DNA of 64,000 bases from Acidimicrobiia bacterium. Lineage in GTDB: Bacteria > Acidobacteriota > Terriglobia > Bryobacterales > Bryobacteraceae. The DNA lies in contig VFZE01000026.1 of NCBI GenBank assembly GCA_016871315.1, forward strand, positions 1 to 64,000. The letters are read 5' to 3'. Below the pieces are notes generated by a model, which was given only the letters and a program-made list of their open reading frames with translations, was not told where the DNA came from and did no database searches. Positions 1-64,000 of the stretch are shown piece after piece (the stretch's first letter is position 1; each line of letters begins with the position of its first letter). The translations under genes were made by a program, and so were the position numbers.

Positions 1-2
1 AA

Positions 3-125
3 GAAGCCATCCGCAGGCACTGGCCCGCCCTCGGAAAGGGGATTCTGATCAAATCCGGCACGGGAGTGAGGCGTCGGGTGTATACTGTCGGGGTCCGGGA
101 GACCCAAAATGGAAATCCCGGCTAG
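3..125 (+). CDS. possible 3' end of an upstream gene cut by the window edge
   Basis: The frame that starts at base 3 is open from the window edge to a TAG at 123-125 and encodes about 40 residues, including the stretch RRHWPALGKGILIKSG and a basic VRRRVYTVGV. I do not recognise a family. It could be the C-terminus of a protein that starts outside the window, or chance. The next gene starts 46 bases downstream with its own ribosome binding site. Confidence 0.3.
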   Translation, partial: EAIRRHWPALGKGILIKSGTGVRRRVYTVGVRETQNGNPG

Positions 126-171
126 TTAGAACGGACATCTGATTCCAGGACCTCAGGCAAGGAGTAGTCTC

Positions 172-3100
172 ATGGTCAACATCAATAAGAAGATATCCAA
201 GGGCGTCACGGCGCTGGTCTTGATGCTCTTCGCCGCCGCTCCGTCGCGCGCGCAGTTTGACACCGCCACCGTGCTTGGCTCGGTATCGGACTCGTCCGGG
301 GCCGTAGTCCCGAATGCAGTTGTGGTCCTCGAGCACGTGGAAACCGGCATCGTCCGCCGCAACGTTACCGGCGCCGCGGGTGAATTCGAGTTCGTGGGCA
401 TCCGGATCGGAACCTACCAGATGCGCGCCGAATCGAGCGGCTTCTCCACTGCCGTAACGGAGCGCTTCGTTGTCACGGTGAACGCCCGCCAGCGAGTGGA
501 TATGGTGTTGTCGCCCGGGCAGGTTTCCGAAACGGTCGTGGTTAGCGGCGCGGTGGCGCAATTGGAAACGGCGTCAAGCGACCGTGGCACCGTGATCGGC
601 GGTCACCAGATCGTCAATCTGCCGCTGAACGGGCGTGCCTATGCCGACCTGGCTTTGCTCAGCCCCGGTGTGCGCCGTTCGGCCATTGCCAACGAACGCG
701 ACGCTTCGTTCAACGTGAACGGCCAGCGGAGCATCTTCAACAACTTCATTCTGGACGGCGTGGACAACAACGCCTATGGCACCAGCAACCAGGGCTTCTC
801 GAATCAGGTGGTTCAGTTGTCGCCCGACGCCGTAGCGGAATTCAAGGTGCAAACCAACAATTACAGCGCCGAGTTCGGCCGCGCTTTAGGCGCCGTTGTC
901 AACGCCAGCCTGCGCAGCGGAACCAATGAATTTCATGGCTCGGTCTGGCACTTTCACCGCAACGATTCGTTGAACGCGGTCGGCTTCTTCAAACCGCTGC
1001 GCGGAGTGAAGCCGGTCCTGACCCGCAACCAGTACGGCTTCACGCTCGGCGGCCCGGTCCGGCGCGACAAGACCTTCTATTTCGCCGACTACGAGGGGTT
1101 CCGGCAGATCCAGCGCCAGCTTGTCTTCGCGAGCCTTCCCACAATGGAGCAGCGGCAAGGCAATCTTGGCGCATCCATCCTGCACCCGCTGACCGGGGAG
1201 ATTTTTTCCAACGGCGTCATCCCGGCGGCGCGCATTACGCGCTTTGCGCGGAACGTGCTGGATATGGCGCCCGTACCGCAGCGCGCAGGAACGGCCAATA
1301 ACTTCGAATTCCTTCCCCGGCAGAAGGATTACAACGACAAAGGGAACATCAAGATTGACCATCAGTTCTCCAGCACCTTCAGCACGTTCGTTCGGGTCAG
1401 CCAGCGCAAGATGAACAACTTCGAACCGGGCCAGCTCCCGCTTCCGGTCGACAGCGGGGCGAACGGCTACGTGCGCGTGGTGAACCAGGCGCTCGCTTTT
1501 GGGGCAACGCGAGTGCTCTCTCCCACGTCGGTGCTGGACATACGGCTCGGCATCACGCGGACCCTTGGGGGAAAGGATCCGCCCGGCCTCGGAAGCACGA
1601 TCATGCAGGAATTGGGCATTACGGGTCTCCCCACCGATCCGCGATTCGCTGGAGGAATCACGTCGCAGAGCATCAGCGGATTCACCCTGATCGGCCGCCG
1701 GACTACGAACCCGCAATTCCAGAATCCGTTCGTGGTGAACCCGCGACTGACTTTCTCGAAAGCGGCCGGGCGGCACAGCCTAAAGGTGGGCTACGAATAT
1801 CAGTCGATCAACACGGAAGTGGAAGACTTCGCTCCGAAGTACGGCAGCAACACCTACGGCGGGCAGTTCAGCCGTCCTACCGGCGGCAACGCCGCGCTGC
1901 AAATCTACAATCTGGCCGACTTCCTGTTCGGGGCGCAAAGCAGCTATTCGCTGCGGAACCTCTTCGTGGCGAATCTCCGCCAGAGGATGCACTTCGGCTA
2001 TTTGCAGGACGACTTCCGGGTCTCATCGCGGCTCACTCTAAACCTGGGCGTACGCTATGAGTTCGCGACCCCTCATTGGGAACGCGACAATCTCCAGAGC
2101 AACTTCAACCCGGCTACCCGGTCGGTTGTGTTGGCTAAGGCAGGGTCGTTGACGGAGCGGGCGCTGGTGGCTCCGGACCGCAACAACTGGGCGCCGCGGC
2201 TCGGATTCGCGTTCAGCGCCACCCCCTCCTGGGTGTTCCGCGGCGGGTACGGAATCAGTTACATTCACTTCTATCGTGCCGGCGCCGGAAACATCCTGGT
2301 CTCCAACGGTCCGCACAATCTGAGCTACAGCATCACCCAGCAGCCTTCGCAGGGACTATGCAGGGCGGGGATCGATCCCGTTACCTGCTTCCGCACCGTG
2401 GAGATGGGCTTCCCGCCGGAATTGCTCGACCCTTCGCGTTTCAATACGCGCAATGCCGGCTTTAATTACATCCCGCTCGAAACCCGGACCGGATACGTGA
2501 AGAGCTTCCACCTCACCGTCCAACGCCAAATCATGCCCGGCCTCATTCTCGATGCCGGCTACGTCGGAAGCCGCAGCACTAACCTGCAAGTCGGCGGCGA
2601 TGCCAACCTCGCCCGTCCGAACGGACCCACCGAGAACACGCCAGTGATCCAGCGCAGGCCCATTCAGACTTTCACGGGAATTACCTCATCGTTCCCGGGC
2701 GGCTTCGGCAGCTACGACGCTTTGCAGACGAGACTGGAGCGCCGGTTCAGCGGCGGTCTCTACCTGCTCAACTCTTTCACCTGGTCCAAGGCGATCGATA
2801 ATGCGGCAGCCGGTCTGGAGGCGCACGGCGGAGATACCGGCACGGTGGACATACGCGATCCGCGGGACAGCAAGGGACTGTCCAACTACGACCAGCCGAT
2901 CAACAATACGACGACCTTTATTTGGGAGGTGCCCTTCGGCAAGGGACGCAGGTTCGGTTCGCAACTGCACACCGCGGTCGAAACGATTCTTGGGGGCTGG
3001 AGAATGACCGGCATCAACACCATGGCCAGCGGCTCCACCATGAGCCTTATCTATAGCCCGGCCGCGGCGTTCAATATCGGCGCCGTTCAGTACCGGGCGG

Positions 3101-3441
3101 ACATCATTGGCGATCCCATGATGCCCAAGGCTCAGCGGACACCGGATAACTACTTCAACCGGGCGAATGTAGTTACGCCCACCGACCGTACTCGACCTAT
3201 CGGGAACGTCGGCCGTAACACCGTTCGCAGCCCCTCCATCTTCCAGATGGATACCGGCTTGCACAAAGAATTCCGGCCAAAGGAAAACTTGCGGCTGGAT
3301 TTCCGGGCCGAGTTCTTCAACCTGCTGAACAAAACGAATCTTGGCCTGGCCGACAGCAACCGTACGTCGAATCAGTTCGGCTCGATACGCAGCACCCTTC
3401 CGGCAAGACAGGTGCAATTCGGTTTACGGCTGCACTGGTAG
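172..3441 (+). CDS. Oar-like TonB-dependent outer-membrane receptor with carboxypeptidase regulatory-like domain
   Basis: The 1089-residue product starts with a signal peptide (about residues 1-27, cleaved after PSRA). A carboxypeptidase-regulatory-like beta-sandwich follows (about 30-110, with GSVSDSSGAVVPNAVV), then a plug-like segment (about 130-230, with VNLPLNGR and NGQRSIFNNFILDGVDNN), then a long beta-barrel to the C-terminus. The size and order match the Oar-like receptors that Acidobacteriota carry in many copies. These are thought to import oligosaccharides or other large substrates across the outer membrane with energy from TonB, but the substrate cannot be read here. The ATG at 172 is supported by CAAGGAG eight bases upstream. 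No TonB, ExbBD or cognate SusD-like gene is nearby. Confidence 0.93.
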   Translation: MVNINKKISKGVTALVLMLFAAAPSRAQFDTATVLGSVSDSSGAVVPNAVVVLEHVETGIVRRNVTGAAGEFEFVGIRIGTYQMRAESSGFSTAVTERFVVTVNARQRVDMVLSPGQVSETVVVSGAVAQLETASSDRGTVIGGHQIVNLPLNGRAYADLALLSPGVRRSAIANERDASFNVNGQRSIFNNFILDGVDNNAYGTSNQGFSNQVVQLSPDAVAEFKVQTNNYSAEFGRALGAVVNASLRSGTNEFHGSVWHFHRNDSLNAVGFFKPLRGVKPVLTRNQYGFTLGGPVRRDKTFYFADYEGFRQIQRQLVFASLPTMEQRQGNLGASILHPLTGEIFSNGVIPAARITRFARNVLDMAPVPQRAGTANNFEFLPRQKDYNDKGNIKIDHQFSSTFSTFVRVSQRKMNNFEPGQLPLPVDSGANGYVRVVNQALAFGATRVLSPTSVLDIRLGITRTLGGKDPPGLGSTIMQELGITGLPTDPRFAGGITSQSISGFTLIGRRTTNPQFQNPFVVNPRLTFSKAAGRHSLKVGYEYQSINTEVEDFAPKYGSNTYGGQFSRPTGGNAALQIYNLADFLFGAQSSYSLRNLFVANLRQRMHFGYLQDDFRVSSRLTLNLGVRYEFATPHWERDNLQSNFNPATRSVVLAKAGSLTERALVAPDRNNWAPRLGFAFSATPSWVFRGGYGISYIHFYRAGAGNILVSNGPHNLSYSITQQPSQGLCRAGIDPVTCFRTVEMGFPPELLDPSRFNTRNAGFNYIPLETRTGYVKSFHLTVQRQIMPGLILDAGYVGSRSTNLQVGGDANLARPNGPTENTPVIQRRPIQTFTGITSSFPGGFGSYDALQTRLERRFSGGLYLLNSFTWSKAIDNAAAGLEAHGGDTGTVDIRDPRDSKGLSNYDQPINNTTTFIWEVPFGKGRRFGSQLHTAVETILGGWRMTGINTMASGSTMSLIYSPAAAFNIGAVQYRADIIGDPMMPKAQRTPDNYFNRANVVTPTDRTRPIGNVGRNTVRSPSIFQMDTGLHKEFRPKENLRLDFRAEFFNLLNKTNLGLADSNRTSNQFGSIRSTLPARQVQFGLRLHW

Positions 3442-3468
3442 CCTGCCGAGGCTCTTCCTCAATCAGGC
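3441..3468. terminator. hairpin between the receptor gene and the lepA remnant
   Basis: GCCTG (3441-3445) pairs with CAGGC (3464-3468), and GAGG (3448-3451) pairs with CCTC (3457-3460) around a CTCTT loop. The hairpin sits between two converging reading frames, so it could end transcripts from either side. There is no clear run of T after it, so the terminator reading is weak. Confidence 0.3.
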
Positions 3469-3642
3469 TTACTCATCCCCGCTAGCCACCTTCAACACCG
3501 CCAGGAACGCCTCCTGCGGAATATCCACCCGCCCGACGCGTTTCATTCGGCGTTTGCCTTCCTTCTGCTTCTCCAGCAGCTTGCGCTTTCGCGTGATGTC
3601 GCCGCCGTAGCACTTGGCGAGCACATTTTTGCGAATTGCGGT
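3469..3642 (-). pseudogene. lepA: 3' remnant of lepA (elongation factor 4)
   Basis: Read on the minus strand, the frame ending with TAA at 3469-3471 encodes the last 57 or so residues of LepA. It includes [40 protein letters not shown] and [16 protein letters not shown], which are diagnostic of the tRNA-mimicking C-terminal domain. An in-frame TAA at 3643-3645 interrupts it just before this block, and no GTPase domain lies upstream. It is therefore a tail without a gene, not a functional LepA. It may come from a partial duplication of a full lepA elsewhere in the genome, or be what remains after a deletion. Confidence 0.85.
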
Positions 3643-3679
3643 TTACCTCCCGCCGCACCGCTGTAACAGTTTTCTCCCC

Positions 3680-3838
3680 CTATTGGCGTGGAAACGGAAG
3701 CCCGCTCGATTCGAGGGCGATGCTCGGCGTCCAGGACTCCGTCAGCCCGTCGCCTGCATTCCAAAACCGCCAGTTGGAGGGATCCTCCGCACAACAGCAG
3801 GCCGCCAGCGCAAGCATGAGTAGGCAGATTCTTCGCAT
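3680..3838 (-). pseudogene. truncated head of an exported sensor-type (regulator propeller) protein
   Basis: A minus-strand frame starts at an ATG (3836-3838) and encodes MRRICLLMLALAACC, a plausible signal peptide or lipobox, followed by NWRFWNAGDGLTESW and TPSIALESSGLPF. A TAG at 3680-3682 then ends it after 52 residues. The W-x-x-W-x-x-x-DGL-x-x-SW pattern is how two-component regulator propeller (reg_prop) sensor proteins begin. In an intact gene a long propeller, transmembrane helix and histidine kinase would follow; here the frame breaks and runs into the lepA remnant. The family match is by eye. Confidence 0.55.
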
Positions 3839-3906
3839 GCAGGTCCCCGTTATCGTCGCTTCGTTAGCTGATCGGCGGACTTAGGCGTTAGAGGAGGGAA
3901 TCGCTG

Positions 3907-3912
3907 TACAAT
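3907..3912 (+). promoter_or_regulatory. -10 hexamer of the SDR gene
   Basis: TACAAT lies 12 bases before an AAAGGAA ribosome binding site (3924-3930) and 27 bases before the proposed ATT start. No convincing -35 was found 17 bases upstream. Confidence 0.4.
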
Positions 3913-3938
3913 GTGCTGTTACGAAAGGAACTACTACG

Positions 3939-4709
3939 ATTTCCCCAACCACCGAATTCCAAGGTAAAACCGCCCTCATCACCGGCGCCAGCCGCGGCAT
4001 TGGAGCCGCGACCGCCATTACTTTGGCCCAAGCCGGTGTAGCACGCATCCTCCTTCAGTACCATTCCTACCCCGAAGGCGCCGACCAAACCGCCGCCGCC
4101 ATACGCAAAGCCGGCGCCCAAGCCGACCCCATTCAAGCCGACCTCGGCACTGTGGACGGGATCCGCTCCTTCACCGCCGAACTGGAAAGCCGCTCCGGCA
4201 AGGTCGACATCCTCGTCAACAACGCCGGCTCCCTGGTCCGCCGCAGCACCCTCCCCGACTATCCCGAAGAGCTCTATGACACCGTCATGAACCTCAACGT
4301 CAAAAGCGTCTGGTTCATCTCCAAGGCCGTCGCCGGGCACATGATCGCTTCCGGCTCGGGCGCCATCGTCAACGTCAGTTCCATCGCCGCCCGCACCGGC
4401 GGCGGTCCCGGAGCCACCATCTACGCCGCCGCCAAGGCCGCTGTCTCCGGAATTACCAAGGGGCTGGCCAAGGAGCTCGCCCCCAAGGGCATTCGCGTCA
4501 ACGCCATCAGCCCGGGAACGGTGGACAATCACTTCCACGAGGTTTTTTCCACCCGTGAAGTGCTCGACTCGGTCGTCCGCATGACCCCCGCCGGCCGCCT
4601 CGCCACCAATCAAGACATGGCCGACGCGATCCTCTGGCTCTGCTCCTCCAAGGCCGATTACGTCCACGGACAGACCATTGAACTCAACGGCGGATTCTAT
4701 ATGGTCTGA
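3939..4709 (+). CDS. SDR-family oxidoreductase, probable ATT start codon
   Basis: A short-chain dehydrogenase/reductase of about 256 residues. The cofactor motif TGASRGIG is at residues 15-22, the NNAG motif is in VDILVNNAGS, and the catalytic Y-x-x-x-K is in YAAAK. The end, GQTIELNGGFYMV, is typical of 3-oxoacyl-ACP-reductase-like SDRs, so NADP-linked reduction of a ketone is likely but the substrate is unknown. No ATG, GTG or TTG exists upstream of the cofactor motif in this frame. The first usual start (TTG at 4023) would remove that motif. The ATT at 3939 lies eight bases after AAAGGAA, which makes it the best start. Confidence 0.85.
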   Translation: MSPTTEFQGKTALITGASRGIGAATAITLAQAGVARILLQYHSYPEGADQTAAAIRKAGAQADPIQADLGTVDGIRSFTAELESRSGKVDILVNNAGSLVRRSTLPDYPEELYDTVMNLNVKSVWFISKAVAGHMIASGSGAIVNVSSIAARTGGGPGATIYAAAKAAVSGITKGLAKELAPKGIRVNAISPGTVDNHFHEVFSTREVLDSVVRMTPAGRLATNQDMADAILWLCSSKADYVHGQTIELNGGFYMV

Positions 4710-4717
4710 CGCGGCGC

Positions 4718-7411
4718 CTACTGCAGCGCCACCGTTACACCGCTCTGGCTCCCCTGCTCCCCCACGAACACCGTAACCGGCAGCACCCCGGGCGGGGAAA
4801 ACAGCCCCGGCAGCCGCACGTTGATCTGCAACAGTCCCACGAATCCCGGCGCCGCGCCAGCATACAGGATCTCCGCCTCCCGCGTGCCGATCAGCACACG
4901 CACCTCGAGCAGCGGCCGCGGCAGCGGAGCACGCGCCGGCACGCCCGCTTGCCCGCCAGGCTCGGTCAGTCCACCCCCGGTGGCATAGAGCGTCATCACC
5001 GAGCCGCGTAGCGCCGGTGAGCCGGCCCCGTTCAACGTGCCGTCCTGGTTCACCGCCACCGCCTGGCCAAGCCCCCGGTCCAGCGTGAACAAGGCCGGCG
5101 AGGAGGCCGCCACGGGCACCCAAATCCGCCCCCGCACCCGCCCCTCCAGCAGCACCTCCATCTGCGTATGGAACCGCCCGTGGATCGCGTACGGCGCCTG
5201 CACATTGATCTGATCGCGGTTGGCGAACAGAATCGGGGCAGGCGTCCCGTCAAACCGCACCTCGGCGCCGGCGAGCTTCGTACCCACCGCCCCGCTTCCA
5301 TTCAGCGCCGCCCCGGCGGAGTTTTCCGGCCCGATCCCCGCCCCAAAAATCGACACCAGCGTGCCCGGCGCCAAGGCGCCCGAACGGAAACTGGCCGCGT
5401 TCATCACAACCAGCTCGACCATCTGCTCGGCCGGCGGCAACGCTGCCAGCGCGCGCGACAACCTTCGGATGCGGTGGTTGCCCAGATCCGCCACCAGAAT
5501 GTTCCCCGCCGCATCGATTACCACCGAGGACGGGCCGCGGAACCGCGCTTCCAGCGCCGCGCCCCCATCTCCGGCGAATCCCGCCACACCGTCGCCGCCA
5601 ATCGTCGTGATCACCCCCGCGGCTGACAGCAGCCGGATCCGGTGGTTGAACGTATCGGCGATCACCAGGTTGCCCGCCGCGTCCACGGCCACCGCCGCTG
5701 GAGCATTCAATTGCGCCAGCGCGCCCTGGCCGCCGTCGCCCGAAAACCCTTGTGCCCCGGTCCCGGCCAGCGTCACGATTACTCCCGCCGGATTCACCCG
5801 CCGGATGGCGTGGTTGCCCGAATCGGCGATGTACACATTGCCTGCCCCGTCCACCGCCACACCCAGCGGCGCGTTCAGATGCGCCTGCCGCGCCGCGCCA
5901 TAATCGCCGCCGTAGCCGCGCACCCCGTTGCCCGCCACCGTTTCGATAAATCCGTTGCGCAGGATCCGCCGCACACGGTGGTTCAGCGAATCGGCGAAAT
6001 AGAGATTTCCCTCGCGGTCCAGCGCCAGTCCCCGCGGCCGGTTCACCTGCGCCGATTGCGCCGGGCCGCCGTCCCCGGTCAGCCCCGGCTCTCCGTTCCC
6101 CGCCAGCGTGTACAGGATGCCCGAAGGCAACACGCCCCGGATGCGAAAGCCGAGATAATCGGCGATCCGCAAACCCGTGAGGCTGTCGGCAGCCACCGCC
6201 ACCGGGTCCACGAGCCTCCCGTTCACCGCAAGCCCCCCGTCGCCAAGCGAAGCCGCCGTGCCGCCACCCGCCACCGTTTGGATGATGCCCGCGCGGTCAA
6301 TCCGCCGCACCCGCCGGCTCGATTCTTCCGCCACGTACAGGTTACCCTGATCGTCCAGCGCCAACCCGATCGGCGATGCCAGGTAGCTCTGCGCCGCCAG
6401 TACGCCGTCGGCCGGCACGCCGAACGTGCCGTCGCCCGCTACAGGCACGGGAACCGTCGCTCCGTTGACGCGCATCACCCGCCGCCCGCTGGAAAAGTAA
6501 ATCACCCCGGACCCGGAAACCGCCACATCGCGCACCGGCCCTTCCAGCGCCGGCTCGGCGCCGGCCACCGTTGTGATGGCGCCGGAGGCCGCCAGCCGGA
6601 ACACGCGGTTCCGCTGGGAATCGGCCACGTACAGATTGCCGTTGCCGTCGACAGCCACCCCTACCGGAATCTCCAGCCCAAGGTTCCCCGTGTTGGGACC
6701 AAGCACGGTGGTCAACTGCCCGTTGAACAGTCGCCGCACGCTCTTGTTCCCGCTATCGGCGATGTACAGCGCCCCCGCGCGGTCCACCGCCAGGCCCGCG
6801 GGAAAGTTCAGCCGCACAGCCAGCGCAGGGCCGTCGCCGTTAAACCCCGCCGCCCCCGTCCCCGCCACAGGCGAAATCTGGCCTGCCGGCGAAATCCGGT
6901 ACACCCGGTGATCCGAATGATCGGCCACGTACAGATTCCCCTGTCCGTCCACCGCCACGTTGCGCGGACCCGCGAACCGCGCCCCCGCCGCCACCGTCGT
7001 GATCGTTCCATCGGCCGCGACGCGCCGCACACGCGCGTTGCCGAATTCGGCCACGTACAAATTCCCGCTCCCGTCCAGCGCAACCCCGTATGGCGAATTC
7101 AGCTGTGCGCGTACCGCCGGACCTTGATCGCCGCCTACCCCCGCGTGCCCGTTGCCGGCCACCGTAGAGATCAGCCCGTCAGCGCCCACCCGGCGTACCC
7201 GGTGATCGGTGTTGTCGGCGATGTACAGGTTGCCCCCCGCATCCACCGCCAGCCCCTCCGCCGCTGACAGCTGCGCCTGAAGGGCTTGGCCTCCATCACC
7301 AACACGGTTCGTGCCGGCAATCGAGATGACCTGGTATGCAGCCGGCGTCTGCGCAACGAGGGGGAAGTGAAAAACAAAGAAAACAAAGCATGGAATACAG
7401 CAAACCCTCAA
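4718..7411 (-). CDS. secreted NHL-repeat beta-propeller protein with Solibacter-type C-terminal domain
   Basis: The 897-residue product starts with a hydrophobic signal peptide (VFFVFHFPLVAQ). More than ten NHL repeats follow, each with the pattern GNLYVADSxNxRVRR followed by TVAGxG (about residues 25-650). The last 220 residues contain MNAASFRSGALAPGTLVSIF and QINVRLPG, the pattern of the domain described as the Solibacter C-terminal domain. The propellers suggest a secreted or cell-surface binding scaffold with no visible catalytic site. The start is a TTG at 7411, preceded by GAAGGGAAG at a normal distance. Coding-strand third positions favour G, unlike lon or clpB. Confidence 0.92.
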   Translation of the reverse strand: MRVCCIPCFVFFVFHFPLVAQTPAAYQVISIAGTNRVGDGGQALQAQLSAAEGLAVDAGGNLYIADNTDHRVRRVGADGLISTVAGNGHAGVGGDQGPAVRAQLNSPYGVALDGSGNLYVAEFGNARVRRVAADGTITTVAAGARFAGPRNVAVDGQGNLYVADHSDHRVYRISPAGQISPVAGTGAAGFNGDGPALAVRLNFPAGLAVDRAGALYIADSGNKSVRRLFNGQLTTVLGPNTGNLGLEIPVGVAVDGNGNLYVADSQRNRVFRLAASGAITTVAGAEPALEGPVRDVAVSGSGVIYFSSGRRVMRVNGATVPVPVAGDGTFGVPADGVLAAQSYLASPIGLALDDQGNLYVAEESSRRVRRIDRAGIIQTVAGGGTAASLGDGGLAVNGRLVDPVAVAADSLTGLRIADYLGFRIRGVLPSGILYTLAGNGEPGLTGDGGPAQSAQVNRPRGLALDREGNLYFADSLNHRVRRILRNGFIETVAGNGVRGYGGDYGAARQAHLNAPLGVAVDGAGNVYIADSGNHAIRRVNPAGVIVTLAGTGAQGFSGDGGQGALAQLNAPAAVAVDAAGNLVIADTFNHRIRLLSAAGVITTIGGDGVAGFAGDGGAALEARFRGPSSVVIDAAGNILVADLGNHRIRRLSRALAALPPAEQMVELVVMNAASFRSGALAPGTLVSIFGAGIGPENSAGAALNGSGAVGTKLAGAEVRFDGTPAPILFANRDQINVQAPYAIHGRFHTQMEVLLEGRVRGRIWVPVAASSPALFTLDRGLGQAVAVNQDGTLNGAGSPALRGSVMTLYATGGGLTEPGGQAGVPARAPLPRPLLEVRVLIGTREAEILYAGAAPGFVGLLQINVRLPGLFSPPGVLPVTVFVGEQGSQSGVTVALQ

Positions 7412-7488
7412 GATAGGCTACTTCCCTTCACTGGTAGTAGGTGTATTTCCCGCCTCAAAGCTCTCAGCATGAAAACGATGAGTACACT

Positions 7489-9060
7489 GTGGTTTTCCTC
7501 ACAGTTCGAGTTGTACTAGGGTTCCTGGCGGCGCTTTGTCTTTATGCTCAGCCGGCCCTCCATCTAAAAGCACGCCGGCAGGCTGTCGAAGGCCTGGCTG
7601 ATCCCTTGAACCAGCAGACCCGGGGTGACGCAAAGACTCTCCGGCCCGGCCGCGTGCACCGCATCGTGCAGTTTCAAGAGGCGCCTGCGGCGTCCGAGAT
7701 CGAAGCGCTGCGGCGGCAAGGGGCGCGCGTGCTGCAATATGTCCCCGACAATGCGCTGCTGATCAGTGGTCCCACGATGCTTGAGCTGGGCGGCGTGGAG
7801 GTGCACGGCGTGGAGGCGCTGCTCGCTTCCGACAAACTCAGTCCGCTGGCGGAAGGCGGCATGGTATCGCACGAGCCGTGGCGGAACTGGGTGGTGGAAT
7901 TCCACGCCGACGTCGAGCAGGCCGACAGCCTCGAGATCCTCACCCAGGAAAGACTGCGCATGCGCGAGCATCCTGACCTGCTGAGCTCGCACTTGGTGGT
8001 CGAAGGAAGCCTGGAGCAGATGCGCGCGCTCGCGCAGTGGGACGAAGTGGCCTACATCTTTCCTGCTTCCCGGGAGCTGGAGGAGGGCATGGCCGTGCAC
8101 GCCTGCGCCGGCGCCGTCACCGATAGCGGCCCCGTCGGCCAGCTCGTGAGCAAGATCGGCGACGGCTGGGATGGCCCCGGCCGCAATGCCGCAAGCCTCA
8201 CCTACTCCATGCAAACGCTCACCGAAAAAGTGCCCCGCGAGGCGCTGCTTGCGGAAATTGGCAAGGCGCTCACGGAATGGGGGCGCTATGTGCAGGTCAC
8301 CTTCACCGCCGGCGGCGCCGTGAACGGGAATCGCAACCTTAACTTCTTGTTCGCCACCCGCGCGCATGGCGACCCCTACCCCTTCGACGGGCGCGGCCGC
8401 GTCCTGGCTCACACCTTCTATCCCGCTCCGCCCAATCCGGAACCCGTCGCCGGCGACCTGCACTTTGACGACGAGGAGGACTGGCGCATCGGCAACGACG
8501 TCGACGCCTACAGCGTCATCCTGCACGAGCTCGGCCATGCGCTCGGCCTCGGCCATTCCGACAAGCCCGGCGCCGTCATGTACGCCTACTACCGCATGGC
8601 CTCCGCGCTTACCGATGAGGATATCGGAGCCATCCGCGAACTGTATGCCTCCCGTGGCGCCGGCGAGAATCCCCAGCCGCCCGCTCCTCCTCAACCTCCC
8701 ACGCAACCGCCGACCCCGCCGCCACCTCCGCCCAATCCGCCGCCGCAGCCGCCGCCCGCCCCTCCCGCTCCGCCTGCGGCCGACCGCACCGCGCCCACGC
8801 TTGTCGTGATTTCGCCTAACTCGACCAGCGTGCTCACCTCCGCCGCCACTATCGCGGTCCGCGGAACCGCCTCCGATGACACCGCCGTCCGCCAGGTTTT
8901 CTGGACTTCCAACACCGGCGGCGCCGGCGCCGCCACGGGAACCACCAACTGGTCGATCCCGGCGATCCCCCTGCTCAAGGGAACCAATCAGATCACCATC
9001 CGCGCCGTCGATGAAGCCGGTAACGTCGCCTGGCGATCGCTCGTCGTCCGCCGCCAGTGA
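7489..9060 (+). CDS. secreted matrixin-like zinc metalloprotease with proline-rich linker and Ig-like domain
   Basis: A signal peptide (VVLGFLAALCLYA) leads into a pro-like region of about 200 residues. The protease domain has the full zinc motif HELGHALGLGH, starting near residue 346, followed by a Met-turn region (AVMYAYYR), as in matrixin/M10 enzymes. A linker of about 45 residues, almost all proline, glutamine and alanine, joins it to a final beta domain (APTLVVISPNSTSVLT to the C-terminus) of the bacterial Ig-like kind. It should act outside the cytoplasm on proteins. The start is uncertain: GTG at 7489 puts the signal peptide at the N-terminus, while an in-frame GTG at 7441 would add 16 polar residues. 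Confidence 0.88.
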   Translation: MVFLTVRVVLGFLAALCLYAQPALHLKARRQAVEGLADPLNQQTRGDAKTLRPGRVHRIVQFQEAPAASEIEALRRQGARVLQYVPDNALLISGPTMLELGGVEVHGVEALLASDKLSPLAEGGMVSHEPWRNWVVEFHADVEQADSLEILTQERLRMREHPDLLSSHLVVEGSLEQMRALAQWDEVAYIFPASRELEEGMAVHACAGAVTDSGPVGQLVSKIGDGWDGPGRNAASLTYSMQTLTEKVPREALLAEIGKALTEWGRYVQVTFTAGGAVNGNRNLNFLFATRAHGDPYPFDGRGRVLAHTFYPAPPNPEPVAGDLHFDDEEDWRIGNDVDAYSVILHELGHALGLGHSDKPGAVMYAYYRMASALTDEDIGAIRELYASRGAGENPQPPAPPQPPTQPPTPPPPPPNPPPQPPPAPPAPPAADRTAPTLVVISPNSTSVLTSAATIAVRGTASDDTAVRQVFWTSNTGGAGAATGTTNWSIPAIPLLKGTNQITIRAVDEAGNVAWRSLVVRRQ

Positions 9061-9063
9061 CTG

Positions 9064-10860
9064 TCAGCGCGCACCTTCGCTGATCACCTTCTCCAGGTGC
9101 TGCCGCAGCGGCTGGAAATAGGCCAGCATCGCCCGCGTCGAGATGTCCTCGCCCGTTTTCTCCCGGATCACCTGCCGCCAGTCCCGCGTCGCACCCATCG
9201 CCAGGATCTCCTGCAGCCACCGCCCCACTTGCTTGTTCCCGTAATAGTTGCAGCTGCGCGGGTCCTGCTGTAAGATCCGCCGCGCGATGTAGTCGTGCAG
9301 CTGGTACTTGATTACGTAGGCCAGCGCGTAGTCGTAATACTGCGCCGGATCGTCGATGATGTGCGTCTTGGTGCAGGCGTCGCAGTACTGTTCGCCGCGT
9401 TCGCCCGGCGGCTCCATCCCCTGGTACTGCCGCACCATCTCCCACCACCTCTTGTTGAACTGGTCCGGCGGCAAGCCCTTCTCATAAAGCTCGTATTCGA
9501 AGTGCGTCATCGTGCCGGCCGACCATGGCAGAAACACCACCGCGCTGTCCAGCGCCTCGGCCAGCAGAAGGTCCATCGCGTCGATCTTCACCGAAGCCGG
9601 TAGAATCCCTGTCTGGCGCAGATACGGCTCCTGCCGCGCCGCGATCCCGATCAGGTCGCCCAGCGCTTCGTGGAAGGCGCGGTTCAGCCCCTCCCGCAGC
9701 ACGTGCGGCACCTTCTCATTCGAATAGGCGATGTAGTAGTAAACGTGCCCCAGCTCGTGATGGCTGGTTTCAAACCAGCTGAAGTTCGGGATCACGCTCA
9801 TCAGGCTGCGCACGTCGGCGGCGCGGTCAATGTGCCACGCCGAGGCGTGTGTGTTCTTCTTCCGCGTTGCATTCGCCGGCAGTTGATAAAGGTCGGACCT
9901 CTCCCAAAAACTTCGCGGCAGCGGCGGCATCCCGAGTGAGGTGTAAAACCGCTCCGCCTGCTGCACGATCCAGCGCGGCGTCTTGCCCCGGAAATAAGGA
10001 TCGAAATCGGCCGACTCCACCAGCCCCGGCCACTCCTGCCCCCAGCGGTTCCCGATCCAGTGCGCCGGCAGCCGCTCCGGCGCCGGCTGCTTGAACCTCG
10101 CCGCCAGCCGCCGCCGCGCGTACAGATGCAGCTGATCATAAAGCGGCTTCAAGTCTCCCAGCGACTTGTCCATCAGCTGCACCATCTCCGCAACGGTCAT
10201 CCCGTAATCGGCCACCTGTAAATGGAAATAGGAGCTGTAGCCCAGCTCCTTGGCAACACGGTTGCGCAGGTCGCGCAACTCAGCCAGCCCTTGCTTCAGC
10301 GCAGGCCCGGTCTGCTTGCTTACCTCCCAGTACTTGCGCCGCGCGGCCATATCGGTGGAGGTCCGCAGAACCTCGTCGATATCGTTCGGAGTCACCGGCT
10401 TCACGCACTTCCCGCCCCTCTCTTCCAGGCAGAACGTGAATCCGTCGAGCGTCGCCGCCAGCCGCGCCTCCGCCTGGATCCGCGATTGCACGATTTCGGG
10501 AATCGTCCCCGGCGACTCCGCCGCGTTCAGCAGAATCTTATCCAGCTGCCGGAACTCCAGATCCGTCAGCGCTTCCCGGTCCGCCAGCAGCCGCCTCGCA
10601 TTCTCGATCACATACTTGCTTCCGCGGAACGCCGCGTGCGCCGCCTCCGCCCCGATCCGCTCCCCCGTGTTCTGCGCATTCACATCGGTCGCCGCCCGCC
10701 AGTTGGCCAGCGCCGAGGTCGTGTACAGCCGCTGATCGATCTGGTTGTACATCGCCAGAAACGATTGCACTCCCGCCTCGCGTGAAGGCGAAGAGAGCTG
10801 CGTGCAGGAGATAAGGCCCGCCAGCAGCCCGCAGGCGCCCAGTACTCGTGTGAGCTTCAC
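9064..10860 (-). CDS. M2-family peptidyl-dipeptidase (ACE-like) lipoprotein
   Basis: The 598-residue product starts with a lipoprotein signal ending in LISC (Cys19). The M2 zinc site HHELGH is near residue 365, and HEALGD downstream supplies the third ligand. These motifs and the length match bacterial homologues of angiotensin-converting enzyme, which remove C-terminal dipeptides. It is probably anchored in the envelope and used for peptide scavenging. The GTG start at 10860 has no ribosome binding site. A TACAAT hexamer ends six bases before it, so the mRNA may be leaderless. The gene converges with the matrixin gene. Confidence 0.93.
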   Translation of the reverse strand: MKLTRVLGACGLLAGLISCTQLSSPSREAGVQSFLAMYNQIDQRLYTTSALANWRAATDVNAQNTGERIGAEAAHAAFRGSKYVIENARRLLADREALTDLEFRQLDKILLNAAESPGTIPEIVQSRIQAEARLAATLDGFTFCLEERGGKCVKPVTPNDIDEVLRTSTDMAARRKYWEVSKQTGPALKQGLAELRDLRNRVAKELGYSSYFHLQVADYGMTVAEMVQLMDKSLGDLKPLYDQLHLYARRRLAARFKQPAPERLPAHWIGNRWGQEWPGLVESADFDPYFRGKTPRWIVQQAERFYTSLGMPPLPRSFWERSDLYQLPANATRKKNTHASAWHIDRAADVRSLMSVIPNFSWFETSHHELGHVYYYIAYSNEKVPHVLREGLNRAFHEALGDLIGIAARQEPYLRQTGILPASVKIDAMDLLLAEALDSAVVFLPWSAGTMTHFEYELYEKGLPPDQFNKRWWEMVRQYQGMEPPGERGEQYCDACTKTHIIDDPAQYYDYALAYVIKYQLHDYIARRILQQDPRSCNYYGNKQVGRWLQEILAMGATRDWRQVIREKTGEDISTRAMLAYFQPLRQHLEKVISEGAR

Positions 10861-10866
10861 ACCGAA

Positions 10867-10872
10867 ATTGTA
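10867..10872 (-). promoter_or_regulatory. -10 hexamer immediately before the M2 peptidase start
   Basis: On the minus strand TACAAT ends six bases before the GTG at 10860. A transcript starting about seven bases after a -10 element would begin at or next to the start codon. Confidence 0.4.
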
Positions 10873-10916
10873 GTCCAGCCGCTCGACGCAGTGCTTCGGT
10901 GTCCAGCCGCCGATGG

Positions 10917-10922
10917 TATAAA
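10917..10922 (+). promoter_or_regulatory. -10 element of the tRNA-Thr gene
   Basis: TATAAA, continuing as TATAAAAT, starts 19 bases before the mature tRNA 5' end. Upstream sequence shows only a weak -35. Confidence 0.45.
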
Positions 10923-10935
10923 ATAGGTGAGTTGG

Positions 10936-11011
10936 GCCACCCTAGCTCAGTTGGTAGAGCGGCTGATTCGTAATCAGCAGGTCGCCGGTTCGATCCCGGC
11001 GGGTGGCTCCA
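10936..11011 (+). tRNA. tRNA-Thr (anticodon CGT), CCA encoded
   Basis: All arms fold. The acceptor GCCACCC pairs with GGGTGGC; the D stem is GCTC/GAGC; the anticodon stem GCTGA/TCAGC closes the loop TTCGTAA with anticodon CGT, which reads ACG; the T stem GCCGG/CCGGC closes TTCGATC; the discriminator T and CCA end at 11011. The gene marks the left edge of a degraded island: copies of its 3' half recur at 11916 and, less exactly, at 12767. Such 3'-end copies are the usual trace of integrase-mediated insertion at a tRNA. Confidence 0.97.
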
Positions 11012-11170
11012 GAATAAAATCAACGTTTAGAGGCCCGCCAACGGCGCGGCTGGTCACTGGGGCGGCGCTGGCGGATGGATCCGAGAATCTGATCGATCGT
11101 CAAATCCTTCTGCCACTGCTCGCGGTCGCGCGTATAGTCGCCCGCGCCGGCGCGATTCAAGCGCAAGAAC
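10967..11170 (+). repeat. direct repeat copy 1, from the tRNA anticodon loop into flanking DNA
   Basis: These 204 bases recur at 11916-12119 with only two differences that I can see: C versus T in the GGATGGATYCGAG stretch, and C versus G at 11162/12111. The repeat starts inside the tRNA anticodon loop, covers the whole tRNA 3' half and continues 159 bases beyond it into the 3' part of an 87-codon gene. The near identity suggests a recent duplication or unequal exchange. Confidence 0.93.
11020..11165 (-). pseudogene. 3' fragment of the 87-codon island gene
   Basis: This frame encodes RLNRAGAGDYTRDREQWQ and KDLTIDQILGSIRQRR, the same C-terminal half as the complete 87-residue gene at 11969-12232. 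The upstream half is missing: the frame continues into unrelated sequence after the repeat ends at 11170. It is a by-product of the 204-base duplication. Confidence 0.8.
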
Positions 11171-11284
11171 ACGAATAAAAACGGCTTCGCTGTCGCCAGA
11201 CCCGCCCAACCAAAACCCAAAGAAATCCAATTCACCCTGAATTCCGCCATCCTCGCCGCGACAGGATAGCCAAACACGAGAGGC
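11171..11284. other. intergenic island sequence without a recognised gene
   Basis: This stretch lies between the end of repeat copy 1 and the hairpin downstream of hicA. I see no codon-usage or motif evidence for a protein, only chance frames. It is somewhat richer in A and T than its neighbours. Confidence 0.4.
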
Positions 11285-11305
11285 CCGCTGACTAAATGTC
11301 AGCGG
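11285..11305 (-). terminator. hairpin downstream of hicA
   Basis: CCGCTGAC (11285-11292) and GTCAGCGG (11298-11305) form a perfect eight-pair stem around TAAAT. It lies about 55 bases past the hicA stop on the minus strand. No T run follows, so it could instead be a processing or repeat hairpin. Confidence 0.4.
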
Positions 11306-11359
11306 CCCCATCTGAACGAGCGCTGACGCGGCCGCGATCGATCGAACGGGGACTAACGC

Positions 11360-11577
11360 GCTACAGTGCTTGGAGGAAGTCCTCCAGGCTAATGCCCGCC
11401 TGGCGGAGAATGCTCTGGAGCGTGGCGGCAATGAGGTTTCGATGCATCGGAATGGTGACGCGCCGGGACCCTCGAACCATCCGGGACATGAGAGCCGCTC
11501 TGTCTGGCGACCGAGAAGCCGAGCCGCGCTAGCGCCCTCACGGCTTCAGATCCTGAGATGTCCCGGGGCAGCTTCAC
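11360..11577 (-). pseudogene. hicA: hicA mRNA-interferase toxin, frameshifted
   Basis: The GTG at 11575-11577 starts a frame that encodes KLPRDISGSEAVRALARLGF and VARQSGSH, the usual HicA beginning with the catalytic histidine region. After GSHV the frame drifts into unrelated sequence. Reading one base fewer in the CCC run restores the expected end: RMVRGSRRVTIPMHRN, then IAATLQSILRQAGI and LEDFLQAL, with TAG at 11360-11362. A single-base insertion therefore inactivates the toxin, unless it is a sequencing error. The start overlaps the hicB stop by the usual few bases (GTGA). Confidence 0.85.
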
Positions 11578-11798
11578 GCTTGAATCAGGATGGGATCGCT
11601 CACGAAGTGGATTCTGATCCGGGATGGAGCGGATTCCACTTCAAAGTGAACTGCCACTGCCTCCGTGATCTGCTCCTGCAAGTCGCGGAGGTCTCGCCCT
11701 TGAGTCGTAATGCCCCCAGTCCCATCGGGATCGTCCCAAGAAGCGACCAGCCATCCCGATTCCTCGTCTCGCTGCACCTGTAGGGTGATTTCGTGCAT
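11574..11798 (-). CDS. hicB: HicB-type antitoxin
   Basis: The 74-residue product starts MHEITLQVQRDEESGWLVAS and ends with EVESAPSRIRIHFV and DPILIQA. This fits the HicB partial RNase-H-like fold: a beta-alpha-beta core and the SRIRLHFV-type final strand. It lacks a separate DNA-binding domain. Such antitoxins bind and block HicA. It sits directly upstream of hicA with GTGA overlap, in antitoxin-toxin order. Because its hicA is frameshifted it may be an orphan now. An upstream in-frame ATG at 11972 reads the tRNA antisense and was not chosen. Confidence 0.85.
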   Translation of the reverse strand: MHEITLQVQRDEESGWLVASWDDPDGTGGITTQGRDLRDLQEQITEAVAVHFEVESAPSRIRIHFVSDPILIQA

Positions 11799-11915
11799 GG
11801 CCTCGACCTCAATTATTCCACACTCAAGCGGTTGGCCTGCCAGAAGTGCACCGCCCCCTGTGTTGGAGGGAGGACCGTATAGAGTTGTTGGACTGGCTGG
11901 AAGAAGTCCGTATTC

Positions 11916-12119
11916 TTCGTAATCAGCAGGTCGCCGGTTCGATCCCGGCGGGTGGCTCCAGAATAAAATCAACGTTTAGAGGCCCGCCAACGGCGCGGCT
12001 GGTCACTGGGGCGGCGCTGGCGGATGGATTCGAGAATCTGATCGATCGTCAAATCCTTCTGCCACTGCTCGCGGTCGCGCGTATAGTCGCCCGCGCCGGC
12101 GCGATTCAAGGGCAAGAAC
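11916..12119 (+). repeat. direct repeat copy 2, starting with a tRNA-Thr 3' half
   Basis: This is the second copy of the 204-base repeat. Bases 11916-11960 reproduce the tRNA-Thr from the anticodon loop through CCA. No tRNA 5' half precedes it (TCCGTATTC instead), so this is a tRNA fragment and not a gene. The rest lies inside the 3' end of the 87-codon gene. Confidence 0.93.
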
Positions 12120-12232
12120 CGGGCGAGGCCATCGGGACCCAACTCGCGTTGCAGGAGCTCAAGGGCGTGCCGTTCGAATTGCTCGTCCGTTAACTGGTCG
12201 ATGGCGATCGTTGTCCTTGTTCCTTGATCCAA
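11969..12232 (-). CDS. 87-residue island protein of unknown function, third gene of a toxin-antitoxin-like cluster
   Basis: The product includes TTIAIDQLTDEQFERHALEL, LQRELGPDGLARFL and GDYTRDREQWQKDLTIDQI. It looks like a small, mostly helical, charged protein with no signal peptide or membrane segment. I do not recognise a named family. The TTG start at 12232 lies inside the end of the PIN-toxin remnant (43-base overlap), in the order antitoxin, PIN, this gene. That suggests an accessory part of the same locus. Its 3' half is duplicated at 11020-11165. Confidence 0.65.
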   Translation of the reverse strand: MDQGTRTTIAIDQLTDEQFERHALELLQRELGPDGLARFLPLNRAGAGDYTRDREQWQKDLTIDQILESIRQRRPSDQPRRWRASKR

Positions 12233-12440
12233 GATAGCGGATTCCGCACGGGAATTCGAGGGTTGCCCAACTTGCGGGCGGTGCGCTTCAGCAGCCGTTC
12301 GCCGGTCGTTAACAGCACCTCCGCTTGAGCCGATTCAGGCGCCGCGAGATGGAGTGCATCGTAAGGACCGTAGCCCAGCCCGACCAAGCCTTGAGCGCTG
12401 TGAGCCGGCCGAGGCAACAGGCGTCCAGGTAGACTCTCAT
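12190..12440 (-). pseudogene. vapC: VapC-like PIN-domain toxin with internal deletion
   Basis: The frame starts at an ATG (12438-12440) overlapping the antitoxin stop as ATGA, and reads MRVYLDACCLGRLT, which contains the first PIN catalytic aspartate. The next part in another frame reads GLGYGPYDALHLAAPESA, then AEVLLTTGERLLKRTARKLG and PRIPVRNPLSW, the normal C-terminal third of this PIN family. The middle, perhaps 60-70 codons by comparison with usual PIN proteins, is missing, and the join changes frame. The toxin must be inactive. Confidence 0.82.
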
Positions 12441-12655
12441 GCCCGCTTCCGCGAAGCTCGTTTTTCCCGTCGTGCGTCGATGTCGGCGAGGGTTGGCTTC
12501 CGGGAACGCGGGAACTCTACGGCCGGACGCGCGCCAGCTGATACGGACACGCCGGGCGTCACCCAATGGCGATTGATCGTCACTGGCGCTTTCGAGTCCA
12601 GGATGCTAGCCCAGTTCGCCCGGAACTCACGGATTCCAACTTTGGTTCGCGGCAT
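12437..12655 (-). CDS. Phd/YefM-like antitoxin
   Basis: The 72-residue product starts MPRTKVGIREFRANWASIL and continues APVTINRHWVTPGVSVSA, matching the VREFRANL...PVxVTRHGxxVGxxxP pattern of Phd/YefM antitoxins, which bind their own promoter and neutralise a partner toxin. The usual G of RHG is W here and the tail (DIDARREKRASRKRA) is very basic. The stop overlaps the PIN start by ATGA, the classic coupled arrangement. With the toxin destroyed it is probably decaying. Confidence 0.78.
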   Translation of the reverse strand: MPRTKVGIREFRANWASILDSKAPVTINRHWVTPGVSVSAGARPAVEFPRSRKPTLADIDARREKRASRKRA

Positions 12656-12672
12656 TTGGCTGTCTGAGCCTT

Positions 12673-12692
12673 GCTATGTACACAATCATAGC
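12673..12692 (-). promoter_or_regulatory. inverted repeat, likely operator of the phd-vapC locus
   Basis: GCTATG (12673-12678) and CATAGC (12687-12692) are perfect six-base arms separated by eight bases. They end 18 bases before the antitoxin ATG. Phd-type antitoxins repress by binding such palindromes over their promoters, so autoregulation is the simplest reading. Confidence 0.45.
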
Positions 12693-12766
12693 GCCCGTAA
12701 CCTTCGCCGAGTCGAGAGAAAATGGACGGGAATCACGCGGGAGACTTGACAGCCCTGGCTTCCTAT

Positions 12767-12805
12767 ATCAGCAAGTCGCCGGTTCGATCCCGGCGGGAGG
12801 CTCCA
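12767..12805 (+). repeat. third, diverged tRNA 3'-end fragment (att-like scar)
   Basis: These 39 bases match the tRNA-Thr 3' half from the anticodon stem through CCA with two differences: AAGTC for AGGTC, and GGGAGGC for GGGTGGC in the acceptor strand. No 5' half precedes it. The altered acceptor strand means that it derives from a different or mutated tRNA. It marks the right edge of the island. Confidence 0.85.
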
Positions 12806-12808
12806 GCC

Positions 12809-13000
12809 TCAGCCAGCCTGGGCCATCCCTGGCGCTACCCTCGTGTCCTCGGTCTGGCTCGAGGTTGCCACCGACAGCGCCACCAGAGCGGCCCGGCCAA
12901 ACTCCTCCAGATCCTGCTGTGCGTGCTCCTCCGAGCAATACCTCCAACCCTGCATCCGTTTCAGCAATGGCAATCGCTCTTGGCAGTAGAGACAGTTCAT
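12809..13000 (-). CDS. small Cys-containing protein, probably truncated at the island edge
   Basis: The 63-residue product starts MNCLYCQERLPLLKRM and continues GWRYCSEEHAQQDLEEFGRA. The C-x-x-C...C-x-x-x-H pattern looks like a small zinc-binding head seen at the start of longer acidobacterial proteins. After RAALVALS the sequence turns low in pattern and stops four bases from the tRNA scar, so the rest of the gene was probably lost at the island junction. The ATG at 13000 has a strong AGAAGGTGA six bases upstream. Confidence 0.55.
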   Translation of the reverse strand: MNCLYCQERLPLLKRMQGWRYCSEEHAQQDLEEFGRAALVALSVATSSQTEDTRVAPGMAQAG

Positions 13001-13174
13001 AACGTCACCTTCTGTCGAAAATCTCCAGCGCCATCTTTTCTCCGGATGCGCGCTGTCTAATGAGATTCTCTTAGGGCAACTGGGTTGCCATCGCCGGAAC
13101 CCGCCGAAGCTGTTGCATTCCTTACACTCACCACCCCCTCCGGCCCGGCGCACGCGGCGCCTCGGAAATTATGG

Positions 13175-13191
13175 CCGGACAAGATGTCCGG
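13175..13191 (-). terminator. hairpin downstream of the five-gene operon
   Basis: CCGGACA (13175-13181) and TGTCCGG (13185-13191) form a perfect seven-pair stem around AGA, about 40 bases past the last stop codon of the minus-strand operon. A weak T-rich stretch (TAATTT) follows on that strand. Confidence 0.45.
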
Positions 13192-13230
13192 GTTTGCCCC
13201 CCTGCCGCACCAGGCACAGCAGCCTGCCGG

Positions 13231-13668
13231 CTACTTGTCCTTATTCTCCGGCTTGTCGTAGGGCGCGCCCGTGCCCGAGGAGCCCATGAAGAACTTCCGC
13301 CCGTCGGTCAGCGTCACGTCGCGCCCGTTGGCCCGCCGAGACCGGTCCTTGGCCTGATACCCGTCGACGATGATCACCTGTCCGGGCTTGATCGTATCGC
13401 GCTTCAGCCCGCGGCGGAGCAGGCTGTTCGGCGTCCCGCCTTCCACCATCCATACTTGCTTGCCGCCGTCCTCCTTGGTCACTTCCAGGTGGATCCAGGT
13501 GTGCGGATTGATCCACTCCACGCGCACCACCGGTCCCTTCAGCAGCACCGGACGGTTCGGGTCGAACTCGGCGCCGAAGGCGTGATGCGCTTCCACCTTC
13601 CGCGTCAGCGTCAGGCACACAACCAGCGCCGCCGCCAGGGCCAGAATCGATTTCGATAGCTTGCTCAT
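13231..13668 (-). CDS. small exported protein of the DUF6152 type
   Basis: A 145-residue protein with a signal peptide (KSILALAAALVVCLTL) cleaved before AHHAFGAEFD. The mature HHAF-AEFD start and the central WINPHTWIHLEV block are the marks of the family that I know as DUF6152, periplasmic proteins of unknown function. The two histidines at the mature N-terminus could bind metal, but that is inference. It is the last gene of a five-gene operon and has a good GGAAGG ribosome binding site before the ATG at 13668. Confidence 0.82.
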   Translation of the reverse strand: MSKLSKSILALAAALVVCLTLTRKVEAHHAFGAEFDPNRPVLLKGPVVRVEWINPHTWIHLEVTKEDGGKQVWMVEGGTPNSLLRRGLKRDTIKPGQVIIVDGYQAKDRSRRANGRDVTLTDGRKFFMGSSGTGAPYDKPENKDK

Positions 13669-13681
13669 GTTCCTTCCCATC

Positions 13682-14710
13682 TTACTTGGCCTTCGCGGCC
13701 GCTTCGGCTTCCAGCAGCCGAGCCCCGCGCAGGATGCCTTCAAACGAGTAGTTGCCCTCATGGCAGGCGTACTCGTAAATACGATCCTCGGTTGCCGGCA
13801 TGATCATCTCGCCGCTCCAGGGCCGCGTCCACACCGTTGGATCCTCGACGGTGAACTGGTAGAGCAGCGTCCTCGCATCGATCCGCGTGAACCGCTCGAC
13901 CACGTGCAGGTACCGCGTCGCCGAGGTCAACGCCGGCTGATCGGTGAAATTCGTCGTGTCGACAACCAGCGTATCGCCCTCCCAACGCCCCACCGAATCG
14001 CCCAGCCAGCGCCGTATCTCCGGCGGCTCATGCTCTTCGTTCATGCGGATGATGCGCACATCGTGCACCATCTCGTTCAGGATCATGATCCGGTTCGGCG
14101 TCTGCACGATCTGCTTGAGGTTGTTATAAAGCACCGGCAGCATCGGCGGGCCGCCGGTCGAACCAAACCCCAGCAGGCACCGCTCGCCCAGCGGCCGCAG
14201 CTCGGGATCATCGTACGGGCCCGGATTCAGCCCCTCCTTGACCCACCATGCATCGCCTGTGTTCGGACGCGCCAGCGCCACCCGCGCCGCCGCACGCTTG
14301 CGGGCCTCCGGCGTCAGCGGCGGCATCCGCCCGTTCTTCGGATCCGTGATGATCGACGTCCGCCACTTGCCGTTGATCTTGAATGCTCCCGTGCCGCGGT
14401 CCGTCCACACGGTGTTGTAGCCGCCCACGTTGCCCGCCGCACCTTCGGAACCATCGCCGCCCTTGGGTGGCGCGGTGCGGTTCGGATTGCTCGCCTGGCT
14501 GGTCTTGGCCATCCGCGCTGCCTCCATCTTCGCCAGCGCGGCCGCTTCCTGATCGCTCAGCTCCAGCCGGTCGCCCAAGTGATCCGGCCGCAACAGCGGC
14601 GTCAGCGTCGCGATGTCGTAGACGCCCGACAAGTCCGGCTTCCCTTCCGCCGTCCGCGGAATCTGGCCCGGCAGCAGCGCCGCGGCCACCAGCAGCAGTC
14701 CTATGCGCAT
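13682..14710 (-). CDS. exported protein of unknown function, acidobacterial LSGVYD/ACHEGNY family
   Basis: The 342-residue product has a short signal peptide (MRIGLLLVAAALLPGQ). The mature part starts TAEGKPDLSGVYDIATLTPL and later shows RWEGDTLVVDTTNF, RPWSGEMIM and YEYACHEGNYS. The gene upstream encodes a related protein with the same GRWEGDTLVV core, so the two are paralogues. I know this kind of sequence from Acidobacteriota but not its function. A low-complexity Ala/Lys end (EAEAAAKAK) closes it. It lies 13 bases from the DUF6152 gene. Confidence 0.85.
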   Translation of the reverse strand: MRIGLLLVAAALLPGQIPRTAEGKPDLSGVYDIATLTPLLRPDHLGDRLELSDQEAAALAKMEAARMAKTSQASNPNRTAPPKGGDGSEGAAGNVGGYNTVWTDRGTGAFKINGKWRTSIITDPKNGRMPPLTPEARKRAAARVALARPNTGDAWWVKEGLNPGPYDDPELRPLGERCLLGFGSTGGPPMLPVLYNNLKQIVQTPNRIMILNEMVHDVRIIRMNEEHEPPEIRRWLGDSVGRWEGDTLVVDTTNFTDQPALTSATRYLHVVERFTRIDARTLLYQFTVEDPTVWTRPWSGEMIMPATEDRIYEYACHEGNYSFEGILRGARLLEAEAAAKAK

Positions 14711-14720
14711 GACACCCTCC

Positions 14721-15578
14721 TCACCTCTCCAACTTCTTGCGGCGATGCTCGCCAAAGACCAGCTCTTCCACGAACTCCACGCACTTGAAATCCACCAGCC
14801 GCGCGTCCTTCTCCATCCGCCGGTAGAGCGGCAGCGAAATCTTCCAGGGCCGCGCGAACACCTCCGGATCCTCGATCGTCGCCTCATATTGAATATGGTT
14901 GGGCGTCATGAGCCTGTATCGCTCCACCACCTTCATCTGTTCGGTGTGGTGCGTGCCGGAGCGGTCCAGCCACGTCTGATCGTTCTGCCCCGTAACCTCC
15001 ACCACCAAGGTATCGCCCTGCCACTTCCCCACCGACTGGCCCATCCAGCTATCGGTCTCCGGCGGTCCCGGATCGGTGAAGTAAATGTCGCGCGCCGCCC
15101 CCGCATACTCGTACGCGATAAAGAACTGTTTCTCGTTCTGAATAATCTGGAACGGAAATGGCAGGTAGGTGGCACGCGGCACGCCGGGCAGATAACACTT
15201 GATCTCCGGGTCGCGCTCGATCCAATGCTTGCGGTTCTCCTCGCGCTTGGCGCGGGCCTCCGGCTTGTAGGGAATGCTTCCACCCTCCACGATTCCCATC
15301 CCGCCCGGCACCGACGCCACCGCGCCCAGCCGCAGCAGCGGCACCGCCGGAAGCGGACCGTGCGGACCGTCCCGCAGCATCATCGCCGGCCTCGCCATGT
15401 GCCGCTCGATGTCGTAGTGAGCCGAGCCGATGGCCTGCCAGACGCCGTTGAAGTCCGGCTTCCCATTGGACAGCCGGGGCAATTGCTGCGCGCCCGCCGC
15501 CACTGTCAAGATCGAGATTACAAGGATTCGCGGTAACACCGAACTGAAGCTACCACACCAGCACCGGCGCGGCAACAC
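14721..15578 (-). CDS. exported protein of unknown function, paralogue of the downstream gene
   Basis: The 285-residue product contains a signal peptide (VLPRILVISILTVAAGAQ) and a mature start NGKPDFNGVWQAIGSAHYD. It shares GKWQGDTLVVEVTGQNDQTW and the RPWKISLPLYRR region with the next gene. It may act with its paralogue on the same unknown substrate outside the cytoplasm. The first ATG-equivalent is at 15578; GTG at 15539 would give a more usual signal peptide length. It is separated by 10 bases from the downstream gene and 4 from the upstream one, so co-transcription is very likely. Confidence 0.85.
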   Translation of the reverse strand: MLPRRCWCGSFSSVLPRILVISILTVAAGAQQLPRLSNGKPDFNGVWQAIGSAHYDIERHMARPAMMLRDGPHGPLPAVPLLRLGAVASVPGGMGIVEGGSIPYKPEARAKREENRKHWIERDPEIKCYLPGVPRATYLPFPFQIIQNEKQFFIAYEYAGAARDIYFTDPGPPETDSWMGQSVGKWQGDTLVVEVTGQNDQTWLDRSGTHHTEQMKVVERYRLMTPNHIQYEATIEDPEVFARPWKISLPLYRRMEKDARLVDFKCVEFVEELVFGEHRRKKLER

Positions 15579-15582
15579 CTAG

Positions 15583-16053
15583 CTAGTAAAAGGCGATCCA
15601 GCGCCCGGAAAACCCCACGGCGAACCACAGCCCCAGGCTCACCACCGCCGTCAGCTTCTGGAGCACCGGGCTGGCAGGCTCCGCCGCCGCCACGCGCCGC
15701 CGTATCGAAACCGCGAAAAGCGACGCCGCCACCAGAAACCCCATCTTGTACCAGAACGGCGGGCTGTAATAACACTTCACCGCCTCCGACAGCATCAACG
15801 GCACGCCCGTCAGAATCATCGCCGCCAGCGAGCCCGCCATCCACAAGTGCACTTTCGCCGCCAACTCCGCCACCGGCTGCGCACGCAACCCGAGCCCCAG
15901 CATCCGCAGATCCACCACCAGCACCGTGCCGCCGAGCAACGCCAACGCCAGCAGGTGAACGCACTCGATCACCGGGAACAGCCATAGCGACTCGCGCACG
16001 GCCGTGCCGACCGCCGTCGCTTCAAACCACTGGAATAAAGGAAACAGGCTCAT
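15583..16053 (-). CDS. four-helix membrane protein of the DUF6644 type
   Basis: This is a 156-residue inner-membrane protein with about four hydrophobic helices. It has ESLWLFPVIECVHLLALALL near the N-terminus and SLGLWFAVGFSGRWIAFY at the end. The E...H pattern in the first helix (FPVIECVHLLAL) is repeated in the paralogue just upstream (YPLVETTHVLTL). A conserved histidine inside a helix could ligate haem, but this is a guess. Its ATG overlaps the upstream stop as ATGA, so the two are translated together and may form a heterodimer. Confidence 0.82.
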   Translation of the reverse strand: MSLFPLFQWFEATAVGTAVRESLWLFPVIECVHLLALALLGGTVLVVDLRMLGLGLRAQPVAELAAKVHLWMAGSLAAMILTGVPLMLSEAVKCYYSPPFWYKMGFLVAASLFAVSIRRRVAAAEPASPVLQKLTAVVSLGLWFAVGFSGRWIAFY

Positions 16054-16562
16054 GGTTCAAACCAGTTGTAGGCCTGCATCCGCCCGCAGACCACAACCCC
16101 GCTCCAAAGCACAAGGCTCAGTGCGCCGGCCAGCTTCGCCCTCACCGGCGGCGAAGCATCCAGATCCCACGCCGCCACGCGCTTGTAGATCGTCAGATGG
16201 AACAACAGCGCGTTCAGCCCGGCCAGCACAAGCATCGCCATCTTCACGCGAAAGAAGATGTTCTGATACGCGCGCAGCGGACCCGAATAAAACAGCAGCA
16301 GCCCGCTCACCACCATCAGCGCGAATCCGGCGAAGGCCACCGGCAGCAGCCGCCCCGCCACCTCCGACACCGGCACCCTCCGCAGCGCCGCGCCCAGCAG
16401 CCGCAAATCCAGCAGCGCGATCATCCCCAGAAACAGGCATAGCGTCAGCACATGCGTCGTCTCCACGAGCGGATAGAAGAGGATCGACTCGCGGATCGCG
16501 ACGCTGCCCGCCGTGTTTTCCAGCCACTCAAAAAAGGGAAGCAACCCGGAGTAGTCTAGCAT
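16050..16562 (-). CDS. four-helix membrane protein, paralogue of its neighbour (DUF6644 type)
   Basis: The 170-residue product starts MLDYSGLLPFFEWLENT and has about four transmembrane helices, with YPLVETTHVLTLCLFLGM in the first. It is the first gene of the five-gene operon. The start at 16562 was chosen because the longer frame reads through the divergent promoter region and the homologous neighbour also starts just before an FxWFE/FEWLE stretch. Function is unknown. Co-occurrence with the DUF6152 protein suggests one membrane-plus-periplasm complex. Confidence 0.82.
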   Translation of the reverse strand: MLDYSGLLPFFEWLENTAGSVAIRESILFYPLVETTHVLTLCLFLGMIALLDLRLLGAALRRVPVSEVAGRLLPVAFAGFALMVVSGLLLFYSGPLRAYQNIFFRVKMAMLVLAGLNALLFHLTIYKRVAAWDLDASPPVRAKLAGALSLVLWSGVVVCGRMQAYNWFEP

Positions 16563-16578
16563 TGCCGCAGGCCGCATT

Positions 16579-16584
16579 GGTACA
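16579..16584 (+). promoter_or_regulatory. -10 hexamer of the haem-lipoprotein gene
   Basis: TACAAT ends 15 bases before the ATG at 16600 and overlaps the alternative ATG at 16583-16585. That argues for the downstream start. Confidence 0.4.
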
Positions 16585-16599
16585 ATGCTTCCGCCTCTC

Positions 16600-17064
16600 A
16601 TGCGTAACCCATGCGCCGCCCTCCTGCTGCTCTCGCTTACCGGGTGCGCCCCCAAGCCCGAGCCGCCCATCCAAGCCGTCGCCACCTTGGGCGAAGTGAT
16701 GCACGACATCGTCATCCCCAACGCCGAAGTGGTCTGGGACGCCGTGGGGACAATCTATACGCTGGAAGGCGTCGAGGAGATCCAACCCAAAACCACCGAG
16801 GAATGGATGGCCGTCGAGCGCAGCGCCACCACGCTGATGGAAGCCGGCAACCTGCTCATGATGGAACCCCGCGCCAAGGACAACAAGAACTGGATGCAAC
16901 GCGCCGCCGCCCTGCGTGCCGCTGGCGATGCTGTCCGCAAGGCCGCCCGGGAGCGTAACCCGGAAGCCGTCTTCAACCGAGGCGGTCAGCTCTTCGAGGC
17001 CTGCCAGGGCTGTCATTTTGAATACCGCTTCGAAGAAGACCGGACGACCATCCGCACGCACTAG
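16600..17064 (+). CDS. c-type cytochrome-like lipoprotein with one CxxCH motif
   Basis: The product, about 154 residues, has a lipoprotein signal (ALLLLSLTGC). A helical body holds one haem-attachment motif, CQGCH, near the C-terminus (FEACQGCHFEYRF). The late position of the motif and the helical content resemble four-helix-bundle cytochrome c prime-like proteins. It would sit on the periplasmic face as an electron carrier or gas sensor. It is transcribed away from the five-gene operon from a 37-base gap, so the two may share control. The ATG at 16585 is also possible but less likely. Confidence 0.78.
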   Translation: MRNPCAALLLLSLTGCAPKPEPPIQAVATLGEVMHDIVIPNAEVVWDAVGTIYTLEGVEEIQPKTTEEWMAVERSATTLMEAGNLLMMEPRAKDNKNWMQRAAALRAAGDAVRKAARERNPEAVFNRGGQLFEACQGCHFEYRFEEDRTTIRTH

Positions 17065-17082
17065 ACAAGCGGGATTGACCAT

Positions 17083-18408
17083 CTAACCCAACAACACCAA
17101 CCGCACATCCATCACGTTCGTCCGAGTCGGTCCTGTCTTCACCAAATCCCCCAGGGGCTCAAAGAAATGGTAGGAGTCGTTCCGTGCCAGGAAATCGTCC
17201 GATTTATTGCCCGCCTCCGCCGCCCGCGCGACAGTCCGCCCGTCGGCGATAGCGCCCGCCGCATCCGTCGGACCATCGGTACCGTCCGTGCCGCCGCTCA
17301 GCACCACGACGCTGTCCATGCCCGCCACGTCCATCGCCGCCGCCAGCACGAACTCCTGATTGCGCCCGCCCAGTCCCTTGCCGCGGATCGTGACCGTGGT
17401 CTCCCCGCCGCTGATGATGCAAGCGGGCGCCTTGAGGGGGCGTCCCGAGGAGCGAACCTCCTTGGCGATGGCGGCGTGCATGCGGGCTACATCCTTAGTT
17501 TCGCCCTCGATGAACGTGGATAGAACAAGAATCTTGTACCCAAGCCGGCGCGCCTTCACCGCCGCCGCGTCCACCGCCAGACGGTTGCTGCCCACCACCA
17601 GATTCTGCGTTCGCCGGAAAGCCGCGTCGCCCGGCTTCGGCGTTTCGCCTTCGCCCTTTTCCAGCCGGCGGAGCACGCTCGCCGGGACCTTTCCGCGCAG
17701 GCCGTACTTATCCAGAATCGCTCCCACATCCGCAAACGTCGTGCGGTCGGGCACCGTCGGGCCGGAACCGATCGCGTCCAGCGAATCGCCGATCACGTCG
17801 CTCAGCATCAGCGTAATCAACGTCGCCGGCGCGGCCAGCCGCGCCAGCTGCCCGCCCTTGAATCCGGAGATGTGCTTGCGCACCGCGTTGATCTCCTGAA
17901 TCGGCGCGCCGCATTCCAATAGCAGCCGCGTCGTCGCCTGCTTCTCCTGAAGCGTGATCGGCGCCACCGGCGCAGGCGTCAGTGCGGAAGCTCCGCCCGA
18001 AATCAGGCAGATCACCAGATCCTTCGCCGTAGCTGATCCGGCAATCGCCGCGATGCGCCGCGTACCCTCGACGCCCGCTTCATCGGGAACCGGGTGGCCG
18101 CATTCGCGCACCCCGATACGCTTCAACGGCGCGCCATGCCCGTACTTCACATTGATCAGGCCGCCCGTGATGCGCTTTCCAAGAACCTTCTCCACCGCCA
18201 GCCCCATGGCGGCGGAAGCCTTCCCCGCCCCGATCACGTGGATCTTCTCAAAGCTCTTCAGCGAGTAGCGCCTTGGGCCGACGAACAGCGTTTCCCCCTG
18301 CCGGCGCACCGAGCGTAGCACCGCCTCCACAGGATCCGCCGCCTTCAACGCCGCTTGAAATATGGCTGCCGCATGCAGCCGCAGTTTTTTCTCTTTCATC
18401 ACTACCAT
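17083..18408 (-). CDS. glycerate 2-kinase (MOFRL/GckA type)
   Basis: The 441-residue product matches class II glycerate kinases. It has VIGAGKASAAM in the N-terminal domain, GHPVPDEAG, and LISGGASAL, followed by a C-terminal half with ISGGETTVTIRGKGLGGRNQ and SGGTDGTDGPTDAAGA. These enzymes phosphorylate D-glycerate with ATP, joining glyoxylate or serine breakdown to glycolysis. The ATG overlaps the aroK stop as TAATG, so translation is coupled to shikimate kinase even though the pathways differ. Confidence 0.93.
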   Translation of the reverse strand: MVVMKEKKLRLHAAAIFQAALKAADPVEAVLRSVRRQGETLFVGPRRYSLKSFEKIHVIGAGKASAAMGLAVEKVLGKRITGGLINVKYGHGAPLKRIGVRECGHPVPDEAGVEGTRRIAAIAGSATAKDLVICLISGGASALTPAPVAPITLQEKQATTRLLLECGAPIQEINAVRKHISGFKGGQLARLAAPATLITLMLSDVIGDSLDAIGSGPTVPDRTTFADVGAILDKYGLRGKVPASVLRRLEKGEGETPKPGDAAFRRTQNLVVGSNRLAVDAAAVKARRLGYKILVLSTFIEGETKDVARMHAAIAKEVRSSGRPLKAPACIISGGETTVTIRGKGLGGRNQEFVLAAAMDVAGMDSVVVLSGGTDGTDGPTDAAGAIADGRTVARAAEAGNKSDDFLARNDSYHFFEPLGDLVKTGPTRTNVMDVRLVLLG

Positions 18409-18935
18409 TAGAACAAAGGCAGTTGAAGGATCTCCCGCACCGCCGCCATCGGATCGTCACTGTCGATCGCGATCCGGTAGTCGGCCTGCGCGTAACTGGC
18501 GATCCGCTCGTGATAGAGTTGCTCGAACCGTTGCGGGTCCCGGGCCAGCGGCCGGTGCTGTTGTCCCGCGGTCCGGTTGCGCACCCGCTCCAGCGGGCAG
18601 TCCAGCCAGATGGAAACGCCGTTGTCGGCCACCATCTCCACATTCGCCTGCGCCGTATAGGCGCCCCCGCCGAGCGAAATCACCATCGGAACCCCGCATT
18701 GCACCTTGCGCACGCGCTTTTGAAGCGCTTCATGTTCCCGCTTCCGGAACTCCGGCTCGCCGAGCTGCTGGAAGATCTCGGTGATGGTAACCTTGGCCTC
18801 CGCTTCAATCTCGTCGTCCAGATCGACAAAGCTCCAGCCCAGGTCATCGGCCAGCAGCCGCCCGACCGTCGATTTGCCGGAGCCCATGAAGCCCACCAGG
18901 TACAGCGCCGGAGTGCGTACAAGCTTGGAATGCAT
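18408..18935 (-). CDS. aroK: shikimate kinase
   Basis: The 175-residue product has the P-loop GFMGSGKST (residues 15-23), the substrate-binding DLDDEIE motif, the EPEFRKRE region with the shikimate-contacting arginine, LGGGAY, and the lid arginine in RPLARDP. It phosphorylates shikimate at the 3-hydroxyl in the aromatic amino acid pathway. The length is normal and all key residues are present. The last codons overlap the glycerate kinase start. No other aro gene is in the window. Confidence 0.95.
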   Translation of the reverse strand: MHSKLVRTPALYLVGFMGSGKSTVGRLLADDLGWSFVDLDDEIEAEAKVTITEIFQQLGEPEFRKREHEALQKRVRKVQCGVPMVISLGGGAYTAQANVEMVADNGVSIWLDCPLERVRNRTAGQQHRPLARDPQRFEQLYHERIASYAQADYRIAIDSDDPMAAVREILQLPLF

Positions 18936-18960
18936 CGGAACTCTACAGCTTATTACAGGC

Positions 18961-19740
18961 TCACATGTCGAGGCCGTGGTAGATGCGCTCCATCGCGCGG
19001 TCGATCAGGCCGGGAAACAGAGTCCGGCCGGCCAGCAACAGCCAGCCCATCCGCGGCGTCACCACCGTCCGCTTCCCCCGCTCCACGCCCCGCACAACCG
19101 CATGCGCGCATTGCTCCGGAGTGATCGCGAACCGCCGCATCCGCCATAACTTGTCAGGCGGACGCCCGGCCAGCACGTTCTGCTGAAACCCGGTGCTCAC
19201 ATAGCCGGGACAGACCGTCGTGAACCGGATCCCGTCGCGGCGCAGCTCCATGCGCATGCCGTCTGTCATCGACCGCAGCGCGAACTTCGACGCCGAGTAC
19301 AACGTAAACCACGGCAGCGTCACCAGGCCGGCGATCGAACTGACATTGACGATGACGCCCGCGCGCTGCTGCTTCATCGCAGGCACCACCAATTGCGTCA
19401 TGCCCAGCGCGGCGAACAGGTTCAACTCCAGCATGCCGCGCACATCCTGCTCCGGCGCACGCCAGGCAGGCACATACAGTCCGACCCCGGCGTTGTTAAT
19501 CAGCACGTCGATCCTGCCCCATCGCTCCAGCGTCGATTCCACCGCCCGCCTCCGCACCTCCGGATCCTTCAAATCCCCTGCGGTGATGACAGCCTCCGCC
19601 CCTCCAACCCGCTCCAGCTTGTGCAGGCTCCGCGCGGTCAGCGACAGCCGCGCCCCGCGGCCCCGGAAGGCGTCCGCGCAGCAGGCGCCGATCCCTTCCG
19701 ATGCTCCGGTGATCAGCACAACTTTGTCGCGCAGCTGCAT
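18961..19740 (-). CDS. SDR-family oxidoreductase
   Basis: This is a 259-residue classical short-chain dehydrogenase with TGASEGIG at the start, NNAG in DVLINNAGVGLY, the catalytic serine in NVSSIAG and the Y-x-x-x-K in YSASK. The C-terminal extension (RMGWLLLAGRTLFPGLIDRA) is hydrophobic or amphipathic, as in SDRs acting on lipid or retinol-like substrates at membranes. The cofactor is probably NADP. The gene diverges from the Lon N-domain gene with only 18 bases between starts. The start at 19740 is chosen because the cofactor motif follows directly. Confidence 0.92.
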   Translation of the reverse strand: MQLRDKVVLITGASEGIGACCADAFRGRGARLSLTARSLHKLERVGGAEAVITAGDLKDPEVRRRAVESTLERWGRIDVLINNAGVGLYVPAWRAPEQDVRGMLELNLFAALGMTQLVVPAMKQQRAGVIVNVSSIAGLVTLPWFTLYSASKFALRSMTDGMRMELRRDGIRFTTVCPGYVSTGFQQNVLAGRPPDKLWRMRRFAITPEQCAHAVVRGVERGKRTVVTPRMGWLLLAGRTLFPGLIDRAMERIYHGLDM

Positions 19741-19758
19741 GGAGGCAATAATAGTAGC

Positions 19759-20379
19759 ATGCACGAGGAGCTGCTCCCGCTGTTCCCTCTCTCGGTGGTG
19801 CTTCTGCCCGGGACGCCGCTTCCGCTCCACATTTTCGAAGAACGCTATAAGGAGATGATCGGCGAGGTGATGGCCGGACAAAGCGAGTTTGGGGTCGTGC
19901 TGGCCTCCCAGGAAGGCATCGCCCAGGCCGGCTGTACCGCCACCGTGGAAGAAGTGGTCCAGCAGTACCCGGACGGGCGCATGGACATTGTCACCTACGG
20001 GCGGCGCCGCTTCTCCATTCAGTCGCTCGACGATGAGCGCGCCTACCTGCGCGCCAACGTCAATTTCTTTGACGATGAGGAGGCCAATACTCCCGCCACG
20101 CTGCGCCGGCAGGCGATGGAAGCATGCTCCGGTTTTCAGTCGCCGGGCGCACTCGACGCCGGCCAGCCGCTGCTGAGCTTCCATCTGGCGGCATCCATCG
20201 AAGATCTTCCCTTCAAGCAGTCGATCCTGCAATCGCGCTCGGAGGCCGACAGGCTGCGCCGGCTCATTGCCTACGCGCCTAAGTATGAGCGTACGCAGAG
20301 CCGCATCCGCCGGCTGCGCGAGACGGCCCCGCGCAATGGCCATTCCCAGTTGCCCGGCTCCTGGAAAGAGGACGCCTAG
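19759..20379 (+). CDS. Lon N-terminal-domain (LON substrate-binding) protein
   Basis: The 206-residue product starts HEELLPLFPLSVVLLPGTPL and continues PLHIFEERYKEM, which is the start of the LON substrate-binding domain. It has no AAA or protease part. Stand-alone LON-domain proteins are common, and their role is uncertain, perhaps substrate recognition or regulation. Full-length Lon is encoded 14 kb away at 34060-36411. The gene runs without a gap into a HAD phosphatase gene two bases downstream, so they form an operon. Confidence 0.88.
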   Translation: MHEELLPLFPLSVVLLPGTPLPLHIFEERYKEMIGEVMAGQSEFGVVLASQEGIAQAGCTATVEEVVQQYPDGRMDIVTYGRRRFSIQSLDDERAYLRANVNFFDDEEANTPATLRRQAMEACSGFQSPGALDAGQPLLSFHLAASIEDLPFKQSILQSRSEADRLRRLIAYAPKYERTQSRIRRLRETAPRNGHSQLPGSWKEDA

Positions 20380-20381
20380 GT

Positions 20382-21065
20382 TTGCGCCAGGAGCTTTGGA
20401 TCGATGCCGACGACACGTTGTGGGAGAACAACGTCTTCTTCGAGCGGACATTTGACCGCTTCGTGGAACTTCTTAACCATCCCCACCTCACCCCGCAGCA
20501 GGTGCGCGACCAGCTGGACGACATCGAGCACGTCAACAACAAGGTGCACGGCTACGGCTCGGCCAACTTCATGCGCAATCTGCGCCTGTGCCTGGAGCGC
20601 CTGCGCGATGCACCGCCCAGCGCTTCTGAACGGGAAGTGCTGGATCGAATGTACGCGGACCTGGTGAACCATCCGATGGAGCTGATCGACGGCGTCGAGG
20701 AGACCCTCGGCTATCTCGCCTCCAAGCACGAACTCTTGCTTTGCACCAAGGGCAATCCCGCCGAACAGCAGGCCAAGATCGACCGTTCCGGCCTCGCCCG
20801 CCACTTCAGCCACATCCGCATCGTTCGTGAAAAAGACGCCGACTGCTACCGGAGCCTCGCGTCCGAACGCGGCCGCGGCGCGGAGCGTACCTGGATGATC
20901 GGCAACTCTCCCAAGAGTGACGTCAAGCCGGCGCTGGAGGCCGGCTTGGGCGCCGTCTACGTGCCCCACCCCCACACCTGGCACCTGGAGCATTGCCACG
21001 TTCCCGATGCCCATCCCCGCTTGCTTGTACTGGAGCGGTTCTCGCATCTCATGAATTATTTTTAA
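20382..21065 (+). CDS. HAD-superfamily hydrolase
   Basis: The 227-residue product has the HAD nucleophile motif DADDT (Asp8 nucleophile, Asp10 acid/base), a helical cap, motif II in LLLCTKGNP and motif IV in MIGNSPKSDVKPALEAG. The end is rich in His and Pro (VPHPHTWHLEH), which is unusual and possibly metal-related. Substrate specificity cannot be read. The start is TTG at 20382, two bases after the preceding stop, with no other start before the nucleophile. Confidence 0.87.
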   Translation: MRQELWIDADDTLWENNVFFERTFDRFVELLNHPHLTPQQVRDQLDDIEHVNNKVHGYGSANFMRNLRLCLERLRDAPPSASEREVLDRMYADLVNHPMELIDGVEETLGYLASKHELLLCTKGNPAEQQAKIDRSGLARHFSHIRIVREKDADCYRSLASERGRGAERTWMIGNSPKSDVKPALEAGLGAVYVPHPHTWHLEHCHVPDAHPRLLVLERFSHLMNYF

Positions 21066-21079
21066 TTTGACTTCATTCT

Positions 21080-21109
21080 TTGATACATTTCTTATCGCTC
21101 TCGTAGTAT
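21080..21109 (+). promoter_or_regulatory. sigma70-type promoter of the hybrid histidine kinase
   Basis: TTGATA (21080-21085) and TAGTAT (21104-21109) are 18 bases apart in an AT-rich gap between genes. The transcript would start about 75 bases before the kinase ATG. Confidence 0.45.
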
Positions 21110-21191
21110 TCTGTTAGCGGCGGCGCCCTGGATCGTCCTTTCCTTAGCGCCATTTGCCGCTCACCAAAACCCTGATCGGGAGCAATTGGGA

Positions 21192-23432
21192 ATGCCGAGT
21201 CTCGCGTTTTTCTACCGTAATGGTGTCGTTTTTTTGATCGCCTATGCGGTGGTGGCAACACTCGTTGTCGCTGTCACCATGGAGGACCGCCTCCTCCCCC
21301 GCTTCATGGATGTCTTCCTGGTCGGCACTACGGTGGCGGCTTTTCGATTCACCTGGCAGCACGGTCTGGCGATGTACATCTTCTCCGTCCTCGCCGCGAT
21401 TTACTTCTTGTCGCCGGCCATGGGCGGTGACGGCTCCGAAGTCTTCTTCCGCATCTTCTGTTATTCGGCTGTCTCGCTCATCGTGTTCCGTGTTGTCCAC
21501 CAGCTCCAGCACAGCCGCGCCGCGGCCATCGGCGCCCTCGAGGAGCTTCAGGTGCAAAGCGAAGCGTACCGGAGCCTGTTTGAGGAGGCGCCGGTCGCGT
21601 TTGTGGAAATCGATCGCAATGGGCGCATCCGCCGGCTGAACAAAGCGGGCGAGAATCTGATCGGCAAGTCCAGCGCGGAAGCTGCCGACTCCTGGGTATG
21701 GGAGTTTATTGAGGAAGAGGCCCGCGCCAGCTGCCGGGAAACCGTGCTGCGGAAACTGGAAGGCCGCCAGGCTAGCTGGCCCGCCAGGCTGCAGATTCAA
21801 CGGCTGGGTACAGCCCCTCACGTGGAACTTGTGGACAACCCCATTGTAAGCCCTTCGGGCTCCATCCGGGGAATGCGTATCGCGATGCTCGATTTCACCG
21901 AGCGGGATTATCTGCAGGCCCAGCTCACCCAAGCGCAGCGCATGGAATCCATCGGGCGGCTGGCCGGGGGCATCGCCCACGACTTCAACAATCTGCTCAC
22001 GGTCATCCTCGGTTTCGGAGACCAGGCAATGCGCAAGGCGCGCGAAAATGATCCGCTGCGCAAAATCCTGGAGCAGGTTTTGCAGGCCGGCGAGCGGGCG
22101 GCCACCTTGACGCGCCAACTACTCGCCTTCAGCCGCAGGCAGGTACTCCGGCCGCGGATCCTGGACATCAACGAGCTGGTGGAAAACATGCTGCCGCTCA
22201 CGGCTCCGCTGCTGGGCGAACGGATTACTTTGAAAACAAATTTCCTGCCCGGCATCGGCAAAGTGAGCGGTGATCCGGCGCAGCTGGAGCAGGTGCTGCT
22301 CAACCTCGTCGTCAACGCGCGCGACGCCATGCCCGGCGGCGGCTCCATCCTGATAGAGACCGCCGAAACCAGCCTGGATCAGCCTCAGGCTCACCGCCAC
22401 GGTATTGCCGAACCGGGTGACTACATCGTGTTGTCCGTCACCGATTCCGGCTTAGGCATGGACCAGGCAACGCTCGACCATATCTTTGAACCCTTTTTCA
22501 CGACAAAGGCTCCCGGCAAGGGATTGGGCTTGGGACTGAGCAGCTGCCACGGCATCGTCCGCCAGAGCGGAGGCTACATCTGGGTCTACAGCGAACCGGG
22601 GAAAGGTTCGATCTTCAAGATTTGTCTGCCGCGCGTGGAAGGCGAAGTCACCGCCGAGGAACCGGCTCTTCCGTTGGCCAGCTCCGCCGGTACCGAGGTG
22701 GTCCTGGTGGTGGAAGACGACCCCGGCGTGTTGGAGATGGTCACATCGGCGCTCAGCGAGCGCGGCTATCGCACCCTGAGCGCGCAAACGCTTCGCGACG
22801 CGATGGAGATCTGCCGCCGCCGCCCGGAGCCGATCGATTTGCTGCTCACCGACGTCATCCTCGCCGACGGCAACGGAGCCGACCTGGCACGGCAGTTCAT
22901 CCAAATCCGGCCCGGCGTCAAGATCCTCTACATGTCCGGGTACACCGCCAACGTCGTCGTGGACCGCGGACTGCTGAAACCTGGTGTGCAGCTGGTGGAA
23001 AAACCATTCACACCGGAGAGCCTTGCCTCCCAGGTCCGCAGGATTCTCGGCGCAAACAGTGTCAGCCAGCAGGTGCGCGTTCTTGTCGTGGACGATGACG
23101 AGCAGCTCCGGCAGATCTTCCGGCTGGTTCTGGAGGAGGAAGGCTACCGCGTCGAAGAAGCGGCCAATGGCAAGGAAGCGCTGAACTGCATCGAGCGTGA
23201 AGCGCCGGACCTGGTGCTCATGGACCTCGTGATGCCGGAACAGGAAGGTCTGGAAACCATCGCCCAATTGCGCGCCTCCAACATTAACGTGAAAATCGTC
23301 GCCATGTCGGGAGCCTTTCAGGGGCGCATGCTCAAGATTGCCAGCCTGATGGGCGTGGACGGGACGTTGGAAAAGCCTGTGGACCGGCACGCGCTGCTGT
23401 CGCTCGTCCAGCGGTTCCTGCGCACCCAATGA
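21192..23432 (+). CDS. membrane hybrid sensor histidine kinase with PAS and two receiver domains
   Basis: The 746-residue product has about four transmembrane helices (residues 1-105) and a PAS domain (about 125-240, SLFEEAPVAFVEIDRNGRI). The HisKA domain has phospho-acceptor His263 in GGIAHDFNN. The ATPase domain (about 310-480) has N box NARDAM and G boxes DSGLGM and GKGLGLGL. Receiver domains follow at about 500-615 (aspartate in LLLTDVIL) and 630-745 (aspartate in LVLMDLVMP). No DNA-binding output is present, so a phosphorelay to another protein is expected. The ATG at 21192 has GGGAG nine bases upstream and was preferred to a TTG six bases earlier. Confidence 0.93.
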   Translation: MPSLAFFYRNGVVFLIAYAVVATLVVAVTMEDRLLPRFMDVFLVGTTVAAFRFTWQHGLAMYIFSVLAAIYFLSPAMGGDGSEVFFRIFCYSAVSLIVFRVVHQLQHSRAAAIGALEELQVQSEAYRSLFEEAPVAFVEIDRNGRIRRLNKAGENLIGKSSAEAADSWVWEFIEEEARASCRETVLRKLEGRQASWPARLQIQRLGTAPHVELVDNPIVSPSGSIRGMRIAMLDFTERDYLQAQLTQAQRMESIGRLAGGIAHDFNNLLTVILGFGDQAMRKARENDPLRKILEQVLQAGERAATLTRQLLAFSRRQVLRPRILDINELVENMLPLTAPLLGERITLKTNFLPGIGKVSGDPAQLEQVLLNLVVNARDAMPGGGSILIETAETSLDQPQAHRHGIAEPGDYIVLSVTDSGLGMDQATLDHIFEPFFTTKAPGKGLGLGLSSCHGIVRQSGGYIWVYSEPGKGSIFKICLPRVEGEVTAEEPALPLASSAGTEVVLVVEDDPGVLEMVTSALSERGYRTLSAQTLRDAMEICRRRPEPIDLLLTDVILADGNGADLARQFIQIRPGVKILYMSGYTANVVVDRGLLKPGVQLVEKPFTPESLASQVRRILGANSVSQQVRVLVVDDDEQLRQIFRLVLEEEGYRVEEAANGKEALNCIEREAPDLVLMDLVMPEQEGLETIAQLRASNINVKIVAMSGAFQGRMLKIASLMGVDGTLEKPVDRHALLSLVQRFLRTQ

Positions 23433-23450
23433 AGCCCCCGCGCAAGACTG

Positions 23451-23456
23451 TACAAT
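23451..23456 (+). promoter_or_regulatory. -10 hexamer just before the aminotransferase start
   Basis: TACAAT ends eight bases before the ATG at 23465. No ribosome binding site is visible in between, which fits a leaderless or nearly leaderless mRNA. Confidence 0.42.
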
Positions 23457-23464
23457 AGAACTCC

Positions 23465-24847
23465 ATGGCAAGAGAGTATGACCTGACTCCGCGCCGCGTA
23501 CCGCGGCTCGAGTCCCGTTACCGGCGCATCGTCACCGAACTCCCCGTCCCGGAATCGATTCCCGTGTTGGAGACACTCCACCGCATGGAGCCGGTGGCGA
23601 TGCGAGGACAGCCGCCCATTATCTGGGACCGCGCCGAGGGCTTTCAGGTCTTTGACGCCCACGGCAACTGCTGGATCGACTGGTCCAGCGGCGTCCTCAT
23701 CACCAACTGCGGCCACGGCCGCGAGGAAGTGGCTCAAGCGATCGTCGAGGCCGCCCAAAGCAAGCTGCTCACAACCTACTGCTTCCCCACACTCGCCCGC
23801 GCCAGGCTCGTCGAGAAACTTGGCACGATGTTTCCCGAACCACTGCGGAAAGTCTTCCTCCTGACAACAGGCTCGGAGGCCGTCGAGTGCGCCATCAAGC
23901 TCTGCCGCACCCATGGCCTCAAAACCGGCGGCCGCTCCAAGAGCGTGATTGTCAGCTATGAGAAGGCGTTCCATGGCCGGACCCTGGGCTCCCAGCAGGC
24001 CGGCGGCATTCCCGCTCTGAAGGAGTGGATCGTCAACCTCGACCCTGGCTTCGTGCAGGTTCCCTTTCCCGACGGCTTCCGCACCACGGATACAAGCTTT
24101 GAAGGGTTTCTCCGTGCACTTGCCGAGCAGGGCGTGGAGCCGACAACCGTGGCAGGCGTGCTGATGGAAACCTATCAGGGCGGCAGCGCCTCCTTCGCAC
24201 CCGTCGAGTACATGCAGAAGCTCCGCGAATGGTGCACTGGTCACCGCGCCCTCCTCGTACTCGACGAGGTCCAGGCCGGCTTCGGCCGCACCGGCACGAT
24301 GGCCGGTTTCGAGCATTACGGCATCGTGCCCGACTTGAGCACTTGGGGCAAGGGGATTTCCAGTTCGCTGCCGTTGTCGGCCGTCATCGGCCGGCCCGAG
24401 ATCATGGACCTTCACCCGGCTGGCAGCATGACCTCCACTCACACCGGCAACCCCATCTGCTGCGCCGCGGCCCTGGCCAACCTCGAACTGATCGAAAAAG
24501 AAGAGCTCGCCGGGAACGCCGCACGCATGGGAGTGATCCTGTTCGAGCGTCTCGAGAAGATGAAGCAGCTGTTCCCCCAGATTGGATGGGTGGACGGCAA
24601 GGGACTGGTCGCCGGCGTGGCCTGCGTCAAGCCGGGCTCGATCGAACCCGACGCCGATGTGGCCTGGGCCACCATCCATCGCTGCCTGGAAAAGGGCGTG
24701 CTCATGTTCTCCCCCGTCGGCTTCGGCGGCGCAACCATCAAAATCTGCCCGCCGCTGGTGATCACCGAAGCTGCGCTGATTGAAAGTCTTGACGCATTCG
24801 AGCAGGCATTTTCGGAAGCGGTGAACAGCGAACAGGCCGCCGCCTGA
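23465..24847 (+). CDS. class III PLP-dependent aminotransferase
   Basis: The 460-residue product is a fold-type I aminotransferase of the acetylornithine/4-aminobutyrate group. It has LTTGSEAVECAIKL, the cofactor-binding LVLDEVQAGFGRTG and the Schiff-base lysine K296 in STWGKGIS. These enzymes move an omega or alpha amino group to an oxoacid. Exact substrates cannot be inferred. Two genes follow closely (a dehalogenase-like HAD and a Gfo/Idh oxidoreductase), which suggests an amino-sugar or similar catabolic operon. Confidence 0.93.
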   Translation: MAREYDLTPRRVPRLESRYRRIVTELPVPESIPVLETLHRMEPVAMRGQPPIIWDRAEGFQVFDAHGNCWIDWSSGVLITNCGHGREEVAQAIVEAAQSKLLTTYCFPTLARARLVEKLGTMFPEPLRKVFLLTTGSEAVECAIKLCRTHGLKTGGRSKSVIVSYEKAFHGRTLGSQQAGGIPALKEWIVNLDPGFVQVPFPDGFRTTDTSFEGFLRALAEQGVEPTTVAGVLMETYQGGSASFAPVEYMQKLREWCTGHRALLVLDEVQAGFGRTGTMAGFEHYGIVPDLSTWGKGISSSLPLSAVIGRPEIMDLHPAGSMTSTHTGNPICCAAALANLELIEKEELAGNAARMGVILFERLEKMKQLFPQIGWVDGKGLVAGVACVKPGSIEPDADVAWATIHRCLEKGVLMFSPVGFGGATIKICPPLVITEAALIESLDAFEQAFSEAVNSEQAAA

Positions 24848-24854
24848 GCCCGTC

Positions 24855-25634
24855 ATGGCAATGAGCCGCCGAAGCATGCTCGCCTCCGCCGCCGTGCTGC
24901 CCTGGAACCCCTCCGGCGCCGCGGACGGTGTGAGCGCGCTCACCTTCGACGTTTTCGGAACCGTCGTTGACTGGCGCGGCTCCATCATCGCCGAAGGCGC
25001 CGCCTTCAACCGCGCTCGCGGGAAAAGGATCGACTGGGCTCGCTTTGCCGACCGCTGGCGCGCAGGCTACGGCCCTTCCATGAACCTGGTCCGCAAGGGC
25101 GAATTGCCTTGGATGACCATCGACCAGCTCCACCGCCGCGTCCTGGATCAGTTGCTCGTGGAGTTCCAACTCGAGGATCTCGATGAAGCTGCCAGGGATC
25201 ACCTGAACCGTGCCTGGCACCGCTTGAAGCCGTGGCCCGACGGCGTCGCCGGTCTCACCCGCCTCAAGAAGAAGTTCATCATCGCCACCCTTTCCAACGG
25301 CAACGTCGCCCTGCTGACCAACATGGCCAAAAACGCCGGACTCCCTTGGGACTGCATCCTCTCGGCCGAACTGGCCCGCCACTATAAGCCCGACCCGGAA
25401 GCCTACCTCACCGCCGCCAGCCTCCTCGGGCTCAAGCCCGCCCAAGTCATGATGGTCGCCGCGCATAAGGGCGACCTGAAGGCTGCCAAGGCCGTAGGTT
25501 TCCACACAGCATTCGTGCCGCGCCCAAAGGAATACGGGCCAGACCGCGAGCCGGAAACCAAGCCCGACGAAAGTTGTGAAATCGTGGCCCGCGATTTCCT
25601 CGACCTCGCCAACCAGTTAGGAGCCCCTAAGTGA
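24855..25634 (+). CDS. haloacid dehalogenase type II-like HAD hydrolase with N-terminal export-like sequence
   Basis: The 259-residue product starts MAMSRRSMLASAAVLPW, which looks like a short twin-arginine or Sec leader. It continues LTFDVFGTVVDWR with the nucleophile Asp32. The motif FDVFGTVVDWR and the later SNGNVALL and HKGDLKAA blocks match L-2-haloacid dehalogenase-like HADs. True dehalogenation is unproven; many homologues are phosphatases. It sits seven bases after the aminotransferase and overlaps the next gene as GTGA. Confidence 0.87.
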   Translation: MAMSRRSMLASAAVLPWNPSGAADGVSALTFDVFGTVVDWRGSIIAEGAAFNRARGKRIDWARFADRWRAGYGPSMNLVRKGELPWMTIDQLHRRVLDQLLVEFQLEDLDEAARDHLNRAWHRLKPWPDGVAGLTRLKKKFIIATLSNGNVALLTNMAKNAGLPWDCILSAELARHYKPDPEAYLTAASLLGLKPAQVMMVAAHKGDLKAAKAVGFHTAFVPRPKEYGPDREPETKPDESCEIVARDFLDLANQLGAPK

Positions 25635-26854
25635 AGCAACCCGAGATCGTGATGGTCGGCGGCGGCATGATCGCCCACGATCAGATCCTGCCATCTCTTT
25701 ACCAATTGCAAAGACTCGGCCGCATCGGACCGATTACCGTCTGCGCACAGCATCATCGCACCGTCCGCGCGCTGGCCGAGAACGAGATGATCGGCAAAGC
25801 TTTCCCCGGCCATTCCTTCCGCCCACTGCCGGGTCCGGATGCCGGCTCCACGCCACAACCGGAGCTATATAAGGACGCCATCGCCGCTCTCCCGCCCCGC
25901 CAGATCGTGATCGCGGCGGTTCCCGACCAACTCCATCACGAAGTGATCATGACCGCGCTGCGCCATGATCAGCATGTGCTGGCAGTAAAGCCTCTCGTCC
26001 TCAGTCTCCAGGAAGCCCGCGAAATTGAGAACCAAGCGCGCGCACGCAAGCTGCTGGTCGGCGTCGAGTATCACAAGCGCTTCGACGACCGCAGCCTCCT
26101 TGCCCGCCGCCGCTACCGCGCCGGCATGTTCGGCGAATTCAAGCTCGGCACGGCTCGTTTGATGGAGAAGTGGTACTACCGCCACTCCAACTTTCAGAAC
26201 TGGTTCACCTGCGAGAACACCGACTCGTTCACCTACATCGGCTGCCACTACACGGACCTAGTTCACTTCGTCACCGGCCTGCTGCCCGTCTCCGTCTCCG
26301 TCTACGGCATTAAGGACAAGTTTCCCAACGGCAACGAAGGCTATCTCTACACCGACGCCCGCGTCATCTGGAACAACGGCGCCTGCCTCAACGTCCAGAA
26401 CTCGCTCAGCTTTCCCGATGAGGGGCCAGGCTCCAATACCCAGGGCATCACGATGTACTTTTCCGACGGCGCACGCGGCGCCTGGCTTGACCACTCCGAC
26501 CAATACCGCGGCCTGCGGTACTGCTACACGCAGCGCCCCGATTCCCCCGGCGCCACCACATTCAGCGAACCAAGCACTGAATATTTCCAGTACCTCGAAT
26601 CCCCGTCCGGCGGCCTGCAGCCGGCCGGCTACGGCTACCGTTCGGTGGAGGCGATCATCGCCGCCATCCAGCGCGTCGAAGCCGCCCCCGAAGCCGAACG
26701 CGCAGCGCTCCTCACAGAAATCGACCATCTCGGCATCATCGCCACCCCCGCCAACAGCAGCTACAACGAAGCCGTCACCGAAGCGGCCAGGCTATCGATC
26801 TTGAACGGCGGCCGCGAAGCCGTCATCGAAGCCGGCAGCGTACGTCTGCGCTAG
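25631..26854 (+). CDS. Gfo/Idh/MocA-family oxidoreductase
   Basis: The 407-residue product has a Rossmann start IVMVGGGMIAHDQILPS, the EKP-like motif LAVKPLVLSLQEA, and GVEYHKRFDDR with the usual catalytic region. These NAD(P)-dependent enzymes oxidise or isomerise sugars and inositols. In the EKP motif the glutamate is replaced (AVKPL), as in several subfamilies. GTG at 25631 overlaps the preceding TGA, so it is coupled to the HAD gene and ends the operon. Confidence 0.92.
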   Translation: MKQPEIVMVGGGMIAHDQILPSLYQLQRLGRIGPITVCAQHHRTVRALAENEMIGKAFPGHSFRPLPGPDAGSTPQPELYKDAIAALPPRQIVIAAVPDQLHHEVIMTALRHDQHVLAVKPLVLSLQEAREIENQARARKLLVGVEYHKRFDDRSLLARRRYRAGMFGEFKLGTARLMEKWYYRHSNFQNWFTCENTDSFTYIGCHYTDLVHFVTGLLPVSVSVYGIKDKFPNGNEGYLYTDARVIWNNGACLNVQNSLSFPDEGPGSNTQGITMYFSDGARGAWLDHSDQYRGLRYCYTQRPDSPGATTFSEPSTEYFQYLESPSGGLQPAGYGYRSVEAIIAAIQRVEAAPEAERAALLTEIDHLGIIATPANSSYNEAVTEAARLSILNGGREAVIEAGSVRLR

Positions 26855-26874
26855 GTTGACATCACTTTCATGGC

Positions 26875-26893
26875 GTATTACAGTTGGTAATAC
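26875..26893 (+). promoter_or_regulatory. operator palindrome over the -10 region of the RHH-VapC locus
   Basis: GTATTAC (26875-26881) and GTAATAC (26887-26893) are perfect seven-base arms around AGTTG. The right arm contains TAATAC, a -10 hexamer ending eight bases before the antitoxin ATG. A TTGACA lies further up at 26856-26861 but is badly spaced for either possible -10. A repressor dimer bound here would block the promoter, which fits autoregulation by the RHH antitoxin. Confidence 0.55.
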
Positions 26894-26901
26894 GAAATAC
26901 G

Positions 26902-27162
26902 ATGACGATCCGGACCGTGAGACTCGACGACGAAGACGAAGCCACCCTGCGTCAAATCCGGGACGCCACAGGCTTGCCCATTTCCGAAGCGCTGAAGCAG
27001 GGGCTCCGTTCTTTGAAAAGGCAGGTCCGGGACGAATCGGGGCATCACCCGTATGACCTCTATGAGCGGCTCGATCTCGGCCCGGGTGGATATGCCACCG
27101 CACCGTCAACCGAGACCCGGCGCGGGATGGCCGCGGCGCTTCGCAAGAAGCGGCGGAAATGA
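26902..27162 (+). CDS. ribbon-helix-helix antitoxin (VapB-like)
   Basis: The 86-residue product starts MTIRTVRLDDEDEATLRQI, followed by RDATGLPISEALKQGLR: a beta strand and two helices typical of RHH DNA-binding antitoxins. The C-terminal half (HHPYDLYERLDLGPGGYA) is the sort of extended tail that wraps the toxin. The stop overlaps the PIN toxin start as ATGA. The operator palindrome directly upstream supports self-repression. A start at 26884 would include six residues read from the operator and was rejected. Confidence 0.88.
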   Translation: MTIRTVRLDDEDEATLRQIRDATGLPISEALKQGLRSLKRQVRDESGHHPYDLYERLDLGPGGYATAPSTETRRGMAAALRKKRRK

Positions 27163-27572
27163 TCCTCGTCGAAACCGGGCCGTTGGTTGCCCTCTTCGAT
27201 CCACAGGACGAACAGCACAATCGATGCCGGCGAGCTCTGAAGGAAATCCGTGAGGCTATATTCACCACAACCCCCGTGCTCACCGAGGCGTTCCATATAC
27301 TCGGACCAGCCAGCATCGGCTCCGACCGCTTGAGGGAGTTCGTGGCATGCAATGGGCTGTCCGTGTGGTTCCTCGACCGGGCTTGGCTCACTCGAGCCTT
27401 CGAACTGATGGAGCTATACGCGGATCACCCGATGGACCTGGCGGACGCATCGTTGATTTCGGCCGCCGAAGCGCTGGGCACAAGGAAAGTCTTCACCATC
27501 GATCGTAAAGACTTCCAGACCTACCGCGTTCGCCGGGGACATCGCCATTACCCTGTGGAGATCGTCTCCTGA
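27159..27572 (+). CDS. vapC: VapC-like PIN-domain toxin with Glu at the first catalytic position
   Basis: The 137-residue product is of normal PIN length. It starts MILVETGPLVALFDPQD, has the second acidic position in VLTEAFHIL and the third in HPMDLADASLISAAE, and ends IDRKDFQTYRVRRG. VapC toxins are metal-dependent RNases that cut tRNA or rRNA. The first acidic residue, normally Asp in VxTGPLV, is Glu5 here. That may keep metal binding but lower activity. It is coupled to the RHH gene by a four-base overlap. Confidence 0.88.
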   Translation: MILVETGPLVALFDPQDEQHNRCRRALKEIREAIFTTTPVLTEAFHILGPASIGSDRLREFVACNGLSVWFLDRAWLTRAFELMELYADHPMDLADASLISAAEALGTRKVFTIDRKDFQTYRVRRGHRHYPVEIVS

Positions 27573-27580
27573 AGTACCCA

Positions 27581-28489
27581 CTACTTCCAATACGGCGCCA
27601 CATTACCCTCAATCTGCTTCAACTCCTCTACACTCAGCGGCAACCTTCGAAAAACCTGCCACGCCCCAGGCGGCGGCGCATCTGATGCATACAACAACCG
27701 CTCCATTCCTATTGTCCGCAGTTGCCGCTGCAGCGTCTCCTTCTTCGACTCCCACCTCGTGACCGATACATCAAAGTAAAGGAGCTTTGTTCGTGGATCG
27801 TTGGCCGCAATCGCCTCGACGAAAACAGCCAGCGCTTGGTCGACACCCTCATCCTCATAGCGCCCGGCGCTTGCCAGATGCGCGACCTGAACCACAACAT
27901 CCTTGGCCTCCGGCAGCACGCTTTCCAGGAAAACACGGGCCTGTCTTTCTCCCCACGGCCGCCCGTGGTCTATGTTCGGCCGGATGTGCGCCACAATCGC
28001 CATCCGATGCCGGTTCGCCGCCGCGAACACCCGCCGCATTTGTTCGACATGCCCGGGCTTGTCCAACTCCACGTCGGAATTGCCGAAGTGCAGCTTTAAC
28101 CCTCGCCGCAGCCTCGCATCCCCGGCGCACCGGTCTATCTCCGGCAGAGCATACTCCTTCAGCGGATTGACGCCGCAGAACGCGACAAGCCTGTCCGGGA
28201 AAAGCGCCGCCTGCGCGCCGGTCCAGTCGTTCTCCTCCCTCACCCGCTCATACTCATTCGCAACCGCCGCACGGAATGGGTTGCCGAACTGGTAGGCAAC
28301 CGACAGCAGCAGGCCACGCCGGATTCCCGCCTCGTCCATTTGGCGGATCAACTGCTCCGCATTGAGAGCGAACCCCGGCGGAGGATCCTTCGCGATTCGC
28401 AACAGATGCAGATGATGATCCACCGCCGGCTGCGCAAATAGCGGCCCTGCGCCGGCGAGCCCAAGAATCATTGCTATCCACCGCTTCAT
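27581..28489 (-). CDS. exported amidohydrolase_2-family metal-dependent hydrolase
   Basis: The 302-residue product has a signal peptide (IAMILGLAGAGPLFAQ). The mature part is a TIM-barrel hydrolase of the amidohydrolase-2 kind: DHHLHL gives the first metal histidines, and GLKLHFGNSD, AIVAHIRPN and LYASDAPP give later ligands. It could act as a lactonase or decarboxylase-type enzyme in the periplasm. The start at 28489 (MKRW) is preferred because the longer frame begins with promoter-like sequence. Confidence 0.87.
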   Translation of the reverse strand: MKRWIAMILGLAGAGPLFAQPAVDHHLHLLRIAKDPPPGFALNAEQLIRQMDEAGIRRGLLLSVAYQFGNPFRAAVANEYERVREENDWTGAQAALFPDRLVAFCGVNPLKEYALPEIDRCAGDARLRRGLKLHFGNSDVELDKPGHVEQMRRVFAAANRHRMAIVAHIRPNIDHGRPWGERQARVFLESVLPEAKDVVVQVAHLASAGRYEDEGVDQALAVFVEAIAANDPRTKLLYFDVSVTRWESKKETLQRQLRTIGMERLLYASDAPPPGAWQVFRRLPLSVEELKQIEGNVAPYWK

Positions 28490-28571
28490 AGCCCTACAAT
28501 ACAGCACACCCATACCTGCGTTAAGCTGTTATCAAAGGCTTTCGAGCCACTTCTCGTTAGTCCTCTTATCC

Positions 28572-30761
28572 ATGACCGCCGAGGGTAGCGCCACTGTTTC
28601 CGTTGATCAGCTCTATGAAGAGCTGGAATCCAAGCTGCGGCAGGCGCGCCCCAACGAAGACCTCACTCCTTTAAAAGAGGCATTCGACTTCGCACACGGC
28701 CTGCACAAGGACCAGTTCCGCGATTCCGGCGAACCCTACATGGTCCACCCGCTACGGGTCACCCATATCCTGGCTGACATGCAGCTTGACCTCGTCACGC
28801 TCGAGACCGGTCTGCTGCACGACGTCGTCGAAGACACCTCGATCAAGATCGAGGAGATCCGCAAACGCTTCGGCGACGAGGTTGCCCATTGCGTCGACGG
28901 GGTCACCAAGCTCAGCAAGGTGCAGATCTACTCGCGCGAAGAGCGGCAGGCCGAAAGCGTACGCAAGATGCTGCTCGCCATGGTCGGCGACATCCGCGTG
29001 ATTCTCGTCAAGCTCGCGGACCGCCTGCACAACATGCGCACGCTCGGCTCGCTTTCCCCCGAACGCCAGCAACGCATCGGCCAGGAGACGCTGGAGATCT
29101 ACGCGCCCATCGCGCACCGCCTCGGGATGGGCAAGATGCGCGGCGAACTGGAAGACCTCGGTTTCCGCTACTCCGACCCGGAGGCCTGGGAGGATCTCTC
29201 CCGCCAGATCGAAGCCAAGCGCCTTTCCTCCAATGAATTCCTGCAGCAGATGCGCCAGACCATCGTCGTCAAGCTTTCCCGCGAGCACATTCCCGCGCAA
29301 GTGGAAGGCCGCATCAAGCGCGTTTACTCGGTCCATCAGAAGATCCGCCGCCAGCGCATCGGGCTTGAGCAGGTGTACGACATTCTCGGCCTCCGGATCG
29401 TCACCGATTCGGTAAAGAACTGTTATGCGGCGCTCGGCGTCATTCACAACGAGTGGCACCCGATTCCCGGACGCATCAAGGACTTCATCGCCATCCCGCG
29501 CCCTAATCTCTATCAATCGCTCCACACCTCGGTGATCGGGCCCGGCGGGGTCCCTTTCGAAATTCAGATCCGCACCGAGGAGATGCACCGCATCGCCGAA
29601 GAAGGCATCGCCGCCCACTGGAAATACAAAGAAGGCAAGCGCGGGATGACGCAAGACGATCAGCGCATGGCCTGGCTGCGTCAGCTGGTCGAATGGCAGC
29701 GCGAGATGCGCGACCCGGGCGACTTCATGTCCACCTTCAAGGTGGATCTTTACCGGGAAGAAGTTTACTGCTTCACCCCGCGCGGCAAGGTCATCGTCCT
29801 GCCTCGCGACTCCACTCCGATCGATTTTGCTTACGCCATCCATACCGATATCGGCCACACCTGCGTCGGCGCCAAGGTCAACGGCCGTATCGTTCCGCTG
29901 CGCACAGCGCTGCGCAACGGCGATGTGGTGGAAATCCTCACCCAAGCCGGCCACGCACCTTCCAAGGACTGGCTTTCCGTTGTTAAGACCTCGCGCGCGC
30001 GGAACAAGATCCGCCACGTCATCAACGCCACCGAACGCGAGCGCGCCATCGAGATCGGCCAGAAGAGCCTTGAAAAGGAGGCCCGCCGCCTCGGCGTCAC
30101 GCTCAGCCGCGTCTCGAAGGAGGATCTCGAAAAAGCCATCTCCGATTACGGCTGCAGCAAGCTCGAGGACCTTCACGCCTCCCTCGGGTACGGCAAATTC
30201 TCCGCCCGCCAGGTTCTCCAGCGCTTCGCATCACCGGCCCAGCAAGCCGAGCCGGAACCGGAAGTAGCCAAGCCGGCGGAGGCGCTGCCGCGCGACGGAA
30301 AGGACTCCGACCTGGTCATCCGCGTCAAGGGCATGGCCGACCTGCTCATCTACCGCGCGGGCTGCTGCAATCCGATCCGCGGCGAACCGATCGTCGGCTA
30401 CATCACGCGCGGCAAGGGCGTCGGCGTACACGCCACCACGTGCCCCAACGTCACCAGCCTCCTCTACGATGCCGATCGCAAGATCGACGTCGAATGGGCG
30501 CGCGCCGGCGGCGACACTTTTCCCGTGCACCTCAACGTCTACGCCGAGGATCGTCCCGGCATCCTCAACCAGCTCACTTCCATCCTCACGCATGAGGACT
30601 CCAATATCCGGAGCCTCGAGGCCAGCACCGACGACCGCCGCGGCGGCGATTGCGCGATGGTGGACATGCGCATCGAGGTTCGCGACAAGAAACAACTGGA
30701 AAGGATCATGTCCGCCATGCGCCGCCTCTCCGGCATCCGCGACGTGGAGCGTGTCCAATGA
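28572..30761 (+). CDS. rel: bifunctional (p)ppGpp synthetase/hydrolase (RelA/SpoT homologue)
   Basis: The 729-residue product has all domains of a long Rel/SpoT enzyme. The HD hydrolase domain (about residues 30-180) has GLLHDVVEDT. The synthetase domain (about 240-350) has FIAIPRPNLYQSLHTSV. A TGS domain (about 390-450) follows, then a C-terminal ACT domain (about 650-729) with YAEDRPGILNQLTSIL. With both active sites apparently intact it should make and degrade the alarmone in response to uncharged tRNA and other stress. The ATG overlaps no upstream gene; its stop overlaps the next start. Confidence 0.96.
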   Translation: MTAEGSATVSVDQLYEELESKLRQARPNEDLTPLKEAFDFAHGLHKDQFRDSGEPYMVHPLRVTHILADMQLDLVTLETGLLHDVVEDTSIKIEEIRKRFGDEVAHCVDGVTKLSKVQIYSREERQAESVRKMLLAMVGDIRVILVKLADRLHNMRTLGSLSPERQQRIGQETLEIYAPIAHRLGMGKMRGELEDLGFRYSDPEAWEDLSRQIEAKRLSSNEFLQQMRQTIVVKLSREHIPAQVEGRIKRVYSVHQKIRRQRIGLEQVYDILGLRIVTDSVKNCYAALGVIHNEWHPIPGRIKDFIAIPRPNLYQSLHTSVIGPGGVPFEIQIRTEEMHRIAEEGIAAHWKYKEGKRGMTQDDQRMAWLRQLVEWQREMRDPGDFMSTFKVDLYREEVYCFTPRGKVIVLPRDSTPIDFAYAIHTDIGHTCVGAKVNGRIVPLRTALRNGDVVEILTQAGHAPSKDWLSVVKTSRARNKIRHVINATERERAIEIGQKSLEKEARRLGVTLSRVSKEDLEKAISDYGCSKLEDLHASLGYGKFSARQVLQRFASPAQQAEPEPEVAKPAEALPRDGKDSDLVIRVKGMADLLIYRAGCCNPIRGEPIVGYITRGKGVGVHATTCPNVTSLLYDADRKIDVEWARAGGDTFPVHLNVYAEDRPGILNQLTSILTHEDSNIRSLEASTDDRRGGDCAMVDMRIEVRDKKQLERIMSAMRRLSGIRDVERVQ

Positions 30762-31111
30762 CCACGCCCGTTCTGGACCCCGAGCATATCGCCATCTCCA
30801 AATCGAAAGGCATCAAGATCGACTGGAAGGACGGCCATCACAGCGATTACCCGCTTGCACTGCTCCGCGACCAGTGCCCTTGCGCCACCTGCACCGGCGC
30901 TCACGGCACCGAACCTCAAAAGACGGATTACTCCAAGCCTGACAGCTCACCGTTCCCCATGTTCAAGCCCGCGCTCAAGATGCTCAACGTCGAACCGGTC
31001 GGCAACTACGCCATCCGCATCCATTGGAGCGACGGCCACAATTCCGGTATTTACTCGTGGGAACATTTCCGCGGAATTTGTCCTTGCCGTCAGTGCGCCT
31101 CCGGTTCGTGA
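30758..31111 (+). CDS. DUF971-domain protein (gamma-butyrobetaine hydroxylase N-terminal-like)
   Basis: The 117-residue product contains ISKSKGIKIDWKDGHHSDYP, DQCPCATC and a matching GICPCRQC near the end. The W-x-D-GH and the two CPCxxC blocks match the DUF971 domain, a small Zn- or Fe-S-binding fold that also forms the N-terminus of gamma-butyrobetaine hydroxylases. Stand-alone bacterial copies are often near Fe-S or Mrp genes. Here the start overlaps the rel stop (ATGA), so its synthesis is tied to the stringent-response enzyme. Confidence 0.9.
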   Translation: MTTPVLDPEHIAISKSKGIKIDWKDGHHSDYPLALLRDQCPCATCTGAHGTEPQKTDYSKPDSSPFPMFKPALKMLNVEPVGNYAIRIHWSDGHNSGIYSWEHFRGICPCRQCASGS

Positions 31112-31123
31112 TATCTTTCCCCC

Positions 31124-31474
31124 ATGCGAACCTTAGTTTTTCTCTTACTGACGGGAGGGTTGGCGCTTGCCGCCGACATATCCGGCAAGTGGGTTTTTCA
31201 AGTGGAAACCAGCGGCGGCTCGGGCTCGCCGACGTTCATCATAAAGCAGGATGGCGAGAAGCTTTCCGGCTCCTATTCCGGAGCGTTGGGAGAAGCGAAG
31301 ATCCGAGGCTCTGTAAAAGGCGAAGAGGTCACGATCGAGTTCGATGCCGAAGGCGGAGGCCAAAGCGCCGTCATCACTTACAAGGGCAAGATCGAAAGCC
31401 CGAAGAAAATGAGCGGCACCGTCAAAATGGCCACCTTCGCCGCAGGCACGTGGACGGGAACCAAACAGGAGTAG
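31124..31474 (+). CDS. small exported beta-sheet protein of unknown function
   Basis: The 116-residue product starts MRTLVFLLLTGGLALAADIS, a clear signal peptide. The mature part alternates hydrophobic and charged residues (GKWVFQVETSGGSGSP, KLSGSYSGALGEAKI, VTIEFDAEGGGQ) in a way that suggests a small all-beta, lipocalin-like barrel. No catalytic motif was seen. TATCTT ends six bases before its ATG, so it may have its own leaderless transcript even though it follows the DUF971 gene by 12 bases. Confidence 0.78.
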   Translation: MRTLVFLLLTGGLALAADISGKWVFQVETSGGSGSPTFIIKQDGEKLSGSYSGALGEAKIRGSVKGEEVTIEFDAEGGGQSAVITYKGKIESPKKMSGTVKMATFAAGTWTGTKQE

Positions 31475-31487
31475 TGCCAGCGCGATC

Positions 31488-34046
31488 ATGACGGGGAAGA
31501 ATCTTGGTCACTACCGCATCGGGGACCGGCTCGGTGCGGGGGGCATGGGCGTCGTTTACCGCGCCCACGACACACACCTCGACCGCGCCGTCGCCGTCAA
31601 ACTGCTGCAGCCGGCCGCCATGGCAGACCCGGAACGCAAGAAGCGCTTCACGCTGGAAGCGCGCTCGGCCTCTTCGCTTCAGCACCCCAACATCGTCACT
31701 ATTTACGACATCGCCACCGCGGAAGTCGACGGGCAGATGGTGGACTACATCGCCATGGAGTTCGTCACCGGCAACACGCTTGGTGAACTGATCCCCAAGA
31801 AGGGGATGCGCTTCCGCGATGGTCTCAAGTACGCCATTCAGATCGCCTCCGGACTCGCCGCCGCCCACAACGCCGGCATCGTGCACCGCGACCTGAAGCC
31901 GTCCAACATCATGGTCACCGACCAGGGACTTGTGAAGATACTGGACTTCGGCCTGGCCAAGCTCGCCGAATCACGCCCCGCCGATGCGCGCGCGGCCACT
32001 GAATCGCTGCACCTGGACAACCTCGCACTCTCGCGGGAGGGGGCCATCGTCGGCACGGCCGCCTACATGTCTCCGGAACAGGCCGAAGGCAAGCGCCTCG
32101 ATGCCCGCTCCGACATCTTCTCGTTCGGCTCTCTGCTCTATGAGATGTTCACCGGCTGCATCGCCTTCACCGGCGAATCCACCGTCTCCACCCTCTCCGC
32201 CGTCCTCCTGAAGGAGCCCAAGCCGGCCCGATCGATCTCCGAGGAAATACCTCGCGATCTGGAGCACCTCATCAACCGATGCCTGAAGAAGGAGGCGGAC
32301 CGGCGCTGGCAATCGAGCGCCGACCTGAAGGTCGCCCTGGAAGAGATCCTCGAGGACAGTCACTTAGCGCCGCCGGAGACCGTCTCCCGTCAGCCTCTCT
32401 CACGCCGGCTGATGCTGGTTGGCGCGGGAGCTGTTGCCGGTTTAGGTTCCGGGGCTTGGCTAGCTTCTCGATTCTGGCGCCAGCCGCCGCCGCAGATTCA
32501 GCGCATCACGTTCCGCCGCGGCGACGTGCTGTCGGCACGCTTCGCTCCGGGCGGCATGCTCGTCTACTCCGCCATCTGGGACGGCAGTCCGCCGGCGACC
32601 TACTCGGCCCAGCCTGGCAACCGGGAGGCGCGCCTGCTGGATCTGCCCAGCGCCAAGATCGTCTCCATCACTCCCGGCGGAGAGGCACTGCTTCTGCTGG
32701 GCGGCTCTTCGGCCGATTCGCGCGGCACGCTCGCCCGAGTGCCTCTGGGCGGGGGCGCGCACCGCGAGATTCTGGAGATGGTCGCCACCGCGGACTGGGC
32801 CCCGGACGGAGAATCGATCGCCGTAACTCGCACGCTTGGCTTAAAGCACCGCCTCGAATATCCGATCGGCAAGGTTCTGCTGGAAACCGAAGGACGCCCT
32901 TTTCCGCGTCTCCGCGTTTCTCACGACGGCGCCCTGGTCGCCTTCTTCGAGTTCGACGCAGAGATCGGCGACTATGCCATCTCCATCGTCAGTGCCTCGA
33001 AACGCAAACAGATCCTTTCCCGAGGCTGGCGCGCCGTCGGCGATCTCAGCTGGTCGCCTTCCGGCAAGGAGATTTGGTTCTCCGCCGCGCGGCCCGGCGC
33101 CGATCCGGCGCTGTTCGCCGTCGACATGTCCGGCGCCGAGCGCGTCGTCACTCAGGAGGCCGGCTTTGTCGTCCTGCACGACGTTTCCCGGGATGGGCGA
33201 GTGCTTTACTCCACCGTCAATACCCGCGTCGGCATTCTCTTCCACGACAAGCCCGGCTCCGAGGTCCGGGACATGGCCTGGCTCGACGCCTCGGTCGCCT
33301 ATGAACTAACGGATGACGGTAAGACCCTGCTGTTCTCGGAACTTTCCTATGGCGAAGGCCGCAATGTCGCTATCTATATCCGTCCCACCTCCGGCGCCGC
33401 CGCCGTGAAGCTCGGCTTCGGCAATCGCCCCTCCCTTTCCCGCGATGGAAAGACCGTCGCCTGCATCAAGCGCGACGCCGATGGCACACGCATCCTGCTT
33501 CTGCCTACCGGCGCCGGCGAGTCGCGTCTCATTGAATCCGGCCCCATCCGCATCGAGGCTGTCGAATGGTCCCCCGATGGCAGCCGCCTGCTAGTGGCCG
33601 GCAACGAACCGGGCAAGCCGCTGCGCTCCTTCTTCTGCGATCTGGAAACCGGCAAACTCACGGCGGCCACCGATCCCGGCCTCCGCGCCACGCGCGTGTC
33701 TCCCGACGGGAAGACGCTACTGCTCGCGATGAAGGGCAAACTCCACACGCGGGGCGTTGCCGGCGGTCCGCTGCAGCCGCTGGCCGATCTGGCACCTGGA
33801 CAGGCCGTCTCGCGGTGGAGCTCCGATGGCCGCTACATCTTCCTGTGGCGGAATGTGCCCGGTTTCCGGCGTATCGACCGCCTGGAAGCGGCCACCGGCC
33901 GCAAGCAGCCGTGGATGGAGTTCAAGCTGCCCAATCCCCACGCGCTGTTCATCGGACAGCCCGCCCTCTCCGGTGACGGATCGGCTGCAGCTTCCAGCTT
34001 CCAGCACGACATGAGCAATCTCTACATGGTCACCGGCCTGCGCTAA
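31488..34046 (+). CDS. PknB-type Ser/Thr protein kinase with transmembrane helix and WD40-like propeller
   Basis: The 852-residue product has an intact kinase domain (residues about 8-275): GAGGMG nucleotide loop, AVKLL lysine, HRDLKPSN catalytic loop and ILDFGLAKL. A single hydrophobic segment (LMLVGAGAVAGLGSGAWLAS, about 305-325) follows. The rest is a six- or seven-bladed propeller-like region with repeated WSPDGxxL and SRDGKTV motifs of the TolB/WD40-like kind. The kinase would lie in the cytoplasm and the propeller outside, as in known acidobacterial sensor kinases. The ligand is unknown. Confidence 0.94.
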   Translation: MTGKNLGHYRIGDRLGAGGMGVVYRAHDTHLDRAVAVKLLQPAAMADPERKKRFTLEARSASSLQHPNIVTIYDIATAEVDGQMVDYIAMEFVTGNTLGELIPKKGMRFRDGLKYAIQIASGLAAAHNAGIVHRDLKPSNIMVTDQGLVKILDFGLAKLAESRPADARAATESLHLDNLALSREGAIVGTAAYMSPEQAEGKRLDARSDIFSFGSLLYEMFTGCIAFTGESTVSTLSAVLLKEPKPARSISEEIPRDLEHLINRCLKKEADRRWQSSADLKVALEEILEDSHLAPPETVSRQPLSRRLMLVGAGAVAGLGSGAWLASRFWRQPPPQIQRITFRRGDVLSARFAPGGMLVYSAIWDGSPPATYSAQPGNREARLLDLPSAKIVSITPGGEALLLLGGSSADSRGTLARVPLGGGAHREILEMVATADWAPDGESIAVTRTLGLKHRLEYPIGKVLLETEGRPFPRLRVSHDGALVAFFEFDAEIGDYAISIVSASKRKQILSRGWRAVGDLSWSPSGKEIWFSAARPGADPALFAVDMSGAERVVTQEAGFVVLHDVSRDGRVLYSTVNTRVGILFHDKPGSEVRDMAWLDASVAYELTDDGKTLLFSELSYGEGRNVAIYIRPTSGAAAVKLGFGNRPSLSRDGKTVACIKRDADGTRILLLPTGAGESRLIESGPIRIEAVEWSPDGSRLLVAGNEPGKPLRSFFCDLETGKLTAATDPGLRATRVSPDGKTLLLAMKGKLHTRGVAGGPLQPLADLAPGQAVSRWSSDGRYIFLWRNVPGFRRIDRLEAATGRKQPWMEFKLPNPHALFIGQPALSGDGSAAASSFQHDMSNLYMVTGLR

Positions 34047-34059
34047 AGCTAAAACGCGG

Positions 34060-36411
34060 TCAGGCGAGGACGGCGACGCAGTGGGCGAGGTTGGGGATGG
34101 TGGCACGGAGGACGTCGTCGATGTGTTCGACGAAGATGAACTCGATCTGGTCGAGGGCCTCCTTGGGGAGGTCGGGGAGGTCCTTCTTGTTGCCCAAGGG
34201 GAGGACGATGCGCAAGATGCCGGCGCGGCGGGCGGCGAGCACCTTTTCCTTGATGCCGCCGACGGGGAGGACGAGGCCGGTGAGGGTGACTTCGCCGGTC
34301 ATGGCGGTGTCGGTGCGTGCGGGGCAGCCGGCGTAGAGGGAGGCGAGGGAGACGGTCATGGTGATGCCGGCGGAGGGACCGTCCTTGGGGGTGGCGCCTT
34401 CCGGGACGTGGATATGCAGACCGGTGTCCTTGAATTTCGAGGGGTCGATGCCGAATTCGGGGGCGTGGGACCAGATGTAGCTTTGGGCGAGCTTGGCCGA
34501 TTCCTGCATGACGTCGCCAAGCTGTCCGGTGAGGGTGAGGCCTTTGGACTCCGGCAGAAGAGAAGCTTCGATGTAGATGACATCGCCTCCGGATTGGGTC
34601 CAAGCGAGGCCAGCGGCGACGCCGGGAGGTGATTTGAGGCGTGCTTTTTCGGGAGTGAAGGGTTGGGGGCCGAGCAGCTCCTGGACTTTCGATATGTCGA
34701 TGAGGAATGGGCCGTTGTTGCCTTCGGCGAAGTGGAGGCTGGCCTTGCGGGCGAGCTTGCCGAGGGCGCGTTCGAGGCGGCGGAGGCCGGCTTCGCGGGT
34801 ATAGCTGTCGATGACGGTGGAGAGGGCTTCATCGGTGAGCGTGCAGGTTTCCGGCGTCAGGCCGGAGTGTTTCCATTGGCGCGGGATGAGGTAGCGGCGG
34901 GCGATCTCGGCCTTTTCCTCGTGGGTGTAGCCGGGCAGACGGATGATCTCCATGCGGTCGAGCAGGGGCTGGGGAATGGTTTCCAGGCCATTGGCGGTGG
35001 TGATGAACATGACCTTGGATAGGTCGAAGGGGAGATCGAGATAGTTGTCGCGGAAGGAGAAGTTTTGTTCGGGGTCGAGGACTTCAAGCAGCGCGGAGGC
35101 GGGATCGCCGCGGTGATCGCGGCCGATCTTGTCGATCTCATCGAGCATGATGACGGGGTTGTTGGCCTTGGCGCGGCGGAGGGCCTGGATGAGGCGGCCG
35201 GGCATGGCACCGATGTAGGTGCGGCGGTGGCCGCGGAGTTCGGCCTCATCATGCATGCCGCCGAGGGAGAAGCGTTCAAACTTGCGGCCCATGGAGCGGG
35301 CGATGGACTGGCCGAGCGAGGTCTTGCCGGTGCCGGGAGGGCCGACGAAGCAAAGAATGGGGGCCTTGGCCTCTGGGTTCATCTTGAGGACGGCGAGCTG
35401 CTCGAGAATGCGCTGCTTGACTTCCTTGAGGTCATAGTGATCTTCGTCGAGGATGGTGCGGGCGCGGGAGATTTCGAGTTGATCCTCGGTGGAGACGCGC
35501 CAGGGGAGTTCAACGACGAATTCGAGATAGGTGCGGATGATGTGGTGTTCGGGTGAGGCGGTGGGGATGCGTTCCAGGCGGGTGAGTTCGCGGTCGGCCT
35601 CCTTGCGGACCTCATCGGGGAGATCGGCTTTGGCGAGACGTTCGCGGAGCTGCTCGATCTCGGCGCCTTCCGGGTTCTTTTCGCCGAGCTCCTGCTGAAT
35701 GGCGCGCATCTGCTGGCGGAGCAGGTATTCCTTCTGCTCCTTGGACATTTCGGTGCGGGCTTCGGTGGCGATCTTGTTACGGATCTCGAGGACCTGGAGC
35801 TCGTGGGAGAGGTAGGAATGAAGGAGGCGATAGGCGTCGGTGACGGTGGCGGCTTCCAGCAGGGTTTGTTCCTTTTCGAGATCGAGCGAGAACATGGAGG
35901 CGAGCAGGTAGGCCAGGCGCATGGGGTCCTGGTCGGAGGAGGCGAGCTGGGTGAGGTCGAAGGGGACCTGCGCGGAGGCAAGCTCCATTGCCTTGGCGGC
36001 CAGTTCGACGACGGAGCGGCGGAGGGCTTCTGCTTCCGGAGAGTTGTCGATTGCAACGGGTGCGGACTGGAAGGAGCCGATCATGTAGGGCTCATCCTGA
36101 TCGATCTTGAGAAGCATGACGCGCTGCATGCCGAGGACGAGGACCTCCATGTGGTCGTCGGAGGACTTGTTCATCTTGCGGATGACGGCGCGAGTGCCGT
36201 AGGTATAGAGGTCGGAAGCGGAGGGAGACTCGACGGAGGAGTCGCGCTGGCTGATGAGGACGATTTCCTTGTCCTCGGTGGCGAGAGCGGCTTCCATGGC
36301 GTTGAGGGAGCGGGGGCGGCCGACGGAAAGGGGCATGAGCAGATACGGCATGAGAGCCGTGTTCTTCATCGGCAGGATGGGGAGGGACAGGTGTTTCTCT
36401 TGTTCGCTCAT
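34060..36411 (-). CDS. lon: ATP-dependent Lon protease
   Basis: The 783-residue product is full length. It has an N-terminal LON domain (starting LPILPMKNTALMPYLLMPL), a coiled middle, an AAA domain with Walker A GPPGTGKTSLG and Walker B IMLDEIDK, and the S16 protease domain with catalytic serine in PKDGPSAGI and lysine in GGIKEKVLAA. It degrades misfolded and regulatory proteins in the cytoplasm. It has a GGGAG ribosome binding site before the ATG at 36411. It lies 50 bases from clpB in the same direction, so the two may be co-transcribed as a stress-response block. Third codon positions strongly favour C. Confidence 0.97.
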   Translation of the reverse strand: MSEQEKHLSLPILPMKNTALMPYLLMPLSVGRPRSLNAMEAALATEDKEIVLISQRDSSVESPSASDLYTYGTRAVIRKMNKSSDDHMEVLVLGMQRVMLLKIDQDEPYMIGSFQSAPVAIDNSPEAEALRRSVVELAAKAMELASAQVPFDLTQLASSDQDPMRLAYLLASMFSLDLEKEQTLLEAATVTDAYRLLHSYLSHELQVLEIRNKIATEARTEMSKEQKEYLLRQQMRAIQQELGEKNPEGAEIEQLRERLAKADLPDEVRKEADRELTRLERIPTASPEHHIIRTYLEFVVELPWRVSTEDQLEISRARTILDEDHYDLKEVKQRILEQLAVLKMNPEAKAPILCFVGPPGTGKTSLGQSIARSMGRKFERFSLGGMHDEAELRGHRRTYIGAMPGRLIQALRRAKANNPVIMLDEIDKIGRDHRGDPASALLEVLDPEQNFSFRDNYLDLPFDLSKVMFITTANGLETIPQPLLDRMEIIRLPGYTHEEKAEIARRYLIPRQWKHSGLTPETCTLTDEALSTVIDSYTREAGLRRLERALGKLARKASLHFAEGNNGPFLIDISKVQELLGPQPFTPEKARLKSPPGVAAGLAWTQSGGDVIYIEASLLPESKGLTLTGQLGDVMQESAKLAQSYIWSHAPEFGIDPSKFKDTGLHIHVPEGATPKDGPSAGITMTVSLASLYAGCPARTDTAMTGEVTLTGLVLPVGGIKEKVLAARRAGILRIVLPLGNKKDLPDLPKEALDQIEFIFVEHIDDVLRATIPNLAHCVAVLA

Positions 36412-36461
36412 GGGACTCCCTTCATTGAGTTAGATGCGTGGGGGGTGGAAAGGTTGCCACG

Positions 36462-39095
36462 TCAGGCATGGGTGAGTTCCCCGGTGACGGGCTGGGGATC
36501 GAAGTGGAGGTTGCCGGAGGAGGGGTCCATGCCGATCAGGATGTGGCTGTGGCCGCGGACCTTGCCTTCGAGGATCAGGCGGGCGAGCGGGGTTTCCAGT
36601 TCGCGCTGGATGGCGCGTTTAAGGGGGCGTGCTCCGTAGCTGGGCTCGTGGCCAGTGCGGACGAGGTGGCGGCGGGCGGCTTCGGTGAGTTCGATGGTGA
36701 TGTGGCGGTCGGCGAGGCGTTTGCGGAGGCCGGTGAGCTGGATTTCTACGATTTGGGCGAGGTGGTCTTCCGAGAGCGAGTGGAAGACGATGGTTTCATC
36801 GATGCGGTTGAGGAACTCGGGGCGGAAGGCGCGGCGTAATTCTTCGAGCACGGCGAGCTTCATCATGTCGAACTCGCCGCCGTCGAGGGTGCCGCGGTAT
36901 TCGAGGATGCGGTGGGAGCCGATGTTCGAGGTCATGATGACGATGGTGTTCTTGAAGTCGACCAGGCGGCCCTGGCCGTCGGTGAGGCGGCCGTCGTCGA
37001 GGATCTGGAGCATGACATTAAATACGTCGGGATGGGCCTTTTCGATCTCGTCGAAGAGGATGACGGAGTAGGGGCGGCGGCGTACGGCTTCGGTAAGCTG
37101 GCCGCCTTCTTCGTAACCGATGTAACCGGGAGGGGCTCCGATTAAGCGCGCGACGTTGTGTTTTTCCTGGTATTCGGAGAGATCGATGCGGATCATGGCG
37201 CGCTCGTCATCGAAGAGGGTTTCGGCGAGGGCGCGGGCGAGTTCGGTTTTGCCGACGCCGGTGGGACCGAGGAAGATGAAGCTGCCGATGGGGCGGTTGG
37301 GGTCCTTGAGGCCGGAGCGGGCGCGGAGGACGGCCTCCGAGACGGCGGTGACGGCGGCGTCCTGGCCGATGACGCGGCGGTGGAGGTCGTCTTCGAGGTG
37401 GAGCAGTTTTTGCATTTCGCCTTCAAGGAGCTTGGAAAGCGGGATGCCGGTCCAGCGGGAGACGACTTCGGCGATGTCCTCCTCGTCGACCTCTTCCTTG
37501 AGCAGGCGTGGGGATTTGTCGGAGGCGATTTTCTCCTCTTCGGCTTTGAGGGCGCGCTCGAGTTCGCTCATGCGGCCGTACTTGAGCTCGGCGGCTTTGT
37601 TCAGGTCGTAGGCGCGCTCGGCCTTTTCGATTTCGAGGCGCGTCTGTTCGATTTGTTCGCGGAGGTCGCGGAGGCGCTGCACGGCGCCCTTTTCGCGCTG
37701 CCAGCGGGCCTGGAGGGCGGCGGAGGTTGCCTTGAGCTCGGCGAGTTCTTTTTCGAGTTTGGCGAGACGGTCGCGCGAGGCCTGGTCGGTTTCTTTCTTG
37801 AGGGCTTCGCGCTCGATTTCGAGCTGCATGGAGCGGCGGAGGGTTTCGTCGAGCTCGGCGGGCATGGAGTCGATTTCGGTGCGGAGGCGGGCGGCCGATT
37901 CGTCGATGAGATCGATGGCCTTGTCCGGGAGGAAGCGGTCGGAGATATAGCGGTTGGAGAGGACGGCAGCCGAGACCAGAGCAGAGTCCTTTATGCGGAC
38001 ACCGTGATGGACTTCGTAACGTTCGCGGAGGCCGCGGAGGATGGAGATGGTGTCTTCGACCGAGGGCTGGTCGATCAGTACGGGCTGGAAGCGACGCTCG
38101 AGGGCGGCATCTTTTTCGATATGTTTGCGGTATTCATCGAGCGTGGTGGCGCCGATGCAGTGCAGCTCGCCGCGGGCAAGCATGGGTTTGAGGAGGTTGC
38201 CGGCGTCGAGGGCGCCTTCGGCTTTTCCTGCGCCGACGACGGTGTGGAGCTCGTCGATGAAGAGGATGATTTCGCCGGCCGAATCGACGACTTCCTTGAG
38301 GACAGCCTTGAGACGCTCCTCGAATTCGCCGCGGTACTTGGCGCCGGCGATCAAGGCTCCCATGTCGAGGGAGACGATGCGGCGGTTCTTGAGGCCTTCC
38401 GGGACGTCGCCGCGGACGATGCGCTGGGCGAGGCCTTCGGCGATAGCGGTTTTGCCGACGCCGGGTTCGCCAATGAGGACGGGGTTGTTCTTGGTGCGGC
38501 GGGAGAGGACCTGCATGACGCGGCGGATCTCGTCGTCGCGGCCGATGACGGGGTCGAGCTTGCCCTGGTGGGCGAGAGCGGTGAGGTCGCGGCCGTAACG
38601 TTCAAGGGCCTGGTAGGTGGATTCCGGGGTTTGGGAGGTGACGCGCTGGGAGCCGCGGACCTCCTGGAGGACCTTCATGAGGGATTCGCGGGTGAGGCGG
38701 AACTCCTTGAAGAGGCGGCCGGCGGCGCCTGAGTCCTCGGTGATGGCGAGGAGGACATGTTCGATGGAGACGTATTCGTCCTTGAGGCGGGCGGCTTCCT
38801 GCTGGGCCTGGACGAAGAGGCGCTGGAGGCGGCCGGTGATGTAGACCTGATCGGAGGGAGCGCCCTGGATGGAGACCTTGGGGAGGCGGCTGAGTTCGCC
38901 GGAGAGGCGGGAATGGAGTTTGGTGAGATCGATGTTGGCCTTGAGGAGGATGGCGTGGGCGAGGCCGGAGTCTTGCTCGAGGAGGGCGAGGAGGAGGTGT
39001 TCGACGTCGATTTGCTGGTGGCCGAGGGAGACAGCACTGGACTGAGCGCCGCGGGTAGCGTCCTGGAGTTTTTCGGTGAAGCGGTTAAAGTCCAT
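36462..39095 (-). CDS. clpB: ClpB disaggregase
   Basis: The 877-residue product has the double Clp N domain (about 1-145), first AAA domain with [17 protein letters not shown], the long coiled-coil middle domain (about 400-525) that separates ClpB from ClpA/C, a second AAA domain with [14 protein letters not shown], and the C-terminal D2-small domain. With DnaK it pulls aggregated proteins apart. No ClpP-binding loop is expected in this family. It precedes lon. The upstream gap holds a TTGAAA-N17-TACCCT promoter candidate. Confidence 0.97.
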
Positions 39096-39096
39096 G

Positions 39097-39230
39097 ATGT
39101 GCAGTTGTAGTGCGGCAGAAGCCGAGCTGATAACAGGGTATCATATTAGCATCCAGATTTCAACAAACATGAGTCTATTTCTATCAGATTTTTGCAATTA
39201 GTTTATTTCCAATGATTTGTAGCAGTGATA
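39097..39230. other. AT-rich gap between clpB and the next gene
   Basis: This 134-base gap contains a stretch of more than 90 bases (from about 39139) that is far richer in A and T than the surrounding coding DNA, with several TTT and ATTT runs. It carries the clpB promoter region and the end of the next gene, which shares its direction, so it may also hold that gene's terminator. No protein is evident. Confidence 0.5.
39135..39163 (-). promoter_or_regulatory. promoter candidate upstream of clpB
   Basis: On the minus strand TTGAAA (39158-39163) and TACCCT (39135-39140) are 17 bases apart, 40 bases before the clpB ATG. The TTGAAA half resembles the heat-shock sigma factor consensus, but the -10 does not match it well. 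No CIRCE or HAIR repeat was found. Confidence 0.35.
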
Positions 39231-39836
39231 CTATTTTCTAGGGTACTGACGCCTGATTTCCTGCTCAAACATCCATTCGGTGTAGCGGCGGGGGTCGGCG
39301 GGCGGGTGTGGGGAGGCCTTCCAGCTGTCTTTGTCGGGTTTAGGGTGAGTTCGATTTGCAAGTTTCAGAGTTTGGGTAGGATTGGTGAGCTTGGGACGCT
39401 CGGGTTTGTTGGATTGGTTGGGGAGAACTTGGTGGAGATGGCGGGTGGACTGTAGGAATTTGAGCTCGCGGAGGCAGGTCCGGGCGGTGCCTTCGTAGCG
39501 GGAGCGGTAGCGCATGACGCGGTCGTACTCTTGATCGAGGGATTTGTCGCGGTCCGCGGAAAAAGGGTCGGCGTCTTGGGCGGCGAGCTCGGCGAGGCGG
39601 AGCTCGGCGCGGTGGAGGTTCCAGTTGGCGATTAAGTAGCGGTTGAAGTGGAACTCTTCGAGACCGGTCTCGGGGAGGATGTTTTGGAAAAGGCTGACCC
39701 GGAGCATTTGGAATTCCATTTCCATGCCTGGAGGGATGTAGAGGCCGGCGGAGGCGAGGCCGTGGGTGCGGGCGTTTTGCGAGGAGATGACTTTGCCTTG
39801 GGGCGTGCGGGGGCCCGTGGAAGTGTTCTTTTTCAT
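39231..39836 (-). CDS. TGPRT-motif protein of unknown function
   Basis: The 201-residue product starts MKKNTSTGPRTPQGKVIS and continues QNARTHGL. This TGPRTxxGKxxSxxNAxxHG head is found on many proteins from Acidobacteriota and Planctomycetota, whose function is unknown. A helical, charged middle (RYRSRYEGTARTCLREL) and a Lys/Pro-rich tail follow. It is soluble, with no signal peptide. The tail is poorly conserved and could be disordered. Its upstream sequence has a run of GGAAAT-like purines but no clear promoter. Confidence 0.7.
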   Translation of the reverse strand: MKKNTSTGPRTPQGKVISSQNARTHGLASAGLYIPPGMEMEFQMLRVSLFQNILPETGLEEFHFNRYLIANWNLHRAELRLAELAAQDADPFSADRDKSLDQEYDRVMRYRSRYEGTARTCLRELKFLQSTRHLHQVLPNQSNKPERPKLTNPTQTLKLANRTHPKPDKDSWKASPHPPADPRRYTEWMFEQEIRRQYPRK

Positions 39837-40101
39837 GGTCGTGGTCCTTTGTGTTTAGACAGAGATTTCCTTGCAGAGCCGCGAAGGGGGGCGGAGGGCT
39901 CCCGGGCGGGGGCCTCCTGTTCATATTATAACAGGGCGAAAAAAATGGTTTTCACTTAAGGGCAATGGAATGAGAGAGTTATCTTTTGTGACTGGGTGGG
40001 TCTGGGGGTGCGGGTTTTCATGATTGGCCGCTGATGAACGCGGATGAACGCGGATGCGGAAAGGGTAGCACAGGGGAGCGGGAACCGCGACTGCTGTCAG
40101 G
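39837..40101. other. intergenic gap with a short tandem repeat
   Basis: No gene was seen in these 265 bases. GATGAACGCG occurs twice in tandem (40033-40052) and then breaks off, inside the wider phrase CTGATGAACGCGGATGAACG. A Pro/Gly-coding-like C- and G-rich stretch lies near 39890-39915 but has no open frame of note. Confidence 0.55.
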
Positions 40102-40998
40102 TCATTTGATCCAGCCGAACTGCTTCAGGGTCTTGTGGGGTTCAGTCTGGTCAAAGTAGATGAAGGCGGCTTTTTGGCGGCCGTTTTCCAGCGCCACTCC
40201 AAAGGGCGGATCGTTGAACTTGAACGTATCGCGGAGAAGTTGGGCGTCGGCGCTCATCTTTGCCGGCAGGCCGGTGTCGGAAAGGAACTGTCCGGCAAAC
40301 TGCGGGGTCGCGGTGGCCACCGCAAGCACTTGAGCATCCACCCACTGGTGGCGGGACATGCGTTTGGCGGCGTCAAAACAGTGGGTGCAGGCAGGATCGA
40401 AGAAATAAACAAAGATCCGGCCCTCGTGGAGCGAGAAGGGCGCGCCTTCCACTGTCACTGTCCGCGGCGCCATGATCGCGCTTTGCTGGGTGAAGGTGAC
40501 GCCGAAAGAGGCCGCCGTGAATACGAGAATCGAGGCCAGCACGAGCGCCGCCCCCCGGCGGCTATAGGAAGGCGCAGCCCACATGCCGGCCGCGACGGCC
40601 ATGGCCAGCATCACCAGGTCGCCGATGAAGAATTGCGGACCGACGCTGCGCTTGAGCCACGGGAAGCAGCTGCATTCTTCCCCGCGCAGGGTGTTGTAGT
40701 GGTAGCCGATGTAGATCATGAAGGCAACCAGCAGCACTCCGGTCAGCCATGCTCCCCAGCGGCGGAACCTCGGGACGGCCAGCAGCACGGCGGCGAAGAT
40801 CTCGGTTGCCCCCACCCCGAGCGTCACGGGCATGCTGAGAAATGACGGCACCTGAAGCTGGGTAACGCGGGCCGCCCAGCCGATCGGATCGGTCACCTTC
40901 CAGACGCCGGAGACCAGAAAAAGGACGGCCAGAACGATGGCCGATATCCAGCTGAGTGCGGATTTCCACGCCGGGGCCTCCGCGGCCGGATATGACAT
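40102..40998 (-). CDS. MauE/DoxX-like membrane protein fused to a thioredoxin-like domain
   Basis: The product, about 298 residues, has four hydrophobic helices in the first half (ISAIVLAVLFLVSGVWKVTD, PVTLGVGATEIFAAVLL, VLLVAFMIYIGYHY), as in DoxX/MauE proteins. A fifth helix and a thioredoxin-like region with YFFDPACTHCFDAAKRM follow. The CTHC pair is a plausible redox-active site facing the periplasm, and GEECSCFPWL in the membrane part adds another Cys pair. It may pass electrons across the membrane for disulfide chemistry. The start at 40998 avoids overlapping the divergent gene; MDDSM at 41010 is possible. Confidence 0.82.
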   Translation of the reverse strand: MSYPAAEAPAWKSALSWISAIVLAVLFLVSGVWKVTDPIGWAARVTQLQVPSFLSMPVTLGVGATEIFAAVLLAVPRFRRWGAWLTGVLLVAFMIYIGYHYNTLRGEECSCFPWLKRSVGPQFFIGDLVMLAMAVAAGMWAAPSYSRRGAALVLASILVFTAASFGVTFTQQSAIMAPRTVTVEGAPFSLHEGRIFVYFFDPACTHCFDAAKRMSRHQWVDAQVLAVATATPQFAGQFLSDTGLPAKMSADAQLLRDTFKFNDPPFGVALENGRQKAAFIYFDQTEPHKTLKQFGWIK

Positions 40999-41006
40999 AC
41001 TGTCAT
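40992..41006. promoter_or_regulatory. palindrome at a divergent start junction
   Basis: ATGACA (40992-40997), TAC, TGTCAT (41001-41006) form a perfect six-base inverted repeat. It covers the minus-strand start at 40998 and lies two bases before the plus-strand ATG at 41009. CATACT (40997-41002) inside it could be the -10 of the plus-strand gene. A bound dimer would control both genes. Confidence 0.4.
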
Positions 41007-41008
41007 CC

Positions 41009-42616
41009 ATGCTCCTCATTGTAGCCCTGCTGGGCGTTGCCTGCGCCTATGCGCAGGATCTGGCGCTCATCAACGCGAACATCTACACCGCCGACACGGC
41101 CCGCCCGAAGGCGCGAGTGATGGTGGTCAAGGGTGGTAAGATCGCCTCCGTCGGCAACGAGATCCCCGCCGATTTGCCGGCCCCAGTGCGCCGCCTGGAC
41201 GCCAAAGGAGCAACCGTCATTCCCGGCTTCATCGATTCCCATGGCCACATGCGGGGACTGGGCGACAGTCTGAACAATCTCGATCTGCGGGAAGCGAAGT
41301 CGGCCGAAGAGGCGGCGCGGCTGGTGGCGGAAGCGGCGCGGGGCAGGAAGGCAGGGGAGTGGATTCTCGGGCGAGGCTGGGATCAGACGCGGTGGCCCGG
41401 GCAGCAGTTCCCGAGCGCCGATCAGCTGCCCTCGACGCACCCGGTCTACCTTACGCGTGTGGACGGGCACGCCGGCTGGGCCAATCGCAAAGCGCTGGAA
41501 CTGGCCGACATCAATGCCGCCACCGCGGACCCCGGCGGCGGCCGCATCATTCGCGATAGCGCCGGACGGCCGACGGGGGTGTTGATCGATCGTGCGCAGG
41601 GGCTGGTCACGCGCAAGATACCGCCAGCCTCGCGGGAGCAGATCAGGGAACGGCTGGCCCGCGCCGCCCGCGAATGCGCGCGGCTGGGTCTGACGAGCGT
41701 TCACGACGCCGGCACCGGCGCCGAGGAACTGGCCGCATATCGCGAGCTGATCGCCGCCGGCAAGCTGCCAATGCGCGTCTACGCGATGATCCGCGGAGAA
41801 GGGAGCCTTTGGGAGGAATACCTGAAGCGCGGTCCGGAAATCGGCGGACGGCTTACGGTGCGCAGCATCAAGCTGATGGGTGACGGGGCGCTGGGCTCGC
41901 GCGGCGCTGCTCTAAAGGCCGACTACGCCGATGAGGCCGGCAACCGCGGCCTGCTGATTCTCCAGCAATCCGACATCGAGCGCGTCGCCCGCGCCGCCGT
42001 CAGGGCGGGGCTGCAAGTGAACACGCACGCCATCGGCGACCGCGGCAACCGCACGGTGCTTGACGGCTACGCGGCGGCCCTCGGGGGCCCTAACAATCAC
42101 CGGTTCCGCGTTGAGCATGCGCAAGTAGTCTCCCTGGCGGACATGGAGATGTTCAAGAAATACTCGGTCATCGCCTCGATGCAGGCGACTCACGCCACCA
42201 GCGACATGCGGTGGGCGGCCAAGCGCGTCGGCGAGGAACGGGTTCTGGGCGCCTACGCCTGGCAACGCTTTCTGAAACTGGGCGTCGTCGTCGCCAATGG
42301 CTCGGACTTTCCCGTCGAAGATCCCAACCCCTTGTGGGGTTTCTATTCCAGCATTACGCGCCAGGATCACGACGGCTCTCCGCATGGGGGCTGGATGCCG
42401 GATCAGAAAATGAGCCGCGAGGAGGCCCTCCATAGCTGGACGGCGGCCGGCGCCTATGCCGCGTTTGAGGAAAAGAGCAAGGGCACGCTTTCCCCCGGCA
42501 AGCTGGCCGATTTCGTCGTGCTCTCTTCCGACATCATGCAGGTTGCGGCGGCGGAGATCCTCAAGGCGCGCGTCACGATGACCGTGCTCGGCGGCGAGAT
42601 CGTCTACTCTGAATAG
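41009..42616 (+). CDS. exported amidohydrolase of the YtcJ-like (amidohydrolase 3) family
   Basis: The 535-residue product starts MLLIVALLGVACAYAQDL, a signal peptide. The composite metal-dependent hydrolase fold follows: VIPGFIDSHGHMRG gives the first HxH-like metal site, NTHAIGDRGNRTVLDGY and FRVEHAQVV give later histidines, and VANGSDFPVEDPNP gives the aspartate. The C-terminal SPGKLADFVVLSSD segment is typical. It hydrolyses an unknown amide or related bond in the periplasm. The first ATG that allows a signal peptide is 41009; an upstream ATG (40937) lies inside the opposite gene. Confidence 0.92.
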   Translation: MLLIVALLGVACAYAQDLALINANIYTADTARPKARVMVVKGGKIASVGNEIPADLPAPVRRLDAKGATVIPGFIDSHGHMRGLGDSLNNLDLREAKSAEEAARLVAEAARGRKAGEWILGRGWDQTRWPGQQFPSADQLPSTHPVYLTRVDGHAGWANRKALELADINAATADPGGGRIIRDSAGRPTGVLIDRAQGLVTRKIPPASREQIRERLARAARECARLGLTSVHDAGTGAEELAAYRELIAAGKLPMRVYAMIRGEGSLWEEYLKRGPEIGGRLTVRSIKLMGDGALGSRGAALKADYADEAGNRGLLILQQSDIERVARAAVRAGLQVNTHAIGDRGNRTVLDGYAAALGGPNNHRFRVEHAQVVSLADMEMFKKYSVIASMQATHATSDMRWAAKRVGEERVLGAYAWQRFLKLGVVVANGSDFPVEDPNPLWGFYSSITRQDHDGSPHGGWMPDQKMSREEALHSWTAAGAYAAFEEKSKGTLSPGKLADFVVLSSDIMQVAAAEILKARVTMTVLGGEIVYSE

Positions 42617-42618
42617 TA

Positions 42619-43146
42619 GTGATCCTGCTTGCGCTCATCCTTGCGGCCGGCAGCCAGTTGACGCTATTTGACGAGGTGGTGCGGCTGCCGCGCTCCCAAT
42701 GGCGGGCCATCAACGTGACGCTGAAGCAGCGCCCAGCGCGCGTGGAGAGCCGCTTCCAGGTGGTGCGCGGCAACGCCGCACTGCGCGCCGTGCTGATGAG
42801 CCGCGATGATGTGGAACGCTTCCGCCGGGGCGAGGAGTTCCGCATCCTGGCCGCCACCGATGCCGGACGTGAAGGGAAGCTCAGCTATATCGTCAGCCGG
42901 CCGGACGACTACATGGTGCTGCTCGAAAACACTTCGCCGCGGTCGGCGATGGCGCAGTTCCACGTCGGGGTCGAGTTCAATGAGTACACCTCGTTTGAGC
43001 CGCGCACGGTTCCGCCGGAACGCCGGGCCGCGATAATCGGTGTCAGCCTGCTGGTGTTCGCGGTGATCGGGGGGTGGTCCGGCGCCCTGCTGCTGCGGGC
43101 TAGCCGGCGGCAAAGAACTCAGCCGCTGCCGCCGCCGTTTTTCTGA
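42619..43146 (+). CDS. signal-anchored membrane protein of unknown function
   Basis: The 175-residue product starts at GTG 42619, two bases after the amidohydrolase stop, so it is coupled to it. It has an N-terminal hydrophobic segment ([16 protein letters not shown]), a soluble part rich in charged residues ([20 protein letters not shown]), and a C-terminal transmembrane helix ([20 protein letters not shown]) ending in a basic and proline-rich tail. I do not recognise the family. Its last 47 bases overlap the 3' end of the convergent hemL gene. Confidence 0.72.
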
Positions 43147-44365
43147 TGTCCTCTTCGGTGTGGGCGGCCGACAGGAAGGCGGCCTCAAATTGCGATGGCG
43201 CGAGGTAGACGCCCCGCTCCAGCATGTGATGGAAGAAGCGGCCGAAGCGCGCCGTGTCGCTGCGCTTCGCCGTGGTGTAATCGGTCACGGCCGCACCGGT
43301 AAAGAAGAAGGTGAACATGGAGCCCACCCGGTTTAAGGTAATCCCGGCCGGCGCGGAGGCGCATAGCGCCGCGGTCTTTTTCTCCAACTCCGCATAGATC
43401 GCAGGATTCTTCTTCAGTTCGGTCAGCATCGCGATTCCCGCGGCTACGGCCAGCGGATTGCCGCTCAGCGTCCCGGCCTGATACACAGGACCTACAGGCG
43501 CGATGTGCGACATGATGTCCGCGCGTCCGCCATAGGCTCCGATCGGCAGCCCGCCGCCGATCACCTTGCCGATGGTGGTCAGGTCCGGCTTGATGGCGTA
43601 GAGCTGCTGCGCGCCGCCGTGCGCGACGCGGAAGCCGGTCATCACCTCGTCAAAGATCAGCAGCGCGCCGTGCTTCGCCGTCAGCTCGCGCATTGCTTCC
43701 AAATAACCCGGCGCGGGCGGAATGCAGCCCATGTTGCCCGCAACCGGTTCCACGATCACCGCCGCGATGTGGTTGCCGTGTTTTTCAAACGCCTCCTCGA
43801 GCGCCGCCACGGAGTTGAACGGCAGCGCAATGGTGGAATCGGCAAACGCCGCCGGAACGCCCGCGGTGTCGGGAATGCCCAGCGTGGCCACACCCGAGCC
43901 GGCTTTCACCAGAAGCGAATCGACGTGGCCGTGGTAGCAGCCTTCCAACTTGATGGTGAGCGTGCGGCCGGTGAAGCCGCGCGCCAGCCGCAGGGCGCTC
44001 ATCGTCGCCTCGGTACCGGAGTTCACGAGGCGAATCATCTCCATGGAAGGGATGGCTTCGCGGATCATTTCCGCCAGCTGAATCTCGCGCTCGGTGGGCG
44101 CGCCGAAGCTGGTGCCGATCTCGAGCACGGCGCGCAGCGCCTCCATTACGGCCGGATGACGGTGTCCCAGCAGCAGCGGCCCCCACGATCCGACGTAGTC
44201 GATGTAGGAATTGCCGTCGGCGTCGAAGATGTGGGAGCCGTCCCCGCGGACGATAAACGGCGGCGTCCCGCCGACCCCGCGAAACGCGCGCACGGGCGAA
44301 TTGACGCCGCCGGGTATGATCTGCCGCGCCCGTTGGAGCAGCGCCTCGGATTTCTTCAGGTTCAT
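43100..44365 (-). CDS. hemL: glutamate-1-semialdehyde 2,1-aminomutase
   Basis: The 421-residue product is a fold-type I PLP enzyme. It has the HemL start [20 protein letters not shown], then [36 protein letters not shown], the cofactor-binding [11 protein letters not shown], and the Schiff-base lysine near residue 267 in [17 protein letters not shown]. It converts glutamate-1-semialdehyde to 5-aminolevulinate in C5 haem synthesis. The length and all key motifs are normal. The ATG overlaps the upstream stop (ATGA). Its 3' end overlaps the convergent gene by 47 bases. Confidence 0.96.
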
Positions 44366-45543
44366 GGTTTGGATGGTTCGGCCAGCATGCGGCGGAAGCA
44401 GAAGCTGAGCAGCACTTCCTGGAGCGTGCCATTCAGGTTCTTCAGGAGCCGGTCGCGGAGGCCTTCGTAATTCTGCGTGCCGGCGAACAGGTCCTGCATC
44501 AGCTCGCGGAAGCGCGGGCTGCGCTGAATGAACTGGACCATGCGGGCGGGCACGGAGCTGAACAGGAAGCTGCCGAGGAAAAGGCGGCGCGCGATCAGAG
44601 AACCCAGATAAAGGTCGCGGGCGAAGTCATGCTCGATCAGCGCCCTGTAGGCCGCCGGTTTCGCCTCCGGCGCATGGCTGGAATCGAGCACGATGCGGCT
44701 GGCCAGATCGCCGGAGCGCAGCGCGTAGTAGAGCCCCTCGCCCGTGATAGGATCCACGAGGCCGCCGGCGTCGCCCACCGCCATCCAGCCCTCGCCGGCG
44801 ATCCGGTTGTTGCGCCAGCTCTTCTTGTCCAGCGCAGGCAGCATGTGCGCGTAGAAGCTGGCGCCCTGCCACGGTATCCCGTGATCGGCCATGTAGCGCT
44901 CCAGGCGCGCCCGCAGCGCCTGCGCCGATTCTCCCTTGCCGCAGATTCCCACGGAGAGGTGGCCGCAGCGCGGGAAGACCCAGATGTAGCCCTCCAGGCC
45001 GGCCAGAAACTGAATATCAATGTGCATCTGCTGGCTCGGCACGTAGTAGCCGAGCGCGTACATGGTGTCGCTGGCCGTCCATTCCGTGCCCACTTCGCGC
45101 AGCGGATTCCGCGCCCCGGTGGCGACGACGCAATAATCGGCATCGATGGTCCCCTGCCTGGTCGACAGAGCCCAGCCTTTTCCCTTGCGGTTAATTCCCG
45201 TGACGCGCACTTTTTCCAGCTGCGCTCCGGCGCATTCAGCGCGCTGAAGCAGCAGATGATTCAGGTCGAAACGCGAATAGATCACCAGCGGATGCGTGAG
45301 GGCCATTTTCACGCGCCCCGCCTTGGGCGCCGCCAGGTACGTCTCGGTGACAAGCTTCTTCGGCGCCTCGTTCTCCATCAGGAACGGATACTGCGTGTAG
45401 GCTTTATAGGTGAGGCCCCCGCCGCATGGCTTTTCCCATGCCAGCTTTTCATCGATCAGGATCGTGTCGAGGCCGCCTTGGGCAAGCCGCTCCGCCGCAA
45501 GCGCGCCCGCCGGACCACCGCCGAGCACCGCGACTTTCTTCAT
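44362..45543 (-). CDS. FAD-dependent oxidoreductase of the geranylgeranyl reductase family
   Basis: The 393-residue product starts with the FAD-binding [18 protein letters not shown] motif and [15 protein letters not shown], typical of geranylgeranyl reductases and related flavoproteins. [12 protein letters not shown] and [20 protein letters not shown] are also conserved. These enzymes reduce isoprenoid double bonds. It could act on tetrapyrrole side chains or quinone or lipid isoprenoids. Coupling to hemL by a four-base overlap suggests a link to haem or another membrane cofactor. The PxxYxWxFP-like motif appears as [17 protein letters not shown]. Confidence 0.92.
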
Positions 45544-45944
45544 TTTCCTTTACCGGGCTCTGGTGGATTCACCGGCGGGTGACCTTGCGGCAACTCGCCT
45601 CCCGGGGCCGCGCCGCCGTGCGGATCACTCATCCCGTGCGGGCTACCGCCTGCTTCGGCTTTCGTCTTCACCGCCCACTTGTCAGCCTTGCGCTCCAGCG
45701 TATACTTCATCTGCATTCCGCCGCCTTCGCCGCCCTTGGGCTTGAAGGAGACGGTGGCATCGGCTTCATTCTCCCGGAAGCTCACCGAGGAGACTTCCAC
45801 CTCCATCGCCGACAGATCCAGATCCAGCCCCTTGCGGGCGGAAAGATGATCGATGACGCCCTGGCGGATCGCATCCTTATTATGGACACTGGAAGAGCAG
45901 GCCGCGAGGCCGATCAGGAGGCAGAAAAGAACCCACCGTTGCAC
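45540..45944 (-). CDS. lipoprotein of unknown function, first gene of the hemL operon
   Basis: The 134-residue product has a lipoprotein signal ending in IGLAAC (Cys16). A soluble part follows with NKDAIRQGVIDHLSAR and MQMKYTLERKADKWAVKTKA, then a tail rich in Gly, Pro and His (SDPHGGAAPGGELPQGHPP). It would be anchored in the envelope. The GTG start at 45944 is chosen because TATAAT ends six bases upstream and the longer frame reads through that promoter. It overlaps the next gene by four bases, so it is translated with the flavoprotein. Confidence 0.75.
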   Translation of the reverse strand: MQRWVLFCLLIGLAACSSSVHNKDAIRQGVIDHLSARKGLDLDLSAMEVEVSSVSFRENEADATVSFKPKGGEGGGMQMKYTLERKADKWAVKTKAEAGGSPHGMSDPHGGAAPGGELPQGHPPVNPPEPGKGK

Positions 45945-45950
45945 CCTCCG

Positions 45951-45956
45951 ATTATA
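45951..45956 (-). promoter_or_regulatory. -10 hexamer immediately before the lipoprotein start
   Basis: Perfect TATAAT on the minus strand, ending six bases before the GTG at 45944. CGGAGG fills the gap and could double as a ribosome binding site if transcription starts earlier, but at this spacing the mRNA would be leaderless. Confidence 0.5.
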
Positions 45957-46119
45957 CGCGAACAGGGGCCACGCGGAGTGCAATCGCTTGATTCTCCATG
46001 GTTACGAGGGGCCGGAAACCTGCGACAAACCTGAGACTTACTTCCGCGGCCAGCGCGCCTCTGCCAGGCTGGACTCACCGCCTCCTTTTGCGGGGCGGCC
46101 AATTTGCTAGGAGGAACCA
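45957..46119. other. intergenic gap upstream of a decayed exported-protein gene
   Basis: No gene was seen. Near 46068-46100 CCGCC and GGCGG can pair around a T-rich loop, a possible leader hairpin of the decayed gene that follows. It does not match any riboswitch that I know. Confidence 0.35.
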
Positions 46120-46636
46120 ATGAAAAGGCTTTTGCATTTTATGCCTATCTATCCCGGCTGTTCCTGGTCCAGCCTGCCAGCGCAACCACACCTTCGGTCG
46201 GGTTCAGTTTGATCAAGAGCCCATCGGACAGTCTGGGCGCGATGAACTGTAATTTCCGCGCCACCGGCTACACGCTGCCATAAGGAGGAGGAACACGTCC
46301 GGCACTCCGACAGTGTTGTTAAGAAGGTAAAGCTGGCGTTCCGGCCGCGCAGCGCTCCGCCGTGATCCGCCCGTGGAACCCCATTCCGGAATCGAGCGTT
46401 GGGGCGCTGGCCGACAAGTGGTCACAGCCGCCGCGCCCACCGCCAATGCGGTGAAGATTCAGATCGACACTACGCAGGTTCCAGCCGCCTTTGCCGGACT
46501 CACCGGCGCCGGACTCTATCCGTTCAACATCACCGTCGCGGATCTGCCCGACGGCGACTACCCTGTTACGGCCGAAGTCGCGGGCGTACGCACGGAGAAA
46601 ATGTTGCGCCTTCGGATACAGCGGCAACCGGTCTAG
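46120..46636 (+). pseudogene. decayed exported protein with Solibacter-type C-terminal domain
   Basis: A near-perfect ribosome binding site (AGGAGG at 46109-46114) precedes ATG 46120 and MKRLLHFMPIYP. The frame then stops at 46210. A neighbouring frame carries LFLVQPASATTPSVGFSLIK, then stops at TAA near 46280, as if a signal peptide gene had a frameshift. From about 46415 another frame reads ANAVKIQIDTTQVPAAFAGL, TGAGLYPFNITVADLPDGDY and VAGVRTEKM, the end of the Solibacter C-terminal domain, and stops at 46636. The middle of the gene is missing. Confidence 0.62.
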
Positions 46637-46648
46637 CGGAGGCTGCGG

Positions 46649-46654
46649 TATACT
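46649..46654 (+). promoter_or_regulatory. -10 hexamer of the sulfatase gene
   Basis: TATACT ends 11 bases before the ATG at 46666. The transcript leader would be only a few bases long. Confidence 0.4.
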
Positions 46655-46665
46655 ACCGCTTCCTC

Positions 46666-48042
46666 ATGATGACTCGACCCTCGCGCAGAGAATTGCTGAA
46701 GTCGGCGGCGCTCGGCTTCCCGGCCATACTCAAGGGTCAGGACCGCAAGCCGCCGAACTTCGTCGTCATTTTCCTCGATGATTCCGGCTGGTCCGACTTC
46801 CGCCCGTTCGGCCGGCCGCCGTACCCCACGCCGAATGTCGAACGCCTGGCGCGGCAGGGCTGCTGCTTCCACAACTTCTACGTCACGCAGGCCGTCTGCT
46901 CGGCATCGCGCTCGTCGCTGCTCAGCGGCTGCTACCCGGGCCGCACGAAGGTGTTCGGCGCGCACGGGCCCAACGGGCGCGGGCTGGATCCCCAGTTCGC
47001 CACGATCGGCGAAGTACTGAAAAAGCGCGGCTACTCGACCGCCGTCTTCGGCAAATGGCACATCGGCGATCAGCCCGAGACGCGCCCGCCCGCGCGCGGC
47101 TTCGATGAATCGTGCGGCCTGATGTATTCCAACGACATGTGGGAGTTCCATCCGGAGAATCCCGAGCGCTGGAGCAAGTTCCCGCTTCAGTTCTGGAAGA
47201 ACGGCAAGGTCACCATTGACCGCGTCACCAAGGAACATCAGCCGATGCTCACCACCTGGTACACGGAGCATGCCGCCGATTTCATCTCGCGCAACAAGCG
47301 CAATCCGTTTTTGCTCTACGTTCCCCACTCCATGCCGCACGTGCCGCTGTTTGCCAGCAAGAAATTCCTCGGCAAGTCCGGCAAGGGCCTCTACGGGGAC
47401 GTGATGATGGAGATCGACTGGAGCGTCGGGCAGATCATGAAGACGCTCGCTTCGGCCGGGGTTGAAGATAACACCTTCGTCATGATGACCTCCGACAACG
47501 GCCCGTGGATCTCCTACGGCAATCACGCCGGGAAGACGCCGTTCCGCGAGGCCAAGGGCACGGGCTTTGACGGCGGCACGCGGAGCGCGTGCATCGTCCG
47601 CTACCCCGGGCGCATCCGCCCCGGCATTATCTCCAAGCGCACCTGGTGCACCGTCGATGTCCTGCCCACGCTTGCCGAGCTCGCCGGCGCCGCGTTGCCC
47701 TCAAACCCGATTGACGGAGGCAACGTCTGGGGCTGGATCCGCGGTGAGGAACGCGCCACCAATCCCAGCCGCTACTATCCTTTTTCCACCGGCTCCACGT
47801 TCGAAGGCATGATCAGCTCCGACGGCCGCTGGAAGCTTCACCTGCCGCACGAATACCGGACGCTGGTTGCGGCGGCCAACGACGGCGCCGCCGGCAAATA
47901 CCGCCAGGAAAAAATCGAACTGTCGCTGTTCGACATGGAGAACGACCCCAACGAGATCAATAACGTGATCGACCGCTACCCCGATGTCGCCGCCCGCATG
48001 AAAACCTGGGCAGAGCAGCACAGGCGCGAGTTTTATTCCTGA
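46666..48042 (+). CDS. sulfatase (arylsulfatase A-like), exported
   Basis: The 458-residue product starts MMTRPSRRELLKSAALGF, a twin-arginine-like leader. The sulfatase fold follows: FVVIFLDDSGWSDFRPFG supplies the first metal aspartates, VCSASRSSLLSG carries Cys78 in a C-x-A-x-R formylglycine motif, FGKWHIGD is conserved, and MMTSDNGPW holds later metal ligands. It would remove sulfate groups from sulfated polysaccharides or aryl sulfates outside the cytoplasm and needs a formylglycine-generating enzyme, none of which is in the window. ATG at 46666 or 46669. Confidence 0.94.
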   Translation: MMTRPSRRELLKSAALGFPAILKGQDRKPPNFVVIFLDDSGWSDFRPFGRPPYPTPNVERLARQGCCFHNFYVTQAVCSASRSSLLSGCYPGRTKVFGAHGPNGRGLDPQFATIGEVLKKRGYSTAVFGKWHIGDQPETRPPARGFDESCGLMYSNDMWEFHPENPERWSKFPLQFWKNGKVTIDRVTKEHQPMLTTWYTEHAADFISRNKRNPFLLYVPHSMPHVPLFASKKFLGKSGKGLYGDVMMEIDWSVGQIMKTLASAGVEDNTFVMMTSDNGPWISYGNHAGKTPFREAKGTGFDGGTRSACIVRYPGRIRPGIISKRTWCTVDVLPTLAELAGAALPSNPIDGGNVWGWIRGEERATNPSRYYPFSTGSTFEGMISSDGRWKLHLPHEYRTLVAAANDGAAGKYRQEKIELSLFDMENDPNEINNVIDRYPDVAARMKTWAEQHRREFYS

Positions 48043-48054
48043 GGCAACCGGCCC

Positions 48055-48687
48055 TCACAGGTCGCGCAGGAACGGATTCCGCTCCTTCTCGCGCCCCATG
48101 GTCGTTTCCGGACCGTGGCCCGGAATCACCACCGTCTCCTCCGGCAGCGGATACAGTTTGTCCTTGATCGAAGAGAACAGCTGGCGTGTATTGCCGCCAG
48201 GCAGATCCGTGCGTCCCACGCTGTCGCGGAACAGCGTGTCGCCGGCGATCAGCTTCTTCTCGGTGGGAATCCACAAGCAGAGGCTGCCCTGGGTGTGGCC
48301 CGGCGTATGCAGGACGTGAAAATCGCAGCCGGCCAGTTTCAGCGAGTCGCCGTCCCGCGCCTCGGTGTCGATCGAGGTCCGCTCGGGCGTTTCCATGCGC
48401 AGCCAGCCGGCCTGCATGTCCAGGTGATCGTAGAGCAGCTGATCGTCGCGGTTCATGTGCACGGGAGCGCCGGTCGCTTTCTTGAGCTTGGCCGCTCCGC
48501 CGATGTGGTCGATATGCGCGTGCGTGATCACGATGGCCGTCACCTTCAACGCGTGGCGATCGAGAATCGCCTGGATTGCGGCGATGTCATCGCCCGGGTC
48601 AATGACGATCGCCTCGCGCGTGGTCTCATCGCCGAATATGGAGCAGTTGCATTGGAGAGCGCCAACGGGAAGGATCTCGTGAATCAC
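48055..48687 (-). CDS. metallo-beta-lactamase-fold hydrolase (glyoxalase II-like)
   Basis: The 210-residue product has the beta-lactamase-fold metal motif THAHIDHIGG, a later histidine in HVLHTPGHTQGSLCLW, the aspartate in LIAGDTLFRDSVGR and the final histidine in VIPGHGPETTMG. The sequence fits YcbL-like short glyoxalase II or persulfide dioxygenase-like hydrolases. It probably cleaves a thioester such as S-lactoylglutathione or an analogue. The GTG at 48687 has TATACT seven bases upstream. It diverges from the CopD-like gene. Confidence 0.93.
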   Translation of the reverse strand: MIHEILPVGALQCNCSIFGDETTREAIVIDPGDDIAAIQAILDRHALKVTAIVITHAHIDHIGGAAKLKKATGAPVHMNRDDQLLYDHLDMQAGWLRMETPERTSIDTEARDGDSLKLAGCDFHVLHTPGHTQGSLCLWIPTEKKLIAGDTLFRDSVGRTDLPGGNTRQLFSSIKDKLYPLPEETVVIPGHGPETTMGREKERNPFLRDL

Positions 48688-48694
48688 AACTGGT

Positions 48695-48700
48695 AGTATA
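48695..48700 (-). promoter_or_regulatory. -10 hexamer immediately before the hydrolase start
   Basis: TATACT on the minus strand, ending seven bases before the GTG at 48687. No ribosome binding site lies between. Confidence 0.45.
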
Positions 48701-48712
48701 GCGGCCTCACGT

Positions 48713-48718
48713 TATACT
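48713..48718 (+). promoter_or_regulatory. -10 hexamer immediately before the CopD-like gene
   Basis: TATACT ends eight bases before the ATG at 48727. With the matching element on the other strand at 48695-48700 it makes a compact divergent promoter pair. Confidence 0.45.
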
Positions 48719-48726
48719 CAGATGGA

Positions 48727-49149
48727 ATGAACGACGCTCTGCTGATTCTCATGCGCTGGCTCCATATCAGCTCCGTGGTTGTGCTGATCGGCGGGGTTAT
48801 TTACGGCCGACTGGTACTGGCTCCGGCGCTGGCTCCGCTGGCCGATCAGGCGCGCAAGGAAACCTGGGATCGCATCGCCGCGGCGTTCCGCGGATGGATC
48901 ATGGCCGCCGTGGCCGGGCTGCTTGCCTCCGGTCTGTATAACCTGCTTCAGAAGACGAATCCGCCGGCCGGATATCACATGGTTTTCGGCATCAAGATGC
49001 TGCTCGCGCTGCACGTGTTCGCCGTCGGCTTCCTGCTCGGCAAGCCGGGCGTGGAGGAGGCCAAGCGCACACGTTGGATGACCGGCATCCTGTTCTCCGG
49101 ACTGGCGGTAATCGCCATCTCCGCCTACTTGAGGTGGATGAGCCGATGA
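48727..49149 (+). CDS. CopD-like four-helix membrane protein
   Basis: The 140-residue product has about four transmembrane helices: ILMRWLHISSVVVLIGGVIY, FRGWIMAAVAGLLASGLYN, MVFGIKMLLALHVFAVGFLL and a last one near LFSGLAVIAISAYLRW. The RWLH in the first helix and KMLLALH in the third resemble CopD-domain proteins, for which copper or haem ligands have been proposed. The stop overlaps the next start (ATGA), so it is coupled to the YgfZ-like gene. Confidence 0.82.
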   Translation: MNDALLILMRWLHISSVVVLIGGVIYGRLVLAPALAPLADQARKETWDRIAAAFRGWIMAAVAGLLASGLYNLLQKTNPPAGYHMVFGIKMLLALHVFAVGFLLGKPGVEEAKRTRWMTGILFSGLAVIAISAYLRWMSR

Positions 49150-50090
49150 TCCGCAACGGCTACCAGGCGTTACGTGAAGGTGTGGCCATTGTCGATTTGA
49201 CCGGCCGCGGACTCATCCGCGCCACCGGACAGGACCGCGCGCGCTACCTCCACGCCATGTCCACCAACCATGTCCTGGAGATGACGCCCGGCGAGCTTCG
49301 CTACCTGTTTTTTCTCACCGCCCAAGGCCGCATCCTCGCTGACGCCAACCTGCTGTGCGGGGAGGATTCCTTCTTGATCGGCACGGAGCCGCATACGCGC
49401 CAGCTTGTGGTTGATCATCTGAACAAGTTCATCATCGGCGATGACGTAATCCTGACCGATGAAACGTCACAGTGGGTGATTTTCGGCATCGAAGGACCCA
49501 CCTCCGCCCACTTGCTGGACACGCTGGGAATTGAAAACGCACCCGCGCCGGGAAACTGGATGCCCTGGAAAAGAGGCTTCATCGCCGGCGCCTCCTCGAC
49601 CGGCGCCCCGGCCTGCCGCATGATTGTCCCGCTCGGCGAAAAACAGTCCACTTTCGACTGGCTCACCGGAATCGGCGCATTTCCTGCCACCGCCGAGGAG
49701 GCGCGCATCGTGCGGCTCGAAAATGCCCGCCCGCGGTATGGCGAAGATATCGACGATCGCACCCTGGTCCAGGAGACGCGCCTGATGCACGCGGTCCACT
49801 TCACCAAGGGATGCTACCTCGGCCAGGAAATTGTCGAACGGGTGCGCTCCCGCGGCCAGGTCAATCGCATGCTCGCGCAGCTGGTGCTGGAAACCGATAC
49901 GCCGCCCCCGGCCCAAACTCCCCTCACGCACAGCGGCGCCGCCGCCGGACACATCACCTCAGCCGCATGGAGCCCGGCTTTGGGTAAAGTGGTCGCGCTA
50001 GGGTACGTGACCGCCGCCGCGCTGGCCTCGAAAGCCCCGCTCGATGCGGGCGGCATCGCCGCCACGGTCACCGATCGCGCCCCTGCTTAG
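49146..50090 (+). CDS. ygfZ: YgfZ/GcvT-like folate-binding protein
   Basis: The 314-residue product has the aminomethyltransferase-like fold and the YgfZ signature K-G-C-Y-x-G-Q-E (FTKGCYLGQEIVERVRSRG). YgfZ proteins bind a tetrahydrofolate derivative and help assemble or repair certain Fe-S enzymes. The start MIRNGYQALREGVAIVDLTG is normal and overlaps the CopD-like stop. A glycine-cleavage T-protein is a less likely alternative because the KGCYxGQE motif is diagnostic. Confidence 0.9.
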   Translation: MIRNGYQALREGVAIVDLTGRGLIRATGQDRARYLHAMSTNHVLEMTPGELRYLFFLTAQGRILADANLLCGEDSFLIGTEPHTRQLVVDHLNKFIIGDDVILTDETSQWVIFGIEGPTSAHLLDTLGIENAPAPGNWMPWKRGFIAGASSTGAPACRMIVPLGEKQSTFDWLTGIGAFPATAEEARIVRLENARPRYGEDIDDRTLVQETRLMHAVHFTKGCYLGQEIVERVRSRGQVNRMLAQLVLETDTPPPAQTPLTHSGAAAGHITSAAWSPALGKVVALGYVTAAALASKAPLDAGGIAATVTDRAPA

Positions 50091-50953
50091 GAACGCCGCG
50101 AAGTCACCCGCAGCCGCTCCAGCACCTTCGGCCCCACGCGGACATTGCCTAGCCTGCCCGTGCCCAGCTCCACGCCCGGCTTATTGTCGCCGTGAAAATC
50201 GGAGCCGCCCGTCATTGTCAGATTGTACCGGCGCGCCAGCCAGTCAAACCGCTCGCGGTGCCGTCCGTTGTGATCGGAGTGCCACACCTCGATCGCCCGC
50301 AGCCCCATCTTGCACATCTGCCGGATCAGCTCTTCTTCTTCCCTGGGCTCGCGTTTGCCCAGCCGCACCGGATGCGCCAAACACGGCACACCGCCGGCGT
50401 CCAGCACGTGCCGAATGCCTTCGGCCAGCGTCGGCTCGCGCCGGTCCACATAGGCTTCCGCGCTTTCGTCCAGATACCGGTCGAAGGCCTCCTGCTGCGT
50501 GCCGACGTAGCCCTTCTCCACCATCCGCTTCGCGAAGTGCGGACGCCCCGCCATCGAACGACCGAGCGAATAAACCTCCTCCAGCGGCACCGGCACGCCC
50601 AGCGACTCCAGCTTGTCCGACAAGGCCACGTTCCGCTCCCGTCTGGACTGCTGTATCCCGAACAGCCACTGCCGGAACTCCTCGGTCGGCTTGCCGCGCA
50701 TGAAATAGCCGAGCAGGTGAATCGACTTGCCGCGCGGCCGGTCCTTCATCTCCATCTTCGTGCTCAGCTCGATCCCGCAGATCAGCTCGATCCCGGCCTC
50801 ATCGGCAAGCGGCAGAGCCTGGTCGAACCCGGCAAAGGTGTCGTGATCGGTGATCGCCAGCGCTTCCAGCCGCCGCTTCACCGCCTCGGCGACCAGCTCC
50901 GCCGGCGTGAATGTCCCGTCGGACTCCGTGGTATGTGTATGCAGATCGATCAA
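50087..50953 (-). CDS. PHP-domain phosphoesterase
   Basis: The product, about 288 residues, starts LIDLHTHTTESDGTFTP, the first PHP motif with its HxH. Later come ITDHDTFAG, CGIELSTKM, PCLAHPVR and TGGSDFHGDNKPG, which together supply the metal ligands of the polymerase-and-histidinol-phosphatase superfamily. Related enzymes release nucleotides from 3',5'-bisphosphates or short RNAs. TTG at 50953 is the likely start; an earlier ATG at 51010 would overlap the cysH gene by 32 bases and add hydrophobic sequence that is not part of the fold. Confidence 0.88.
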   Translation of the reverse strand: MIDLHTHTTESDGTFTPAELVAEAVKRRLEALAITDHDTFAGFDQALPLADEAGIELICGIELSTKMEMKDRPRGKSIHLLGYFMRGKPTEEFRQWLFGIQQSRRERNVALSDKLESLGVPVPLEEVYSLGRSMAGRPHFAKRMVEKGYVGTQQEAFDRYLDESAEAYVDRREPTLAEGIRHVLDAGGVPCLAHPVRLGKREPREEEELIRQMCKMGLRAIEVWHSDHNGRHRERFDWLARRYNLTMTGGSDFHGDNKPGVELGTGRLGNVRVGPKVLERLRVTSRRS

Positions 50954-50978
50954 AGCGCGAAGACCCCGCCCGAAAAAA

Positions 50979-51716
50979 CTAACCCACCAGTATATCTTCC
51001 AGCAGCACATCGAGGGTGCGCTGCATCTGTCCGTCCGGCGTCACGTGCAGCCCGCACTCCTTGGCATCCCCGGTTTCCCACCACCACCGGCCGGCGCGTT
51101 CTTCCTCGCCCGGGAGCACCGCGCGCGTACAAGGGGCGCAGCCGATGCTCGGGTAGCCCTGGTTCACCAGCGGATGCCGCGGCAGTTCGTGGGCGGTGAC
51201 GTAATCTTCCACCTGCTGCTTTGTCCAATCGGCAAGCGGGCTCAGCTTTACGCGTCCGTCCACGACTGCCAGCTTTTCGGTTCCGGCCCGTTCCTGGCTC
51301 TGCTCGCGCCGCAAGCCCACCGCCCACGCATCGAGTTCGGCCAGCTTCCGCTCCAGCGGACGCACCTTCCTTACGTGGCAGCATAGCTTGCGGTATGACG
51401 GATCGCGGTAGAACAAGTTCACCCCGTGCTGCGTCGTCATTTTCTCCACTTCGCGGTAATCCGGGGCAACGATCTCAACGGCGATGCCGTAGCGCGCCCG
51501 CACGGCATCGATCAACTGGTAGGTCTCTGCCGGCAGCCGCCCGGTGTCGATGGTGAACACGCGCACGTCCGGCGAAATCCGGTGCGCGATATCCAGGATG
51601 ACGGTACCTTCGGCCTGGAAGCTGGTACAGAGGGCGAAGCGGCGCCCGTAGGTCTCCAAGGCCCAGGCGAGCAACCGCTGAGCGGAGAGCGAATCTGGAT
51701 GAGGCGGGAGGGTCAC
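50979..51716 (-). CDS. cysH: adenylyl-sulfate or phosphoadenylyl-sulfate reductase
   Basis: The 245-residue product has the PP-loop substrate site and the SADVRxxTxDTGRLPxET-like block VRVFTIDTGRLPAETY. It has both cysteine pairs of the Fe-S-containing form, LCCHVRKVRPL and IGCAPCTR. Enzymes with these four cysteines bind a 4Fe-4S cluster and mostly use APS. The usual catalytic ECGLH is present near the end (KECGLHV). It reduces activated sulfate to sulfite for cysteine synthesis. A palindrome directly upstream may control it. Confidence 0.94.
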   Translation of the reverse strand: MTLPPHPDSLSAQRLLAWALETYGRRFALCTSFQAEGTVILDIAHRISPDVRVFTIDTGRLPAETYQLIDAVRARYGIAVEIVAPDYREVEKMTTQHGVNLFYRDPSYRKLCCHVRKVRPLERKLAELDAWAVGLRREQSQERAGTEKLAVVDGRVKLSPLADWTKQQVEDYVTAHELPRHPLVNQGYPSIGCAPCTRAVLPGEEERAGRWWWETGDAKECGLHVTPDGQMQRTLDVLLEDILVG

Positions 51717-51721
51717 GAAAC

Positions 51722-51749
51722 ACCCTAATCTCTATCAGAATACTAGGGT
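51722..51749 (-). promoter_or_regulatory. inverted repeat upstream of cysH, possible operator
   Basis: ACCCTA (51722-51727) and TAGGGT (51744-51749) are perfect six-base arms 16 bases apart. ATAC-TAGG-GTAT forms a smaller palindrome over the right arm. The element ends five bases before the cysH start and could bind a sulfur-responsive regulator; the kind is unknown. Confidence 0.42.
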
Positions 51750-51782
51750 ATCACAGCCAGATGCCGGTCCCAGCCGCTACGC

Positions 51783-51788
51783 TATAAT
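51783..51788 (+). promoter_or_regulatory. -10 hexamer just before the cyclophilin start
   Basis: Perfect TATAAT ending eight bases before the ATG at 51797, with no ribosome binding site between. A leaderless or nearly leaderless mRNA is expected. Confidence 0.5.
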
Positions 51789-51796
51789 TTGCCCTG

Positions 51797-52501
51797 ATGA
51801 AGCTCTCCTTGCTCTGCCCTGTCCTTCTCTCCACACTGCTCCATGCCCAGCAGCCCGCCCCGGAAACTCCCAAGCCAGACCCCGGCCTGTACGCCACGAT
51901 CGAAACCACCATGGGCTCCATCAAGGTGAAGTTCTTCGAAAAAGAGGCTCCGATCACCGTCAAGAACTTCACCGACCTGGCCGCCGGGCGGAAAACCTAC
52001 ACCGACCCGCGCAGCGGCCTCCCCGTGAAGAGGGCCTTCTACAACGGACTCACTTTTCATCGCGTCATTCCGGGCTTCATGATTCAGGGCGGCGACCCAC
52101 TGGCCAACGGCTCCGGGGGCACGACCGTCATTGCCGACGAATTCAGCCCCACGCTCAACTTCGACGTTCCTGGCCGCATGGCGATGGCCAATGCCGGACC
52201 GAACACTGGCAGTTGCCAGTTCTTCTTCACCGAGGTTCCCACGCCGCACCTCAATCAGCTGCACACGATCTTCGGCCAGATTGTCGAGGGCCAGGAACTG
52301 GTGGCGAAGATCGCGCGCGTGCCCACCAATAGCGACAAGCCGATCGAGGCCGTCAAGATCGTGAAAGTGACGGTAGAGCGCGTCGGGCCGGCGCCCGGCT
52401 CGGCAAAGCCCGCGGCTAAGAAGGCGACTTCCACCAAGAAGCCGACCACCGCCGCGCCGAAAGCGGCCACGCCGGCCAAGCCGGTGACCAAAAAGAAATA
52501 G
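51797..52501 (+). CDS. exported cyclophilin-type peptidylprolyl isomerase
   Basis: The 234-residue product starts MKLSLLCPVLLSTLLHAQQP, a signal peptide. A complete cyclophilin domain (about 32-205) follows with FYNGLTFHRVIPGFMIQGGD, the active-site arginine in FHRV and GSCQFFFTEV. The C-terminal tail (GPAPGSAKPAAKKATSTKK onward) is lysine- and alanine-rich and probably disordered or surface-binding. It should speed proline isomerisation during folding of secreted proteins. Two membrane-protein genes follow closely. Confidence 0.95.
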   Translation: MKLSLLCPVLLSTLLHAQQPAPETPKPDPGLYATIETTMGSIKVKFFEKEAPITVKNFTDLAAGRKTYTDPRSGLPVKRAFYNGLTFHRVIPGFMIQGGDPLANGSGGTTVIADEFSPTLNFDVPGRMAMANAGPNTGSCQFFFTEVPTPHLNQLHTIFGQIVEGQELVAKIARVPTNSDKPIEAVKIVKVTVERVGPAPGSAKPAAKKATSTKKPTTAAPKAATPAKPVTKKK

Positions 52502-52517
52502 CTCCAGCCACGCACTG

Positions 52518-52763
52518 ATGACGATTCGAACCATGTTCCGGCTGCTGGTCCTGGCGATTGGCGTCGGGTTCTCTGTCACGCACGGCCTCTGGTGGCTGGC
52601 CGGAGCCTTCGGCGCCTTCTTCCTGCTGGCGCTGTTGATCGCCAATCAGAAACATCTGCAACTGGTGTTCGGCTACGCCACCGCCGCCTTGATCATCCTA
52701 CTGATCACCGCGATCTACTGCCTGGGGCGCGGGATGCTGGAACTGCTCGGGCGCGCGCGATGA
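52518..52763 (+). CDS. small two- or three-helix membrane protein of unknown function
   Basis: This is an 81-residue, very hydrophobic protein with segments around FRLLVLAIGVGFSVTHGLWW, AGAFGAFFLLALLIAN and FGYATAALIILLITAIYCLG. The second and third may form a helical hairpin. No family was recognised. It lies 16 bases after the cyclophilin gene and its stop overlaps the next start (ATGA), so it is translated with the large membrane protein that follows. Confidence 0.72.
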   Translation: MTIRTMFRLLVLAIGVGFSVTHGLWWLAGAFGAFFLLALLIANQKHLQLVFGYATAALIILLITAIYCLGRGMLELLGRAR

Positions 52764-54079
52764 GTTCCGTGCTCGACCTGCTGCTGGCCGGCCTATCTCA
52801 CTCCATCGGCTGGGGCGTGCGAGGCAACTGGGGGCACGAGCATGGCGCGATGATCCCCGGCGCGCTCTCCGCGATGGCCATCGCCGCGCGGTACGGCCGC
52901 GCCGATTGGCAGCACCGCATCGCCTGGTTCGCCTTCTTCGGAGCCATGGGCTGGTCCTTCGGCGGTTCGATGTCCTATGGCCTCATCATCGGCAAAACCA
53001 AGGCCGATACCGCGCCCGAAATCGCCTACGGTTTCGCCATGCTGTTCGTCATCGGTTTTCTCTGGGGAGCGATGGGCGGAGCCGGCGCCGCCATGGCCGC
53101 GGTGCTCGACTCCTCGCGACTCCGCCAGTTTTTCCCGCCATTGATCTGCGTCTTCCTCGCCTGGACAATCCGCGATCTGGCTGACTACGACGCCCCCAAC
53201 TGGTTCGACACGGACTGGGCGGGCGTCACGCTACTGCTCGCCGCCGTTGCTGCATACTGCGCATGGCGCCGCCGCATCGACGATGCCTGCTCGCTTATCC
53301 TCACGATGGGCGTTGGGTGGTGGGCGGGCTTTCTCCTTCTCACCGCCGCGCTCGGTCTCCGCATGACGCCGCCGCGGAGCGACAACTGGGCCGGCTGCAT
53401 CGGCATGACCGCCGCCATGTTTGTCTGGTTCCACCGCCGGCGCCTCGGGCAGATTAACCGTGCGGCACTTCTCACCGCGCTGTTCTCCGGCGCAGGGTTC
53501 TCACTCGGAGACGTCTGGCAGGTGCTCGGCCCGCGCACGGGAATCGAAACCAACTGGTGGAGCCTGATGGAGCAGAGCTTCGGCCTGCTGGCGGGAATCG
53601 GCCTCTACCTCGCCTTCCGCCGCTACCTAGGGAACTGTCCGCCGCTTGAGCCCGAAACGCCGCACTGGAGTCACGCGTTCTCCGTATGGTTCCTGCTGGT
53701 CGTCGTCACCTACATCAACATCTCGCGCAACGTCTCCACCGCGTGGCTGAAATCCGGCGCGCTTCCGGAAAGCTGGTACGGCCTGTCCGCCGGAGCCTGG
53801 TTCCACCTCGGCTACGCCCTGCTCGCTCTCACCGTTACCGTGCTGATCCTCCGCCCTGGCGCTTTGGTACCCGAAAACCCACTCGGAAAATCGCAGGCCC
53901 TCTACATCGTTTTCCTCTGGTGGATCCTGCTCGGCGACCTCTCCCGCTACCTCCCCTTCCCGCCAGGGCGCATGATCAGCGAAGGCATCTTCTTCTTCAA
54001 TGCCTGTCTGTGCACGATGCTCATCGCCCGTCAGGAATCCCGGCACCACAGACCCGCGGTACATCGATTTTTTGTGTGA
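52760..54079 (+). CDS. large multi-helix membrane protein of unknown function
   Basis: The 439-residue product has about twelve hydrophobic segments. It starts SSVLDLLLAGLSHSIGWGVR and keeps GNWGHEHGAMIPGAL, a conserved-looking motif with histidines near the membrane face. Later segments include MLFVIGFLWGAMGGAGAAMA and FSVWFLLVVVTYINIS. I do not recognise a transporter or enzyme signature. It is coupled to the small membrane protein upstream. The C-terminus (RHHRPAVHRFFV) may be altered by loss of the gene that followed. Confidence 0.75.
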   Translation: MSSVLDLLLAGLSHSIGWGVRGNWGHEHGAMIPGALSAMAIAARYGRADWQHRIAWFAFFGAMGWSFGGSMSYGLIIGKTKADTAPEIAYGFAMLFVIGFLWGAMGGAGAAMAAVLDSSRLRQFFPPLICVFLAWTIRDLADYDAPNWFDTDWAGVTLLLAAVAAYCAWRRRIDDACSLILTMGVGWWAGFLLLTAALGLRMTPPRSDNWAGCIGMTAAMFVWFHRRRLGQINRAALLTALFSGAGFSLGDVWQVLGPRTGIETNWWSLMEQSFGLLAGIGLYLAFRRYLGNCPPLEPETPHWSHAFSVWFLLVVVTYINISRNVSTAWLKSGALPESWYGLSAGAWFHLGYALLALTVTVLILRPGALVPENPLGKSQALYIVFLWWILLGDLSRYLPFPPGRMISEGIFFFNACLCTMLIARQESRHHRPAVHRFFV

Positions 54080-54209
54080 GAACCGAGTTCAGCGGAAATC
54101 ATTCACGATCATCAGATCGGACAGATGCGCCTCGGGCCATGCCAATGGCAACAGAACGCAATGGAGTTTTCAGGCGCCTGTTCTCAAGAACGGACTTGCG
54201 ATCCGCTTC

Positions 54210-54410
54210 TCCAGCGCCGTGACGGTTGTCATCGACATCAAACCGGGCGAAACTCCCAATTCCATCAACGTGGAGTCGAAAGGCAGTATTCCGGTGGCTG
54301 TTTTCAGCACCGCCGATTTTGACGTCACGCAGGCCGATGCATCCACCTTGCGTCTCTCTGGCGCTCCCCTAAAGAGGAACACGCCTGGCAAGTGGCAAAT
54401 CGTGAACTGA
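54210..54410 (+). pseudogene. fragment of a secreted-protein domain
   Basis: One frame encodes VTVVIDIKPGETPNSINVES, then KGSIPVAVFSTADFDVTQ and ADASTLRLSGAPLKRN. This matches the DIKPGSxPNSINxxSKGxxPVAxxSTxxFD stretch found near the end of many large secreted bacterial proteins. It has no start codon of its own, and the frame stops where the usual DVNGDG calcium-binding part would begin. It is an orphan piece of a lost gene between the large membrane protein and the permease genes. Confidence 0.65.
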
Positions 54411-54413
54411 GGG

Positions 54414-55664
54414 TCACTCGTGGCGCAGCGCTTCCACCGGATCCAAGCGCGAGGCCTGAAACGCGGGCCACACGCCGAAGAAGATGCCCACTGCAACCGA
54501 GGTGAGGAACCCTGCCATCACCGCCCATGCCGGCACCTCCGACGGCAGCGACGGCACCAGTACACTGATCAGTCCCGTCACCGCGATCGCGAACACGATT
54601 CCGATAATCCCGCCCAGCGCCGTCAGTGTCACGGCCTCCAAAAGGAACTGGACCACGATGTCAAACCGCCGCGCGCCGATCGCCTTCCGGACGCCGATCT
54701 CCCGGGTCCGCTCCGTCACGCTCACCAGCATGATGTTCATTACGCCGATGCCGCCCACCAGCAGCCCGAGGCCGGAAATCGCGATCGACACGAGCACGAT
54801 CATCCCGGTGAGCGCGTCAAACCGGGCGATGATCTGATCCGATGTCGATACTGAAAAATCGTCGTCCCCTCCGCCGGGCACGCGGCGCAGCCGCCGCAGC
54901 GTTGCACGGACTTCCTCAATCGCCTGTTCCCGCTGACCCGTCCGCGCCTTGGCGACGATGAAAAAGTTGGTCAGCTGAGGATAGCGCAGCCGCGCGGTCT
55001 CCAGCGGTATGGTCACCTGGCTGTCCAGCTGGTTCTCGCCGAAAAAGCCACCCTTGGCCGGCGCGAGCACGCCGATCACCCGGTATTCGGCCCCATCGAG
55101 CAGGAAATGCCGCTCCAGCGGGCGCCCATCCGGAAACAGCGCCCCGGCCAGAGATGAGCCGATCACCGCCACCTTCTCGCCGCGCCCAGCCTCCTCCGGC
55201 GTGTACGGCCGCCCGTACTGGAACTCCCGCGGCTGCGCCACAAAGCTGCTGTAGCTGGCCCCTTGCAGGTTCACGCTGTCGGTCTCATACCCAGGCACCT
55301 TCGCCGTCATCGCCTGTCCGCGCGCGAAGACCGGGATGAACAACGAAGTTGCCGTAAGCTCCACCGACGGACAGAGCTGCTCGATCATCGCCGCATATTC
55401 CGGCCGCAGCGGACGCCGTTTGCGCTCCTTCGGCAGCCCGATCGAAGACGGGTCTCCCGATACCCGCGAAATGAAGATGTTGTCCGGACCGAACTCCTCG
55501 AAAAACGTCACGATCCCCTTCCGCAGACCGGTCAGCAGGCTCGCGACCGCCACAACAGTGGTGATCCCGATCACGATTCCCAGAATCGTGAGACCGCTGC
55601 GGAAACGGTGCGCCCAAACCGCGCCGAGCGCCATGCGGATATTCTCTCCCGTGCTCAGTTGCAT
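54414..55664 (-). CDS. MacB-type ABC transporter permease
   Basis: The 416-residue product has the MacB arrangement: an N-terminal helix (FRSGLTILGIVIGITTVVAV), a large periplasmic domain (about 50-290), and three C-terminal helices with the conserved GGIGVMNIMLVSVTERTREI and GVRKAIGARRFDIV coupling loop. These permeases drive transport by moving the periplasmic part rather than passing substrate through the membrane. No ATPase gene is adjacent in the window. ATG at 55664 is two bases after the upstream gene's stop, so they form an operon. Confidence 0.93.
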   Translation of the reverse strand: MQLSTGENIRMALGAVWAHRFRSGLTILGIVIGITTVVAVASLLTGLRKGIVTFFEEFGPDNIFISRVSGDPSSIGLPKERKRRPLRPEYAAMIEQLCPSVELTATSLFIPVFARGQAMTAKVPGYETDSVNLQGASYSSFVAQPREFQYGRPYTPEEAGRGEKVAVIGSSLAGALFPDGRPLERHFLLDGAEYRVIGVLAPAKGGFFGENQLDSQVTIPLETARLRYPQLTNFFIVAKARTGQREQAIEEVRATLRRLRRVPGGGDDDFSVSTSDQIIARFDALTGMIVLVSIAISGLGLLVGGIGVMNIMLVSVTERTREIGVRKAIGARRFDIVVQFLLEAVTLTALGGIIGIVFAIAVTGLISVLVPSLPSEVPAWAVMAGFLTSVAVGIFFGVWPAFQASRLDPVEALRHE

Positions 55665-55666
55665 GC

Positions 55667-56920
<1,254 letters not shown>

Positions 56921-56995
56921 GTCTCTCCATCATAAATGGTTGCCAGAGGGGTCAGGCTGTTGCAAACTTAAAGGGCAGCGGCTTCAGAAAGCATA

Positions 56996-58312
56996 ATGGC
57001 ATTGCGCGTACCCCGCCAGGAAGAAGAGTTCGGCAATTGGCGCGCCGAACCTCATCCCTTCACCATTGAATACTCTTTCATGGTGCTGGAAGAGCTGCGG
57101 CTTCACGCCGAGGAAGGGTTTCAGAAAATTCCCCACGGCGGCCTGGAGGTGGGCGCGCTGCTGCTGGGCACTTTCGAAGGCGGCGCCGTGCGGATCCTGG
57201 AGTGGCGCGCCATCGAGTGCGAGCATGCCGGCGGCCCCGGCTTTGTGCTGTCGGAAAAAGACCAGGCAGGACTAGCCGACCAGATTCAGGATTGCGCTTC
57301 CGCGCCCGAGCTGCGCGGCCTTATCCCCGTCGGCTGGTTCCACACACACACCCGCAGCGGCCTTTTCTTTTCGCCTGAGGATCGAGCAGTTCACCAGCGC
57401 TTATTCCCTGAGCGGTGGCAAATCGCCATGGTTCTGCGGCTGGCCAAGGATCAGCCTCCCCTGGCAGGTTTCTTTGTGACCGAACCGGATGGCCACATGC
57501 GCTGCGAATCCAGCTACATGGAATTCGGCGTCCGCGCGAACCCCACCATGCTGCTGCGCCCGCGCCGGGCCTCCGCCGCGCCGCGCCCGGAGCCGGACGC
57601 CAAGCCGCAGACGCCGCCGCAGCACGAACGGCGTCCCATGGGCGTTCGCCAGTCGTGGTGGGACACTCCGCCTACGCCCCCGCGGATGGTGGCCGATTCC
57701 TACGCCGCGCCTGCTCCCGCTCCGCTTCCGCTACATCCACCGCCCGCCGATGTTCTTTCAGACCTTCCCACCGGCAAGTTCCGCTGGCGTCTGCTGGTGA
57801 CGGTTGCGCTGATGCTGCTCGTTATCGCCGGAGCCGTCATCACGCGGAAGTCCTGGATGGGAGCCACCGAGCCTCCGCTTGCCTTGAGACTGGAAGAGGT
57901 GGAAGACCAGCTGATCATCCGCTGGGATTTGCATTCTCCCGCCGCGCGCCAGGCAGATCGAGGCGCGCTGGAGATCAACGATGGCGGCGTACGGCACGAG
58001 ATTCCGCTTGATGAGGTACAGGCGCGCAGTGGCTCTGTCACCTTCATCCGGCAGAGCGAAGACGTACAGGTCCACTTGACACTGCAGGCCCAGGGACGTG
58101 AACCGGCGCGTGAGTTTGCCCGCTTCCTCGGCGGCCCTGTCAAGTCCAGGCTGGCCACCGAGCTGGAGCAGACGGAAATGGAAAAGGAACAGCTGAACTC
58201 CGACGTCGAGCGGCTCCGCCAGGCGCTGAAGGAAGAGACCAGCCGCACACAGCGGCTACGGGGCTCCGTCAAGAACCTGGAGAGTCAACTTAAGCAGGCT
58301 CCGCCGCCGTAA
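56996..58312 (+). CDS. membrane-anchored JAMM/MPN-domain protein with C-terminal coiled coil
   Basis: The 438-residue product starts with an MPN fold that has the complete JAMM metal set: Glu51 in GGLEVGALLLG, and H116, H118, S126 and D129 in GWFHTHTRSGLFFSPED. A proline-rich linker (about 190-255) follows, then one transmembrane helix (LLVTVALMLLVIAGAVIT, about 264-282), a beta-rich region and a coiled coil (about 388-435, LEQTEMEKEQLNSDVERLRQ). JAMM proteins are metal isopeptidases or peptidases. The topology suggests a cytoplasmic protease tethered to the membrane. The ATG overlaps a CATAAT hexamer, so the start could be a little later. Confidence 0.82.
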   Translation: MALRVPRQEEEFGNWRAEPHPFTIEYSFMVLEELRLHAEEGFQKIPHGGLEVGALLLGTFEGGAVRILEWRAIECEHAGGPGFVLSEKDQAGLADQIQDCASAPELRGLIPVGWFHTHTRSGLFFSPEDRAVHQRLFPERWQIAMVLRLAKDQPPLAGFFVTEPDGHMRCESSYMEFGVRANPTMLLRPRRASAAPRPEPDAKPQTPPQHERRPMGVRQSWWDTPPTPPRMVADSYAAPAPAPLPLHPPPADVLSDLPTGKFRWRLLVTVALMLLVIAGAVITRKSWMGATEPPLALRLEEVEDQLIIRWDLHSPAARQADRGALEINDGGVRHEIPLDEVQARSGSVTFIRQSEDVQVHLTLQAQGREPAREFARFLGGPVKSRLATELEQTEMEKEQLNSDVERLRQALKEETSRTQRLRGSVKNLESQLKQAPPP

Positions 58313-58328
58313 CGATTTGTAGCGGGCT

Positions 58329-59321
58329 TTAGTTCCGGCGCTTCAAGGTCGGGCGCTCGTCTTCGTCTTCGGCCTTCGGCTTTTCGTTGCCGTCGGAATC
58401 GATGCGGCCGGAGCCGGTCTTGCGCAGGCGAGGCTTGTTCTCGTCCTTGTCATCGCCCTTGCGCCGGTTCATCAGGGAAGCCAACCGGTTCTTGACGTCG
58501 TTGAACTCGGATGTGGTGACGACGTACTCGGGCTTGGCGTCGAGGATTTCCTGAATGTTCTTCTGGGAATCCTTGATGCGGTCATCGGTCAGCGGGTGAG
58601 AGCTGAAGACCTTGGCCATGGTGCCGGGCTTGCGCTTCTCGTCGGCTTGCAGCTTTTCGAAGAAGTCGACGAAAGCGGTCGGGTCGTAGCCGGCCTTGTA
58701 GAGGTACTGCAGGCCGAGCAGGTCGGCTTCCGATTCAAAACCGCGGGAGAAGGAGAGGAATCCGATGGGGATGAGCACGCTGGCTCCCTGCCGCGCGCCA
58801 AAGCCTGCCCAGCCGCCCATGAAGATGAGCGGGATGGTGGCGAGGTTGGCGATCTGACCGCGGGAAGCCTGGCGAGTGCCGTGGCGGGCGGCGATGTGGG
58901 CGATTTCATGCGCCATGACGCCGGCCAGTTCGGCCTCGGTTTCAGCGCGCAGAAGCAGCCCCGTGTTGACGAAGAAGAAACCGCCGGGCAGCGCGAATGC
59001 GTTGACCTCTTCGGCGTCGATCACCTTGATGGTCACGGGAACCTTGACGTCGGAATTGCGGACGAGATTCTGGCCGACGCGGTTGACGTATTCGGCGATC
59101 ACCGGGTCATCGACAATCTTGGCTTGGCGCTCAATGTCCTGCGCCAGCGACTTGCCCAGGGCGATCTCCTTTTCGAGCGAGTAAAGGTTGAGCCCCTTGC
59201 CGACATCGCGGTTGCCGATCTCATCGGGATCTTTTTTCTTATCCTTGGCCACGGCTGCGGCCGGGATGAGAAGGGTCATCACCGTCATCACGGCGAACAG
59301 CTTTTTCATGGAGCGGATCAT
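58329..59321 (-). CDS. exported M48-family zinc metalloprotease
   Basis: The 330-residue product has a signal peptide (LFAVMTVMTLLIPAAAVA). The M48 domain follows with the zinc motif HEIAHIAARHGTR and the third ligand in FESEADLLGLQYL. The FALPGGFFFVNTGLLL region is typical of BepA/LoiP-like proteases that control outer-membrane protein assembly. The C-terminal tail is highly charged and repetitive (KGDDKDENKPRLRKTGSG). The start at 59321 has GGGAGAAG upstream. It converges with the JAMM gene, 16 bases between stops. Confidence 0.94.
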   Translation of the reverse strand: MIRSMKKLFAVMTVMTLLIPAAAVAKDKKKDPDEIGNRDVGKGLNLYSLEKEIALGKSLAQDIERQAKIVDDPVIAEYVNRVGQNLVRNSDVKVPVTIKVIDAEEVNAFALPGGFFFVNTGLLLRAETEAELAGVMAHEIAHIAARHGTRQASRGQIANLATIPLIFMGGWAGFGARQGASVLIPIGFLSFSRGFESEADLLGLQYLYKAGYDPTAFVDFFEKLQADEKRKPGTMAKVFSSHPLTDDRIKDSQKNIQEILDAKPEYVVTTSEFNDVKNRLASLMNRRKGDDKDENKPRLRKTGSGRIDSDGNEKPKAEDEDERPTLKRRN

Positions 59322-59408
59322 TACACTTCTCCCTTCTTCGGCAAAACTCCTGGCAACATTATAAACCCATATCGGACTGGTTCCAGCAGTTCCGCTACCT
59401 AAACGACG

Positions 59409-59414
59409 TAAAAT
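59409..59414 (+). promoter_or_regulatory. -10 hexamer immediately before the class V aminotransferase
   Basis: TAAAAT ends seven bases before the ATG at 59422 with no ribosome binding site between. Confidence 0.42.
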
Positions 59415-59421
59415 AAACCGG

Positions 59422-60537
59422 ATGGGTTTCGGAAATCTTTCGCTGTGGCAGCGCGAGCGGGACCAGTTCCCCGTCACGCAAAACCTTATTTATCTTAACC
59501 ATGCGGCGGTGGCACCGCTGGTGAAGCCGGCGGCGGAGGCCATGCGCTGGTTGGCCCAGGACGCCTGTGACCATGGCTCATACCACTACCGCACTTGGTT
59601 AGATGCTTACGAGGGGCTACGGGTCGCGGCGGCGCGGATGATTTCCGCCACGCGCGATGAGATCGCGATTGTGAAGAATACTTCCGAGGGGATCGCTACG
59701 GTGGCGCTGGGGATCGACTGGAAGGCCGGCGATGCGGTGGTGGCGTTCCGAGAGGAGTTTCCGGCCAACTACTATCCGTGGCTGAAGCTGGCGGACAAGG
59801 GGGTGGAGGTTCGCTGGCTGCCGGTGACGGCGCCGCTGGATGAGATCGACGGGGCCTGCAAGGGCGCGCGGCTACTGGCGATCAGTTTTGTGAATTATCT
59901 GACGGGCTACAAGGCGGACCTGGAAGGGATCGGGGAGATTTGCCACCGGCACGGCTGTTTCTACTTCGTCGATGCGATTCAGGGGTTGGGGGTCTATCCA
60001 GTGGATGTGCGGAAGGCGCGGATTGATGCGCTTTCCGCCGATGGGCACAAGTGGCTGCTGGGGCCCGAGGGGTGCGGGGTATTGTACGTGAAGAAAGAGT
60101 TGCTGGATGAGATTGAGCCAATCGAGTTCGGCTGGACGAACGTGGCCAGCTATGCCGATTACGCCTCGCGCGACATGACGCTGCGGCCCGACGCCGGGCG
60201 CTATGAGTGCGGAACGCTGAACACGATCGGGATTTTCGGGCTCAAGGCGGCGATCGAATATCTCAACGAAACAGGGGTCGCGCAGATCGGCGAGGCGGTG
60301 GATGCGCTGGCGGCGCAAATCGGGGACGGTGTGCGGGCGAAGGGCTATGAGTTGGCGGCGCCGGTTAGCTCGGGGATCGTGAGTTTCCGCAAGGAGGGCG
60401 TGGATTCCGGCGCTGTGGTGCAGCGGCTGCGAGAGGCGGGGATCGTGACGGCGCCGCGGCAGGGTTATGTGCGGAGCTCGCCGCATTTTTACATCGCGCC
60501 GGAGGAGATTGCGCGGATGATCGAGTTGATACCATAG
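59422..60537 (+). CDS. class V PLP-dependent aminotransferase (cysteine desulfurase-like fold)
   Basis: The 371-residue product starts QFPVTQNLIYLNHAAVAPL, as in class V enzymes. It has the cofactor region FYFVDAIQGLGVYPVDV and the Schiff-base lysine K210 in SADGHKWLLGPEGCG. It lacks an evident cysteine-desulfurase active loop, so an isopenicillin-N-epimerase-like or generic aminotransferase role is more likely. It starts a plus-strand operon with a sugar isomerase five bases downstream and a carboxypeptidase beyond. Third positions favour G, unlike the 23-34 kb genes. Confidence 0.93.
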   Translation: MGFGNLSLWQRERDQFPVTQNLIYLNHAAVAPLVKPAAEAMRWLAQDACDHGSYHYRTWLDAYEGLRVAAARMISATRDEIAIVKNTSEGIATVALGIDWKAGDAVVAFREEFPANYYPWLKLADKGVEVRWLPVTAPLDEIDGACKGARLLAISFVNYLTGYKADLEGIGEICHRHGCFYFVDAIQGLGVYPVDVRKARIDALSADGHKWLLGPEGCGVLYVKKELLDEIEPIEFGWTNVASYADYASRDMTLRPDAGRYECGTLNTIGIFGLKAAIEYLNETGVAQIGEAVDALAAQIGDGVRAKGYELAAPVSSGIVSFRKEGVDSGAVVQRLREAGIVTAPRQGYVRSSPHFYIAPEEIARMIELIP

Positions 60538-60542
60538 AGTGC

Positions 60543-61307
60543 ATGCAACTAGGCGCGGTTACCTATAACGTCCTGAAGGATTGGGATCTGGAGACGCTGA
60601 TCACGAAGCTGGAAGAGACCGGATTCGAGGCGGTGGAGCTGCGGACCACGCATAAGCACGGCGTGGAGCCGTCGCTGGATAAAGCAGCGCGGGATCAGGT
60701 GCGGCGGCGGTTTGAACGCTCGAAGGTGCGGCTGCTGAGCTATGGCACCACCTGCGAGTTTCATTCACCCGATGCGGCGGTGCGCCGGCAGCAGGTGGAG
60801 ACCGGCAAGACGTTCATCGACCTGGCGCACGATACCGGCGCGTGGGGGATCAAGGTGCGTCCGAACGGGCTGCCGAAGGAGGCGGCGCCGGAGACGACGA
60901 TCGGCAATATCGGCGCGTCGCTGCGGGAGCTGGGCGATTACGGCGCGGGCCGGGGCGTGGAGATCTGGATGGAGGTGCACGGGCGCGACACGCAGAATCC
61001 ACCGGTGTCGGCGGCGATCATGAAAGCGGCGCGGCACGAGTCCGTGGGGGTTTGCTGGAATTCGAATCCCACCGATATTGTGAAGGGCAGCGTGAAACCG
61101 AGCTTCGAGCTGCTGAAGCCGTGGATCAAGAACGTGCACATCAATGAGCTGTCCAATGACTATCCGTGGCGGGAGCTGTTCACTTTGCTGCGGCAGGCGA
61201 AATACGAGCGGTACCTGCTCTGCGAGGCGCAGGAGAGCAAGGAGCCGGAGCGGTTTCTGCGCTGGTACAAAGCGCTGTTCACGGAGTTGAACCGCGCATG
61301 CGCCTGA
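60543..61307 (+). CDS. sugar phosphate isomerase/epimerase-like TIM-barrel protein
   Basis: The 254-residue product fits the xylose-isomerase-like barrel family: GFEAVELRTTHKHGV near the start, then TCEFHSPDA, WMEVHGRDTQNPP and VCWNSNPTD, with Glu, Asp and His residues placed as metal ligands. The substrate is unknown; related enzymes isomerise ketoses or myo-inositol derivatives. It lies five bases after the aminotransferase and overlaps the next gene by ten bases. Confidence 0.88.
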   Translation: MQLGAVTYNVLKDWDLETLITKLEETGFEAVELRTTHKHGVEPSLDKAARDQVRRRFERSKVRLLSYGTTCEFHSPDAAVRRQQVETGKTFIDLAHDTGAWGIKVRPNGLPKEAAPETTIGNIGASLRELGDYGAGRGVEIWMEVHGRDTQNPPVSAAIMKAARHESVGVCWNSNPTDIVKGSVKPSFELLKPWIKNVHINELSNDYPWRELFTLLRQAKYERYLLCEAQESKEPERFLRWYKALFTELNRACA

Positions 61308-63631
61308 TACGTTGCTTGATTGCCGCGGCGGTGGTTGCCGCGGCGGCGGCGCCGACGCCGGAGTCGCACTTCGGCCACCGGATGGGGGAAGACCGGAAGC
61401 TGATTCCGTGGGACAGGACGGTCGCCTATTTCCAGGCGCTGGAGAAATCGAGTGACCGGATCGTGGTGCGGGAGCTGGGCAAGACGACGATGGGACGGCC
61501 GTTTATCGCCGCCTGGATCTCCGCTCCCGCGACGTTGAAGCAACTGGAGAAATACCGTCAGATTCAGAAGAAGCTGGCCGATCCGCGCAAGACAGCGGAG
61601 GCGGAGGCGGCGAAGCTGATCCAGCAGGGCAAGGTGGTGGTGATGATCACCTGCTCGATCCATTCGACCGAGGTGGCCTCGACGCACACGGCTGTCGAGT
61701 TCGCCTACCGGATGCTGACGGAGACGAATGCGAAGTTCGCCACGGTACTGGAGAATGCCGTGTTCATCCTGGTGCCGTCACTGAATCCCGATGGCGTGGA
61801 TATCGTGCGGGACTGGTACGTGAAGACGCTGGGGACGCCGCATGAGGGCAGTTCGCCGCCGGAGCTGTATCAGAAGTACGTGGGCCACGACAACAATCGC
61901 GACTGGTATATGTTCTCGCAGGTGGAAACGCGGCTGGCGATTGAGAAGCTGCACAACACGTGGCATCCGCAGATTGTCTATGACGTGCACCAGCAGGGGC
62001 AGAACGCCTCGCGCATGTTCATTCCGCCGTGGATGGATCCGATTGAGCCGAATATCGATCCGCTGATCACGCAGATGTGCAACTTCATCGGCATGGGCAT
62101 GGCGATGGATCTAACGGCGGCGGGCAAGAAGGGGATCTCGGTCAACTCGACGTACGATTTCTGGACGCCGGCGCGGCACTACCAGGCCTATCACGGCGGG
62201 ATGCGGATTCTGAGCGAATCGGCGAGCGCGAGATTGGCGACGCCGGTGAATATACGGCCGGAGCAGATTTCGCAAACCGCGCCGGGCTATCTGCCGAGGC
62301 AGAGCAGTTGGAATCACCTGGAGCCTTGGTTGGGCGGGGAGTGGCGGCTGCGCGACATCGTCGATTACCAGTCGATCGCCTGGGAGTCGCTGCTCTATCA
62401 GGCGTCACAGCGGCGATTGGATCTACTGCGGAATTTCTACACGATCGGGCAGCGTGCGGTGGCGCGGACGGTTCCTTACGCTTTCACCATTCCGTTCGAG
62501 CAGCGCGATCCGGGGGCGGCAAGGCTGCTGCTGGAGACGCTGGCGTTCGGGCTGGTGGAGATCGAGAAGGGCGCCGCCGAGTATGTGATCAAGATGCAGC
62601 AGCCGTATTCGAGCTGGGCGAAGGCGCTGCTGGAGAAGCAGGAGTATCCGGATCTGCGGCAGTATCCGGGCGGTCCGCCGAAGCGGCCCTACGACGTGAC
62701 GGCGCATACGTTGCCGATGCTGCTGGGCGTGGAGGTGAAGGAGGTGCGGTCGTATGCGGGGGCGACGAGTCCGGTGGCGAGCTTTGTGTTTCCTTCAAAG
62801 GGGCTGGCGACCTCCGATACCGATACGTGGAAGGAAGTGAACCGCGTGTGGGCGCGCGGGGCATCCGTGTGGCGGAATGCGCAGACAGGCGACTTTTCGC
62901 TCAAGCCGGGGCCGGGGCTGGAAGAGAGGAAGCCGCCCAGAATGGGACTGTACCGGAGTTTTCAGCCGTCGATGGACGAAGGCTGGACGCGTTGGATCTT
63001 CGAGCAGCTTGGCTTCCCATACGCGAGCGTGAAGAACCCCGAAATTCTGGCAGGCAAGCTGCGGGAGCGGTATGAGGCGATCGTGTTTCCCGATCAGGGT
63101 CCGTCGGTGATTCACAATGGGTACCGCCCAGGGGCGATGCCGGCGGAGTTGACGGGCGGGCTCGGCGAAGCAGGCGCGGCGGCGCTACTCGAGTTTGCGC
63201 GCGCGGGCGGCACACTGATTTTTCTGAACGATTCCACCGATTACGCAATCGGGCATTTGGGGGTGCCGCTGAAGAACGTGATCCGTGGCGTGTCGAGCCG
63301 CGATTTCTATAGCCCCGGATCGCTGCTGCGCGTGAGTCTGGAGGAGCATCCGCTGACGCGCGGGCTGCCAAAGGAGATCGCGATTTGGAGCGAGGGCTCT
63401 CCGGCATGGGAGGTGACGGGCGGCACGGCGGCGCGTTCGATTGCGCGGTATCCCGAATCGGGCGTGCTGGCATCGGGGTGGCTGCTGGGCGAGAGGCACT
63501 TGATTGGACGGTCCGCGTTGGTGGAGGTTCCCATGGGGCAGGGGCGCATCGTACTGTTCGGCATGCGGCCCCAATACCGGGCGCAGAGCTACCAGGCGAT
63601 GAAGTTGCTGTTTAACGCGATGACGCAGTAG
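61298..63631 (+). CDS. exported M14-family zinc carboxypeptidase
   Basis: The 777-residue product has a signal peptide (LIRCLIAAAVVAAAAAPTP). The M14 domain has the zinc motif HSTE in CSIHSTEVASTHTAVEFAY, the substrate-binding SLNPDGVD and NNRDWY, and the third zinc histidine in VYDVHQQGQNASRM. A long C-terminal part (about 480-777) contains VVFPDQGP-type glutamine amidotransferase-like blocks, as in other acidobacterial M14 proteins. It probably removes C-terminal residues from peptides outside the cytoplasm. Its ATG overlaps the isomerase gene. Third positions favour G. Confidence 0.92.
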   Translation: MRLIRCLIAAAVVAAAAAPTPESHFGHRMGEDRKLIPWDRTVAYFQALEKSSDRIVVRELGKTTMGRPFIAAWISAPATLKQLEKYRQIQKKLADPRKTAEAEAAKLIQQGKVVVMITCSIHSTEVASTHTAVEFAYRMLTETNAKFATVLENAVFILVPSLNPDGVDIVRDWYVKTLGTPHEGSSPPELYQKYVGHDNNRDWYMFSQVETRLAIEKLHNTWHPQIVYDVHQQGQNASRMFIPPWMDPIEPNIDPLITQMCNFIGMGMAMDLTAAGKKGISVNSTYDFWTPARHYQAYHGGMRILSESASARLATPVNIRPEQISQTAPGYLPRQSSWNHLEPWLGGEWRLRDIVDYQSIAWESLLYQASQRRLDLLRNFYTIGQRAVARTVPYAFTIPFEQRDPGAARLLLETLAFGLVEIEKGAAEYVIKMQQPYSSWAKALLEKQEYPDLRQYPGGPPKRPYDVTAHTLPMLLGVEVKEVRSYAGATSPVASFVFPSKGLATSDTDTWKEVNRVWARGASVWRNAQTGDFSLKPGPGLEERKPPRMGLYRSFQPSMDEGWTRWIFEQLGFPYASVKNPEILAGKLRERYEAIVFPDQGPSVIHNGYRPGAMPAELTGGLGEAGAAALLEFARAGGTLIFLNDSTDYAIGHLGVPLKNVIRGVSSRDFYSPGSLLRVSLEEHPLTRGLPKEIAIWSEGSPAWEVTGGTAARSIARYPESGVLASGWLLGERHLIGRSALVEVPMGQGRIVLFGMRPQYRAQSYQAMKLLFNAMTQ

Positions 63632-63634
63632 GGG

Positions 63635-64000
63635 TCAGGCGCCGGGCGGTTTCCGGAACGGATTCACCACCTTGACACCACCTGCTTGGCGCCCTTCCTG
63701 GAAATCTTCGCTCAGTAAATAGCGGCATCCTGCCCGCTGAGCCGCCGCCAAGATCAGCGCGTCCCAATAGCTTAGCTGCGCCCGCTCCGTAAAGTGCCAT
63801 GCCGACTGGATCAAGCCGAGACTTGTTTCCACTGGCTGCCATTCCGCAAAAGCTTCCACCGTGGCCTGCGCCGCCAAGGAAGGAGTCTTGAGTTTCCGCA
63901 CCGCGTTCACATAAAACTCATGCAGTACCTGCCAGCTCAGGCGACCGGTTCCGTTCTCCCAAAGGAACTCCAGCCATTCCCTGGCCGCGCCTCGCTTGAC
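63635..64000 (-). CDS. PIN-domain protein, 5' end outside the window
   Basis: The visible 121 codons run from the window edge: VKRGAAREWLEFLWENGTGR, then QVLHEFYVNAVRKLKT, a PIN middle, and LSYWDALILAAAQRAGCRYL and LLSEDFQEGRQAGGVKVVNP at the end. The second and third acidic catalytic positions are in HEFYV and SYWDALI. It is probably a VapC-like RNase toxin, with the antitoxin gene and the first catalytic Asp beyond 64000. The stop is only three bases past the M14 stop on the other strand. Confidence 0.85.
   Translation of the reverse strand, partial: VKRGAAREWLEFLWENGTGRLSWQVLHEFYVNAVRKLKTPSLAAQATVEAFAEWQPVETSLGLIQSAWHFTERAQLSYWDALILAAAQRAGCRYLLSEDFQEGRQAGGVKVVNPFRKPPGA

Follow-up and report, generated by a model that had tools for sequence, protein, structure and literature searches.

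The window, i.e. the whole stretch of 64,000 nucleotides that was analysed, carries at positions 13231-16562 five minus-strand genes, read from P0005 to P0001 and separated by successive gaps of -4, 4, 10 and 13 bases, the start of P0004 overlapping the stop of P0005 (ATGA). A divergent gene, P0006, coding for a lipoprotein with a CxxCH motif, begins 37 bases from P0005, or 22 if the alternative start at 16585 is used; the start codons of the five minus-strand ORFs were picked by eye. All the ORFs are present and spaced as the initial annotation had it, a tight five-gene operon accompanied by a divergent lipoprotein gene:

16600-17064, plus strand: P0006, lipoprotein, cytochrome c'/c556-like, with a lipobox cysteine and CxxCH (Pfam Cytochrom_C_2, below cut-off)
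16563-16599, no strand: intergenic stretch of 37 bases between P0006 and the operon, without sigma-70-like site
16050-16562, minus strand: P0005, DUF6644 paralogue B, membrane protein with four helices (by eye) (Pfam 30.6 bits, cut-off 27)
15583-16053, minus strand: P0004, DUF6644 paralogue A, four-helix membrane protein (Pfam 83.9 bits)
14721-15578, minus strand: P0003, exported, predicted lipocalin/FABP-like barrel (structure model)
13682-14710, minus strand: P0002, exported, paralogue of P0003 (phmmer, about 1e-21)
13231-13668, minus strand: P0001, exported DUF6152 protein, predicted OB-fold (Pfam 102.2 bits, cut-off 27)

The 37 bases had been taken for a shared promoter region, for which the promoter search gives no support: zero sigma-70-like promoters were detected between 13000 and 17200, shuffled sequences averaging 0.7. 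It had also been claimed that no part of the locus is known. This stands for P0002 and P0003, which match no Pfam model up to E 1, but not for P0001, a DUF6152 protein (PF19649), nor for P0004 and P0005, which belong to DUF6644 (PF20349; cut-off 27 for each family), nor for P0006, which is cytochrome c'-like. Other searches brought little: the window proteins had no match in NCBIfam and none in PHROGs beyond one chance match of P0006 (E 0.031), Rfam gave nothing at its gathering cut-off between 11000 and 19000, and the sequences of solved structures no useful match for P0002 (E up to 1) or for P0005, P0003 and P0006 (E up to 5). The mobility of this copy of the operon via a tRNA-Thr site was considered and rejected, since the operon lies beyond the last repeat and no fourth repeat copy was found in the window.

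The two membrane proteins are indeed paralogous, the families of P0005 and P0004 aligning by hhalign with an E of 9.8e-42. Their conserved residues correspond: His37, Asp52, Arg54, Lys107, Trp153 and Arg161 of P0005 are invariant in 37 aligned relatives (95-99% of 74), and His33, Asp48, Arg50, Lys103, Trp143 and Arg151 of P0004 in 30 (98-100% of 42). The percentages of conservation take in the window and an earlier set of loci, and a few rows are counted twice, L033 and L037 being seemingly the same contigs as L160 and L110 to judge by length and gene coordinates. Compared with other families by hhalign, DUF6644 gives an E of 3.4e-5 with CopD (probability 72%) and of 0.0035 with HemJ (probability 9%), both pairwise E-values uncalibrated against a database; the HemJ set had been freed of three weaker matches (L256-L258), and the CopD set of eight that fell short of its cut-off. 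The controls DoxX (0.47) and HupE (0.73) showed no similarity, and DUF6644 is thus not considered as DoxX-like or HupE-like. In Pfam, P0004 and P0005 have no match to CopD (PF05425) up to E 1, nor has any window protein to UPF0093 (HemJ) up to E 1; among the 37 P0005-type members, 8 weakly match CopD (best E 4.6e-4) and 11 weakly match UPF0093 (best E 0.0019, the cut-off of 34.2 not being reached). Altogether DUF6644 appears remotely CopD/HemJ-like, with one conserved His.

P0006 has a single CxxCH near its C-terminus, and this motif and Met34 are common to the 48 sequences aligned, that of the window among them. From its sequence it is a monohaem cytochrome, and the conserved Met34 would presumably be a c556-like ligand. 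The likeness to class II cytochromes c (c', c556) lies in the position of the one CxxCH and in a weak match to Cytochrom_C_2; the difference is that this match stays under the Pfam cut-off (21.7 bits vs 26.5). Of two relatives, L046 reaches 25.6 bits and L084 has no match.

P0001 starts with a signal peptide (by eye) followed by His-His and, further on, by NPHTWIH. Among the DUF6152 orthologues HH occurs in 74/74, preceded by Ala in 70, near a cleavage site placed by eye, and Pro-His in 63/65. Apart from DUF6152 no Pfam family is matched by P0001 up to E 1, CopC included. The structure model (pLDDT 84.2, pTM 0.76) resembles PriB with a VIA Z of 9.8, and the best 50 structural matches listed are all of OB-fold type by their titles; CusF, CcmE and CopC are not among these 50, an absence that excludes none of them. 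The prediction for DUF6152 is an OB-fold, and its invariant His-His lies close to the presumed mature N-terminus. In the model HH has a pLDDT below 50 and lies with Pro-His at opposite ends of the long strand 1, so that the two may not share one site. The candidate metal- or haem-binding histidines that had been pointed out are borne out as far as conservation goes: HH and Pro-His in DUF6152, one His in each DUF6644 protein and the CxxCH of P0006. Histidine-brace copper proteins chelate copper through the amine and imidazole of an N-terminal His together with a second His; DUF6152 offers conserved histidines as candidates for such an arrangement.

The paralogy claimed for the two exported proteins also holds (P0002 against P0003, see the list above). 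Cys128 and Cys266 of P0003 are invariant in 100 aligned P0002/P0003-type proteins (99% of 90) and may form a disulphide; the corresponding figures for Cys179 and Cys317 of P0002 are 96-97% (n=102). P0003 is predicted to be a lipocalin/FABP-like barrel (pLDDT 85.8, pTM 0.85), although the structural match is middling: at best a VIA Z of 8.1 with CRBP/FABP over 120 residues (rmsd 3.2), and a best Foldseek E of 2.5e-3, none being below 1e-3. It resembles the calycins in its predicted barrel, which aligns with CRBP/FABP, and differs from them in being exported, in its mature length of 256 residues, in its two conserved cysteines and in having no sequence match to any solved chain up to E 5.

Do these genes belong together beyond the window? 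In 58 of the 80 best P0003 relatives a P0002-type gene is adjacent and a DUF6152 gene follows downstream on the same strand, and taken from the DUF6152 side, 49 of 65 genes have P0002/P0003-type genes no more than 4 kb away, and 44 have them within 300 bases. The DUF6644 pair is found within 5 kb of P0003 in 33 of the 80, and DUF6644 is absent from this distance at 43, so that the membrane half and the exported half are often apart. Nevertheless, when 27 of these 43 loci were tested, DUF6644 was encoded elsewhere in the genome in 26, compared with 0 of 14 control genomes. G239 has P0003 and DUF6152 without DUF6644 and speaks against a single system. Above the cut-off, DUF6152 and DUF6644 are confined to an identical 12 of 149 genomes of the phylum, presumably the Acidobacteriota, a co-occurrence inflated by kinship as 5 of the 12 share one genus code, and the P0002/P0003 family occurs in those 12 plus one more. 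Going by these counts the gene set is not a chance grouping. The set is found in at least three phyla by record titles, and copies are also carried by plasmids of named sphingomonad strains. The genes, far from being scattered independently in relatives, thus keep their neighbourhood and a matching phyletic distribution, and the earlier proposal of one envelope system is supported, even if its two halves often part.

Copy numbers differ between the halves: in the 12 genomes DUF6152 is present in 1-31 copies and DUF6644 gives 2-6 matches, while at least 34 P0002-type matches occur in each of two genomes. However, 13 DUF6644 matches in G240 and 9 in G232 indicate that few membrane pairs are not a universal rule. 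Where DUF6644 lies away from P0003, its loci were read in 20 of the 26 genomes concerned: the cytochrome adjoins the pair in 7, in four of them with HupE/UreJ_2 or its partner, and no cytochrome of the P0006 type is near in 13, which counts against the two-half reading proposed below.

The neighbouring genes were scanned with Pfam (124 of 152 selected genes near DUF6152, 150 of 219 near P0003 loci, 14 near-copy loci being excluded, and 98 of 98 near separate DUF6644 pairs). No single pathway emerged from these scans; outer-membrane receptor domains, PQQ-type dehydrogenases, SDRs and CoA enzymes are present, and the neighbours of the separate DUF6644 loci are mixed. Compared with far genes, 20 of 150 of which were excluded at contig ends, PQQ-type dehydrogenase domains are more frequent near P0003 loci (10/150 vs 2/130, p 0.03, for one of many families examined), as is HupE (5/150 vs 0/130, p 0.04); the enrichment in beta-lactamases near the loci is not significant (6/150 vs 2/130, p 0.19). 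The Novosphingobium plasmid copy adjoins ETF, acyl-CoA and enoyl-CoA genes, and one cluster lies directly upstream of cytochrome c7, molybdopterin/FeS and NrfD genes.

That the families form one system is well supported, because they share the same 12 of 149 genomes and because DUF6644 is present elsewhere in 26 of 27; its chemistry is what we infer. The cluster probably makes up an apparatus of the cell envelope that handles metal and electrons. Tentatively, and with somewhat less than an even chance of being right, we propose that all six genes make a single metal/redox system of the envelope, divided into two halves and serving oxidative catabolism. The membrane half would be a DUF6644 heterodimer of P0005 and P0004, possibly holding haem or a quinone, with the c556-like lipoprotein P0006. 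In the exported half, the N-terminal His-His and the later Pro-His of the DUF6152 OB-fold would hold a metal, most likely copper, and the P0003 and P0002 barrels a small organic ligand; this half would work on the ligand either within the periplasm or on the outer membrane. Metal and/or electrons might then be exchanged among DUF6152, P0006 and the DUF6644 pair and so reach the respiratory chain. One membrane pair could serve several exported DUF6152-barrel sets, these being cartridges that can be interchanged to suit different substrates.

A somewhat unlikely alternative is that copper is itself the object, in a system of acquisition or homeostasis like CopC-CopD (YcnI/YcnJ in Bacillus), with DUF6152 carrying copper by its N-terminal histidine, the DUF6644 pair as CopD-like importer in the membrane, the cytochrome as copper reductase and the barrels as metallophore or carrier proteins. 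CopD is certainly, of the four families compared, the closest to DUF6644 and is weakly matched by some of its members; an exported N-terminal His protein with a membrane His protein is the design of YcnJ, for which PMC13344008 describes mutants of either His site as impaired when copper is limiting. HupE/UreJ_2-like genes, which adjoin the cytochrome at 12 of 81 loci (Pfam-checked for one), go in the same direction. On the other hand, up to 31 DUF6152 genes in one genome and the abundance of P0002-type matches are difficult to reconcile with a single metal, and neither the commonest neighbour families (top 25 listed per scan) nor the neighbours on the Novosphingobium plasmid are copper genes. 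The parts also differ, with two paralogous membrane subunits, an added cytochrome and two barrels, and DUF6152 models as an OB-fold, which the fold of CopC is not known to be.

Haem or another tetrapyrrole could replace copper as the cargo: the DUF6644 pair would bind haem b like HemJ and hand haem or electrons to exported carriers, DUF6152 and the barrels being haem chaperones. HemJ (UPF0093) is a membrane protoporphyrinogen oxidase and a haem b protein, its conserved His and Lys align with the helix 1 His and helix 3 Lys of DUF6644, UPF0093 is the family weakly matched by 11 of the 37 members, and OB-folds and barrels can carry haem. We hold this as improbable since the similarity to HemJ is weaker than to CopD. 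DUF6644 differs from HemJ in being a paralogue pair amid exported proteins; as a replacement of HemJ it was rejected, the true HemJ being also present in 19 of 24 genomes tested. As for two or three independent functions lying side by side, DUF6152 with the barrels on one hand and DUF6644 with the cytochrome on the other, the frequent separation of the halves would suit it, but the shared 12 genomes and the DUF6644 genes found elsewhere make it very improbable.

Carried further, the reading as one metal/redox system would describe a new copper-dependent periplasmic oxidation system spread across phyla, in which a shared CopD-like membrane pair and a c-type cytochrome would serve many exported cartridges made of an OB-fold histidine-copper protein and lipocalin-like barrels presenting different organic substrates; in this complete form we regard it as doubtful, the more so as two genomes hold numerous DUF6644 matches. 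Several protein families of no known function nevertheless become parts of one testable system, with residues to start from: HH and Pro-His, one His per membrane subunit, and Met34/CxxCH. In the open-licence PMC literature no paper naming DUF6152 or DUF6644 was found; PMC10875860 describes small hypothetical proteins by xoxF, different from these. Besides, as no Pfam model matched in the members scanned, the P0002/P0003 family is passed over by routine annotation; the P0002 domain also occurs fused to a double glyoxalase-type domain.

The five genes on the minus strand, and the CxxCH lipoprotein gene divergent from them, lie where the initial annotation had placed them, with intergenic gaps of -4 (ATGA), 4, 10 and 13 bases among the five and of 37 bases before the lipoprotein gene. 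Pfam assigns P0001 to DUF6152 (102 bits), P0004 and P0005 to DUF6644 (83.9 and 30.6 bits), and gives the lipoprotein P0006 a sub-threshold match to cytochrome c'; the paralogous exported, putative barrel proteins P0002 and P0003 have no Pfam match up to E 1. In the genome of the window (98.3% complete) the single DUF6152, the two DUF6644 and the two barrel matches are all inside the cluster.

All six genes of the set, initially thought to form one envelope complex, stand together within 5 kb of P0003 in 19 of 80 loci. These are the best 80 of at least 566 confirmed P0003 relatives (scan of one genome per species, the query being five aligned P0003-type proteins), labelled Acidobacteriota, Gammaproteobacteria, Gemmatimonadota and one Acidimicrobiia, and their neighbours were called with profiles seeded by the window proteins. 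Within 5 kb of P0003 we found DUF6152 in 73/80, a P0002-type gene in 69, DUF6644 type B in 36 and type A in 30 (pair 33, any 37, none 43) and the cytochrome in 34, counts which, the loci being picked by P0003 similarity, are uninformative for DUF6152 or DUF6644 generally. In 58/80 the P0002-type gene adjoins P0003 and DUF6152 follows downstream, both on its strand; of the seven loci devoid of DUF6152, four end 2 kb or less downstream of P0003.

Co-occurrence was scored for all three families on one set of 149 genomes from the window's phylum. DUF6644 is above cut-off in 12 (sub-threshold hits in two more), DUF6152 in 12 and the P0002/P0003 family in 13; the first two sets are identical, and the third adds only one genome, G080 (75% complete). 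The 12 genomes span six family codes, and five share one genus code, so that the number of independent events is below 12. Random draw would give an exact match of six families out of at least 50 with a probability of about 1e-7 or lower; this value is rough and takes no account of how the families are related. The P0002 family is patchy in the window's family code (9/37 genomes) and absent from the single other genome of its genus code. For 27 of the 43 P0003 loci without DUF6644 within 5 kb, the whole genome was searched: DUF6644 occurs elsewhere in 26, each time as at least two matches about 1 kb or less apart, the sole exception being genome G239, and it is absent from all 14 control genomes searched. 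It is very probable that the gene set acts as one system.

Twenty of these separate DUF6644 loci were examined. The P0006-type cytochrome is near the pair in seven, joined in four of them by HupE/UreJ_2 or by the unnamed partner of that gene, and lacking in 13; three of the 20 have an additional DUF6152/barrel set near the pair. These loci thus distinguish a membrane half (DUF6644 pair, often cytochrome, sometimes HupE) from an exported half (barrels, DUF6152). Centred on DUF6152 (60 regions with 65 genes in 7 genomes, the full list being 96 matches in 12), a P0002/3-type gene is found within 4 kb of 49/65 genes and within 300 bases of 44, but DUF6644 accompanies only four and the cytochrome four. 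Copies per genome among the 12 range from 1 to 31 for DUF6152 and from 2 to 6 matches for DUF6644, which outside the 12 reaches 13 in G240 and 9 in G232. P0002-type barrel matches number at least 34 in each of the genomes G173 and G182; there the family, to which Pfam gave no match, is greatly expanded.

A rapidly built tree of 80 P0003 sequences requires 8 changes of phylum label, of which its starred branches force at least five for Acidobacteriota, the rows being mostly metagenome assemblies in which some labels may be wrong. The simple reading is transfer of the family across phyla.

In DUF6152 a His-His (HH) is followed 15–45 residues on by Pro-His in 74/74 proteins from P0003 loci and the window and in 63/65 others, compared with 54/2375 background ORFs. 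Ala directly precedes HH in 70/74, and the signal peptide upstream was judged by eye. H29, H30 and H57 are invariant (n = 86 aligned); H61 is kept in 91% and found in only 29/65 of the other proteins. The mature protein is predicted to be an OB-fold (pLDDT 84.2; against PriB, Z 9.8, 81 residues, rmsd 2.3). In this model a long strand separates HH from Pro-His, one at each end, and the HH part is of low confidence, so that a single brace site is a candidate only.

The P0003 model (pLDDT 85.8) matches retinol- and fatty-acid-binding barrels moderately (Foldseek best E 2.5e-3; by VIA, Z 8.1, 120 residues, rmsd 3.2). DUF6644 proteins carry one near-invariant His each (98%, 97%), plus Asp, Arg, Lys, Trp and Arg. 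Remote matches among 37 members are to DUF2214 (20), the HemJ family (11) and CopD (8); hhalign gives E 3.4e-5 for CopD (probability 72%) and 0.0035 for HemJ (9%), against 0.47 and 0.73 for two control membrane families. The helix-3 Lys aligns with a Lys in 14/15 CopD and 18/19 HemJ proteins, and the helix-1 His with that of HemJ (18/19). P0006 has CxxCH and Met34 in 48/48 aligned sequences.

The commonest neighbour domains in relatives are PQQ-type dehydrogenases, 10/150 near genes against 2/130 far genes of the same loci (p 0.03), a weak enrichment and one signal among many families examined. In 12/81 loci, all labelled gammaproteobacterial, a HupE/UreJ_2-like gene (Pfam for one) and a partner gene adjoin the cytochrome; this unnamed partner (L143 4539-5207 and relatives) adjoins the former in 12/12 loci having it, and a Pfam scan of one such protein gave no match. 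Three loci read encode the P0002 domain in fusion with an exported double domain of glyoxalase/VOC type (Pfam for one):

Fusions of P0002 with a double glyoxalase/VOC-type domain (locus, coordinates)
L163, 4438-6957
L164, 7898-10546
L165, 4854-6662

More such fusions are suggested by the long open frames that accompany similar matches in further genomes of the same genus code. At L040 7356-17907, DUF6644, cytochrome and DUF6152 genes are followed immediately by cytochrome c7, molybdopterin/FeS and NrfD genes, which we take to resemble alternative complex III. A Novosphingobium humi plasmid carries a DUF6644 pair, a GH39-like gene, a barrel (28% identity, E 6e-21) and DUF6152, adjoining TetR, ETF, ETF-QO, acyl-CoA and enoyl-CoA genes; on a Croceibacterium plasmid, two DUF6152, a barrel gene (tblastn) and a TonB receptor follow one another. 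At L173 9148-10413, between a barrel set and a DUF6644 pair, stands a cytochrome c of reaction-centre type (CytoC_RC, 48.4 bits).

The CopC-CopD pair offers a precedent: Bacillus YcnJ has an external N-terminal-histidine copper site and a CopD-domain histidine, both aiding function under copper limitation (PMC13344008), and a histidine at the N-terminus chelates copper strongly (PMC10952591). DUF6152 and DUF6644 would share this CopC-CopD design, an exported protein with a putative N-terminal His and a membrane protein with a conserved His. However, some genomes have dozens of exported copies for few membrane pairs, and this, together with the ligand-type barrels, the cytochrome and the catabolic neighbours, argues against plain copper import. 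The same features would favour substrate-specific oxidation with a shared electron or copper supply, a mechanism we propose tentatively, rating it somewhat below an even chance; the metal, the ligand, the electron path and the formation of a complex are what we infer. As no paper found in open-licence PMC literature names DUF6152 or DUF6644, and as none of the window proteins matches the Pfam models of CopC, CopD or HemJ, we rate the system as a new kind, assembled from remotely familiar parts.

Elsewhere in the window, a peptidase family M2 (angiotensin-converting-enzyme-like) gene occupies 9064-10860 (330 bits). In the stretch 10936-12806, a tRNA-Thr (10936-11011) precedes two more copies of its 3' end, at 11922-11961 (identical) and 12767-12806 (95%), accompanied by a 204-base repeat (99%); these are probably scars of tandem integration. 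A HicA-like fragment lies among them at 11389-11577 (26.1 bits, just below the cut-off of 27).
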